Part shown: piece after piece, positions 1 through 64,000 of the stretch
Numbering within the stretch: the first letter of the stretch is position 1
Layout: the number at the start of each line of letters is the position of its first letter
NCBI GenBank assembly: GCA_009869945.1
Contig: WIXG01000282.1
Location: forward strand, 40,416-104,415
Length of the DNA stretch: 64,000 nt
Reading direction: 5' to 3'
From: Mesaphorura yosii
Lineage: Eukaryota; Arthropoda; Collembola; Poduromorpha; Tullbergiidae
The notes under the pieces: generated by a model
What the model was told of the DNA's origin: nothing
The model's input: only the letters and a program-made list of their open reading frames with translations
The model's database searches: none
Program-made: the position numbers and the translations under genes

Positions 1-2902
1 TAGCAAATCAAAGCACGGCCGCATAGCACGGCACAGAAAACGATTTCCGAGCACAAAATAAAGTTTGTATTTCGCTATTCGAATCTGTATTCGAATTAAT
101 CAATTAGCATTTAGCATTAGCATTCTTTGAATTCAATGCATATTTAGTGCAAGGTCATTCTCGGCCAATTTGTTTCTAGTTACAGATCGATTACTTTGTC
201 ATACCCGCACTATTCGAATGCCACGTACTCCTCACTTCTGAATTGCTGAAGTCCTAAATGAACAATCATCTTTTCAAGTATTCCACTACCCGAAGTTCAA
301 TGTTATGCTAGGAAAACACCAGCGAACAGGTTGCAGGTTTGCTGTTTTGATCTATACGCAATACTAATACAATGCACTCCTTTAGAACTCTTCATTGGAT
401 TGTTGATTACAGTGCACACGTGAAAGGAAAAGACAGGAAGGGTTGAAATCGCAACTGAAAAGACCCTTTTCGTTTATGAAACTCAAAACGTCAAAACGCT
501 CGCAAGAAAGTCGAAGGGTTGAATTTCAAACACAATCACATCGACACTATCAAATGGAATGGAACAAGTTCAGGTTGCTTTGCTTTCTTCCCGAATTCGG
601 AACAGAAACCCCTTCGCGGACGAACTTGGGCTATTCTTTTACAAATCTGCCCTTTCTGTAATCCAATTCTGCATCGATCGTCGATGACGATTCGGATGTG
701 TGAAAAGGGTGAAACCTGAGAGCTGAGACCTTAGCTGAGCGTTTTGTTAGTTTGAGCAAGCATTGTTGGCAGTGCATTGTTCAACCTGCTGTAGAATTTT
801 GCTCATCCTCATTTCCTTTTCGGGCAGGGAAGCGCGGATATTTTCACCATTTATCTACTTTTGTTCAGTTTAGGAATTAATTACGTCTTGGGAGATCCAC
901 ACAGGTAACGAAGTCGTCGTCGTAGTTGCTTAGTAATTAAACAGAGCAGGACCCGACGCTTCAAAACAGGAAACTCCATCCTGTTTTGATTGAGTTGTTG
1001 TTCCAGCACGACGCGACGTTAATTTCAAGTTTCTGGAAGGAATAGGAAGCGAGAATATTAAGATATTCAAGCTACGCTTGATCAGATCGGAATTAGAAAA
1101 GCATCCGCACCGACTGCCGAGACTGCCGACGCACGCATCAGCATGAATATGTGGTTTTAAATAAATTAGCTTTAATGAGTTGGCAAAATCACGGCCTTAA
1201 AATCTTAATTAATTTTTCCGATCACCGCATCGTCTTCGCCTCGTCTCGCCATCGGTCGCGTCGCGGTGGTTTGCTTTGCTTTAAAAATTCGGAAGGCAAT
1301 CTTCCCGATGGTTTTTATTTGAAGCTGCCAACATCGTCACGGATCCTGTTTTAATAAAAAAAAATACTGCAACTGCATTGCACTGCACCGCACTTTGCAC
1401 TTTGCACGGTAAATGAATCTGAATCGACATGCATTGTTGTTGATTGTTGCATTCGTTATTCCTCACTCCATTAAATCTTGATCAACACAAAGAAACTAGC
1501 TAACAAGACCTCTGAATAAATGGTAAAATGGGACGTTCAGTCAACCGATACTGATCTTGTCCTCTTTTATTGAGACCGATACTCTCGGCCCGAGAAAACT
1601 TTTCACTTAAGATCCATGAACCCATGAAGAGCTCATCATCATCTTCACTTTTCAAGATTCGCATCTGTTTTAGTTGCTTGTCTCCACCGACGGACGGACG
1701 GTTGGGTTTTACGACTGCGTTAAGCTCAAAAGGTGTGAACTTGATTTGATGATTTTTGTAAGCAACGCAGAGCAGGAAATTTAACGCAAGACAAATTTAA
1801 GGAGGATCACTTCAGAAAACTCAAAGACGCACTCCAGCTCCAGCGTTAGGACGGCTGCAGCCGCGACGCCAGGCAAGGCACGCACAGCGCACAAGTGCGA
1901 GCAATTACTTTATGAGCACTTATTTTATGAGCATCACCCTCTCGAGCATTTTCCACTCTTAATTTATGACACGGATTTCGGGCCGTAGCTAATAAACATA
2001 AACTTATTTGTAAGAAGGCAACGCAGCGGCGGTGTTTCGTAAATTGTCAAAGAATTCTGAGTCTCGACTTGTTTCTTTCCGTTTCGGACGGCCCATCGCC
2101 CATCGACTCCGGCTCGACTCGACTTGACTTGTTCCCTTCACAGAAACTGCAATAATTAGTTTAAGAACGACTCTCTTCATTGCATTGGCCTTCTCTCGCA
2201 AGTTTTGCGTTCCGGTTGTAAAATCTGCAATGCACATGTGTAAACTGTTTTCTTAACGCCTACAAGAACGCGCTTGTGCTTGCTGCTTCATTCATTTCAG
2301 TAGTTTGTAGCGGTCGAGAGTTGTTTCTTTGTCATTTTTTACAACCTCCAAAATATCTGACATTAGGCTCAAGATTTTATGTTTTCTTTTCCAAAACCCA
2401 GTGAACAATGCACAATGCGTTCTTTTGTGATGTTTTACAACTTTCAATTGTGCGCGCACGGCACCTAAAATCGCTTAGCATCTTGAATGGCACACGCAAC
2501 ACGCTTGCGCGTTATTTTTGACCCGCTCCTGCTTGACGAAATGGATGACGATGCGACGGCTGGCTGATCGTAAAAACACGTAAAGATTTCCAACACAATC
2601 GAAAATAAATGTTTAGAGCAAATCTCCAAACTCGTTAGTTTTATTACAGCAGCAGAGACACGGACAAGAGACGTGCAGTCACAAATCATAAAATAAAAGA
2701 CGGAAACTTTTAACTGGTGCACTTTAAAATGCAGCAAAAAGCAATTTAAATTGCTTCTTTCAAAGGGTTTCCGGTGATCAGAGGTTTCAGGTGCCCAGAA
2801 TATTAGGAAGAAGGAAATAGTTCGCAAAAGTCGGTCCTGAACTCATGCTCTCTTTATGGGAACCACGAAAACAGTGCGAATTTTAAAGAATATGTTCATA
2901 TA

Positions 2903-2980
2903 AATTGTTCCTAGGCAATTGTTTCTGGCAAATTGTCCCCAGACAAATGTTCCAGTTTTCAGAGAAATTGTTCCAAAGTG
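2903..2980. repeat. Degenerate minisatellite, unit about 17-18 bp
   Basis: Four imperfect copies of a unit resembling AAATTGTTCC plus a short linker follow one another (AAATTGTTCC, CAATTGTTTC, AAATTGTCCC, AAATGTTCC, AAATTGTTCC). Copies differ by one to three bases. Function unknown. Confidence 0.4.
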
Positions 2981-4173
2981 AATTCGAAGCCAATTTGGGG
3001 GGCTTTCTTAATCGTTGGTGCTTCGCGAAGCCTCTCTGGTGTAAGATTAGCGTGGCAAGCGCAAGCAAAAATGCTTTAACTCCTAACAGAAGAGATTGCA
3101 GGTGGTTTCAGGTGGCCGGATCAACTGAAGACAGAAAACAGAAGTTTATCACCTGAATTCAACACCAACGCCTTAATCCGGCACCTTCTGGAATTCCTCA
3201 TCTCATCCCTGTAATTTTTATCCATGTTACGTGCGTTCGTGCGTGTGGTGTGGTTACTACCGTGTTTCGTATTTGCGGTTGGACCACCCAAAAATCTGTA
3301 ATCCTGAATTATTCCTCATCTTCATTTTTACTGTTTACCTTCTCGCCAACCGCTTTCCTGGCTTGGTTCGTTGCATCCTGAACAAATTGCTCTATCAAGA
3401 AACTGCAGGCAAGATCGCAATCGCAACCGAATCGACGTGATGATATGAAATTAATGAAAGTGGTCAAGCACTAGAAAAATGATTGCCCTTGATTGCCCTC
3501 GCGTATCACTTAATTTCTTAATTCGAGAACAATAAAACAAGGCAAATTACAGTAATCAATTTATTCGGTCAGGTCAGTGAAGTGTTGATGGAGTCAATTA
3601 AGTGCTGTAAGAGTCAAGCCTGTAATCTGTACAACATTTTTCACAGCCTGCCGACTGCCTGCCTGTTGCAAGTTTTGTTTCGTGAAACCAGATAGTCTGA
3701 CTTCACAATTCATAAAACAACCTAACTTAGCTATCATATTGCATATCGCCTTCGCGCTGGGCTCTGGCGTCAGTCAGGAGGCGAAAGCCAGCCAGTCCGC
3801 CTCACAAGTCAGTCCAGCAATAGCAATTCAATATCAGTTTACGTTTAAAAATTAGTGGTTTTCAATACGAGAAATGAAATCCGCCTCTATTTTCGTTATT
3901 CGTTATTTGTTTCCAATTTCTTCATCCAAGAAAGTCTTGGCTTGGTGGTAGAGCATCTTTCTTTGTTCGGGCTCACAAGACGACAGGCTTCTTTTTGTTT
4001 CACACTTCACACATCCGTCGTATAGGGCTAGTGCTTATTTTTTCTGAAGAATTTTACGGTAATCCGAGACGCGAGACCCTCTGAAAATGGGCTTTAAGCT
4101 TGGCTTGGGCTTGAGTTTGGCTTGATTAAGCGTTTAACCGAGTCAAGCCAAAGGCAAAGCCTGCACTTTGTCT

Positions 4174-4193
4174 TGCAGTGCAGTGCAGTGCAG
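4174..4193. repeat. TGCAG pentanucleotide microsatellite
   Basis: Four perfect tandem copies of TGCAG in otherwise unique intergenic sequence. Confidence 0.8.
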
Positions 4194-6207
4194 TTGACGT
4201 TAACTAATAACAACCGAGGAAAAGTCAAGTAAATCAGTCGTCAGAGTTTCCAGAAAAGGTCCGTCTTAATTTCGACTGAGTTTACTTCTTTTAGCACTTG
4301 GCGCTTACAAACTCTCGACTGGCTCGAGACTTGACGCCCGGCTCACTTAAGTCAGTGGGCCGGGAGTGTCAAGTTCAAGATTCGTTAATTTTCAGCCGAA
4401 AAATTGTTGCGCCGCAGTCTAAAGATTTTAAGTACCAGAACCTAATTAGGACTTTGTCGAAGAACTGCAGCCTGCTAACCACACACATACAAACCATGCC
4501 ATTATTATTGTTATTTGTTGCCCGTAATGAAAGCCCGGGCTCAAAAATGTATTAAAAAACATTTTCAGGACTTTCTTGCGTTGCGAGACCTCCCATTTGA
4601 AAGAACACGCAAGACTCCAGACTCTAGCGTTCAAAGGAGTCTTTGCCTTCACCACCACAAAACTTAAGAAAACGGTGCAATTCACTTGCGTTGTCGGCCG
4701 ATCGGCCTTGAAATTCCAATTATCATCGAACGGTACTGCGGGATTAATTAAACATATGTAAATTCGATCAAGATGGGCAGCAGGCGGCCGTGGTCGTAGT
4801 CGTGATAAGTGAAATCCAATCGATTGATTACGCAACATTAACGTAAAGAAGAAAGTATAAGAATTAAGTACCGTTAGGAGGTGGGTAGGCAAACAGGCGC
4901 AGGGCTAGTAAAACAATCTCACGCCAAGCTGAAACTAAAGAAATATGAACCAGATTCCTCTCTAATGATTCCTTAATATTATTAATAGGCTCAATTCTCA
5001 AACCAAGTGCAGCACTTGGCTTTGGCTTGAAGATTCGAAGCAGATAAGTGCCAAGTGCGTGTTCCATGCGAGATGCGAGATTCGGCAGACAAACGAGAAA
5101 AGTTACGGCTACTGCACTGCCTTCAAGGCTTAAGGCTGTGCTAGGTCAGGTTTTATCCTAAATCGGCTGTTAATGGTATGCATATTTATGCCGGAGCGCC
5201 TGCACATAAAACTTGTTCAACAAGCGAATGCCAACGAGAACAAGAACAAGATTCACCCTTCTTCTGTCTGTCTGCCTGCCCTGCTCCGCTTGCTTGCAAG
5301 GATTTATTTTATCAGAAACTGAAACCTGACCCTACCCAATCAACAATTCAAAGAGAAGGGCCCAGCCGGACAGCTTCTCTTCTCAGATTCCAACGCCAGG
5401 CCCGGCACAAGCAGAGCAAAGGAAAGATCATCAATATGAATGTCACCATTAATTCAGAAAATGAATAATGAACCACACCTGTGATGTCCGACTGCCTTAA
5501 AACTCTGATTATGAAAGATGAAGTCAGGTGACCGCGATTATTCCCCTTTTGTAGTCATTCGAAGATATTTAGACAAAGCTTCCATGCCAAACCACAGACG
5601 CAATCTGAGATAACGTTTAAATGTTGCATTTATCAATAAACTATCGAAATGGGACCAGAAGCTTCTTGAAACTAGACGCGGGGCATTGTTTTTGCGTTTT
5701 TCAGTGGCTCAAGGTTAGAAAATGCATCACCGAGTATGTCGGGGTCCAAGAGCACAATCGGATGCCTCAAACTAAGGCGAAAGCGAGAATTCTTGCAAGT
5801 ACACCGCCATGACCCTTGGCTCCGCTCAGCGAATCAGGCCAATCACAAACGAAGCAACACGACACGCCAATAAATTGCAGTTGGATATGTGCAAGCGCTG
5901 ACTAACTCCCGATTGCCGATGTGTTTGTGTTTTTGGATTAAAAAATTCTTGACTGAACTCTAGCGAGCCTGCCAAGCTGAGATTTGTGCAAACTGCGGCT
6001 TCAAATGCAGGCACTTTCCTGAAAAAATAACCTACGCTGGAGTGTGTAGTTACCCTAATCTTTGGTGTTCAATGTAAAGTATCCAGAATGGGTAGCTTTT
6101 TTCTCTGATTTGCGCGTTGACCCAGACAGCCACGGCACGGCAAAGCAAGGCTCCAAAGGTACGGCGACGACAGCAACAGCAAGCAGGCCTCTCATTGAAC
6201 GTTTGGT

Positions 6208-6215
6208 TATAAAAG
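6208..6215 (+). promoter_or_regulatory. TATA box of hairy-like gene A
   Basis: TATAAAAG, followed by GC, stands 394 bp before the start codon at 6602. A start site near 6240 would give a 5' UTR of about 360 nt. The sequence and position fit a core promoter; no transcript evidence is available. Confidence 0.55.
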
Positions 6216-6601
6216 CAAGCCACGACCGACTGACTGAGTAAAGCAACCACTTGGTTGCTTACACGTCTACTTGGGACTCTGCTAACTGCACTGCTCTTCG
6301 TGGTGTTTTGTGTTTCTGTTTTGGTACTCACTACTCGGTCTCGCTTGCCTGCTCCAACATTCAAAACTCACTTGTTCTTTCGAGTCTCAAGCCAGACACT
6401 TCGTGAACCTCGTCGGAGGAGGTTGACGTTCAGTTGAGTTGTGCAATCGTTGTTTTCCTGAGAATCAGACTCACTTTGGCCGGGTCAGGCCAGAATGACA
6501 AGTGCACAGACCCGTATTTGTGATAATATTGCTGTTTTGCCGTAGTGCCAACACCATAAGACCTCGTTCAACCACACAGGAGTTTTACAGTTCAGCTAAC
6601 A

Positions 6602-8241
6602 ATGTGTTCAAACGAAGACGACCCTGGTCAAACTGACCTCAAGAGCGTTAACGTCAGCACAAGCGCCACGCCAGCGCTTGCAGCGACCCAGCAGACGAGC
6701 AAACCGGCGGACACGACAAGTCGGAATCCAAATCGACGGGTAAGTTGAAGTTGAGCCAACCTTTTTGACCTTTTGCTTTAACTAAGCGTACTTGACTCAA
6801 TTCTCAACTGATGGTCTGATCATTTCTCGAAGTTTATGCGTTTATGAGTCCTTACCGGTTTTATGCCATCCTTCCTCGCTTCTTTTCACAGAGCAATAAA
6901 CCGATAATGGAAAAGCGTCGCCGTGCGCGAATCAACAACTGCCTCAACGAGCTCAAGTCGATTCTTCTTGAAGCGATGCGAAAGGATCCGGCGAGACACT
7001 CGAAGCTCGAGAAAGCCGATATTCTTGAGTTGACGGTCGCACACCTGAAAGAGCTTCATCGGAGTGCCAAGTCGGGAGGCGACGACGCAGCGTCGAGGTA
7101 CCGTGCAGGTTACTTGCATTGCATCTCGGAGGTCGAGCGCTATCTTGCCCAATCAGCGGCAGCGACATCGCCAAAACTCAGCAGCATCGAAGGAGGTGAC
7201 ACCGATTCAAATTCACAGCTTACATGTCGTCTGCTCACGCATCTCGCCGACTCGCTCGTGCTTGGGAGTGGTTCGCTGCACGCTAATGAAAAGAACTCGA
7301 CCGCGATGCTGTTAACAAGTCCAAAATGTGACAGTGCAAGTGCGTCGTCGTCTGCGTCTGCCGCCTCGGTGATGTTTGCCATTAATGGCAATGGCCGTGC
7401 TGAAAGTGAAATTAATTACAACGTCGAGAGTTTTAATCATAATAAATCACACGCTGCCGCCACAGCGAGAGACACGAACGCGAGCTCGAACGCAGCAACG
7501 CCTTCGCCTACTTCGAATTGCACAAGTGTAGCGACAGCATTCCGCAATGTGTCTGGAGATACACCCATCTTTTCTCTCGTGCCCTCGCGTCTTCCGACTG
7601 GCGAGATTGCGTTCATTGTTCCTGGCTTTAATTCGGCAAACTTTCAAGAGAAAATTGCGACAGGAACTCACAACCACTTAATAACGCAGCCTGCGACGAT
7701 GAAAGACGACCGCAGCCGCGGGAGTGCAAATTCGCTCTCGCCAGAGACGCCTTTGGAGCTAATGGTATCCTCTTCGACATCGGCTGGTCTGGCGAATTAC
7801 AGCTTCACTTACCTCGATAATCACCGCCATCTTCGGTCGTCCAGTGCGTCGCCGTCGTCAACGACCTCTTCAAATCTGTCTTCGCCGCTCAGCCCGGCAG
7901 CGTTGACGATCGCGAGCTTCCATAATCAGATCAATGCCAGTGTCCACGGTCAAGGCGCCAGTGTCGGAAGCGGTCTATACCAAAATCAGCAGCAGTTTAC
8001 TAATATTCAACCAGCTCACCACCATCAACAGCAGCAGCAGCGGAGTCGATATTTCAAGCAGCAGTCTAATCAGCTCCAGCATCACCTTCAGTCATACAAG
8101 TACGAATACGAGAATGAGATGACCATGACGATGGACGACGACCAAGATCAAGACATGGACGAGCCACTGGCGCTGGTGAAAGTTAAGCGCGAGGGCGAGA
8201 AGCAGCTTGTCGTGGACCTCAGCTGCTGGAGACCGTGGTAG
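6602..8241 (+). CDS. Hairy/HES-family bHLH-Orange repressor, gene A
   Basis: Coding exons are 6602-6739 and 6892-8241, giving 495 residues. The intron (152 bp, GTAAGT...CAG) falls between NPNRR and SNKPIMEKRRR, the same place as in the two paralogues in this window. Residues 47-103 are the bHLH, with the lysine-proline pair in the basic region typical of Hairy/E(spl) proteins. An Orange domain lies at about 114-168. Two motifs shared with the paralogues follow (PSRLPTGEIAFIVPGF; SPETPLELMVS), then a Gln/His-rich stretch and a terminal WRPW that recruits Groucho. Known family role: nuclear transcriptional repression, often downstream of Notch, in segmentation and neurogenesis. I chose the Met-Cys-Ser start because all three paralogues have it in frame with a matched splice. 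A downstream ATG inside the intron would leave out exon 1. It is hairy/deadpan-like by bHLH sequence; exact orthology is unresolved. Confidence 0.95.
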
Positions 8242-8955
8242 GTCGTAATTGGTCTGAAATTTCACTGCATACTCTATTAAATACATTTTCTTGTGCATTC
8301 CGACATTCCTTCCATGTTTCTGTCTTGTGTATGTGTGAATATTGTATGTAAATACCACCTGTAAATTAGATAATCAGTAATTTACCTGCTGTATGCTAAG
8401 TGCTTTCTGTAAAATGTGATAATCTGTGTAGTTCGAGTGAATCCGTATCCGAATCTAAATCAGTGTCTTCCAGATACGCACTACGCACACTCAGGAAAGG
8501 TGAATACCTTCAGTGCCTTCAGTTGTAAATAATAGAATAGATTAACTTAACTGCCCACGATAGACGTTAGGAAACAATTTCCAATTTTATAACTTCATAG
8601 ATTAAATTCTTCTCTGACTTTAAATTCGCTTTGCTTTTAATAACCAAACTTTGTGTACATTTTATTCAGTTACCGGAAATATTTTTATCTTATCGGCGCG
8701 CGATGTTCTTTTCAATGGCCAAGCCAGCCTTTTGGAAGAACCCGACGGAATTGCACGAACAATCAAAACTGTAAAAATGAAAAGTTACCACTTAAATTAA
8801 GCTAAGTTATTATTATGTAATTAATTAATTTAGCAGATTAGTGAAAGTGAACGAATATTTTGTTAATTCTATAAATTATTGTACGTATCTTCCGAAGCTA
8901 CCAGTATCATTATCAAGTAGTTGCACTTGAATAAAGAAATTATAATTTTGATGCA
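8242..8955 (+). promoter_or_regulatory. 3' UTR of hairy-like gene A with K-box, GY-box and Pumilio-type motifs
   Basis: Between the stop and the AATAAA signal at 8930-8935 I see TGTGATAA (8415-8422, a K-box), GTCTTCCA (8465-8472, a GY-box and an 8-mer match to the miR-7 seed) and two TGTAAATA motifs (8347-8354 and 8524-8531, Pumilio consensus). K- and GY-boxes are known from Drosophila E(spl), Brd and hairy 3' UTRs as microRNA sites. Activity here is inferred. Confidence 0.6.
8930..8935 (+). terminator. Polyadenylation signal, hairy-like gene A
   Basis: First AATAAA after the stop codon, about 690 nt downstream, so the 3' UTR would be long. Confidence 0.55.
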
Positions 8956-11101
8956 CAAACAACCAAAATTCCATGTCCAAATCAATCCACGTCGCAGCCC
9001 TTGCAGCGTAATAAATCTCCAGATGATCTCGCATTCATCGGTGACATGGCCATGCCATGGGCCATGGCATCATGACATCTCGACCCGACTGACCGAATCC
9101 TTTTCTAGTATTGCGACCTGCAACATGAATTGCTTGCGTGAGAAACGTGACTTGAATGCATGCAGTCTGGCATTTCACGATTCACGGGGACTGTCACGCT
9201 AATTTATCTGTTTCTGTACCATCAACCGCCTCGGTAAGTCCAAAAATAGTCTGTCAGTATTCAACTAACCCAAAATACCACCACTTGTCATGTCATGATG
9301 ATCTCTGCTCGTCTCTTGACAGCGAAAGACGTGCATCCAGCCAGCATCTCCTGCGTCGGGCAGGCAGGCATCGGCTTCAGCTCATTTATTGTTGTCCAAC
9401 ATAAAAGGATTACGACACACGGAATCTGAACTTGTCCATGTCCAAGAGGCGCATGCATCGGTTAAATTGCTCTTGTTTGACTAATGTCGTGCTTGTTTAT
9501 TTCAAAATCCAAATTCCTGCCTGCCTGCCTTGAAGACGTGCCCCTTTGCTTTGTCAGTCTTGCGGCTCGTGACTCGTGGCCGACCACCGCCGCGCCGTGC
9601 GGCGCAATGACGAGTCAGCCACACGATCGCCTTGGCCGGTCCGGCTGCCTGCCGAATTTCTTAAGAAATTTCTTAACTGCGCGGCTCGCTGCACTGCATT
9701 TGTGGTCGTGGCTGGCCGTCATCGACTTGACTTGACTGGCCAGCGGCCGCGGCCGGTCATCCTTTCGACTTGCGGTCAAGCCAAGTAGTAGTCAAGTAAG
9801 TCAAGTTTCATTCAATCTCAAACTAAACGCAAAGCGTGAGAAAGGAAGCCAGGGTCCAATCGAGTCTGATGTCCGGTCCGGCGTGTGCTCATTCGCTTGT
9901 GTAATGTAAAGTCATTTCCCATACACAAATACTTTGATACTTTCATAGAGAGTTACAATCATCCGGTTTGGTGTCGGTCGGCGCAGTTCGCTGCCAGTGG
10001 CACTACACTTTAACCCCTTCCTGACTGCCTGCTGGGTAATCGACGAACGGACGAGCGGACGGACAAATTCTTAATTCGTAGCATAATGAATCAGAATTAT
10101 CAGAATCAAGTTCATTCAAATTACGTAACTGCAACTGCAATTGCTCTATAACACTCGTAAATTTCAGTGTCCGTGTCTGCGTGTGAACGGAAAGCGTTCA
10201 CAGCGCACGGAAGTCCAGTGTAGAGTAAATCACAGATCTCTGACGCTAATCTCTGCCTGCCTGCCTGGACTGCATAATTATGCATTAGGTTGCAATATCC
10301 ATCCACTTGTTCCAGGTACTCGTTCCGGTCCTGATCTGCTGCTCTGCTCAGTGAGCTCGACGTGATGCAATCTAATTCCAGACCAGGCAAGAGATGAGGT
10401 GGATGAGGATGTGGAGATGACGATCTCTTTCCAAATTCCTGCTTGCTTTGTATGCGTCCGCGTCCGTCGGGCGGATGCTCTTTTGCGTTTGTTGCTCCTG
10501 TTCGTTTTCGTTTTGGTCGTTCGTCCGTCCGTTTGTCTTTTTTCATTCTAATCTCCGGCTTGGCTTGGTTTGGTTTGGCTCTCCCCATTTAAATCTTCTT
10601 CGTGGAATGCGCCTGAGCCTGAGCCCTGAGTCAGGTGAATAGTGAATAGTAAATTTGAATTAATTTTTTGTCGTTCAGCCGGCCAGCCCAAACCAACTCC
10701 AACTCGTTCTCCGCTCCTTTTCATGCGCGGACGCGGACGCGGCAGAGTGCGAGTAAGGAAGCGTGAGAGCTGCGCTGTGAGTCCTTTAGAAACTTCATCA
10801 ACTTACTTCCTTTTTTAGTCAAATGGAACAAAATGTAAAAAGGGCAGCCAACAATCGACGTGGCTCGCTTCGCTGCTGGCTGCCTGGATGTGGATGTGGA
10901 TCGCGTCTTCAATAATAACAATAAATAATACACTTTACGATGCGACGCATGCATGCCAGTCCAGGCCAGGCCAGGCTTGGATTTTCAATTCTTTTGTTCC
11001 TAGTTAGTGGAGCATAAACTCTTGTGGAGGTGGAGTCGCTACTGCCATTGCGTCGAACTCCACTTTGCTCCAATTAATGTGCCCTGCATTCTTTTTCGCA
11101 T
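8956..11101. other. Intergenic, no gene recognised
   Basis: No supported coding exon on either strand. It holds a near-perfect palindrome at 9052-9070 and two CGTGAGAAA matches to the Su(H) consensus at 9137-9145 and 9835-9843, downstream of hairy-like gene A. Confidence 0.5.
9052..9070. repeat. Short palindrome ATGCCATGG-G-CCATGGCAT
   Basis: Nine-base arms are perfectly inverted around a single G. No associated gene feature. Confidence 0.8.
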
Positions 11102-11681
11102 ATTTTAAGAGGGACTGAAACAAACGTGAATTTCGCGGCGTGGCAACTTGAACTTTGCCTGCTTGAAGAACGAGACGAAAGAACTGCGACTCCGACTCAA
11201 TTTCTTCGGACCTACTAAACTGTTTCAGGTGAGCAATATCTTAAATTAATCAGGAATTCCTACTCTCATTAGAATCGCTTAATACAGTGTGTATCTGCTG
11301 GTTTCACTGCTGGTTAAGAGTTATCGGCGAAATTAGTCGTGAAAACACGTAGAACTCGAATTTACTGCTAAGGATCAGTGAAATACACACTGTATTAAGC
11401 GATTCTAAGGAGAGTATGATTTCCTCATTAATTTAAGATATTGCTCACCTGAAACAGTTTAGTAGGTCTGAAGAAATAGAGATTTTCAGTGAATTTCTGT
11501 CAGCGAAATTGAAGGATGTCTGGGAGATATGAGTGACTAAATGTCAAAGCTAAATGTATATTCAGCATACTTGTGTGCATTCTGCATTTGATCTCCCTCA
11601 ATACTTAATTACAACTCTGCATATCTCACGGTACCAAGGTAAAATAAAGTGTAATTACTAACGCTTTAACACATCCCTTAA
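11102..11681 (+). mobile_element. MITE-like repeat, copy 1
   Basis: This 580-bp unit is repeated at 31009-31589 with roughly 22 base differences and one indel by eye (about 96% identity); similarity ends abruptly on both sides. It begins ATTTTAAGAGGGACTG and ends ACATCCCTTAA, so TTAA stands at both edges and the outer bases form a weak inverted match (TTAAGAGGGA versus TTAAGGGATG). An inner inverted repeat, arms about 110 bp with about 50 bp between them (11200-11477), would fold into a long hairpin. There is no transposase frame, so it is probably a non-autonomous DNA transposon. It lies about 330 bp before the isocitrate dehydrogenase start. Confidence 0.75.
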
Positions 11682-12011
11682 TTACTCTACTGCACTGAAG
11701 ACATGAGTCACCGTACAACACAGTCTACCGGTGATTTTTCTGCAATATGCTCGTAATTATTCTTAACGTATAAAAATCTTCTGGCGTTCATGTACACGTT
11801 TTGGCGTGGCCTGGTGAAGCTCGAGGCTGACGAAGCTTGGAGATGCGAACTCTTTGAATTGAATCCTGGTTGTCCAGGGAAAGCAAAACGCGTACGAGGG
11901 ACATACTGTGGCGAATCGAATTCTCAATTATTTGCAGGTACCATCTTGCTCTTGCAACACATCTTCGCAACTATTCGACTGAACACTGGAGACGACGGAT
12001 GAGACACTGGA

Positions 12012-13320
12012 ATGTCACTGATTCGATCAACTGTCCTTTGGCAGGCCGCAAAAACAAAGCCAAACTTCGGAATTTCTGGTGCAGCATGGAAAAGGTTCGT
12101 GGATTTTGAAATCCCGAATCATCAGTGCTCCGACGGAAGACGGTGGAAGACTAGTGCCGTGCCAAGCGTACTGAGCCGTGCTGAAGTTGCACATCACAAG
12201 ACGTTACCGGCCAAGTATGGCGGAAGAAACACGGTTACTTTACTTCCTGGTAAGTCAACTAGTAAGAATTCGAATTGGATAGAATAGTTGCAGATTTGCG
12301 TTGTAACTGGAAATTCGTGTTCATTGATAAGGTGGTGGAATTGGACCCGAGCTGACGTCGTACGTGAGGGACATTTTCATCTCTGATGGAGTTCGCGTCG
12401 ACTTTGAGTTTATGGACATTTGTGACGAAGAGTTTGAAGAGGATCAGGCACTGAACAACGCAATTGTGTCCATCAAGAGGAATGGGACTGGCTTGAAAGG
12501 CAACATCGAGACCCGCAACTTTGATCCGAACATTATCTCGAGGAACGTGGCACTTCGAAATGAATTGGATCTGTATGTGAATGTCCTACACGTCAAATCG
12601 TATCCTGGCATCCCTGCAAGACACATGGACATTAACACCGTGATCATCAGACAGAACACTGAAGGAGAGTATGCGCTACTGGAGCACGAAGCCGTCGAAG
12701 GCGTGGTGTCTTGCCTCAAAATCATGACACGTCCAAGTGTCACAAAATTGGCAAAATTTGCGTTCGAGTACGCCAAGACGCACAACCGGAAGAAGCTCAC
12801 AACAATCCACAAAGCCAATATTATGGAACTCTCCGACGGATTATTTCTGGAGTGCGTCAAAGAAGTATCCAAGCAGTATCCGGACATCGAGTACAATGAA
12901 ATGATCATCGACAATTGCTGCATGCAACTTGTCTCGGACCCGAAACAATTTGACATCATGCTCACCACGAATTTGTACGGGAACATAGTCTCGAATGTGC
13001 TTTGTGGACTGACGGGTGGTGCAGGACTGTACGCTGGGAGAAACTACGGCGATGATTACGCAGTCTTCGAACCTGGTGCGAGAAATACGGGAACAAAGAT
13101 CGCAGGGAAGGGCATTGCGAATCCAGTGTCAATGATCAGTGCCTCAATCGATCTACTCAAGCACATTGGCATGCATTTCTCAGCGAATAGGATTAAGGAC
13201 GCGCTCAGTCATACGATCAACGTTGCAAAGGTTCATACGAAGGATCTCGGCGGTCAGGCGACGAGTCAGGATGTGGTGAACTGTATTATCAGGTATCTCG
13301 CCCAGCATCCAAAATGTTGA
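12012..13320 (+). CDS. Mitochondrial NAD-dependent isocitrate dehydrogenase, gamma-like subunit
   Basis: Exons 12012-12249 and 12332-13320 (intron 82 bp, GTAAGT...AAG, phase 1) give 408 residues, close to the roughly 390 usual for IDH3G. The first 28 residues lack acids and carry several Arg/Lys, as expected of a mitochondrial transit peptide. The conserved start of the fold (KYGGRNTVTLLPG) leads into GGGIGPEL; then NTEGEY, HKANIM, DNCCMQLV, NLYGNIV and a C-terminal DLGGQATS match the family. DN..MQLV and the NIE-type segment favour the gamma over the alpha (catalytic) subunit. Known role: regulatory subunit of the TCA-cycle enzyme that oxidises isocitrate to 2-oxoglutarate in the matrix. Oddity: the usual GDGIG reads GGGIG, with the Asp replaced by Gly exactly at the exon junction. 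A beta-type assignment is possible. Confidence 0.92.
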
Positions 13321-13397
13321 AACGTGCGCGTGCACATCAAAAAACTTGTGTTCTCTTAATTTCATGTGAATTCGAGTGTACTTTATCCTTAATATGC

Positions 13398-13403
13398 AAT
13401 AAA
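13398..13403 (+). terminator. Polyadenylation signal, isocitrate dehydrogenase gene
   Basis: AATAAA 78 nt after the TGA stop. Confidence 0.7.
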
Positions 13404-16400
13404 TTATGGGATTGTAAAATAGTAAAATTCTGTGGAGGGAATTTGCACACTTGTTCTGCTCTCAATCAGGCGCATTACTCAAAATCCTTTGTAAACAAAC
13501 CACTTGACAATTGGCGACTGGACAGCTTTTTATTAGTCTGGCATGCTGTCGGCAGGACGGCGACGTGTCTCCACTCCACTTTTGCAACCGACAGTCTTAT
13601 CTCAGGCCGGCCAAGCGATGTGTCAATAATTGTTCATATTTGCAATTCACATTGGCGTCAAGTGTGGCTGTGGCACCGGCAAGCTGACAGCGAAACAAGC
13701 AGGAGAGCACGAGCAGGAACGTGAATTCGATCTGGACCTGGACTGAAGTGACAAGGCAAGGCTGAGAAAATGGCATCTGTAAAGGATCTTCTGTGGTCTG
13801 TGGATTCCCGGCCCCTCCAAATTTCAGGAGCCGCGTGGATAGTTAAAGATTAAATTACTTTGCCTCATGCATTATGCGTGCCTTGGAAATTGAGTCCAGT
13901 AGCACAGCGACTGCGGCACGTCCTTCGCACGAATTGATTCGGTGGCAGACGTGGTTGTTGAAGTGCGACGTGCGAAGTTAAGCCGTTAAGATAGCATCAC
14001 TAATTTCACGTTTCAGGCGCGACACAAGGCGAAACCCCGAACAGAAGGCTGAGAATGACGTGTTTATTTATTAAATTAACTTGTAAACAGCGAAAACAAG
14101 CAGATAGTCGATTATCAGTCTCATCTTCAGATCTCATCAGGCATCTCATCTCGTCTTGACTCAATTTCGAGTGACTGGAGAGTTTGGGGGTTATTTTCAA
14201 GTTATTTGGATACATCTTCATCATTCTTGCTCGTTTTTTTGGCTCTGAAGTGCTGGAAGCGCTGAACTCAATGAATTCGAACCAAATCTGAACCTTTGAT
14301 GATTTTATCTTCTTATCTGATCACCGCGTTGGCCGTGTTCGCGTTTTTGGTTTTGAGGAAAACTGAAAAGCAGAAAACATTTTCGTCAAAAGAAGCTGAT
14401 GCTGATGCAGGAGACGAGCATCTGCCGCGTCCCATTGTTGTAATTTAAAGTTTTATCGTTGTTCTAAATCTGAACTCCAAACAAGGAGAACGGAGAAGGA
14501 GCACAAATCGAAATCCTCTCAGCATTGCATTGAAGGATGCCCGGAGCCGAAAGCGTACTTCAATCAAAAAATCATGTACTTAAGTGTCGCACGCAATACG
14601 CAAGAAAGCGGACCTTCGGTCGGAGTGGCGTATTGAATGAATGGTCGACCATCAGCATCTTCTTCACGCTACGTTAAAAACGGCTTAGTTTTCATTAAAA
14701 GATCAGGGACATGTCACGTTCAGCGCCAGCGCGCTTTCACCATAAAACGGAGAATAGAATAGATCGAATTTATGAGCTGCGCAGGTAAAAAGGTGAAAAA
14801 TTGAAAATTAAATGTACCATGTGGGAAGACGAAGACGACGGCAACTGATAATAATAATTTGTATTGACAACGTCGCGCCGCCGCGCGGAGGCCCAAACTG
14901 TCAAGATTTCAAGCCGGGCTTCGGGATCCGGTCGTAGTTTGCTTTTAAGTTTAAGTATTCATAAAAGTGAGCATGCACTTGAAGAAGCCAGCCTTTTTCT
15001 GTACTGGCATTGGTGCAAGGAACATTTTATCACTTTCATCTGTTGATTGTTATCAGTTTAGCATGGCCCTTTGCATTCATTCCTTCGTCTTCTAAGAATG
15101 CTCGTGTCGTAAAATGCATGCGTGAGATGCGTTCAGAGCTCAGAACCTTTTTCATGAACATATTTTTGGGTTTTGGAACCTTCTTGAATGAATTGTTTGA
15201 ATTGTAAATTCGATTCTACTTTTGTCACTCATCATTTGAACCATTTCACTCACCGCATGCGTGCGTGCTCAGCTTGACTGAGTGGCATGGCAAGACTTTA
15301 TCGCTTTACGATCAAGAAATCCATTATCTGCGGAATAATCTTAGTCTTTTGCTCTGAGAAAGCTCTGGCCACTGGCTAAGGTTCTGGAGAGCTTGTACGG
15401 CAAAATCTCGAATTACATTCATAAAGGAAGCAGATGCACATCTGTCATTCCGATCTGCCACACGCAACTCAATCTGGAAGAGTTTCCAAATTCCAGCTTT
15501 CCAACTTCCCTGTTCCTGCAAAGATACAAATACAAATTGCAAATTGGAACCGAAGAATGATGAATCACCAGCGAACAAGTTTTCAATTAATAACTCGCAG
15601 TCGCTCCTTCAGCCAAGCACTGCTCCACCACAATCACGTCAATTGATCATTTTCAGGAGCTTCCTTGACAGGAGGATGAACCCGAAGCGACAACCGACCA
15701 AGTTTGTACCACAAACTTCAAAATATTGCTCACCCAAACGAATGACAATAACCACCATTCAGTGGGACTTCAAATGCTTGGGACTGTCTGCCTCAAAATT
15801 CAAAGGGTTGTTTTTGATACTCCATCGACTTTTCTGTGTTCTGCTCTTCTGCAACCTGAATCTCGGACCTGAATCACTAAACACTTCCAAAACCAAAACA
15901 GAATTCTACAGCAGGTTGTTGACGATAACAATAACAATGGTGCTACCTTACAATTACAATTTCTTTCTTTCTTTCTTTCATGTTTCACCCTTTCAAAATC
16001 TCGGTTCCAATTCAAACACTTGCACTGCACCCTTTTCTTTTGGAAGTGAAGTTGGAGCCTTTTCTTTATGGATCTGTGCTTAGTGTTTGTGCTTTTAATG
16101 CGTGTGATGTGACATTCTGTCCGTTTGGAGAATTATCATCCCTGTGCTGTACTCTCTTCTGTTCTGTGCTGATGCTTTTGTTTGCGAGATCCATTAAGGA
16201 ATGAAAACCTAAAGCTCTTCTGAGATCGGATAGGACAATAACAAAAATATTCCCTACCTGAATCGTTACTTCGTGCGCCGCACCGACCGGCTCGACACTA
16301 GCTCGTTCAATACAGGTTGCCTTGACTTGACTTGCCCCATCGCTCGCGTTTCCAGCATCGTCCGTCTCTCCTCCAAGTTGACCAGCTTGGGGATTACGTA

Positions 16401-17826
16401 CACGTCTTACGCGAGCCGTGAGCCCGCGACGACTGTGCCTGGAATCGTTGGAAATCCAGCCGGACGAAGACGAAGAAAGAAGATGCTCAGCCAGCAGCAG
16501 CCACTTTGTCATGATTATGCTCATTGCCGTGCCTTCTCGGTGGTAAACAACAAAGGCTAAAGAAAGCCAAAGAGGTACCGACACGAAGAATTTGGGCCTT
16601 AAGCCGCAAAATGTTAGATTCAACCACTCCGTTATTGGATAATGATGAGGAATTATGCAATGAAATGCGACGGACGACCAGGAAACTGACCATTGTAAAG
16701 ACAGGATTATGGAGCATATTAATCACGGGATTTAAACTTGACCTCTGACTGTACGATGGCTTACTGCATGCGTAGGGCGAATGAAGTCAGACTTGCTATA
16801 CCCTGTTCCTTCGGCAGCTAATCAGGGTTCGAATAATCCTCTCATCTTGATGAATATCAGCCTCATCTGCATGTTTTACAGGACCACAATATTTTAATGT
16901 TGTGGACTTTGATTTATCTTCCAGAATTCTATAATGGGGATTGAAATGGAAGCCAAGGTTATGAAATTAGCTTTTAAGCCCGAGTCTCGATTCAGATTCG
17001 GATTGTTCGGTAATGATTATAATGATAATGACGATAGGGACAATACACAATAGTAATAGACAAATGAACAAAACTCCAAGTTCCATTGCACGTACACCTG
17101 TTCCTTGTTCCGGAGTTCCAGAATGCGAATGTACCTGTGCTTCGTCCTCCGTCCGTCCGTCCTCTGATCGTGGGACCAGATTACTGATTACTATTAGCAT
17201 TGCAGCACAGCACAGCGCAGCATAAAAATGAATTGTCATTCCGTTTATCCCGTTTGCTTTGCTTCATCTCCGGTCTCGGTCTCCCCCTTCGACGGACGCG
17301 ACGCTTAGACTTCATTAGTCAGTTGGCATAACGGAATGCACGGACGGACTCGCACAGGTGAGGCGAAGGGGAAGGAAATTGAAATGGAAATCGGGCTGGG
17401 AAAATGAGAATGAAGATGAGAGATAAATCTGGTCGGTCTGGTGTTTCGTATCTCCTCCAGTCAGTCAGGCCACGCAGGCCGGGCCTTGCAAACAATAGGT
17501 CAGGTTCGCATCCTTCATTTTTTTATCCAGGCACTTGACTCCATGGCCTGAAATGCTGAAATCCCGTTTCTCGTTCATTAGAGCGAGGCAGGCAGGCCTG
17601 AGAACCTGTTTCTGATTCTCCTGCTGATATGCACCGCAGCGCAGTCATATTTCTGTGATGTAGTTCGAATCGATCATTTCCTTTCCAGCTGACACGGACA
17701 AGTAAACAAAAGAGAAGCGCTGAAATCAGAATCAAGGGCCACGCCATAAGTTCAAGGCCCAAGACGGCAGTCAGCAATAAAAACATCTGAAACGGGCAAT
17801 TCGTGAAAAAAAATGAAAAGAGCAGT
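13404..17826. other. Intergenic, no confident gene; ambiguous ORFs near 16-17 kb
   Basis: No recognisable domain. Around 16200-16560 the minus strand has an open stretch bounded by a possible acceptor (..TTCCAG, before CACAGTCGTCG) and donor (CAG|GTAGGG), and the plus strand is also open through 16745. I recognise neither translation. A 90-codon minus-strand ORF at 16967-17239 is listed separately. Confidence 0.4.
16967..17239 (-). CDS. Possible small two-span membrane protein, unrecognised
   Basis: A 90-codon ATG-started frame. Residues about 6-22 are hydrophobic (AALCCAAMLIVISNL) and about 52-75 are strongly hydrophobic, ending in a run of isoleucines before a charged tail. The isoleucines come from an ATT/ATC/ATA-rich stretch of simple sequence, which makes a chance ORF quite possible. 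I see no TATA box, introns or relatives. I do not recognise it. Confidence 0.2.
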   Translation of the reverse strand: MTIHFYAALCCAAMLIVISNLVPRSEDGRTEDEAQVHSHSGTPEQGTGVRAMELGVLFICLLLLCIVPIVIIIIIITEQSESESRLGLKS

Positions 17827-17832
17827 TTTATT
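17827..17832 (-). terminator. Polyadenylation signal, candidate for Gly/Tyr-rich protein gene
   Basis: AATAAA on the minus strand, 400 nt past the TAA at 18232-18234; a distant but first usable signal. Confidence 0.35.
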
Positions 17833-18231
17833 TCCATAAATTAGTCAATTAGTCATAAATTAGTCAGTAGAAAATTCTGAGCAAGAAGATCAATAATCAA
17901 TAATAGAAATCAAATTAGAATTAATTTAAAAATATAATACAGCGAATGTATAATTAGATGTTCAAGTACAGTATTGAAGAAATCGTCGAATAAGTTTCTT
18001 TCTTGTTTCGCCACGGAGGATCTGAGGCTTCGGAGACCAAATTGTCGCGGCGTCTGGTGGCTCACTTCCCGAACCTACCGACAATAATCAAAGAACAAAT
18101 TAAAACAGATTCCTTCCACACACTACAGTGCGAATGGCGATCGCGTTATCATTTGCCATTGTTGATCAATTCGCGTGAAGACGGCCGAAACTTACGAATG
18201 TTTCAATGCATCAAAGCCCTAAAGTTCTTCC

Positions 18232-18594
18232 TTACCCGTTCGATCCGGAGAGCGAGCTGGCGCTGGCCTGGGCCTGGGAGCCGGAGGTGCTTCCGCCATA
18301 GCCATAAGGATAGCCGTAACCGTAACCGTAGGGTGGATAGAATTGTCTGCCCTGTCTTGGGCTGGGACGATCTGGAATAGACAGAATGCGAGGAGTGGCA
18401 TGAGTAAAATTCTAAATCTTCCTTGTTTGGGGCTCACTTAACTCGCTTTTTGAGGGATATGAATTAAACTAATTAATTAACTTAAACATACCGAGTGGCT
18501 CGAACGCAGCTGGAAAAGCGGCGGACAGATCGACGAGGACGGCAACGGCGAGCACAACGACGGCGATGTAGAGGACAATCTTTCTCGAATCCAT
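18232..18594 (-). CDS. Small secreted Gly/Tyr-rich protein
   Basis: Exons on the minus strand run 18594-18492 and 18371-18232 (intron 120 bp, GTATGT...TTCCAG, phase 1), giving 80 residues. A signal peptide is clear: a short charged start (MDSRK), then a Val/Ala/Leu core to about residue 26. Then come a basic spacer (RPSPRQGRQ), a Tyr/Gly block (YGYGYGYPYGYGG), and an Ala/Ser/Gln tail. Secreted YG-rich peptides of this kind occur among arthropod cuticle/structural proteins and nematode antimicrobial peptides; I cannot tell which. The stop overlaps a good donor (GGGTAAGG), so a further 3' exon is possible. Its own TATA box supports it as a real gene. Confidence 0.72.
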
Positions 18595-18744
18595 GTCACT
18601 GCTGGTTCTAATGTTGTCTTCTCAGTTGTCCAATAAGTCAAAACGCAAGCAGGTATTGTCGATAAGATTGATGTGAATCTGAATACAGCAACTGAAATTT
18701 TACTGGAGCTCTAGCACGTTAATGGCCAAATACAATAACGAAAC

Positions 18745-18779
18745 TGGCTTGCAATGGTTGCTGTGGGCCCTTTTATATA
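18745..18779 (-). promoter_or_regulatory. TATA box and probable initiator, Gly/Tyr-rich protein gene
   Basis: TATATAAAAG on the minus strand (18779-18770), then a CCAGTTT initiator-like site with its A at 18745, 34 bp downstream. This gives a 5' UTR of about 150 nt. Confidence 0.6.
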
Positions 18780-19603
18780 AAAATCTCAACGCCTTTTCAA
18801 TACACATATTTTTAGCAACGTAAAAAACTTACAAAATAGGTTAGTGATTAGGGTTACACTTGCACTTGAAAGTGCAAGGGTACATTTCATGCGAAAACCT
18901 ATCTGGGATTTTCTTGGAGCCATTTTAATCCTTTCTGAGGACCATTAAGGCAACTGAGAGCATGCCAGGTATGCTTGTAGATGCAAATGTGGTGGTCAGG
19001 CCACCGTAAAACCCGAGTGAATGGAACTGGGATTTGCCCACGTATTCTATTTTTATTGCACATTTGTACGAAGGTCAATTCATTTTTTGTCTCCAAAATC
19101 CCAGTCGTCAGCCTTCAGCTTTACATTCACCGTTACATTATTAGTGCGCTGGCCATAGCCACTGCCTCCGCGGCGCGGGCAGCATCGTGAATCTAATCCG
19201 AAGAATAGGAATTAGTCTTTGCCTTTATGAGTCAATGTTTCTGTAAGCAAGAATTAAAACTCTAAAATCATTCGATTCGAAAAAATTGAAGTTCTGCATT
19301 CCGAATTTTTTGGCCTGGCGTGGCGTGAGACGGGTGCGATGTCCAGTACGCTAAAGTCAAAGATCCAGACGACAGAGTCTGTTGGACTGGACCTTGCCCC
19401 TGCCCTCTCGGATGTGAAGATGCGATCGATGATGGGATGATGATGATCAGCGACCCTTTGCCGATCCCTTTGCGATCCGTGCCATGAAATTCAATGCTGC
19501 GTAAACAGAATTCTTCAAAACAAAGACCGTGCGATAAGCATGAGCATGACCGTGTTTACGGTTACATAATGACCAGATAAACATAAACTGCTGGCTGTCG
19601 CAG
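18780..19603. other. Intergenic between divergent promoters
   Basis: About 0.8 kb separates the TATA box of the minus-strand Gly/Tyr-rich gene from that of the plus-strand lipase. No coding exon seen. The interval could be a shared control region. Confidence 0.5.
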
Positions 19604-19637
19604 TATTTAAAGATTTCGATTTCGAATCTTGGTCAGT
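19604..19637 (+). promoter_or_regulatory. TATA box and initiator of the lipase gene
   Basis: TATTTAAA (19604-19611) is followed at the canonical 31 bp by the arthropod-type initiator TCAGTC, with its A at 19635. The predicted 5' UTR is only 46 nt before the ATG at 19681. Confidence 0.65.
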
Positions 19638-19680
19638 CTCATTTGATATTTGGTGCAGGAGATGAGCTGCTTCAGAAGTC

Positions 19681-21242
19681 ATGAATTCTTCCTCTTGTCC
19701 GTTGCCGGTTACTTTTGGCTGTGTGGTTGTGATTCTACTCCATTTGGTTAATGTCAGCCAAACACAAGTACAGTTTATGAGTGTACTAGGTAGGTCTGCG
19801 CCGAAACGCGTTGCTCCTCCGTCTCGTGAAGGCTTTATCTGGTAGCTTCGGTCAGTCAGGACGATTCTGATTTTGTTTCTGTTCTATTTATAGATCCTTC
19901 ATGGATTGAGCAGTTTCAGGACGTCGTGAACAATGTCAGAAGGCTTGAGCTCGAATCACTGTACTTCAAACTGCCTTTTGAGGATAAGGACATCGACCAA
20001 GTCCAGTTTCATTTGTACACACTCAGAAAGTCGGTAGTCGTAGCCCGTATTTGACTGTAGCCTTTTGACCTCTCTCGCCTCTCTGACACTTCTCCGTGTA
20101 TGTGCACTGCAATTGCAGCATGAATATATTTTGCTAATTGTGACTTTGCAGTCCAACCCGAAGCCAACTTCTTTTCCTGAACGATTCGTTCAGCTTCGGA
20201 AGTTCGCATTTCCAGAAAGGACAGCCGACCAAAATCCTAATTCATGGTTACGCGCAAACTAAGAATAGCTTCGATTTTCCTCGACAAGTTAAAGATGGTG
20301 AGTAAATGCAAGATGGTCATGCTGAGTGACGAATTTGCAGCCTAAAATCTGATTGCTACTTCTGCCCCTTCAGCCTACCTTCACCCTTCAATTAACGCAA
20401 ACGCATCTCATAACGTAATTTGTGTCGACTGGAGTGTTCTCTCGAAGGAAATCAACTATTTTGACTCTGCCAATTACACAACTCACGTTGGAGAGCATAT
20501 CGCCAAATTCCTACTCGAAGTGAAATCAATGGGCTACGTTGAGTCCTTCGGCGAGCTGCATCTGGTCGGATTCAGTCTGGGCGCGCATGTCGCTGGCGTG
20601 GTTGGCCATTACATTTCTGAAGAGACGAAGCGGGCCGAGAAAATTGGAAGAATTACCGGTAAACTACATTTTCGCATCATGCGCTTTGACAATTGCTTGA
20701 ACTTGGATATTATTGCAGGCTTGGACCCAGCCCAGCCTGGATTTCTGTATGCCCCGGAAATGCATCGCTTGGACTCGGAAGATGCAGACTTCGTCGACGT
20801 AATTCACACAAACATGGGAAGTATTCTCACGGGCGATCTCGGAATGTCCATCAGCTCTGGCCACGCGGATTTTTTCCCAAACGGCGGCCGCAAACAGCCT
20901 GCGTGTGAATTCAGTCTGTTTACGGAGTATTCAATCCCGAGACGAAGTAATTACGCTTATTGAACTGATTTTATTCATTTGCACTCAATTCTAATCCGGT
21001 GTCCCGTATTTTCAGGCACATGCTCACATGTGAAGGCTGCTGAATATTTTGCGCAGTCAATTCTCGGGCACAGGTACGCCAGTTGCGAATGCTCAAACTG
21101 GGAATCTTTTAAGCAGGGGTTTTGCGACTGTCTTCGTGATAAGAGTGATGGCAAAGCGGATCGCGCACGCGACATCGAAGGCGAGAGCATCAGGAACAGC
21201 GCCGTGGCCGTGTTTATGGGAGAACACTGCGATCAGAAGTGA
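19681..21242 (+). CDS. Secreted pancreatic-type triacylglycerol lipase / phospholipase A1 family
   Basis: Six exons (19681-19789, 19894-20029, 20152-20297, 20374-20658, 20719-20946, 21016-21242) join to 376 residues with all phases matching. Residues about 12-27 are a hydrophobic signal segment ending near VNVSQ. The alpha/beta-hydrolase opens with FHLYTLRNPT and PTKILIHGY. The nucleophile motif is GFSLG (Ser), the Asp is in RITGLDPAQPG, and the His is in CSHVKAAEYF, so the catalytic triad is complete. The usual GHSLG has Phe for His. There is no C-terminal PLAT domain, as in invertebrate members of the LIPH/PNLIP family. Known role: hydrolysis of ester bonds in acylglycerols or phospholipids outside the cell, often in the gut. 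The second donor (GTCGGT) is weak but gives the expected family sequence. The 60-bp fourth intron is stop-free. Confidence 0.93.
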
Positions 21243-21392
21243 GCCTGGTTAATAGCTGCATTATCCATTATATGCATATGCATTATATTATATTGCTCAA
21301 TTAATAATTTAATGATTACGCAGGACACGAGGGGACTTTTATTTAGTCGTGCGCTGACCATTTATCACTTAACTCCAGACACGAAAGCCATC

Positions 21393-21398
21393 AATAAA
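21393..21398 (+). terminator. Polyadenylation signal, lipase gene
   Basis: AATAAA 151 nt after the stop codon and about 280 bp before the next gene's TATA box. Confidence 0.7.
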
Positions 21399-21675
21399 AT
21401 ATCTGTGCTGTTCAAACTGACTTGACCCAAGAGTCGTCAAGACTCAAGACGGCCAAGTTGACTGTGAAGACGGTGATGCGATAAGAGTCATGTCGTGTGC
21501 TCATCGCGTGGGGCCATCGGCAGAGTTCTTAGAGTTCATTATGCTGATGCTACTGCCACTTGGACCGATCACTCGTCCTGCCTGTGATCCTTGCCATTGC
21601 TTTCATTGCTATTGCTATTGCATCATCTCAACAAGTTCATGGCATGACATGAAGAAAAATGTAAACAGAGGCACC

Positions 21676-21683
21676 TTTATAAA
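21676..21683 (+). promoter_or_regulatory. TATA box of the purple acid phosphatase gene
   Basis: TTTATAAA, 85 bp upstream of the ATG at 21768. No strong initiator was seen 30 bp downstream. Confidence 0.5.
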
Positions 21684-21767
21684 CTTCGCTTCTCGTGCCC
21701 GACTGGCGGAGTAATAAATTAGCACTTAGGCTTGGTTCAACTGTTGGTGTGGCGCAGTGGGACGAGG

Positions 21768-23770
21768 ATGTGGCAATTCAGGAGCCTGTTTGTCTTAATT
21801 GTGGTGGCGGTATTAGGAGCCGTATGCATCCTCCCGACTCCTCGGACAAGCCTGTCCTCAGCCTTGAGTCGAATTCCGGTGCAGAGACTTGGCTTGAATT
21901 GGAAGAAGGCCTTCTTCTACCAGCCAAGACATGTACACATTTCCTACGGAAGTAAGTTACTACTTGGATAAGTCCTTTGCGCACGTGTTGCAATTTTAAT
22001 TGTGGCCCGCCTGGCAGACTCGCCCACTGAAATGGTTGTGACATGGAGCACAGTGGATCGGCCACCGAGTCCAGCGGCTGTGGAGTATGGAATCGCAAAA
22101 TTCGACGAATTCCGTGTGCAAAACGGATCCACGACTCACTTTGTTGACGACGGCTTCAAACGAGTTGGCCAGTACATTCATCGTATCAGGTTAACGAATT
22201 TGGTTCCTGGTCAATCGTATTGTAAGCCTGAAATTGTATTAAGCCCAGCGTGATAACAAAGTAAATTACGAATTCTGACAAACTCGTACATATTCGTCGT
22301 AGACTACCACTGCGGAAGCGATGACGGATGGTCAGACATTTTCGTATTCAAGGCAATGAGGGCTGGGACCGACTGGAGTCCAACGCTGGCCGTGTACGGT
22401 GATTTGGGGAACGAAAACGCGCAGTCGCTAACTCGACTCCAACGAGAAACGGATCACGGCATGTACGACGCGATTTTACACGTTGGAGACTTCGCGTATG
22501 ACATGAACTCGGTACAAACAAAAATTGATTTAACTTCAGATTGTATAAGTTTCTGGTAAAATGTCTCTGTGCCCGTATAAATTTAGAACGATGGCCAAGT
22601 AGGAGACTCGTTTATGGAACAAATTCAGCCAATCGGTAATTCTGCACATTTTTTTTTCAAATTCAGTGATAACTTGACGCATTCTTTCTACAGCCGCATA
22701 CGTTCCATACATGACGTGTCCAGGAAATCACGAGGAGCATCGGTACGAACGACAAATCCTCGAAGTTCCTTTTGCCCTTTGTAGTGAAAGCTTCTTCTGC
22801 CAGGAATTTCACTCAATACAAGTCACGGTTCACGATGCCCGGTGACTACGACTCGATGATGTACAGTTGGAACATGGGCCCGGCCCATTTCGTCAGTTTC
22901 TCCACCGAATTCTTCTACTTTCTCAAGTACGGGATCAAGCAGCTGGTAAGTCAGTACGAGTGGCTGAAGAGAGACCTTGCGGAGGCCAACAAACCAGAGA
23001 ACCGCGCACTTCGGCCGTGGATAATTACGTACGGCCACCGCCCGATGTACTGCTCCAACAATTACAGTGACGACTGCGCAAACAGGGACACGCTCGTCCG
23101 AGTCGGAATTCCGTACCTTCATGCGTAAGTGCGCGTATATTCCTCGCAGTTACGCTATCGACCGATATCATCGGCGTTTATTTGGTTGATGTGCCCGTTC
23201 TTCGTTTAGGTTTGGGCTGGAAGATCTTTTTATGGAGTCCGGAGTTGATCTCTCTATCTGGGCTCATCAACATTCTTACGAAAGAATGTGGCCACTGTAC
23301 AACTACACGGTGCTCAACGGAACAGATTCGGCCAATCCGTATCACAACCCGAAAGGAATCGTTCACGTCACGACGGGGTCGGCGGTAGCTGACAATAATC
23401 ACATTTCTGCCCATATTTTCACAAATCTTCACTTTCACGATCTTCACTAATTGAAATTTGTGTGAGCAGGGCTGCAAGGAAGGACACGCGGGTGTGACAC
23501 CTGACCAGCCTTATTTTGTGGCGGTGCGGAACCCAGATTACGGATACAGTCGGCTCAAAGTCCTGAATCGGACACACGTGTATTTTGAACAAGTTTCGGA
23601 CGAGCAGGTAATTGTGTTGTATCACTCGCTCAGCTACACTACTTGATACTCCGAACCTTTATTTGTAATATTTGTAGAATGGCAAAATTGTAGACTCTTT
23701 TTACGTCGTCAAAGATCAGCACAAAGGCTTCAGCTTCCCATTTGCGTCGAGTCCAGCGCACAACGATTGA
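21768..23770 (+). CDS. Secreted purple acid phosphatase (ACP7-like metallophosphatase)
   Basis: Nine exons (21768-21951, 22018-22221, 22303-22511, 22587-22635, 22694-22742, 22804-23124, 23210-23384, 23470-23607, 23678-23770) join in phase to 473 residues, normal for the family. The N-terminus is a hydrophobic signal segment. A fibronectin-like domain follows (HISYGNSPTEMVVTWST; PGQSYYYHCGS). The binuclear metal site is intact: YGDLG, HVGDFAYD, CPGNHE, YGHRPMYCS and WAHQHSYER supply the Asp, Tyr, Asn and His ligands. The tail ends NGKIVDSFYVV plus about 20 extra residues. Known role: Fe-metal-dependent hydrolysis of phosphate monoesters at acid pH, secreted or lysosomal. It sits about 0.5 kb behind the lipase on the same strand, and both have TATA promoters; co-expression in digestive tissue is an inference. 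Confidence 0.96.
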
Positions 23771-23912
23771 ATAGAACAAAATCATCCTATGTTCATGCCT
23801 GAATTTGATAATCCTTAATTTTATGTCATCACCAGCCCGCAAAAACCAATTTTAATCAAGTCGAGCTCCAAGTTTACGGTTTTGATTTACGGTTGACTGT
23901 TGTAATCATTTT

Positions 23913-23918
23913 AATAAA
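23913..23918 (+). terminator. Polyadenylation signal, purple acid phosphatase gene
   Basis: AATAAA 143 nt after the TGA. Confidence 0.7.
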
Positions 23919-26900
23919 GAAAATCCATTTGAGCATTGGCATATCGGATTTAACCCTGGCCTCGACCTTGTGAATGCGAACTTGTGAACAATCTGGCATA
24001 GACTTATAAGATAATTTTTAATAATAGTGAACACATCAGTGCAGTCTGGTGGAGTTTTCATCAAAAAACATTCCCATTTATCAACCGGACTGGAATGTCA
24101 GACAAATGACAAATTGGACATCGGGATTACCTCTTGCCGTGCCGTGCTTTTTCTTGCATACTGATTTATGGGTTCTTAAGAACGGTCGTGGCCATTTCGC
24201 CATGTCCAAAATCGATAATCTGCTCGAAAGCCTTAAGCTTGTACGCATTTGAGTCATTATTGCTCAACATCTTCACAACAATACAATAGAAATTGGCCTT
24301 CTCTGACAATAAAAACCTTCCGTGAGATTTTGGAACAGCAAAGACTGGAAGATGGACGAGGCAGCAGAGTTTTCACATATTTGCACCCTCGAAATTGAAC
24401 TTGGATAACTGTTTAATGTGTAAACAGTCAACTTTTGTGCATCAAAGACCGTTTAGGGCATGAATTACGAATTGTCAACACTCCAAAAGGCGAGATTGTG
24501 GATTAGAGAACAGTCGTGAACCGGAAATTCGAGAATGTCAACAGAATTTCGCAGAACAGTTTGCAGATTTTGAGGGAGGTTTGAAGAAAATTCGACAAAC
24601 GTGTCTCAAAAAGGTCGTCAGAAGTTCACCTGATCGTGACATGACTTGAAGAAATCCAGTGTGGCTGCAAATTGCCTGCTAACTGCCTTCAATGAATTAC
24701 GACGTATTTCAATTTCTCAATCACTTTAGTCATGCAAACTGCAAACGAACACCAACTGCAAGCCAAGGCAAAAGACTTGAAAGGGATTTGGTTTCGTATT
24801 TGGGGCTTGAATTTATTTTGAAATCATGAGTATGAGATTTCAAACACGACAGAGGCAAAGAAAGAGCAGAAATCAGAAAAGGACCCAAAGAAGAAAGAAA
24901 TGGTTTAGTTCCACCTGAGCGAGCAGCAGAAGACTCAAAAGTTAAAAGGCGTGATGGTGGCTTTGTATTGTGCTTTGTGCCTTGCGCGCATGGGACAAAG
25001 TAACTTTTAATTCATATTTTTAACTACCTCAAAAGGATTATGATTACGATTTTGTACCCTTTTGCCGTCGCTGCGCTAAAAGGGTTCCAGGATTGGGACC
25101 GGAATTACATCGCCATTGTGTAATCACACGTCCAAGCCCATCTAAATCCCGTGCCCGTCTCGCAGTGGTCTCAGCTTTCTTCTTAAGCTGATGAAGCGTA
25201 TCGTAATGATCCCGATCATAATCATGACGATGATGATCTGAGAGAGTGATTCATGCACACAAGCAGCCAGGAAGGAAAGAGGCAATAAAAAATTTATAGC
25301 GATTGGTAAAAAGGTGCAGTGCACGTGAAAGAAACTCGGCTATATTTTTTATTATGATAATGAGCAGATCGTGACTTTGTAGAAATTCATACAATTGGCT
25401 GACTCGGGATGGCTGAATTCCGAATTGAGTTTAAAAAGGGGAAAACGAGGAGCGAAAGGAATAATCATAAAATGAGACCGAGATTAAATAATAAAAAGTA
25501 TCAGATTTCCTGTCTGGAATTTGTAAATTCATTCATTTTTTACGTTTACTGCTTGGCTTTTACTGTGTTTACTTTTCTAAGCCCTTGGCTTCGGTTTTGG
25601 CATTAGCCTGGTCATGACCAAGACAAAACGAATGGAGCACGCAGAGTTGACGAATCCTTTGAATTTTGGAACTTTCCGAATCCCGAAATTGTGCAATATT
25701 GTCCACATCATCATTACCATTTATGAATGATGTGATTTACGTCGCGGCTCGCGGGATTTACAAATTCAATTTCCGGGGCCGTAAATTCTGTCGGCCAAGG
25801 CAGGGCAGGATTAATTTGGGCGTGTGTCTTGATTACTCAACTGCATTCTGACTCTCGTCGGGCAACGAGCAAGTTTCCATTGCATTCTTCAGCGACTGCT
25901 GATGAGAATCAGTGAATCACCATCAACAGCACACAAAAGTAAGGTACTTCGATTGTCTCTTAATGAGGGTCTCGAATCCCGAGTCTTGAAGATGTAATCT
26001 TCTTCAAAGCGTAAAGCTTAATGCGTAGCGAAAGACACTTGTGACTTCAAGCCTGATCTGGTCTTGAACCTTTGCCCTTGCAGGCTAAACGTGCGTCGAC
26101 CGTGAAGTACGCGTAGGAGGCACGGATCGAGCCGACTTGGAGGACAGACAAGACAGACAGATTATAACGAAGCGTGGCTGTGCGTGACAAATGGAATCCT
26201 CAAATTAAGGTGATGCGTGATGGGCCTGCAACCACAAGACTCAAGACAGTTGCGCCGTACGCAGACGTGTACGCGTTTCAGGTGTCGTGCTGATCACTTG
26301 AAGGTCCTCTTCGCATTATCGTACCCACCGTGATTTCGTAATTTATGTGAATGTGGAGTGGAAGTGGTAGAAGAGATGAAAAGGAGTTTGTCATGATCAT
26401 GACTGCGACTTTGACTGCTTTGATTGGGATTCAGGCTCGCTGCTGCACCGGTGAATGAGGGATGAGAACTGTCATGAAGATTGTAATCTTTTCATAAGTT
26501 CCGTTTATCCCAATGCACTGGTGCCTTACTGGCACTTGAGACCGTTGGCGCTGGGATTCGTCTCAATTTATCAATCATCGCTCATTAGGTGAGCAATGCA
26601 CAATGCAGGCGACGGGACGCGACGACGTTCCAGAGGATGTCCATCAAAGAATTTGACACACACTTTCACGTTTCACGTTTCATAGTTTTCAGTGGTTTCG
26701 GGGAGATTACGTAAATGCCAATGCCAAGGTCAAGAACCATGAAATATGAAATCCTTTTACGAAGAAGGGAAGATGATGCTCAAAGACGAAGACGGAAACG
26801 ATGAAAGTTGAAGTCTGAAGTGGCTGCAAACGAAGTTTAATGGTTGCTACTTATTACTTACTTATTTCAGTCGGTTTGTTATTAACTGTTCCTCTTTTCG

Positions 26901-28505
26901 CGTTGGGTGGCTTGGCCGCTTGGTTCTGACTTTGGCTTGGCCTTAACTTCCTGCCTGCCCTTTCGTCATCGCGTCCTTAAGTAAGATTTCTGTGAGGTCG
27001 GTCCGGTCGGTCGTGGAGGGCGAAGGCGAAACTTAACGCGTAGCTTCTTGCGTAACCCGTAACTGTAATGTGATGTAATAATACAAGTGATCCTCTTGAG
27101 ATTTAAAGTGTAAATAAATAAAAATTAAAATCTGAAGATCCTATGCTGCGTTATTTCAATCATCGGAGCCGGTAATTATTATCATTACTTTCCATTTCAT
27201 CGGCAGAAACATGAAACCTGGTCGGGCCTGGCTTAGCCGTAGCCGTAGGGCAGGTCGGGAGCTTATCGCCTTCGTTTAGACAAGAACACTTGGCAACTTG
27301 TGTAGAATTCGTCTTCGTCCTCCGACGTAATAACAATTAAACTCAAGTGTAATTTATTTCTTCAATCTTCAAGCAGGCACCAAGCAATTGTTATTAAAGC
27401 ATCCACATTAGTAGTAAGAAGTCGGGGAGGTCTTCAAAATACTCTGGATTTCTGGGCTTCTTGAATACTATGCGGGCTCTGCTCTTGGTTAAAGCTTCCG
27501 AAAGATGAAAACAAGAAACAACGAAAGAAAGATTCTACAATTTCGGCTGGAACCTTCTGCAATTTGCTCTTTGCCTGTACGTTTGCAAAATAATTGAAAG
27601 CTCTGATGAGCCGAACGCCGATCCAGGCGTCACAATCCAGGCGATAATCGAACCGTAAACAGCGGGCAGCCCCCCAAAGCCATTCTATTCTGCTGATGCT
27701 CAGCTCATTACAGGAATGGAAGTTGTAAAAATGTCAAAATGCCAAACAAGCCAAGCCTAAAAACGCTGTACATAGAAATCGGTTCGTAAATGCGCACGGA
27801 CCGCCTTTAATTATTGCCTCAACGTCGTAACTCAGAGTAGAAATAGGCAAAATCGATGTGTCGGAGGAGCGGTGCTCACAATTAGGCAAGAGCGCAGTCC
27901 AGAAAATGCCATTAGGGCCTGGAAAGTGATAATGGCCTGGACCGAGCCTGCGCCCGGCGAATTCTCGGAAACGTACTCTCGAAGAACAGAGCCCGAACTC
28001 GTCAGGTACGGAGAAAATACGTGAAACACTCCCAAACTAATTAGTTTCTCATTTCAGGAGAAAATGGGCGGGTCCCGAAAATAAAAATCGGTAATTTCAG
28101 GTCAGGGCATGTGCGTTGAAGGCTGTGGTGCAGGCATTTTGACGTTGGTTGACTTGAGCATTTGGTACTTTATGGCATGGTCGGCCAAAGTAGACACGGG
28201 CATCAAATCACAGCCGCCGCTGCTGCCCTGCTGCTGGCGAGATCACACTTTAAAATATTGTGCATTGTTCTTTTCGTCCGAGTTCGGGCCGCAGCCACAA
28301 CGCAAACGCAATCAGTCTTGTCCTAAATTATGAGGTTGAACACTTCAATTTGTAGTAGATCGCGGACCCTTCTTGCCTTGTTGTCTATTGCCAATGCAGT
28401 GTATTCGGATAATTGGTAGGTTCGTCCACGCACTTAACTTGTTAACAAGGTGCCCAGCGAATTACGGCGGGTGGCTGAGGTAGTCATCGTCTTATCTTCA
28501 AGTGC

Positions 28506-28567
28506 GTCAGCTAGTCAGCTATTCAGCTAGTCATTACTGACCGTCAGCTAGTCAGCTAGTCAGTCAG
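28506..28567. repeat. Tandem repeat, unit GTCAGCTA
   Basis: Two full units, a variant TTCAGCTA, a 13-bp interruption, then two more units and a partial GTCAGTCAG. Confidence 0.8.
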
Positions 28568-28730
28568 ATATGAATCAAAATAAGAGCCTATTGAATTACC
28601 CAGCAGGCAGGCGGCAGCGGGCTCCGATCGACCAAATCCAAGCCAAGCCGGATTACTCCAAGCCCAAGAGTCGAAGAGTAATTAACATTTGCGCTCCCAG
28701 GAACTCGTTTCTTGTTTGTTGTTGATTTTT

Positions 28731-28756
28731 GCATGCATGCGCGCCCGCATGCATGC
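28731..28756. repeat. Perfect inverted repeat of GCATGCATGCG
   Basis: Eleven-base arms (28731-28741 and 28746-28756) are separated by CGCC. The arms are runs of the GCATG motif. Confidence 0.85.
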
Positions 28757-30922
28757 TTGGGATTAATTTCAAGAAATCATATTAATTTAATTTAATTACT
28801 GGACCAAAGTCTGAGCTCAAGTGAGATTAGAATTTCAAAACAGGTTTCAGAGTAAGTAAGAAAATAAATTGCAATGCAAACAAGCCAATAAAAAGCGCAG
28901 GAGAGTCCAATAACTCTTTCTTAATGCTTTTATGCTTTGCTGCAACGCGTCAACGTTGCATTGTAACGAAAATCACCAAGCCAGGCCAATAAATATTATT
29001 TATGGCAGTGTGAAAGTCTGAATGTAATGAGAGTCAATGGCAAGTGTTTTCACCCTTGCCTTCCCAACAATGCGGCGACACCTGCAAAAAACGAGAAAGT
29101 AAAAAGGAATGATACGATCGTTATTTCTGCTACGTTAAACCGGTGCAGCTCATTTCCAGACACTCGTTGGTTTGACGTCCAACATAACATCACGATCTTT
29201 TACACACACAATGTAAAGCGAGTTATTTTTATTTCTTTCAACGGCATTCACACGCAAAAGGATTCAATTGAAGGAATCGCTGCCCACAATTTAAAACGGC
29301 TTGATTAGTTTACACTAACGATACAATTATCACAATTAACTAGTGCAGGTCGTTAGTTCTTCACAATAATCTCAGGTGACGCACTACACTTATTTTGAAC
29401 TGAATACAAAACAACTAAGTGCAATTTGCCACTACATTAAAATTTGATGTTCGAGTACGTGTACGCTCAGTGAGAAGTTATTAGCAAATATTTGCATACA
29501 ATATTTGCACACGCCCACGAGTCAATCAGACTGGCACCCGTCGCCGTCGCTGACGTCCGCCGCGCTATGCAAATAGAGCTCAAGCTCCAGATTTGCAAGC
29601 GAGCATTTTTTTCTGGGCCGGAGCCGCTCGCATTCGAAGCTTAGACTTGTTGCTGCATGTGATTTAAAATTCTAAAGCGTGCAGAATGGCTCTTTTGTAA
29701 TTGCTCTTCCCCAAAACTCGCCAGTTCACCAGTTCAGACCCGTTTAAATCAGTTCATGGAACCCCATTCACGATCAGTTCAAACACTTTGTAGCTTTTAT
29801 ACATTTTGTGGGGTGATTCGTGGTTAAATGAAGACCGGCTGCCTCGCTCGCGTGTAAACGCCAATTTTGGTCATTTACGTTAATTGAGATGACCCAAGAC
29901 CAGTCCAAGCCTGGAAGCCAGGCCCGGCTTATTATGACCATTTTTATTAAGTTCATCCTGCTCCTCGCCCTGGCGTATGCGTGTAGTGTAGTTTATTGTC
30001 GTCAAATGAATTGTAATGACGGCTGACGGCAATTAGAATGACGACGAGTGCCGCTGTCGTGCCATCATCATCAGAGCATCCTCCCAACAGTCAATGAGCA
30101 GAAGTCGGCTCCCAACAGCAACAAAAGATCGAGGGCGACGTGCTTTGGTATTTGTCATTTGTGGACTGCATGCTTAAACTCATTCCGACTTCCGTTTCCG
30201 AATCCACTCGCAGCGCAGTCGCAGTCGCCTGCCTCCGTTCGCTTTTGTTTGATTTGATTATCGGGCGAGACACGACGCGAGATCAAAAGCACAAGCGTGA
30301 CACGGAAATGACAGTGAACCATGCGATCTGATCATAAGCCCTATGCATAAGCCAGAATGCCAGAAGTCACATTTCTGCACTGAAAAAAAAACGAGCAATG
30401 AATAACATAAATTATGAAGTACGAATCAAGAATCAGCGCCAAAAGATAAGTGGCTAATAAAATTAGTGTGCCTAATTGAAAGAAGATGGATTCAGGATTC
30501 TGCTTCCATTCAGCGTGGCCTAGCGCGGCGTGGTCTTAATTGCTTTCTCATCCAAGCTGGGCTCGACACTCGACGAGTTTCCCACGGTATTGATCTTCTT
30601 GCATGCATTCACCCACTTGCCCATTTGCACTGCACTTCATTACAATTTAAAATTACGCACTGCACATTAGGCGGCCGCAGATTTATTGAAATTGGTGCTC
30701 AGTGCTCGGCTTCGGCTCAAGAATGTGTAGCAGCAGCAAGAGCAAAGGCAAGGCAATAAAATTGCGAGGTGAAGATGAAGATGATCAAGCAAAGGATGAG
30801 TGTGAGCATGAGCATTGATGTTCTATAAAGTAAAACATCAGCATCTCGCCAGCAAAAAGTGTGTGGTAAAAAAGAAGTCGAGTCGAGACGTTCGGGCAGC
30901 CAACCAAATTGTTTACAGTTGT

Positions 30923-30942
30923 AAAAGGCGTTACTTTCCCAC
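30923..30942. promoter_or_regulatory. Shared 20-mer with Su(H)-type site, copy 1
   Basis: AAAAGGCGTTACTTTCCCAC recurs at 52285-52304 with one mismatch. On the minus strand it contains CGTGGGAAA, a perfect match to the Su(H)/CSL consensus YGTGRGAAM. It lies 4.7 kb past the stop of hairy-like gene B; its copy lies 1.4 kb past the stop of gene C. An enhancer role is inferred. Confidence 0.4.
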
Positions 30943-31008
30943 GCAATCATCTTCCAAGATAGCAGTCGCAGCTCAGGGCGCAAGTGTAAGATATTGTTTT
31001 ACATTTAC

Positions 31009-31589
31009 ATTTTAAGAGGGACTGAAACAAACGTGAATTTCGCGGCGTGGCAACTTGAACTTCGCCTGCTTGAAGAATGAGACGAAAAGAACTGTGACTC
31101 CGACTCAATTTCTTCAGACCTACTAAACTGTTTCAGGTGAGCAATATCTTAAATTAATCAGGAATTCCTACTCTCATTAGAATCGCTTAATATAGTGTGT
31201 AGCTGCTGGTTTCACTGCTGGTTAGGAGTTATCGGCGAAATTAGTCGTGAAAACACGTAGAACTCGAATTTACTGCTAAGGAGCAGTGAAATACACACTG
31301 TATTAAGCGATTCTAATGAGAGTAGGATTTCCTGGTTAATTTAAGATATTGCTCACCTGAAACAGTTTAGTAGGTCTGAAGAAATAAAGATTTTCAGTGA
31401 ATTTCTGTCAGCGAAGTTGAAGAATGTCTGGGAGATATGAGTGACTAAATGTCAAAGCTAAATGTACATTCAGCATAATTGCGTGCATTCTGCATTTGAT
31501 CTCCCTCAATACTTAATTGCAACTCTGCATATCTCACGGTGCCAAGGTAAAATCAAGTGTAATTACTAACGCTTTAACACATCCCTTAA
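31009..31589 (+). mobile_element. MITE-like repeat, copy 2
   Basis: Second copy of the element at 11102-11681, same orientation, 581 bp, about 96% identical by eye, with the same TTAA-bounded ends and the inner hairpin at 31108-31385. One arm mismatch present in copy 1 (CTTCGGACC) is perfectly paired here (CTTCAGACC), so this copy may be nearer the ancestral form. No ORF of note lies within it. Confidence 0.75.
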
Positions 31590-34500
31590 CCAGCCCACGA
31601 GTTGAATGTGCACGTAGTACGTTCACATTTACGTTTCTTAACGAGCTTCTCGTACTTTATGGAAATTTCGACGAGGTGCCAGTGCCAAAAGCCAAAAGCC
31701 AAATTACGTACGAGCAGCGGTTTGGTTTGGTTAATTTCGCAATTCGTCAGTTGTACGTACGCACTTTAATGCAAATAATCTTAAAGACTTTGGCAAATTA
31801 CTGTCGGCCTTCTCCTCTTCTTCTTCGTCTTTCAGCCACAAAATGTATAAGCCCCACAAAGTACGTAGGAATTTAATTAGATTCCTGTTGAATTCACACT
31901 AAATGTTAGAAAAGGGGGTGTCAATGCGAGCTCCACCTTTTCCAAATCCTAATCTCGATTTTTCTTCTCACCTCTCGCTTTACGACACAGCAGTAATTGC
32001 ATTTTGCAATACAATTGTAATCTTCATCACTCATCTCTTAATGCATGCATCTCTAAGCGAAGGCGAGAGACTGGCAAGCACGAGAATACCAGAACACGAC
32101 GGTGGACATGATCTAGGTGGTCTCATTATGAAATATCATGACACCTCACATTTAACGATTTAACCAAACCAAACCAAACCACCCAACAAAGGCAGGCAGA
32201 ATTAAACCTCTAAACTGGCTCGCGAGCACGTAACCACGCATTCACATTCGTATTACGAGTACTATTGTGCTTGCTTTCACACGCTCGGGCCTCCACGCGC
32301 AGTGCATTTAGCATTTGGTCAGCCGGTCTTCGTTTTCGTCTTTCACGTTGTAGAGTTCTGAGAATTGAGAATTCGAGCTGCTGCCTTTCGGCCGCTGACG
32401 ATGAAGCATGCGTGATGATGATGATCTTGCTAAGTGATAAAGTGGCAACTGGCAACGCAATCACATCACAACACAACAATAACCATAAACATGAATAATT
32501 TGAATGGGCAGTTCACTCCTTGCGTTACAATGCTTAATGCTTAATGGACGAAGAAATCTACATCGATGTGCTTGGAGATGACAAAGAAGAATGGAGTCAA
32601 GGAAAGGCTCGGGCTCGACTTTGTCAATGCTTAAAATCGAGTCAGAGTCGTCCTCTTCCATTCCAAAAGTCAAAAGTCAAAGATCGTGCGAATCGCGAAT
32701 TGCTTCTTGCGTCTTGTACAAATCCTAAGAGTTTTATTACGCGATTCAGACGAAGATTAAGATCAGTGCAGGAATAAAAAGATAAATCTTAACGCAGAGC
32801 AGCGCAGCCCGTTCATTTGAATTTGGACGAAACAAGAAAGGGAGTGGTCTCATTTTGTCACTCTTGGCTTGGCTTCCTCTCACCTCAGCCTCCGTCCGTG
32901 CCGTGAACGTCCTTTCACTTCACTTCACGTGTCATCATCATCAATCGTCCCTCTCGTGCGCTGCTGATGCGGTGGCTTGGCTGGTCATCACGCTGCACGC
33001 GTTCGAGTTCGCGCTCCGTTCGTACGTAAGGCACTACGTGGTCGTGAGTTAAAAATAGAAATAACGAGCAGCAAAATCCTGCTGCTGCTGGCTGAAAGAA
33101 AAGATTAATTAAGACTCCACCTAAACCGTCCACCTGCACTGCACGGGTTTATGGTTCACCAAGTATGAACAAAAGAATTAAAAACCATAGCACACTTGAA
33201 ACAAGAGCAGCAAGCGACAGCCAGCCGAATCAGCAGGCAGGCATTAACATTTTGACACCTGCAACGGCGCGGTCGCACCCACGCAATTGCAATTTTGTTT
33301 TCTGCGGATTCGCTTGCGAATCTCGATTCACGGATGACAGCTTGAAGTTAGAAGCAGCGCAGCACCGGATTCTGCCACGTAAATGTGTAGAGAAGTCAAG
33401 TCAAAGGTCAGCACGGCGCCGCGTGTCGGTGTCTGACATTGAGTAAATAACGCGTACGAGATCGTGGGCCGAAGGAGTGTACCGGACGTCAATCTGTCGT
33501 CTGCGTCGTCTTGAGCCCCTGCCTAGAATGATGAGATCGTGCGTTGTGCCGTGCCTCGATCATTTTCTTCCACAACAAACATTTCGCACGAATTTCAGAA
33601 AGTCTTTAACCAGAAATTTGAACCGCGACGCGCAGCAGCTCAATGTAGAACCAAATTTCTGAGTAACATTACATAATAATTAAAGTTATTGATTGGTGCT
33701 TGATAAATTGTCGACTCCGTGCTGTGCTGCTTTAATCTGTGCTGTACTGCGTGGCAAACTTGTTGGGCTTTTCGTGACAGTACTCAAGACGCGCCGTGCT
33801 ATACGTGGACGTGGCTCATCATCACGACTGTCATTATGAGACCTGTCTTCTATTTTCTTGGTGCAGTGTGGTGCAATGCGGCGTGGCGTGGCGAGCAGGG
33901 GGTCAGCGAACAATAACAAATGAAGGATGCTCGCACTTCAGTTTACTCACTTTATCAATTGTCAAGCGCGCGGTGGCTCGGCGCTGCGCGGCTCCAGGCC
34001 GGCCGGCTGCGGACAGCGGCAAGGCAAGGCAAGACACAAGGGACAAAGATGACAGTAATGAAGCGTGGCTAATGAAAGGCGTCTTTGTTGTGTCCTGCGT
34101 TGGCCTTTCTGAGTAAGAATGGGCCCTTCCGAGTAAATGAAAAACGAGCCTGCGCCCGCGTCTGAATGGACGAATGTGAACGATGACAAATGTTGGATTA
34201 TGGATTCCAGAATTCCACAATGCTAGTTGGAATCAATTCAAGTGCTGTACTGGAATTTCATAATTATTAAGTAGCTACTTAGCAGTGCCGCCCCACATTG
34301 TGCGAACTCGAACACTGCCCAACCGCCTGCCTGCCCTGCTGCGTTCTCCACACTTACTCGGTACTCGTGGAAAATCCCGGATTCCAATAATTTTAATTTC
34401 AAGTGCACATGATATGACTGACGACCATCAAAACCTAACCCATAAGTCTGCATTGCATGTCTTCTTGCACCGCACCTGCACTGCACCTGTTGCGATTCCC

Positions 34501-35585
34501 ATTCTCAAAATCAAACACAAGTGGCAGTGGCCACCCGCACGAGTCGCTCTCGTAATCACAAGCAAGGCAGGGAAATGGTAAACAGCCTCCCTCAAAACAA
34601 GCCCACCACCACAGATTGCTGGAGCAGAGACTCAAAAAATAAACACGCTGGAGTCCATAATTTCCTTCAAGATCAGCAAGTGCTTCAAAAATTCGAATAT
34701 TTGCTAGCGCATAGCGTACCAAAATATGTCGCTCTCCTTTTTATTCGACTAACAATGCTCAAAGCTAATTAATAGGCGCAATTATAATTCGGATAAGTTC
34801 TTTGTCGTAGTGCAGGCTTAGCTGTCATAGCTTAAATACTCATATTCAGATCAAACTTAGTCGTTACTTACTTGAAGTGAATTAAGCGTAATCTTAAGCG
34901 TAAAGAACAAAGTTCGTGGCTGTCTGTTGTGGTTTTGTGTTTGCTCCTTGAAAGCATAATTGAACCAGACTCCTTAATTGTAATTGTCCTCGCCAGCCCA
35001 GCCAGCCAGCCGATTGCTCGGCCTGCCAATCTGCTGCTGTTCTGCGGTTCTTTTGAAGATAGCAGCAAAAGTGTGTTTCGTTCGCAGAAAGTGCAGTCTG
35101 GACATTTAAATATTTAATTATAGTACAATTTGTAGTACAATACGCTATTATTACACGCTAAGTTGAGGTTAATCAAATATTTATGAGCGATACGTACGAA
35201 AGTTGTAAAAATTCCTCCAGCACTTTGTGGCTTCGTCAATCGCAATCTCAATCCAATTGCAACCGCCTACACGACTCTTCCAGTCAATTCGTGCTACTTC
35301 TAATGCCCTACTTACAAACTTTAGCAGTAGTAAGCCAGTGCTAATGCCAATCAGTGTTTGGATATGCAATCATCACGTTCAGCTCACGTTTTGGTATTTG
35401 GCACTAGCAAACCACCGCCTCGATGGCCGCGCCTTATCTCGTCCTGTCCTGGATATGGTAGCCCTTCATCTTAAATTTATACGCTGCAGAAAAACAAAAT
35501 AATTAAGCCGCGCCGTGGCTGATTGCAGCGCAGCTCAGCTCGGCACAGACTAGACTAGACGATTGGAAAAATTCCCGTCCACAAA
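31590..35585. other. Gene desert, right part
   Basis: No coding exon recognised on either strand over 4 kb; low-complexity Gln/Leu-codon-like and CCAGCC runs are common. This stretch is downstream of hairy-like gene B. Confidence 0.5.
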
Positions 35586-35593
35586 TTATCACA
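35586..35593 (-). promoter_or_regulatory. K-box TGTGATAA in 3' UTR of hairy-like gene B
   Basis: The octamer on the minus strand lies 77 nt after the TGA stop. The same octamer occurs after the stop of genes A and C. K-boxes are targets of the miR-2/13/11 family in insects. Confidence 0.55.
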
Positions 35594-35669
35594 TCGCCAA
35601 GACCAAGACACGAAAGACAAAGGTACGAAGTGCCGATTCTACGGGCCAATTAGGCCATACCATCACCAA

Positions 35670-37115
35670 TCACCACGGTCTCCAGCAACTCATATCAGTC
35701 GCCTCGTCCTTTTTTGGTGTCACCAGCGACAAAGGGCGACTATCAGTGCCGGCGTGGGCGTGGCTCCTGTCTGAAGAATGCCTGGGCTTCGGGCGCAAGT
35801 GCTGAATGTGAGGGTGACTCGTCGACGTCGACGACGCCAGCGAGAGCGCCTGCTTTTCTTGCTGATGCTGCGCTGCATGCCGAATGACAGCCAGCGTCTG
35901 ACGTTGATGCCCGTGTCCATGACCATGACTGTGGCGGCGCTGATGACTATGACTTTGATACACATGAGATTTCCGGAAGGATGCCGCCCGATCACGATCT
36001 CGATCATGGCCCCCGTTCATCGCCATCGCGGCCGCGATTGGGTACGCAGGACCCGTTGCGAGGACGGAGTGCGAAAGCGAGTGCTTCGGCTGATGCGTCA
36101 CACCGGCGGCTGAAAACTGCGTCGGAGAAACGGTGAGCTCCAGCGGGACTTCAGGCGAAAGCAACGGAAGCGGCAGTGGCTGATGATGGCTGTGCTGCTG
36201 CATTTGCAGGTCATGTGCCTGTGCCTGGGATGGCGTCACCACGGACGGAGGGCTCTGACCAGGAAACAGGAACACAAACTCACCAGACGGAAGCCACGTC
36301 GGCACGAGTGACAAAAGCGGTTGCTGTTGCTGCTGCGAAGGTAGAGGCGGCGGCTGCTTTGAAATGACATTGACTTCGTTATTGTTAAGCTCGGGCAAGA
36401 CTGTGACGAGTCCGTCCTCGTCGAGTGCATGTGTGTTCCCATTCACAGTCGCATTAGCATGCATGTGCTGCTGCTGATTGTTGGCGGCGGCGACGCTCAG
36501 ATTGCAGTCTCCGATGCAGTCGGCCAAGTGACTCAGGAGGCTCCTGGTGACTGCACTGCTCGCCGCATCGCATGTGAGCGTCGACAGAAAACGGCCGACT
36601 TCCGCAATGCATTCGCTGAACCCTTCGCGAAATTTCAAGCTCACGTCAAGGCTGCTCATATGAAAGCCGCCGTGCTGGCTGTGGCGGTGCAGCGACTTCA
36701 GGTGCGAGACGGTCAGCTCGAGGATGTCTGCCTTCTCCAGCTTCGAGTGGCGAGCGGGGTCTTTGCGCATGGCGTCCAGCAGAATCGCCTTCAGCTCGTT
36801 GAGACAGTTGTTGATGCGCGCACGACGACGCTTTTCCATGATTGGCTTGTTGCTCTGCGATCCGTGCAAAAAATTGCCGAAATGAGAGCCGATCTTGTGA
36901 AAAACGTTACCGTTAAATTGCAATCTGAGAGGGGAAGCCTGACAAAAAGCCTCGCAAGGCTTGCTTACCCTTCGATTTTGGTTTCGGAGCGCCGCCTCAG
37001 ACAATTTGTGAATGATCGGCCATACCGAGCCGCCATTGCCATTTCCATGTGTCCCAGCGAGGCAGGAGCTGTCGTGCGACGCACTTGAAAGACTGGAACT
37101 CTCACTTGAGCACAT
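35670..37115 (-). CDS. Hairy/HES-family bHLH-Orange repressor, gene B
   Basis: Exons on the minus strand are 37115-36969 and 36854-35670, giving 443 residues. The intron (GTAAGC...CAG, 114 bp) sits at NQNRR|SNKPIMEKRRR, as in genes A and C. bHLH is at residues 50-106 and Orange at about 121-163. The shared motifs read PTWLPSGEFVFLFPG and SPEVPLELTVSP. The second half is rich in His, Gln and Ser, and ends SLVTPKKDEATDMSCWRPW. Role as for gene A: nuclear, Groucho-dependent repression. An ATG 22 codons further up (37181) is also in frame, but the Met-Cys-Ser start matches both paralogues. The intron is divisible by three and stop-free, so a retained-intron protein would carry 38 extra residues at the edge of the basic region. 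Confidence 0.95.
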   Translation of the reverse strand: MCSSESSSLSSASHDSSCLAGTHGNGNGGSVWPIIHKLSEAALRNQNRRVSKPCEAFCQASPLRLQFNGNVFHKIGSHFGNFLHGSQSNKPIMEKRRRARINNCLNELKAILLDAMRKDPARHSKLEKADILELTVSHLKSLHRHSQHGGFHMSSLDVSLKFREGFSECIAEVGRFLSTLTCDAASSAVTRSLLSHLADCIGDCNLSVAAANNQQQHMHANATVNGNTHALDEDGLVTVLPELNNNEVNVISKQPPPLPSQQQQQPLLSLVPTWLPSGEFVFLFPGQSPPSVVTPSQAQAHDLQMQQHSHHQPLPLPLLSPEVPLELTVSPTQFSAAGVTHQPKHSLSHSVLATGPAYPIAAAMAMNGGHDRDRDRAASFRKSHVYQSHSHQRRHSHGHGHGHQRQTLAVIRHAAQHQQEKQALSLASSTSTSHPHIQHLRPKPRHSSDRSHAHAGTDSRPLSLVTPKKDEATDMSCWRPW

Positions 37116-40100
37116 GATCACACTGGTTTTTACTGGGGCAGGCAGGCAGGAAGTTGGCGAACTGGGCAGCATTGCACTCATGAATTAATTGCAGTTGCAG
37201 AACGCTGCCAAATTAATCGTAGTGCAGCCGAGTAGTCAATTGTGGTCGAGAGTCAAGAGTCTCACGCAGACGAAGTTAACGAAGATGAAGACGCGGACGC
37301 GTTCACACTCACGTCTCACTCGTTCGACGCCCAAACTGATTCTGATTCTGACTCATCCCCGCTGCTGCTAAGCTACTGACTGCTGTGGTCGTCTCGTGTT
37401 GCTCATTGCTCATGCCTCATTGCCTGCCTGTACCTTGTCAAAATTAGTTTATGTTTGTGCGGTGATTGCACCATAAAAAAGTGTAAAGTGCGACCACAAA
37501 GAGCCAGCCGCACTCTGCCCATCCGCCCGCCCGTCGCTGTCGTTGCTCGACCAGATATGGTATTCAAGATTTAAGTGTTTTCACAATTAAACGGCTCGTC
37601 TGCTTTACCAAAATTGGCTGGATTTGGGGCAAAATGAAATAATTTGGCGTCTCTTTTGTGCCTTGATGGCTATAACTTCTCAATACTATGCTGAATTTAG
37701 GTGAAAGCTCTGTCATACCGGTGAGAAACCTCAAAAGACCCCGATTCAACGCAGGCAATACGAGTCCGTCCTTTAAAGAGTTAGAAATTAATCACCTAAA
37801 ATTTAAAAACATAATATTTAGGTAGCACTGTTCACAGTAATAGTTTAATGCCAAGAAGCTTCTGGTTCGAGTTTCAAGGCTTTCTCTGACGTTAGACATC
37901 GTCCGAGTCTGCTACGAATGTCTATTCCAAGGAGCCAAAAACAGGAAGCAGCAGCAGTTTGCCATCAGCATATCAGCATCAGCATCGGCGTCTCATATCG
38001 CATCTCATCACACGAATCCCGTGCGAGAGAATCAATCACAAAAGAATATTTGCCCTGTCGCACCATGCCGACTCGGTTCCCTTTCCTTTCGCTTTTCCTT
38101 TCCCCAGCGCTCAGCGCAGCGCCCTGCCACAGGTGACTGTGCCTGTCACGCCGTGCCATGCTAATCTGCAATCCATCATTCATCTTTACTTTGCAATGCA
38201 GTGACTTGGCTCGGCTTGCTACGCTACGCCTGTCAAGAACGGATTTCTTAAACTTTAAAACCAATTAGCCACGTCGCAAGTGATTCTTGCGTGCTGCTGC
38301 TGCACAGAAGTCCACGCTCAGTCATTTAATAGGCGAGATATGAGAATCCCAAACCACAAATCATCATCACTGCCATTCGTCATTTCATTTGCATTTAACC
38401 ACAGAATTACAAAATACGAAGTCCTCTTGTGCGCTCGCGTCTGCGCTTGTGCTTACGTCTGCCTTGAAGAAGAATTTAAGCGTTTAAAATCTGGCGTGGC
38501 TTGGCCCTCAGAACATTCAAAGTGTTAATTTCCATAATTACACTCTGTAAATTATCGGCTCGACCCGACACCTCAGCCAAAAGCAGAAGCAAAAATAAGC
38601 GCTCGTGGGCCAGTCGAAGTCGGGCTCGGACTCGAGCACTGCAAAGCAAGTGAGTAATTAGCGAAAGGGTGCAAATGCGTAGTAATTTTGAAAGAGATGA
38701 ATTCGAAATGTGAATGGCGATTTCGTTGGTCCGGTCGTCGTTAGTCGTTGGTGGGCTTCTGCTAATTACTTGCTAATCTGTCCGGCACGACGATATGACT
38801 TATGCCAATTCCAAGTCAAATAAAAGAAGCACACCACGCGTGAGCACACTTGCAAATTGCGAACTAGCTGGGCTATTATTAGTTCCGTAATTTTGCACTT
38901 TGCACTTGGAAATTGACTATTAACGGCTCTCTGCGCTACAGTCGGCGGTGTTGCTTTGTAAAACATTCCTCATTTATCTTAAATTCGCTAATTCACCACA
39001 CAATTCCGCCGTCTGCGGCGCGGCACGACACCCAGACGATAATTTCATCTTTTACCACCTTAATTAGAGTTCGATATGCAAAATCAGGACGAGAATGCAG
39101 TGCAAAGGCGAAGCGGTGGACGTCGACGTCGATTTCGAATAATGCCGGAGACGAAAATTGAGAATATTCCTTCTTATGGCATGCGACGGCACGTCCTCAC
39201 GTGTGACCTCGGCACCTTGACTGCTTTCGTAAACAAATCCCGGAAATACTTGAGATAATTGCAGTTTGCACGGGCTTGAATTATGCGATTATGCCTGCCA
39301 TGCAATTGGAAGTGAAAGATACACGAGATTTCAGTCGGGAGAGGAGAGAAGGAAATTTGTGGTGATTAGGAAAAGGACAACTGATACTTGATCAGCTTGT
39401 CAACATCTTTTGTACCCGACAATGGGAAATGTTTTCTACCGTACAAATTACTGAATAAATTACAATGCGCCTAAGCCGGATGTATAATTCGGTGAAAGAT
39501 GAGCCCAATAAACTCATAGTAATTTGAAACAGGTCGAAGCATCGATAATGCACCAATTCGATACAAATAAGAAATACGAGTACGCCACTAATTCATTTGG
39601 TAATTACTCTGAAAGTTGGGGTCAACAATACGAAGTTAGTGAGCAGTTGACGACGGCAAATAGAAATTGAGCCGAGCCCCGAATTGGAGAATCCAAGCTA
39701 TGAATTCGAACACAACCACATCACGGGCTGCTGTGACACAAGAATCGAGAATAGGCAAAAGAATGCACAGCAGTGCATGAAAGTAAGAGTGAAATCTTCA
39801 CATCGGAGCTGCACCAGGCTAAAAGCACAAAGATCGGTCGAGCCGAAGCGAAGCGAGGAGGGTTGAATTGAAAGTGGAAGATGTCATGCAGTGAATCAGT
39901 GCTGGGTTTTAAAGTGCAGGACAGGTGAAATTTGTTCTTGACATTGCATCGCGTTCAAATAAACTTGATCTTGAACCCTGGGCGGTGGTGGAACTCCTGA
40001 AAATGGTCCCTGCAGCGAGAGTGAGCGGGTACGTCATCGTAAAACAAACTTGGAGTGGAGATTTCGAGCCTTGCCTTGGAGGATCTGAACCAGTGTGAGG

Positions 40101-40612
40101 CCTTTGTACGGCCTCGGCCATAACGTGGAAATGGGACACCTGAGCCCGAGCCCAAATCTGGTTCAGCATGACGCAGACGCATGATGGAATGATGGAGTCT
40201 AACGTCGGTACAAAAGCACAAACAGCAGTACACGGCACAGGTGCAATAGCAATCAAGAATTACTAAAATCACATCACTGCTCAATTTAACATGCCTGCGT
40301 CCAGCACTGCCACTGTGGTGGTATGGTGGCTGGCTGTTTACCATAGAAATGAGTAGCGATAATCTTACGTTCTAAGGCCGCCGTTGAAAATAACCTGAAA
40401 ATGCAATCTTCATAAAAATGAGACAAAGTCAGCATACCTTTTTCACAGGACAAAGGACCTCGATGCTCTAAAGGGCATTAGACTCGTGCTTCCCAAATTA
40501 GCAAAATTCCAAATCAAACCCACTCCTTACGGCACAAAATTAAAGATACACTGTGCTCTGTCCACGAGTAGAAACATCCTCCTTGCTTAAGATCCAGGCG
40601 GGTGGGCAGAAA
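37116..40612. other. Intergenic, no gene recognised
   Basis: About 3.5 kb between hairy-like gene B (minus) and the VPS13-like gene (plus), so it should contain both promoters. I see no clear TATA box for either and no coding exon. A minus-strand frame at 37564-37758 is not recognisable. Confidence 0.5.
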
Positions 40613-43224
40613 ATGTTCAATACGATAACGATCAGTGTCCTCAACTGGTTTCTTGGAGACTACTTGGACATTACCGATTTGGATCTATCACTCTGGGAAG
40701 GTAATAACCGTCTGTGTGTGCGCTGGTGACTGGGCGAACTGACAGGCACGATGCACGAGTATTGAAGTCTGAAGCCTATGTTGTTCGCGCAGGTGAATTC
40801 ACGCTCAACAATGTCGCCATCAAAAGCACTGCCATTCACGCTTTTCGGCTGCCTTATCACGTCGTTGCCGGAAATGTTGGGAAACTGTCTGTCAAGCTTC
40901 CATGGAGAAATATTTACACGAGCCCCGTCGAAGTCGTGCTCACCGACGTGCATATGGTCATAATAGAGTCAAGGATGGTGCCTTACGACCAGGAAGCTCA
41001 GGAGGCCGAGTTCCTCGCCTATAAAATGGCACACTTGAAGTACATGGAGGACAAAGACAAAGAACTTGAACGCCAAGGGTCGACTGGGTCCGCATCTTCT
41101 GGTGGCTCTGGTTCCGGAAGTGCAATCCAAGTCCCCGTGCTGACGCAGTCGCCGTCGTTCAGTGAAAACCTCGCCGCAGCGATTCTGCGTAATTTGACGG
41201 TGCGAGTTGAGTCTGTCCACATCCTCTACGAAGAAAATGACCCAGTGTATCAGCCGTTCAGTCTTGGAATCGTGCTTTCTGTCCTGACGCTGGAAACGAC
41301 GAACGAAAAGGGCACGCGGACCTTCGTTCCTGAGGAGATACCACTGCTCTATAAAGTAATGCAACAGTAACCTGTAGTAATTGCTTGGCTTAAATCCTCA
41401 ACCTTGACCTCAAGTCAAGTCACTTGCCTAAAATTCTCGACTGTCAATCAGCTTGTCAATCTTCACGGTTTCGGAGTGTACATGAACATCGATGACAACA
41501 TCACGAGGTACGGCCAATCAAGTCTGAACGCTGAAGCTAAAGAAGTTATACAGAAGCTGGGCGCACTTGTCAAAGACAAAGAGAAAGTTCGCTCACTAAA
41601 TTACAGTAATGACAAGATTACAGTTTAAGTGTTCAGGCAATTATTCGTGCTTTTCCATTGCAAATGATGAAATTAATTCGACTTCAACTTTGGGTTTGGT
41701 TTTGGCAGTTGTTGGACCAATCGTGACGTCCGCACTCTCGGCGCAAATCAAATCAGTTAATCGGCCAGACAAGAGCGTACCACCGTTCAGTATTCCGAAA
41801 ACTTCTATACAAATGGGAGTACAACGATTCGTAATAGGTAATTGTAGCCCAGGAAAACTGAAACTTGGTTTAATTGAAAGCTAAATACTTTATTTTGTTC
41901 AGTGATGTCAACCCTCCAGTTCGTGAATATCATCCGCCTGGCAAAGAAGATCACTGGCATCAGTGGCGAAGCAGCTCAGGCTTGGAGAAAGTACAGGCCG
42001 CTCGTGAATCAGTACAAAGGACATTACAAGCAATGGTAAGTTCTTAAAATTAAGCTTACTTGTGTTGGTTGCCCCTGTGAAATCTGAATTTTTGCTGAAT
42101 TTTCTGGTGTGTGTTTGCAGGTGGAGGTTCGCAATTATGTGTGTACTGTCCGAGATCCAAACCAGACGGGATATTTGGAGTTGGAAGAGTTTTAAGGCAC
42201 ATATTCAACATTGTAAGGAATACACTGAGGTGAGAAACCATTAGAATCCGTGCTCGTGTATCGACCGGATTGGAATTACTTCGGTAATTATAGCGTAATT
42301 ACATTACGTTTAGGCGCTGGTTCGGGTCAAGCTCGCCGACACTTACACAAACGTGCTGTTGAAATGGACTAATCATTTCTTGCCGTTGACGAGCACAGAC
42401 GAAGAATGCATTCGAACATACGAGGCACAGCTGAACATCCTCAGTTTGATGCTATGCCGGAAGAAAGCTCAAATAATAACCAAGCGTCATGAAGAGTTTG
42501 CCCGAAAGCACCATTCACAAGGATGGTTGAGCAACCTCTACGATTGGAAGGTCCTGGAGGAGCACTCTGACGATCTCACGCAATTTCTGGCAGCGCCATG
42601 GACGATGGCGGAAAAGGAAAAGCTGATCCTGGCTGCGGACTTCTGCGAATCCGAAGAACCGCAACCGGATCCAGGATCCAACCTGATTTATCCACTCGCC
42701 TTTATCGGATTCAGAGCTGCTCTAATTGCAAAAGAAATGAGTGTAACCGTTAAGGACTATGAAACCAATGCGGACGGGGATCAAATTCTGCAAATTAAGA
42801 TTAGTAACTTGCAAACGAGGTGAGAAAATGAACTAAAGAGGCACAAATAACAAGTGAAGTCATTTTCTCCATATTTAGCTTTGAGACTCGGCCAGCAAGC
42901 AATGGCTCCAGAATACGACTGCAGATGAAGAGTGTTGAAGTGACTGGCCAGTCAACACACTCAGCAGCGTTCGACGACGAGGACTCAAACTTCTTACTCA
43001 AGGCGGTCAGCACGAAACCAGGCCAGAACCTAGACATTTGCTACGAGAAATTCCCGTTTGACTCGCCCACGGCGGATGAGAAGTTATCGCTGACCTTCGC
43101 AAACGCGATTGAGATTGTGAACCACGCCGCAACTGTGCAAAAGATAATGAGTCTGATTTCGCAAGCCACCCGGCCATACAGCTTCTACAGCAGCAAAATG
43201 CCGTGGTTGCATGAAATCATATAA
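40613..43224 (+). CDS. Short VPS13-like lipid-transfer protein (N-terminal chorein/RBG module only)
   Basis: Eight exons (40613-40700, 40793-41355, 41452-41605, 41709-41837, 41903-42035, 42121-42229, 42314-42819, 42879-43224) join in phase to 675 residues. The start (VLNWFLGDYLDITDLDLSLW, then GEFTLNNVAI) is the chorein region. LPWRNIYTSPVEVVL, LYKLVNLHGFGVYMN, KQWWRFAI, RRDIWSWKSFKAH and CYEKFPFDSP track VPS13A/C over roughly their first 600 residues. A Ser/Gly-rich linker sits near residue 160. Full VPS13 proteins exceed 3000 residues and form a bridge that moves phospholipids between organelle membranes. This one ends at a TAA with a polyA signal 50 nt later, and an unrelated gene follows on the other strand. 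It lacks the WD40-like, ATG2-C and PH-like parts. It may be a specialised short paralogue or a truncated duplicate; all eight exons are intact. Confidence 0.9.
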
Positions 43225-43232
43225 CCAACAAT

Positions 43233-43238
43233 TTTATT
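43233..43238 (-). terminator. Polyadenylation signal, Gln/Pro/Gly-rich protein gene
   Basis: AATAAA on the minus strand, about 240 nt past the 43481 stop. It lies within the 3' end of the VPS13-like gene. Confidence 0.5.
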
Positions 43239-43273
43239 AATTTAACACAAAATTTGATTCCAACTTCGTCAGG

Positions 43274-43279
43274 AATAAA
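43274..43279 (+). terminator. Polyadenylation signal, VPS13-like gene
   Basis: AATAAA 50 nt after the TAA at 43222-43224. With the minus-strand signal at 43233 it implies that the two convergent transcripts overlap slightly. Confidence 0.65.
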
Positions 43280-43480
43280 ACTCCAATGCAACTCGTAATC
43301 TCAATTTCTCCAGCGCGAGCGGCCTTCCTCAGTTGGGCATGAGTTATCCAGCCTGTGCCTATGCGTGTGCGCCTGTGGCAGTTTTAAACAGACCTGGAAA
43401 CAAAATTGCACCCAGTGGAACGAAGTTGACTTGATCTACGCAATCAAAATCAAAATTTGGATTAAGAAATGCAGCATGCA

Positions 43481-44098
43481 CTATTTTGGCCCCCGCATAA
43501 ATGACTTACAGTTCGGATTTTGCCCTGAGCCATGGTTTTGCCCTCCGACAGGAGGAAATTGAGGGAACGTCCATGGAATCTGTGGTGGTTTCACTCCTGG
43601 AAACGGAAGGGAAGTACCGTTCGTTTCTGGCATAGTTGTTTTGTCCGTCCCAGGAGTCGAGGTTGCAGGTGTAGTCGAAGTAGGCGCAGCTTCTGTTACA
43701 GCGGGCGCTTCTGCGGCGGACGGTGCCTGAGCTTGACCTTGGTCAACAGGTGCGGCAGCAGGCGCTGCTCCTCCAGCCGCAGGCTGCTGCTGACCCACTT
43801 GTTGACCAGAGGGATTGTTTAGATCTTGAACAATCTGGCCATTCTGTCCAGACTGACCCGGTACTTGCCCGCTGGGTTGTGCTTGCCCAGGCAGTTGCTG
43901 TTGTCCTCCGGGTGCTCCCAGCATCTGTCCAGGTCCACCAGGTTGCTGTTGGCCGCCCGGTACTCCCTGTCCTTGTCCAAGAGGCCCCTGCCCAGGCTCT
44001 TGTTGACCGAATTGTGGACGTGCAGAAACGTCAGCAATCAGCAGATGCGCAAAGACAAGGCACGCAATAAGGAACGATGCGAGTGAATTCCGGTCCAT
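43481..44098 (-). CDS. Secreted Gln/Pro/Gly-rich low-complexity protein
   Basis: A 205-residue frame. Residues 1-27 are a clear signal peptide (hydrophobic core LIACLVFAHLLIA, then DVSA|RP). The mature part has irregular QGQG/PGGQQQ/PGQ repeats to about residue 120, an Ala/Pro/Thr-rich segment, then a Pro/Phe-rich end (PPQIPWTFPQFPPVG). No domain is recognised. Such proteins are often structural, cuticular, silk- or mucin-like; that is an inference. The C-terminus is uncertain: a consensus donor (T|GTAAGT at 43509-43504) precedes the stop, and splicing to an acceptor at 43394 would replace the last residues with about 11 others, ending at 43359. A TATA box 93 bp upstream and a polyA signal support it as a gene. 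Confidence 0.75.
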   Translation of the reverse strand: MDRNSLASFLIACLVFAHLLIADVSARPQFGQQEPGQGPLGQGQGVPGGQQQPGGPGQMLGAPGGQQQLPGQAQPSGQVPGQSGQNGQIVQDLNNPSGQQVGQQQPAAGGAAPAAAPVDQGQAQAPSAAEAPAVTEAAPTSTTPATSTPGTDKTTMPETNGTSLPFPGVKPPQIPWTFPQFPPVGGQNHGSGQNPNCKSFMRGPK

Positions 44099-44163
44099 AT
44101 TCTTTTTCTTGGCTCCAAGCTACCGAATTGATTTCTGAATCAGCACCGAGGCTAAAATAATAC

Positions 44164-44198
44164 TGCGCTCAAATACGAGCAGCTGACGTGCTTTTATA
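44164..44198 (-). promoter_or_regulatory. TATA box and probable initiator, Gln/Pro/Gly-rich protein gene
   Basis: TATAAAAG on the minus strand (44198-44191), with a GCAGTA initiator-like site whose A is at 44164, 34 bp downstream. The implied 5' UTR is about 65 nt. Confidence 0.6.
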
Positions 44199-46117
44199 CT
44201 GCTAATTAATCTCGATTCGCCTGGCCTTGCCTTTACATAGAAAAGCTTTAAAAGTGGTTCAGTTCAGAATTAATAATTGACGCCTGCTCAGAAACTTTTC
44301 CAAGGTGTGCGTGAAATGTGTGACTTTTTATTGCACTAGTATAATCTCTGTCGCAGACGGCAATTTTCGGTTTATTAACGAAATTTTAGCAATAGCAATT
44401 AGCAAGAATTACGTTCACAAGCAATCAAGCAATAGTGATTGACGCAATCAAAGATGTTAACTACTTCTTCTGCTGCTGGAGTCATCAGGAAGGAATCAAT
44501 TACACGTTTCATATTGCTTTGACTTAGCCTCCATTCAATAAACACCGTGATAAAAGTATTATAAGAGTTTTACTCTCAGGTCTCAGAATACGAGGTTTGC
44601 AATTCTACTGGGACCTTGAAGTTATGAACCAGATCACGTTCGGGATTTAAAACAGCTGAGATGATCCTATTACTTATGACTTATTACGGGATTGTTCATT
44701 TATTCTCGGTTGTGATGTGATGCAGGCGGAACTTTCAATAATAACTTATCGAATGTTGACTCACCCACGTACTGAATCTACTTAAAAGCATAGATTCATT
44801 TTCTTCGGCCTAAATATTGACTGATGTGTGGAGTCCAACGCATAATCAAAATCATGATCATATTGAACCCTTCCTAAGACAAAGGAGTCAAAGGACGCGT
44901 TAAGAAAGCACTTGGCACTGGCACTTCTCCAAGTGCAGCTTGAGTTTTGTCTTTAAGAACGTGAACGCCTTGACTGTGACTTCAGAACGAAGGTTTTGCC
45001 TGTGTGCGTGTGGGAACGGGACGGCCGCAGAGTTCTCACGTCAAAGAATTCCGACGAGTCAATCCACAGCACGAGAGTCCAACGCAGCGCAGAAGACCGA
45101 AGACAGGCAGACGCTGGGCCGACATCCTCACCGGCTCACTTTAAATTTCCACGCGCCGGTGCGCCAGTCGCGCTTCATCCACCTGCTGACCACTCGCGCA
45201 GAAGTGTGTGGCCTTGATCTTGGCCTTAATAGGCATCATTTTCATTTTAATGACCAAACTGTTCCATCCCGTGTCACATCGTCGTAAGAGGGAATAGAAG
45301 TTGTCGTCCGTTTCAGGGAGGTCCAATTATATTACTGCTGTGCGCCATGCCTTGCCATAATTCAAATCAAAATGAAAAATTCTTGCTTCATTCTTGAATT
45401 AAGATTAATAATAATCCGAGATAATGTCACTCTCTCTTCTCGTCTCTACTGCTTGGTTGGGAGGACGTCTCGCAGACGAGACAATGACATCATTTGTCGA
45501 GCTGTTGTGTCTGTGTCGTGTGTCGAGATCTTGAAAAGAATCTTGGAGGCTCCGAGACAGCACGCCAACAATAAATACGATGCAAAACTTGAAACTGAAG
45601 AACTGTCTTGCTTCTAGCACGCAGGCAGGACGTCCAACAACGTGCTTTATGAAGTCCCGCACGCACGCATTATAATTCCATAAATAATTTATGAATATGA
45701 GTTTTTGTAAAATCGAGCTCTCGATTCTGAGTTGAGTTGAAGCTTGTCTGAAGTGGACTGTGGGCTCTCCGCTCTAGGCCTAGTTTGACTTAGCACTTGG
45801 CGTTGCTATTCCTCCAAGAAGTGCAAATAAATGTAATCAGAATTCAGAAATCGCTGTGCCGTGTCATCGATCTGAACACAGATGAAGCTCGACAATCTAA
45901 GCACAGACACTGCACGCCCAGACGAAAGGATACTCAGCGCTGAAAGCTGAGACCACACTGATCATGATCATCGACTGATTTCATCTTTGACCACTTAATT
46001 TTATTAATGTTGAAACATAAATTTTTGGTTCGCTTTCCGTGATGGGGAGCTGTTGCCCCCAGGTCCGTTCACTCTACTACAGAACGTGCGACACAGAAGG
46101 ACTGAGCCCAAGCACAA
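44199..46117. other. Intergenic, no gene recognised
   Basis: Nothing coding was recognised. In particular I searched for the missing upstream part of the AIFM3-like fragment (Rieske CxH motifs, GGGPAA-type Rossmann motif) and did not find it. A TGTGGGAAC Su(H)-type match is at 45009-45017. Confidence 0.5.
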
Positions 46118-46539
46118 ATGCTTCGACAGCACAACTATGACGGGAAATTTATCATGGTGGCAGCTGACAAGAATCTGCCGTACGACAGGACAGTGCTGAG
46201 CAAGTTTCCAGGCTCTGAATGGGAATCGATTAAATTACGGTCAAGGTTAATTGACTAATTGACCTTTGATCTGTCGCCAGTTCACGAAAGCTTCCCGAAG
46301 CACTTCCTGGGCGTGACCTGAAGAACGTAGTCTACCTGCACAACATTGAGCAGTCAGCTTTCAACGCCACATCCTCGGTCGGGAAGCAAGTCATCATATA
46401 CGGCTCGAGGTTCTTCGCCATGAAACTCGCGTTCTCGCTCGAAGTCAAGGCGAGCAAAATCTTCATGCTTTCGAACGATTACGTGCCTTTTCTCAATGTA
46501 TTTGGCGACACCATCGCAACTATCCCAACTTCGAATTGA
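46118..46539 (+). pseudogene. Fragment of an AIFM3-like FAD/NAD oxidoreductase
   Basis: Two open blocks, 46118-46245 and 46281-46539, join across a 35-bp GTTAAT...CAG gap to 128 residues. MLRQHNYDGKF and LPYDRTVLSKF match the AIFM3 segment after its first Rossmann motif; LPEALPGRDLKNVVYL, GKQVIIYGSRFFAMKLAFSL and VPFLNVFGD match the next part. Whole AIFM3 proteins are about 600 residues with a Rieske domain and two nucleotide-binding folds. Here the Rieske domain, the FAD-binding glycine loop and the C-terminal half are absent. The remaining NAD-type loop has lost its last glycine (GSRFFA for GxSFIG). It is probably a decayed gene piece. A 35-bp intron is shorter than any other here, so the gap may be a mutation rather than an intron. 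Confidence 0.6.
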
Positions 46540-47587
46540 TCTTTATACGCAGAGTGACTGGAAGGCCGGTGTGGAGTTGTCGGGAAGCCTCAGGAAGCGT
46601 TTTCCGGGCCTACCACAAGTATGCAAATAGCAATAGCATAGAATAGCAGCAGTTGCGTTGCAGTCTTGAGTCTTTGATTAATTAACGTTTGAACGAACGA
46701 TGAATACTCAACAGTTAAGTTAATATATCCATGTCCTAGGATTAAATAAGACGTGCGTAGTTGTAAGAAAAGAAAGTTTGATAAATGATCAAATGATTTA
46801 CATAATGCGCCGCATTCAAGGTGGATTTCTGATTTGTGATGCAAATTCGAATACTTTCTTTGAGGAAGCGCAGACCGGCAAGAACGGAGAAGAGATTCAG
46901 ATTCAATACAATCACAAGGCGAGCATAATATTTTGACGCGCTTCATTGGATCTCACACACTGCGAACACTTCGAAGGGTTCAAACTTCCAACCTGCAGCG
47001 CAGCTCCTTTAAAAGGGGTACTTATGCAAATTCATAATTCATGCAAATACTGTGCGCTCCGATGCTAATGCAATGCAGAGGAAAGGTGTTTAATATCTTC
47101 CGGTCGATTAGAATGGAATTTATTCATAAAGAGAAAAAGAGATAAAAGAGGTCCAAGCGGCATGGCATGGCAGGTTTATGCAAATCAAGTATTCATGTGG
47201 TCATCCATCGATCAAACTGACACCAGCGCACATTTATCTTTATCTTTTATTGTAATTTATGCAATCCAATGCAATGCGCAGAGTTGGAATTCGGGATTCG
47301 GTCGATCGGGATTCGGAGTCGACAGGACTGGTTTCGGAGGAGTGCCATTGCCTGGTGGTTGTGTGGGAAACGAAACCACGACACAACGGATTTCGAATGG
47401 AATTTGAATATTCGAACTCGGATTGCTTCGACGACTGAAGACGGATCTGGGAATCGAAATGAAGATTTGCTCTTTCGCTCCTGCTGTTGTCTGTCTTCTG
47501 CTCTGACTGAGTTCTTGGCATCTGAATAAGTTATGGATCTCTATTTTTACTCGGGACTCTGAAGCACTGAAGCAGGCCAACGCCAAA
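46540..47587. other. Intergenic; one doubtful small secreted ORF
   Basis: The only item of note is an 81-codon frame at 47162-47407, with a hydrophobic stretch (LSLSFIVIYAIQCNA) followed by SGFGRSGFGVDRTGFGG. It resembles a small Gly/Phe-rich secreted peptide, but no promoter or introns support it. A TGTGGGAAA Su(H)-type match lies at 47362-47370. Confidence 0.35.
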
Positions 47588-50235
47588 ATGAAGTTCTTCA
47601 AGCTATTAGTCCTGGGCACGATTGGTTTCGCCATTGGCGTGGTTTGTTCCTTCCTATTCTATGAGTTTGTCGTATCCGAACTGGACATTGATGACTCATA
47701 TAAGGTCATCATGTTCGGAATGGTCGCAGTGTTTCTTTCGCTTGGCTACGCTATCTCTACGCAAGTAATCACAAATCTCGATGATCACTTTGTCTTTACA
47801 ATTGGCGCTGAGCCCGATTGTGTAATTCTGATTCCGCCAATTCAATTCTGCCCTTCGATAGCTGCGCTGCTTGACGATGCTGACCTTCCCCGAATTCTGG
47901 AGTACAGCCGGCAAACGCGCGCTGCAGGCCACCATCCTCATTCTCGTCCTGTCCGGCCCTGTTGCGAATATCGGGGAGAATGCTGAAGCCGTCGTGCACC
48001 TCGTCGTCTGCTTCAAAGACCTGACAATCAACATTACGTTAATCGGAAAGGATTTGATCATGGCACCCGGTAATCATCTTCTGCTGGACTTCAAAACCCA
48101 GGAGACCGACTACAAGTCTAAGTATAATTTAACGGCTCTCTCCACAATCGTCGAGCCACTTGAGGAGGAGGTCGGGGACGAACGGGAGACGGATGAACTG
48201 AGGGACGAGAACGACGAAATGGACGAGATGCTGGGCCACGTTGAGAGGTCACGGGTGTTTGACAGGCAGCAGCGGCGACAGGAGCTGAAGGCAATTCGAC
48301 ACGGGCAGGAGTTTTCGGCTGGCAAGAAAATTGAAGAGATTTACACTAGAAAGCTGGCTTACCGCTGCGAAAGTAGGCGCCCAACCCTAAACTACACAAA
48401 GTTATTGCCAACCTCCAAATGCAAATTGCAATTGCGAATTAGCAAATTTTTTGCAGGTATCTTCACAAAAGGCACGGACAGCTGTATTCTGATTTTTGGT
48501 CTCAAATACGACGAGTGCTACGAGAATGTGACGGAGTTTCTGGGCTGGCTGCTTTGTTGGCCGTTCAAACTCAGCTTTTTATGTGACCTTATTGGGAGTG
48601 AGTGTGACAGGTTAATGATAATCATGTCAATCTTCGTAATGAGTATCATTTTCGCAGTGTTTGCGCAGAGCAAATTGTGCGACGTCACGAATGTGATCCC
48701 GGAAGGATTCGGGGACAGTTATCTCGCGATTAAGAATGGGATTGAGGACTTCTCACAGAAATTCAAAGTAAAAGCCGACTATGCGGCGCTGGCGCATTTG
48801 GTAACTCAATTTGGTCAATTTTACACTATTGTCAAAATAATACGGGGTTCTTAATTTTGCGCACAGATCAACATAGAATCCATCAAAAGAACTCAAGAAG
48901 AACTTCTTGCCGCCTTTGAACGCACTCGGCACTATGTCGAATACTTCTTGGACCTGCTGAAGCGGGTACTTTCATTCACGTACCTGCTCATGATCTTCAA
49001 TGCGCTGGAGTACCATGGAAAATACTTTGAGCGCCTCTCCTTCGACAACTGCTACATCACATCGTATTTTATGCGTGTCGACAACCGAAGAAAGTACGTC
49101 CAAGGCCGGACGTCGATTCTGCCACTGAAGAGATACGAGAGGAGTGACTTCATGACGGTGTTTCGTCTCCGGCTGAAAGGCCACGAACTGACAAAGTTCA
49201 TCTTCTCACTGGTTATGCTCTGCATTCAGTTTCTCGTCGTGCTCGTTATTTACGGATTCGACTACGTGTTTACACGATGCCTGGAGTTGATCGGAAAACA
49301 CGCCAACATCACAATCACGCAGCAGGGATCGCATGAGCTGGAGTTTGGCATTACCGGCACCGGATTCGTCGCGAATCTGATGCGGGACATCGTCAAGGAC
49401 GTGAATGTCACGGAAAACATCGATGTGACACACATCACACAACGTAGATGAAGCGAAAACACATCGTGCATATTTGCTTCCTGCATAAGTTAACTAATGC
49501 GTGCTTTGTTTTTCAGCTTGCCTTCCGAATCCCTGCCGAATCGACTCCAGTTATTTGAACCGCACACTGATTCTCTTTGGAGTCCTCATCCTTATAATTT
49601 ACGTCGAAGCTTTGTCATTGCGGACTCGCCATTGCATTGCGAATTTCTTCTACACAAAGGTAGAGCGTGTGACCGGGCCTGTTTACTCTTTTGTCAGACA
49701 GCCAGACGTTCCCACACACATGAATTTATGACGCCGGCATGGCGCATGACTGGATTTCTTATTCACAGCGCTCAAAGGAGAGAATTCGCTGGCTATACAA
49801 CCAAACGCTAAGAAACCGCACTGGACAACTCATCCACTTGAAGGAGCGCGTCCTGGAAAATGCGGACGAACTCCATAAAAAGGTGGCGACGTAATTTGTA
49901 ATTAACGGCCGGGCGTGCGAATTAGTTGGCCATTAGAAGTTTTGACAATGGTAATTGCTGAATGGATGGTTTTTCAGTTTGATTGGAATTTCGTGCTAAG
50001 TTGCGTGGAAACTTTTCCACGACTCTGCCGCTGTTTAAAATGCTTCAAGTTCGGACGGCGAAAATGCGTCCTCTGCCTGAAGCTTGGAGAATTCTACCGA
50101 TGTCCGACCTGCTACTTATCGTACTGCTACGAGTGCTGGCAGGATACCGACCAACGATGTGTGCATTGTCTCGCGAGGGCCGAGCTGCACGCGCAAATGT
50201 ACGAAGAAGTACCGGATGAGATTGCTCGTGTTTAA
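47588..50235 (+). CDS. DC-STAMP domain-containing protein, DCST1/sneaky/SPE-42 family
   Basis: Eight exons (47588-47764, 47862-48372, 48457-48597, 48658-48800, 48867-49443, 49517-49659, 49769-49882, 49978-50235) join in phase to 687 residues, the usual family length. Hydrophobic spans occur at about 5-30, 38-57 and 78-93, near the LGWLLCWPFKLSFLCD motif, at LLMIFNALEYH, at about 436-460, and at LILFGVLILIIYVEAL. An acidic coiled region lies at about 150-200. The DC-STAMP-like domain includes LPLKRYERSDF. The C-terminus is a RING-like zinc finger (CLKCFKFGRRKCVLC ... CPTCYLSYCYECW ... CVHC). Known role: sperm membrane proteins needed for fertilisation (sneaky in Drosophila, SPE-42/49 in C. elegans, DCST1/2 in mammals). 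Introns 2 and 3 are stop-free multiples of three. DCST1 versus DCST2 is not settled by eye. Confidence 0.93.
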
Positions 50236-50497
50236 CTTAAACTTAAACTTCGTGCACGCGTGTGTGTGTGTGAGAGAGTTTTGTTTACTGCACTGCAATG
50301 GCAATGGCACTTTTAATGAGAAAAACAAAGAAGTCGTGTAAAAATGAAAACAGGTGGTTGGCTGGCGGTTTGTGGGGTGAGATTTTTAATTTTTACTTTT
50401 TACTGGGAAATCACTTCAAGTATTCAGGTTTTAGTTGGAAGAAGGCTGAATGCTCTTTGTAAGGCATGAATGAAGCTTGCTTCGATTTCATGAATGG

Positions 50498-50503
50498 AAT
50501 AAA
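50498..50503 (+). terminator. Polyadenylation signal, DCST-like gene
   Basis: First AATAAA after the stop, 263 nt downstream. Confidence 0.45.
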
Positions 50504-53324
50504 ACGGAAATGAGTGTAAAAAATCGTCCAAGTACCAACCCAACATGTGTTCAACCTGCTGACACTTTTGTGAGAAACTCCAACGGAGTTCATTCAGAAC
50601 TTTACCAACTCGAAGAAAGGGTGAAGAGGGTCGGTCGTAATCCAGGCCCAAGCCAAGACGTACGTATGTGTATTCCTTTACGCTTGATTGGTCGTTTCAG
50701 CCCGAATTCATTGAGGAAGTCGTCGCCATATGTTCACTTACCTGATTTTCCTTCTGCTTCTCCTGCCGCCTGCCCATTGCCCAATTTGCTTCTCGCCACG
50801 ATTTATTTCATCCATTCGTTCCAATTAACTGATGTGGGACTAAACTAAGCAAGTAAAAGCCACCACGTAAATATGAGTTATATTTTACACGTGCGTCAGC
50901 CCGCGCCGGACGAAAGTCAGTCGAAGAAAAGAACTGAGCCAGATGGCAAAAGGTCAAGCTGCATGCTAATTTTAAGCGTGCATTCCACCGCACCGCACCG
51001 GCACAATCATAATTTAAGATTTCAGATAAGCAAAGGCGCGCAGTGCAGTGCGTCAGGAATTCTTTCTTCGACTCTGACTTGATCGTGATCCTTGGTTCAG
51101 ATCCCTCGCTGACACTCTCGAGTCCATTGTCTTGAATACAACGCACAGACGCCTGTTGCCTGCCTGCCCGCCTGATGTATCGCAAACGCGATGTGGACCT
51201 CTTCACGAATTTCCATACACGCACAACATAAAATGATACAATAAACTGGCCCGGCGCGTCAACGCTTCGACGTGGTGCTGTTGAGGGTTGAGAAAGCGGA
51301 TGAATGCCTTCAGTATTCAGTGTGAAGGCATTCAGCTTGTCTCCCTGCCTGCCTGAGAGACGCGTACGCGTACTTATGCTGATGCTCCTCACAATAATGA
51401 ATGCACGCGAAGGTCTTGTGTGTGGGAACGGGCCGGGCACACCTTTCTCACATGTACGACGTGAGGCAAAGCGTACAGAGGTAAAAGCAGATCAGATCAG
51501 AAGTTACAAGTAAAAATAGAAATTCCGATGCAGCAGCAACGCAGGTGAGGAGGGAGAAAAAGAACTGTCGCGGACGCCGATGACGAACCACGCGCTCGCC
51601 CGTCACATGTCGCATGTGGTTGTTTTTGTTATCGTCTCGTCTCCTTCTAGGATTATTGAAACTGTCATTGGCCAATCTGGTCAGGCTCGTTATCAAAAAT
51701 CAATTAAATCAGCATGCCATGCAAAGTGAAATGGAAATTTTCCGTTGGCGGACTCGGAAACCTCAATCTCTTGAAATTCTGCTCAAACGTGAAGGAGTTG
51801 GTTTGAGTTTGAAGCGTAGCTAATTAGTTGCTTGTAATTGTATCACATCACGGCAAAAACCTGCGCAACGCAACGACGGCAAGCGACAAGAGGACAGCTT
51901 TCCCACGAGTATGAGTAAGACAGGCTCCTGGCCTTGTCATTACTTTTGCACTTGATAAATCTCAATCACTAATCACTTGCCAGCGCGAAGTGTGCGAAGT
52001 ATTGCAAAAAATTGCGAACGAGACGACAAATAAGGCGAAGATGACGATGAAGGAGAAGGAAGATTGAAGATCAGTTTGACACAAATATAACAAGGCAAGG
52101 CAGACACGGCCACACAACACGGTGGCAATGGCTCAGGCAAAAAGCAGAAAGCAGCCGAGCCGACAAGGCGCAAGACAGGCAGGCAGGTAAAAAAATGGTA
52201 ATTTGCAACATTGAAATCCACACAGCAAAAAACGTCTTGAAGAATTTAAATTAGGGAGGAACCAATCAGCGAGCCCGCATTAGCAAAAGGCGTAACTTTC
52301 CCACAGTCACAGAATCTTCGCGTCTGCACACGGAGCACGCAGACGAAGACGAAGCCGGGATGGTTTGTTGTTGTAACTAATTTAATATAATAACTCTTTT
52401 TTGCATAATAATATGAGCACGGCAAGACAAGACGTCAGGACTTGATCTTCAGCAGGCTGGCCGCTCGCTGCTGCATCTTGAGGTGGTTCGCACCTGCAAA
52501 TTGCCAATTGCAAATTGTGTATAGCCATTTGCATGAATTCTATGCACAAATGTAAAGTGCTGTGGCTTTGGCTGCTTATAATGTCATTCCACGTCCACGT
52601 CCCGTCCGTGGCCCGCTCCGTGTCTCGTTCGGCAGTTTTTCATGCGCTGAAGAGAAGCGTGATTTCAATTTGCAATTATGTATGCTTATTGCCTACCTGG
52701 GCTTGGTTTCTTATGTCTATGTCTTCTGCGGTCGGGTCTGCCGCTCTGCACGTTGTACGCAGAAAACTAGAATCCAATCCAATCCACATCCACGGCCAAG
52801 GCGGCAGTACATCATCGTCTTTCACGATCACGAAGTTTCATAATTTACTCAGCTCGGTGCAAGCCGAAGATCGCATTTTTACTCTTGTATTGTATTGCAA
52901 ATTGTGCATTGTAAATTGTAATTTTCGTCCACTTGACTTTTGAGTTTTGCCGTTGCCTTTGTGGTTGCGACCACGGCGAACTTTTGATCTTTTGTATGCG
53001 TGCTTGCTAGTTGTTGAAATTGCTGTTCTGTTCTGTTCTTGTTTCTGGTTCACAACGTACAAAACGAGTCATAAAACCAGGATTTAATTGCTTAACGAGC
53101 CAAGAACAAAACTATGCAGGCAGTTTTTTGGTGGTAGTCCCCTCTGAGTGTGTAGTGATTTGATGACTTCGAATTGCAATTGCTAGATATCAGCTCTTTT
53201 AACATTTGGCTACCGTTGAAAAGGACCAACAAACTTTTTTTTGCGTCCAGGCTTTATTGGGAAAATGCAAAGGACTCGAATGACTGCAAAATTCACAAGA
53301 AACATTTTCGACGCATCGCATAAT
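50504..53324. other. Intergenic, no gene recognised
   Basis: No supported exon. The longest frames (50808-51440 minus; 52515-52943 plus) show no domain or conserved pattern. Su(H)-type matches are clustered here: 50569-50577, 51421-51429, 51899-51907 and 52297-52305, all 3' of hairy-like gene C. Confidence 0.45.
52285..52304. promoter_or_regulatory. Shared 20-mer with Su(H)-type site, copy 2
   Basis: Differs by one base from 30923-30942. The minus strand reads TGTGGGAAA, a perfect Su(H)/CSL consensus. It is 1.4 kb past the stop of hairy-like gene C. Confidence 0.4.
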
Positions 53325-53330
53325 TTTATT
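53325..53330 (-). terminator. Polyadenylation signal, hairy-like gene C
   Basis: First minus-strand AATAAA past the stop, about 400 nt downstream; a second follows at 53258-53253. Confidence 0.45.
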
Positions 53331-53644
53331 GCGCTTTTCGGTTTTGTACATTAGATAAATAGTTTAACAGTCAATTATAGAATTACAACAATATTCGTTG
53401 GCTAACTTTAACCAATAACAGTAGTGGAATCATGAGCTCACCAAATTCGCTAACATCATCAGCCTGAGAGGGAAAAATAAGTTAATTGTACGCCTGCGAA
53501 GCAAAAATTGCATTTACAAAGACGGAGCTCGTCAACAGTCGACAGCAATTCGCAAAAGCAGGAAAGAAGGCACGACAACAACTCACGTCTCGGAAAATCG
53601 AAAGACGTTTGGATTTCGAATACTTATTGGAGGTACCAACTCTT

Positions 53645-53652
53645 TTATCACA
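53645..53652 (-). promoter_or_regulatory. K-box TGTGATAA in 3' UTR of hairy-like gene C
   Basis: Minus-strand octamer 80 nt after the TAA stop, almost the same distance as in gene B and identical to the octamer after gene A. Confidence 0.55.
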
Positions 53653-53731
53653 AGGCAAGAAAGTGGAATGGATCATAAATTACAATTGCCTGCGTTATTG
53701 GCGTTGACAAAGGAATGCGGCCATTTTACTT

Positions 53732-54983
53732 TTACCATGGTCTCCAGCAGCTCATGTCTGTATCATCTCGTTTTGGCGTGACCAGCGATAAGGGTTGCTG
53801 GCCCTGATAGTCTTCTGCCCTCATCGTCATCGGCCTGGGAGTGTGATGTCTGCTTTTTGCGCTTGCAGTGGTGTTGTAGATGTGCCCTTGCGAGTGTGCC
53901 GTCGGTGGAGGCGGGTAGACCTCCTTATCAACCGAGTATGCGGCAGGACTGATCGTCGGAGGCGAGACAGTAAGCTCCAGTGGCACTTCGGGAGACATCA
54001 GCATTGACTGCTGCGGTGGAGCAAATCTGGCATTGTTGTTGTTCGAGTCTGATAACGAGGAACCGCCGGCTGACATCGCTTGAATCGTTGATGAATTAAA
54101 TCCTGGCAACACGAACGCAAACTCTCCTGAAGGTAGTCTGGAGGGCACCAGCGAAATAATTGGTGACATGTTAAATCCAGAAGCGCTGTGATTTGATGTT
54201 GCGGCGGCTGAAACCGCCGTGGTCATGAAAGATGATCGCCGGTGGGTCATTGGATAATTGTTGTTTGGTTCACCGTCACTTTCGTACTTGAACAGGCCGC
54301 CACCGCCACCGCGATCACTCATACTCATGCTTCCCGGAACCGCATGCATTGACGGATTTCCAAGACAGTCAGCCAAGTGACTGAGAAGTCGAGTGGTGAT
54401 TCCTGTCGCATAGTCCTCCGACTTGATTGTTGCCGATGATGTCAGGAAACGACCGACTTCGTTAATGCATTCGGTGAAACCGGCACGAAATCTTGCATTC
54501 AAGTGATTGATGTCGACTGCAGCCGATCTGCTCGTGGTTCGATGAAGAGACTTCAGGTGTGCGACCGTCAGCTCCAGAATGTCAGCCTTTTCCAGTTTTG
54601 AGTGCCTGGCTGGGTCTTTGCGCATGGCTTCAAGTAAAATTGCCTTCAGCTCGTTCAGGCAATTGTTGATTCGTGCGCGCCGTCTCTTTTCCATAATTGG
54701 CTTGTTACTCTGTAAGACAGAAAATGAGAGGTTAATTAATTGTACAAGAGTCAAGGCAAGACGTTCGTGAGCTGACCAGGTTAAAAATTTCTCAATTTAC
54801 CCGTCGGTTCGGATTCCGATGATTTGTGGTGTCGGGCATTTTCATGAGTGATCCGATCCCAGACTTTCCAGTCATTGAGGACATTGAGCTGGGGCTCAGC
54901 GAATTCACACTGATGTTCCCGTTGGTGGTACTGCTGGGGCCGTCCTCTGACGCGGAGTCACTGACGAGCTCCGTTGAACACAT
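53732..54983 (-). CDS. Hairy/HES-family bHLH-Orange repressor, gene C
   Basis: Exons on the minus strand are 54983-54801 and 54709-53732 (intron 91 bp, GTAAAT...CAG), giving 386 residues. The intron is at NPNRR|SNKPIMEKRRR. bHLH is at residues 62-118 and Orange at about 132-176. The shared motifs read PSRLPSGEFAFVLPGF and SPEVPLELTVSP; the end is SLVTPKRDDTDMSCWRPW, nearly the same as gene B, so B and C look like the closest pair. The start is the Met-Cys-Ser ATG, in a good context (AAAATG). The frame stays open upstream, but only with a GTG as a possible earlier start. Role as for gene A. Confidence 0.95.
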
Positions 54984-57900
54984 TTTTGAAGTGGTGGCTG
55001 CAGGTTTCTGATGCCGTAACGTCGAAATTGTGGCGGCTGAGCCAGCTGAAGTGATCAAGCACTTTCTTTCGCTTTCGTAAGGCACTGCTATTTGACGTTG
55101 GCTTCACGTTTAATTAGACCCGCTGGACTTGGTAAGATAAGACACTGCACCGACAGCGAGTCTCTTCCACGAAGGAAGAACGTTTATTGACTGTGAGGCA
55201 CAAACGGCACGGTGCACGACACAGACCCTCCTCGGTGGATGTCTAACTCACGTCTGACTGATGTGACGGACCAAAAAGCAAACTCTTGCTCAACTTGAGA
55301 GAAGTTTGTTTGAACTTCGCTTGGTTTCGGCTTATCAAAAGACTTACGTCTGCGTCTTGGTGAATCTGAGAAGCGTGAGTAAAGCGAGCAGAGAAGCTAC
55401 GCGTACGCGAGGCGCGAGGGTCGAGCGCTGGTTGATTGCTTGCGGTGCTGTGCCGTGGGTTGGTTGGTTGTCTCTGCTGCCTGCCTGCCTTTACTGCTGA
55501 CATTTGGCAGTGGCAGTAGCACTGATTTCACTCCGTTTTTGGATATCTGCTTGGTTGAACAGTTCGCTTTCATTGTACGCGGGCCGAAATATGTACGCAG
55601 CATCAATTAAACCCACATTTACGAAGAGAACCCGAAATCGGTGGATTTGCACGGAAATCATGACCAAAGAATTCTCAAGTTGGGTGGGCCAGCCGTGGTC
55701 GAACCTGAAGCCGAAGTACTTTATGGGCTTAATGTGACGACAAGAGCCATCGAACTCGAACTCGAATCCCAGCGAAAATTATGATCCGCCTGAAGCCGGG
55801 GCCGTAAAAGTCGGCGTGGCGCGTAGTGCGGATCTGGTTTGGCTCGGCCAGCTCGGCTGGCCATTAAATGGAAATGCGTGGAGAATTTTATGGCACTGGT
55901 TAATCGTTATCGCCGCATTGGCTCGGCGTTGGTCTTGTCTGGTGGTCGTGCGGCATGCGGCAGTGTAGATTTAAATGGTAGACCAAAAATGGTTTTCCAT
56001 TCAAGGAATCTGAGAAGAGGTGCGAGTAAATTTTGAGGATAGCGGCCGCGGCCAGTCGGCCGCCACACGAACAGGTTGTTAACGACATGATTTGTGATGT
56101 AATTATATCAATAAATTTTAAACGACTTGTCCTGCTCTTAATTTTGCTCATTGCCTTGTGGTTGTGCTTTTACCCTCCGATGTTCTTGTCTTTATTTCCA
56201 CATTAAGCATCAGCATTAAGCGCGAGCTGTAATGTGTAATGAGCTTAAGACGCGAGTCTGGCAGCAGGTTTCGCATTCCTTTCATCCCAAATCACGTATC
56301 ACGTTTCACGTTATTGTGAGCACAGGATTGTACGCAAGGGATTTAAATCTCATTACAAATCATCAGTCACCGCAAATTCTTCACGGCTGCCAACTGCCAG
56401 GCCGCGATATTGCAAGAAAGAACGAGGAAAGAAGAAAGAAAGTATTTTCACATGCAAGTCAAAACCAAACCAATTAGCATGACATCAACAACAGCGGCAT
56501 TACGACCGACTCAAGACTCGAAACGGTACGCGTATTGATATTTACCAAGAATTTGCTATTTGCTATTCAAATATTGCCTTTTACAATTTGTGTCTTTTAC
56601 AGCTTCCATTCAATTCTTCGTTTAGTTCAAGCGAAGACGAATTCGAACACGACTCGACTGAATTGCGGTCGAAGTCGAAGAATAAACCCGGAGATCATGC
56701 GGCACTAATCGACTAATCACATTACTTTACTTTACAACTGAAAATCTTATTCATTCCAATCTAAGACTCAAGACAAGGCTGCATTTAAGACAGCTTCCCA
56801 GGACCCAAAATTAAGATTTTCGCCAATTCTTAAGGTTTTGAAGGAAAGGGCCGGCCCGTCTCAGTGAATCGAGAATGTGACCGCGAACGAATTTGGAGTT
56901 TTATCGGAGTAATTTAATTTCTGAATAAAATTGATCACTGCTCTGCTGGTCGTCTGTCGTTAAATTTCTTAACTCCGAGCAAAGATGCGTGAGCATGACT
57001 CGACCGTCGTGGTTTTCCAAAACTTTATTCATAAATTTGTACTGTATTTGGAAGATTAATTCGAGATTCCAGTAGCAAAGTTACTTACTTTTCTTTGAAT
57101 TGACATTGGCCTTTCATCATCTCATTTTATGTGCTTGGTCCTAATTATGACAGGCACTTAATAAAGTCACGTCCACGCTACGCTGCGCTATGCTTTGCTA
57201 CTTTGTAAGAAAGTCAGTTTATCTTGTCCACGAAATTCTGACTCTATTCTAATGCCTTCAGTAATTCGTAATTCCTCTTTTGTCCGTCTGAGCGAGCTGC
57301 GCATTTTCAAAACGCACAGTTAAAAAGTTAAAAATACGTGCATGTGGGCTCAAATCCTCTTTTCTCGAGTGCGTTGCGCGATGGTCAGCCGAATCGTCGT
57401 GTCACACGTGTGAAGTTGTCAAAAGAAAAGGTAAAAAAGCTTTGAATATTTGGATTTTTCATTTTTATGCTTCTGCTGCTTCTTTCTTTCGAAATAAATT
57501 CCACGGGTCCAAGCCGGCTTGACGTTTTCTGACATTTCATTTCGAGTAACGAGTTCGATTCGAGCTGAGTCGAGTTCAAGCATCATTAACTCCCTGCGTT
57601 AAATTTTTTGCGGGCGAGCGGCGAGGTCTGAGCGCATTTTTTGAGCTTTCCCAGCTGAACCTCGAGGAGTGTCACGATGGACAGACCGCGTTGAAATGCA
57701 TAAACTAGAATTACACAGCGTGAGTCATGCTCATTAGCGAGACATTTATTATTCGTTTTCGGCAACCAATGTCAAAGCCAAGCCAAGCAACAAGAAACTG
57801 ACCAAGCAAAAGCCAAGCAAAGACGAGCATGTTCATAATTCATTATAATGACAAAATAATGCATTTGAACGTGACTCTCGGAATATGAAAAATACTTAAA

Positions 57901-60900
57901 AATTTGCTGTTGAAATGTTGCGTAATTAAAAAAGACTTCTTTCGCTGTTTTCCATGAACCACGATTCAATTCTCGACTCTCGAGCTTCAGAACTGGTCTT
58001 AAAACAAATAAACTCTTGTCATTAGCCAGAAATGCCGCTGCTGCTGCTGAAAAGGATTAACATTATAAATACGATTGTCAACACTTCTCTCGGCAATAAT
58101 ACATCACAACGTGGATCTGTCACCTCCGGGGCCATGCCGTTCGCCGAAATGCCTGCTTGCACTTTAATTTGTACTTAGACAACCAATTCTCGGCAGGACA
58201 GGCAATAAAGAAGGTAGACTGGCTGTGGACTGTGGACAGGTAATATTAGTACTTGAGAAAGGTAATTAATTACTGCTACTCTCATCTGCCAACTATTTAC
58301 TTCTGTGGCTGCTTACTTTTTACTCTCCTGTCCGTCTTCTCTTCTTGGAGTGCTGAGTGTAGTTGGAATTGGAGGAGCTGTATGTGCGAATTAATTACGA
58401 CTACCACCGGACGGACGGAATTCGAGATTCGAGATTCCCAGATGCACAAATTATAATGAACTCACAATGAGCCTTCCAAACGGAATTCTCCAATCGCCGA
58501 GCCAAAGCCGTTGACTTTTTCAGAATTACGAGAAATAATGCGCAAATCTTAATTAAGTTCTCTTGAAGCCTAGAGCTGAATTAACCTGAACTCGCATTAA
58601 TTCGATTTAACATTTGTGACTGTGTGAACTTGAGCGACATTTGTCCAGTAAGTGAATTACTTAGGTCAAATGGCATGAAAGGGTAGAAAAATGATTTGTG
58701 GGTCTCTTGTAGCTAGTTCCCATCATTTTCTGCTGAATTTCGGACAGGTTGCTTATATTTTGTGTGTAGAGAGTTCAGTTCTTTATCGGGCAATGCACCC
58801 GCACTCCAGACCTCGACCGATTTTAAAGATCTTTCAAGGCTTTTCCTGGTGGGGTGTGTAATTTGAGTGGGGTACCGCCACATCTCCAGCGTAGTCAATG
58901 CGGGACAGGAAATGCAAACAATGACAATGACAGGGCAGACTGTAGCGGAGGCGGCGAAGGCGATTGTGTTACACGTACGAGTACATCAATTACTCATTCA
59001 ATCTTCTAATCATACCCGTTTGCCCTACACTGCAATGCAATCCAATGAATTAAGTTTGAGAACCGAAATATGACGCGAAGGTGAACGTGAAACAAGATAC
59101 ATCATCCCAGATAGATCATCTTGACAAAATACGAAAAAACTGCAGCTCAAGGACCAATTTGTATGTATGAAAGCTGTAAATGAGTGTATGCTGTGCCTAC
59201 CGCTTACTATTATCCTAAAAATTTACACCTGCTCTGCTCGTTTGTACGACGAGAACATCATCTTTCATCTTTCATTCATAAAAATTCCACCTTGAGAGCC
59301 AGTGCCAGTTCATTGATATAAAGTGTTGATAAAACAGGCCTCGTACGTCGTATTTAATATCATTTTTACTATTTCCAGCTCTAGCTTTGCATGGCAGGAC
59401 GAAATCACTGAAATCGGCCCAACGCAGCAGATCCATTTCGAAAAATAAATCTTTGGTGCCCCCAACCAGGCAGGCCAGGCCGAATGTGAGGCGAGGCCGA
59501 GCAAGACGCAGACGCAGGCGAGAGATTTCCATTCTTTTCTCATTGCGCAACGCGTAATGATAATGAGTTTTGATCTCAAGTGGAGAAACACAACTGGAAA
59601 AAGTAAATCAATTGTTGGGGGTTCAAAACAAGTTTTTCAGACCTTCGAATTTCAAAGATTCTAATTACACTTATTACTTGAGGAGATTTGTAGTTTGTAA
59701 AGTGAGCCTCAGCTAGAATCAGGCTGCCTTTTCTTCCCGCACGGTCGGTGTCCCGCAGTCACGTCACGGCGAGCGGAAAGAGCCCGGATTCGGCTCTGCT
59801 GCGGCGCGGCGCGGGAGCGGAAAGTGTCAAAGAAAGAAATGAAAGCTCGAATGGGAGAAGACAGATGATGGCCAAAATTCAATTTCAAAAACTCAGGATC
59901 AAAAAATATCACATTTATTTCCTTGCTCTCGCTTTCTGAGATTTTGTAAATCATTTGTTCATTTGAAACAAAACACGGAGCACTCCAAGAGTGTATGACA
60001 CTTTGTTTTTAAGTATCAACAACAACGGAGAGCCTTCGCCTCGCCAGAAAGTCTCACGCTGATCTCGAAATTAAAGATCAGGACCAGGGCTGCCTGGCAG
60101 TTGTTTACCAGGCCGGGAATACGTACAAAATCCAGAAATTCTGGAAACAGAAATCCGAAAGAGACTGAATTCAGTTTGTACAATTGAGTTTGTTTGAGTT
60201 TTGAAAAGAAGCTTTCTGGCATTATTCATTAAAATTAGGAACCAATTACGCTAGAAGAATCCAATTTACTCATACTTCGGGTAAAATGCGCTAAGACCTG
60301 CATTGTTTCTCTTGCAGAACAACGAAAATGCGAATTTGAATGTGTTTTAGCCTTTAACGTCTTCGACCCAGCCAGGCAATTAGCAATTGCTCTCTTAATC
60401 GTGTTCGGGTGGTGGCTGTGGTTCTTGGGTCTAAATAGTTTTGTCAGTGTCAGCGTCAACGCCAGCAGCAGCAAAGCATGTCGATGTCGTGGCTGTTACT
60501 GTTCACGCTCACGTCAGTGAACGAGCCAGCCACTACTTCAAGACACTGCGTAAAATTGCGTGGACAAGGAAACCACAGCAGGACACCAAATTCAAGTCAA
60601 AGTCAAGTTGATGTTCCGCATTCAAGTACACAAGTTGATGAATACGAATACGAATCTTAAAATGTCATGCCATGCGCTTGATAAACACATTTTCCTTTTA
60701 CTTCATCTTCATTGTCACGTCAAGCAGCGTGATGTGAGAGTCGAGACGAGTCGAGCCGTCGAGGGAGACAAGACAAGACAAGTAAACGTCTTATTTTAAG
60801 GTGACAAAACAAGCCAAGCCAAACCAAGCTTACACGGTCGGTCGGTCAAGTGAGCGTGACCAGAATTTGTCGCTGAATGAGGAATTTCGTAATTCGTAAT

Positions 60901-63900
60901 TTCGTGCGGCTGCCATGTCGAGGATCTTCTCACTCTTCTTCTTACAAGGTGTCAACTCGCAGGTACGAAACTACAAGAAAGAATGAGCCTTAATTCATTG
61001 ATAACCACAAAATGACAAAAATTGAAACGAAGAAAACAAAAACAGACGCCCAAATCGCATTGTGCCTTTTGGCACTCTGCTTCTGCTGCCAGCACGCTAA
61101 TGATCTTGTCCCGAGTCAGTTTCAGCACCAGAATTAGAATTAAAATCGAATCACGATCACGATCGTTTTTCTCTTCTTTTTTGACACGGCGATAACCGGA
61201 GTCACGTCACAGTTTGTCTACTCGCTTTCTGCTGTGTCACTTTCTGCTTTCTGGGAACTCGAGCTTGTAATTCGTAATTTTTACCCGAGCAGGCCAAAAA
61301 TTGTCATGTTTCGTACGTCGCGTCGTGTTTCGTGAACGTATCCGTCCATGACAATTCATTTCACGGCTCGACAACTCTAAGATTTCCCATTCATTTTTCT
61401 TACGCGTGTGTTTTGGAGTTTTTTTAGCGCTTGCTCGCACTTCGCTTTGCATTCGAGTTGCGACTCGCGTTTTACTTCATTCACATCAAAATTGTTACTG
61501 CTTAACTCAAATTCGACATTCGACGACATCGATGTTGTGAGTATTCAAATGGAAACATTCCACAAGTGAAAGACAAACGTGTTTTAAGGCTCGTTTGCTC
61601 TCCGTTTTGCAAGATTTTGAGCTCGCGCGTGTGAAACTTTATCATTGCGATTGTGAAATGACAATCTACAATGACACCCTTCAGCGATCAGCCGAAGCTG
61701 AGATTGATGGCTTGGAATCTATCGCCATCGCGTCGGATCGTGGATTCACGAATTACGATTTAAACGAGTTCTCTACACGCAGATTTAATAAAGTGTATGC
61801 ATGCATCTGTACGAAATACGAAATTCACCGTCAGATTAAATGGAAAAAGCAACTATAAAACTGGTCCTTTGCCTTTGTGACGTCTCGAAGCCAAGAATTC
61901 ATCAATTCACAATTCAGAAATTATGGTCAATTTGAATGATGAATGATGGTCGTGGTAGAATCTCGAAATTGAATAAAATGCGAAGACAATTCAATACCAG
62001 CTCGACTGGACGAGCAACGAGCTGCTTTGCTTTTGGTTTGGTTTCGGATTACAATGGAAATTGATGATCGCTCTAGTGGAAGACGAGAACGAAGATGTTG
62101 ACAGTGACAATAACGACAATGCGAAGGCCAACAACAATCGCCAGATGACGATTGACAGGATTTATTCCGCACGTAATTGAATTGTTGTCTTGAATTGTGG
62201 CCGTTGAGACTGAAAATTGAGATGTTGGGTGTCTTGTCCCTGTTTTAAGAAAGATTAATGAATTTTGCGCATAAAAATCGACGAGCGAAGATCGCCTGAG
62301 CTTCAGCTCGATTTCAGTTTCAAGTTAGCCTGGTAATTTAATCTGGTATGGCCCGAAGCAGAAGAATTGGGTATTATTGAAGGAATGATGATCGAATCAA
62401 GCCAAGCCGCAGTCTTCGTAAGAATAAAACTATCAATCATCATTGCCCACATTGTTACGAGACACAGCGAGGAGGCAACGCATAAGAACAAGAAGAGATC
62501 AAGTGAAGAGATTCAATTTTGATAATTTATATTTATTGTTAGATTTATTCAGCTGATACGACCTACCAGCATTCACTCCCTTTCATCACCACGGCCCACG
62601 ACGATCATAAATCACAAAACATTATTCGCTTGCTCTCTTATCAGAACGATACAATGTAGTAAAACAGTAAATCCTGAACGTCGAACGCGAATTCGCACTT
62701 GCTCGTACCTCGTATCAGATTTCACGTATTTTTAGTATGACTGCCCTGCCCTGCCTCGCCTGATTGACATAAGACTAAGGCGCAGGTAATCTTGCGCCTT
62801 ATCTTGTGATCCAATTCAACAAGTGGCAGGCTTTCTTCTTTTCTGAAAGGAGAGCTGGAGAACCTTTCACAGAAAGATACAAGCACGAGGGAAGTACTGT
62901 CCTGCCCCGATTTTATGAATGAACTGAAAGACCGGAAATGACGTAATACGTAACATCAGTAGCAGCAGTGAAAGAACAGCCGGCAGCTTCTTTCGCAGAC
63001 ACATCGAAGACCTGCTGCGGTTTCGACTCGACTTCAGCTTCAGCCTAACTTGGAAAATGTGTGAGAAGAAAGGCGACTTCAAGACAAGACAGACGTCACC
63101 CCTGCAATTAATGTCAGTAATCCAATGTATAGCAGTCGTACGTACTGGTAATAAATTATTATGACGATAGAACCAATGCAAGACGGGCTTAATTAATCCA
63201 GCAGTCCAGGTGCCTTCACCCAGCTTTCAGGAAATGAATCCATATGGTTGCTTATTGCTTACGGCGCGGCGTACGCGTACGCGCACGCTAAATCGATTCT
63301 TTATCATTCTCTTATGAGCATGCGAAGATCAAAGAATGAATGAATCGGAGTCGCCTCGCACTCTCAAATACATCCCTAACGTAGAGTGTAGAGACGGAAG
63401 ACGGAGACGGAGATGAAATGTAATGATAGTCAGTCGGAATTGAATCTTTAAGAAAAGGGTACGTCGTTTGCCGTTGGTTGTTGGCTGGCCGAGGTATCAG
63501 GTGCCTGTCTGTAGTAAAAGGATCAAAATAAAGATTGCCTGCCTCTCCCTTCATGTTGAAATAGCAAAGGTCAGATTCACAAGTTAATTATAACCGCATG
63601 CATTGCATTGTGGTATTGCAGGCCGTTGTACAGCATCTCAAGTGTTTGACGACTGACTACCTTAACGTTAACTCGGAATCGGAACTTGTTAAGATGAAGC
63701 AAGCGCTTTCTTGCATTGTTTGAAGAGACGAACGGAGATGAAGAATTATGAAGGGGGATTGAGGACAAAATACACGGCGTTTGTGTTCCACGGCGATTGT
63801 CTTGTGCTTCACCTGGTGAAGCTTGTGCGCCACCTACTGAATCAAGTACTTGGCATGAAATCAAGTACCTGCAAAAGCTGGTACTTGAAAATGCAGGATC

Positions 63901-64000
63901 CTGCAACACTGTCCTTTATCGACAGGGCTGGGCAATTTTGTATTTTAAAATTGAAATTGTATAATGAAGCTGTCAAATGGCCATTGGAATGATGGACAAT
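54984..64000. other. Intergenic, no gene recognised (upstream flank of hairy-like gene C)
   Basis: Nine kilobases with no recognisable exon, signal peptide or domain on either strand. Frames are under 100 codons, apart from two of 104 and 110 codons on the minus strand near 63 kb without recognisable features. The left end must hold the promoter of gene C; I see no clear TATA box. Confidence 0.5.

Follow-up and report, generated by a model that had tools for sequence, protein, structure and literature searches.

A gene in the window analyzed here (64 kb at the end of contig C282; positions below are window coordinates) resembles the N-terminal end of VPS13A and VPS13C and then stops. Whether such a gene is complete in its own right, how it arose, and what so short a VPS13 protein might do were the questions raised by this locus. 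A first-pass annotation had described eight cleanly spliced exons that encode 675 residues in an unbroken frame, and our gene model agreed: all introns run from GT to AG, and a single frame of 675 codons plus TAA ends at 43224. We refer to this gene (40613-43224, + strand) as the window mini and to a second short gene, on contig C3, as the C3 mini. C63 and C457 are contigs of the same genome with long VPS13 loci that are described below. The features of the window mini and its immediate surroundings are as follows.

40613..40700, + strand: exon 1, start codon and N-terminal membrane-facing helix, followed by a phase-1 intron common to the C3, C63, and C457 genes
40793..41355, + strand: exon 2, chorein/first groove segment, residues 30-217
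41452..41605, + strand: exon 3, residues 218-268
41709..41837, + strand: exon 4, residues 269-311
41903..42035, + strand: exon 5, residues 312-355, running up to the WW pair in the putative calmodulin-binding helices (by alignment)
42025..42337, + strand: putative calmodulin-binding helices, residues ~353-400, with two introns inside; aligned to VPS13C H370-391 and H395-418
42036..42120, + strand: intron within the WW codon pair, found in the window mini only among the four gene models compared
42121..42229, + strand: exon 6, residues 356-392; W357, I361, L365, and W377 are the equivalents of VPS13C W374, I378, L382, and W395
42314..42819, + strand: exon 7, residues 393-560, containing the equivalent of VPS13C H438-451
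42879..43224, + strand: exon 8 with the stop codon, residues 561-675; the homologue of C63 exon 9, in which both minis stop
43274..43279, + strand: AATAAA polyadenylation-type signal, 50 nt 3' of the stop codon
43484..44119, - strand: neighboring ORF, not VPS13; Gln/Gly/Pro-rich with a signal-like N-terminus (by eye)

The Pfam VPS13_N profile matched residues 1-650 of the window mini at profile positions 1-643 of 1317 (269.1 bits against a cut-off of 80, E=1e-79). Four distinct sequences in the PDB set matched as well. The best was VPS13A (E=6.2e-46), in which query residues 2-652 aligned with chain residues 3-603, just as the first-pass annotation had it when it described a protein that follows VPS13A/C from residue 1 to about 600. 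VPS13C followed at E=6.5e-45, and the remaining two VPS13 chains we take to be fungal. Membership in the ATG2 family was considered and rejected because ATG2_CAD matched residues 13-202 only, with 51.6 bits (cut-off 50), against 269.1 bits for VPS13_N. A structure prediction for exon 2 (three rows) had a mean pLDDT of 47.1, which was uninformative, and the model was discarded. A scan of viral contigs with exon 2 gave nine pattern matches and no relatives. The AATAAA signal and the oppositely oriented ORF beyond it lie where they had been placed; the ORF had no Pfam match.

The first-pass annotation had named two things that could undo its reading, namely, splicing into further VPS13 exons and an assembly error at about 43.3 kb, and had proposed a search of the same genome for a full-length VPS13A/C gene. 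We searched the genome (93.0 Mb, 1127 contigs) with profiles. VPS13_N gave 18 matches on nine contigs, VPS13_M gave eight and VAB gave five (both on C8, C431, and C63), and VPS13_C gave three, on C63 and C8. No match to VPS13_M, VAB, or VPS13_C fell on C282 or C3 in this genome-wide search, so no further VPS13 exons were detected into which the window mini could splice. All three contigs that carry the distal-domain matches also have VPS13_N, and no orphan C-terminal VPS13 half was found among the genome-wide VPS13_M, VAB, and VPS13_C matches. A faulty assembly join at 43.3 kb was not supported either, since the C3 mini, an independent gene of the same extent, has the same architecture on a separate contig. 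Thus, the reading of the window mini as a free-standing N-terminal VPS13A/C-type gene was supported, and it is unlikely to be a pseudogene or an assembly error. Because the middle groove, the VAB repeats, and the VPS13_C end are absent, we filed it as VPS13-derived and not as a complete VPS13.

The search for a full-length relative was successful. The C63 locus is of the VPS13A/C type, and profile matches to the N-terminal, middle, VAB, and C-terminal parts are spread over 192081-205453; our C63 gene model covers its first 878 residues. The C457 locus (C457:1-3904) is also long, with 1142 residues and no stop codon up to the contig edge. The VPS13_M, VAB, and VPS13_C searches revealed no separate distal half for C457, and its distal part is missing at the contig edge, so the assembly is incomplete for VPS13. 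A third long VPS13A/C-type locus, C431 (C431:17913-26514), has a VAB match. C457 and C431 are both GC-rich and grouped together at 100/100 in a nine-row tree and at 100/99 when the C8 row was left out. A contaminant origin was considered for both loci and dropped for C431, as it also has Chitin_bind_4 matches, as do many contigs here (66 matches among 69 candidates in the genome, an abundance that suggests an arthropod or something close to one); C457 may still be a contaminant. Judged by eye from their translations, C8 appears VPS13D-like, C14 VPS13B-like, C46 ATG2-like, and C38 BLTP3-like.

Second short gene and origin of the pair

The C3 mini lies at C3:493531-496068. In the spliced model, it has eight exons with GT..AG introns throughout, 667 residues, and its own stop codon. 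BLASTP aligned it with the window mini over residues 1-656 (E=4e-96, 30.4% identity), and the two are 32% identical over the aligned columns of the nine-row alignment. Judged by eye, it is flanked on one side by a subtilase-like ORF and on the other by a kinase-like gene in opposite orientation; therefore, the C3 mini is not a repeat of the window locus. Neither AATAAA nor ATTAAA was present within 734 nt downstream.

In the nine-row tree, the minis grouped as a single clade (100/100) on a stem of 0.79 changes per column, and their tips measured 0.99 and 1.26. When the long C8 row was omitted, the clade was again recovered at 100/100, with tips of 0.92 and 1.14. Forcing the window mini to group with C63 alone was rejected (AU p=4.7e-5). 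The five loci of the A/C type in this genome, minis included, grouped together to the exclusion of human A and C with support of 92/93 and 90/92, values below the starred level, and constraining C63 to group with the two human proteins was not rejected (p=0.091). In view of the latter result, the short lineage may be older than the lineage of this animal. A further trait shared by the minis is a 3-residue gap that directly follows G-D-Y/F in the N-terminal tip, which occurs in both of them and in none of the seven other rows of the alignment.

The introns pointed to the same relationship. Six of the seven introns in the window mini, and all seven in the C3 mini, match C63 introns in both column and phase. 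The window mini does not have one intron that is common to C3 and C63, and it has an extra one of its own within the WW pair; since this intron is private to the window mini, the introns are not all ancestral. The C63 exon whose homologue ends both minis (exon 9) is followed by a phase-2 intron after residue 626. An origin of the minis as retrocopies was rejected because introns were kept at the same columns and phases. Comparison of the gene structures instead supported derivation of the window mini from a VPS13A/C-type gene by DNA duplication. A single truncating DNA duplication followed by a later second duplication would account for the clade, the introns, the shared end exon, and the indel.

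We also examined how the two genes have evolved since. The two minis have diverged by 0.55, 0.40, and 0.69 at codon positions 1, 2, and 3, respectively (627 codons). When neutral evolution was simulated with substitutions only, 0.05 changes per site left 2 of 200 frames open, and 0.1 left none of 200. Given these results and about one amino acid change per column on each branch, both frames appear to have been under selection most of the time. The position 3 difference, 0.68-0.69 in the three pairs compared, was too near saturation for a dN/dS value. Evolution has been faster in the minis than in the long genes: of the 44 columns invariant in six long forms, the window mini keeps 27 and the C3 mini 28, and the long genes, each compared to the other five long forms and hence not like for like with the minis, keep 44/52 (C63), 44/62 (C457), and 43/63 (C431). 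Taken together, the sequence data supported the idea that a short VPS13 subfamily of two diverged genes has been retained in this animal. The shared ancestry and intact sequences of the minis suggest a cut-down lipid carrier that has long been kept. Of the original interpretation, the free-standing N-terminal VPS13A/C-type gene stood, but the second gene, the shared introns, and the putative calmodulin-binding region considered below had been missed.

Groove, tip, and calmodulin region of the short proteins

To score the groove, we took the columns at which at least 80% of the long forms have a strongly hydrophobic residue; for scoring five of the long forms themselves, each was left out in turn. 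Hydrophobic residues were kept at 137/154 of these columns in the window mini and at 131/153 in the C3 mini. Under the same test, the long forms ranged from 127/150 (C431, the lowest) to 133/139 (human A, the highest), with C63 at 129/138, C457 at 129/143, and human C at 132/142. Over four successive segments, the counts were 49/52, 38/41, 27/33, and 20/25 for the window mini; 47/52, 36/40, 27/33, and 18/25 for the C3 mini; and 50/50, 37/44, 25/27, and 17/17 for C63. The first two segments together gave 87/93 for the window mini compared to 87/94 for C63 and 87/99 for C457. New hydrophobic residues at polar columns were slightly more frequent in the minis (41/368 and 41/362) than in the long forms (19/317 to 33/329). 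Judged by the hydrophobic columns, the pattern of the donor-end groove is kept in the minis. Since hydrophobic retention declines along the window mini, its cut end may be relaxing.

At the other end of the protein, the N-terminal tip helix (40613-40700) of the window mini had a mean hydrophobicity of 0.79 and a moment of 0.32, compared to 0.43 and 0.59 in C63. The moment in C457 was also 0.32, despite its being a long gene. Relative to C63, the tip helix of the window mini is thus higher in hydrophobicity and lower in amphipathicity, and this, together with the 3-residue deletion, may have changed its contact with the membrane.

VPS13A, C, and D and fungal Vps13 are reported to bind calmodulin via helices between RBG1 and RBG2, and the available text of the same study describes VPS13C mutants, W395C and A444P among others, that do not bind calmodulin, as well as a triple mutant, W374K/I378D/L382K, that loses both calmodulin binding and the rod shape (PMC13430412). 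In our alignment, the window mini keeps W374, I378, L382, and W395 as W357, I361, L365, and W377, and the equivalent of A444 is C440; thus, four of the five tested positions are kept. The C3 mini keeps both tryptophans of the WW pair and W395, and five to six residues of H370-391 are missing from it in the alignment. By these aligned positions, the window mini may bind calmodulin.

The VPS13C FFAT motif (877-883) falls beyond the end of both minis. A home-made FFAT scan, based on a consensus motif, gave no clear site in the window mini, and the scan was non-discriminating, as the long proteins scored similarly or higher. With neither a distal groove nor a VAB adaptor, no C-terminal targeting parts, and an end short of the FFAT position, the window mini would be expected not to use these known VPS13 recruitment routes.

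In the case of the C3 mini, the C-terminus has a 19-residue stretch with a mean hydropathy of 1.86; arginines lie before it, and just 3 residues come after it. Among the four proteins scanned (C63 and C457 over their first 640 residues only), no other stretch scored as high; the next, 1.44, was in C457. The same scan found no comparable hydrophobic tail in the window mini. By composition, the C3 tail is of the tail-anchor type, and the protein may be fixed to a membrane.

Possible roles of a short VPS13

Because the window mini ends in the homologue of C63 exon 9, its product is limited to the N-terminal cap and roughly the first two groove repeats with their intervening helices. It is like VPS13A/VPS13C (represented here by the C63 gene) in the N-terminal 620-650 residues, the intron positions and phases, most calmodulin-contact positions, and the hydrophobic groove pattern. 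It differs in stopping after about the second groove repeat and in having 3 residues fewer at the N-terminal tip, and its 675 residues compare to 3777 in the PDB VPS13C chain. The VPS13C bridge is described as ~300 Å long with thirteen RBG domains (PMC13430412); with about two repeats, the window mini would be far shorter than this bridge unless it is dimeric.

One close counterpart is engineered. CtVps13(1-635), a 70-kDa fragment, is reported to be poorly expressed and insoluble alone and to form a soluble heterotetramer with calmodulin, in which two copies lie tail to tail in a rod (PMC13430412, available text). By alignment, this fragment and the window mini have the same extent, that is, the N cap, RBG1, the calmodulin helices, and RBG2. 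The fragment is a laboratory construct derived from a fungal gene of full length, whereas the window mini is a natural gene, known from its sequence. A 345-residue N-terminal piece of ATG2A is also a short N-terminal RBG piece, but it is engineered, shorter, and from the ATG2 family; it is reported to transfer lipid in vitro and, on overexpression, to rescue autophagy (Valverde 2019, via the accessible part of PMC6625793). The first-pass statement that a protein this short could not bridge membranes was, in light of this piece, too strong.

Naturally shorter RBG proteins are also on record. According to the available portion of PMC7613979, RBG domains have been lost and gained within the superfamily, and SHIP164/BLTP3 and plant VPS13X are natural shorter members with homologous N-terminal repeats, like the window mini. 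They have six and nine RBG domains, respectively, compared to about two in the window mini, and VPS13X retains the VAB repeats; that portion makes no mention of members as short as the window mini. In the titles and abstracts of the literature searched, subscription papers aside, we found no report of a stand-alone N-terminal VPS13 gene. Unannotated short relatives may well exist elsewhere. Short splice isoforms exist for human VPS13B.

The first-pass annotation had named a shuttle, a regulator, and an inhibitor of full-length VPS13 as candidate roles. Our preferred reading, held with middling confidence and by analogy to CtVps13(1-635), is that the window mini is a calmodulin-bound short lipid carrier that acts as a shuttle or as a short dimeric bridge. 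The protein would fold as a lipid-holding scoop clamped by calmodulin, much like the engineered fragment. A few lipid molecules would be loaded from the donor membrane via the N-terminal tip and delivered over short distances, either by a diffusing shuttle or by tail-to-tail dimers, short rods that would expose a tip at either end. The C3 relative might be held at a membrane by its tail-anchor-type stretch. A more specific version of the short carrier, which we consider quite unlikely as a whole, is a stand-alone donor-end module kept twice. Here, a calmodulin-gated tail-to-tail dimer would form a short lipid bridge, symmetric in that both of its tips are of the donor type, suited to very close or like-to-like membranes, and the C3 sister would have swapped the distal bridge for a C-terminal membrane anchor. 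The tail-to-tail pairing of engineered fragments may itself be a product of the artificial cut.

Several other readings were weighed against the short carrier. A regulator or inhibitor would compete with full-length VPS13A/C for calmodulin or for N-terminal docking at the ER, or would cap the groove of the full-length protein, so that less lipid flows. This idea draws on the retention of the donor-end part and most calmodulin-contact positions in a protein whose delivery end is absent, and on the full-length VPS13A/C-type gene in the same genome. We nevertheless regarded it as unlikely. Calmodulin is usually abundant, which makes its titration by the mini improbable, the sequence gave no sign of binding to full-length VPS13, and both minis keep groove hydrophobicity at close to long-form rates, which a pure decoy would not need. 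Similarly doubtful is a calmodulin-binding, membrane-tip scaffold that serves as a calcium-responsive tether or adaptor and in which the lipid groove is incidental. The kept calmodulin positions (four of five), the less hydrophobic last two groove segments, and the anchor-like tail of the C3 protein fit such a scaffold, but the first two groove segments of the window mini, as hydrophobic as those of the long forms, do not.

The two remaining readings fared worse. A decaying truncated duplicate, transcribed by chance or never, would be in keeping with the rapid divergence of the minis, as seen in tip branches of 0.92-1.26 changes per column and, for the window mini, in the retention of 27 of 44 invariant columns. 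We think it very unlikely, however, because two open frames with canonical splice sites have outlasted a long separate evolution, none of the neutral simulations remained open at 0.1 changes per site, and the codon positions are constrained by the amino acids encoded. A split VPS13, in which a separately encoded C-terminal half joins the mini to form a long bridge, could in principle use a tail-to-tail edge such as that of CtVps13(1-635) (PMC13430412, in its available part), and the truncation of C457 at a contig edge shows that the assembly is incomplete for VPS13. On the other hand, every VPS13_M, VAB, and VPS13_C match lies on a contig that also has VPS13_N, and a split VPS13 seemed to us scarcely credible.

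The choice between these readings bears on a wider issue. In the accessible part of the VPS13-type literature, cut-down constructs have been the basis for arguing whether these proteins move lipid solely as end-to-end bridges or whether a lone donor end could serve as a carrier. A natural short VPS13, present as two diverged genes beside full-length VPS13, would offer a test in a living animal of the donor end and calmodulin acting alone.

Other genes in the window

Downstream of the window mini, coding-like pieces at 46106-46936 (+ strand) resemble, by eye, a pyridine-nucleotide oxidoreductase of the AIF type. Two of the pieces were tested and had no Pfam match, and they may be diverged or decaying. 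A gene for a DC-STAMP-like membrane protein follows at 47862-49448 (+ strand); 47862-48851 had no Pfam match, and 48855-49448 matched at E=1e-30. The window also contains three Hairy-type genes with a bHLH and an Orange domain and, by eye, a WRPW end, located at 6820-8238 (+ strand), 35673-37184 (- strand), and 53735-54796 (- strand). This trio spans 48 kb, with unrelated genes in between.
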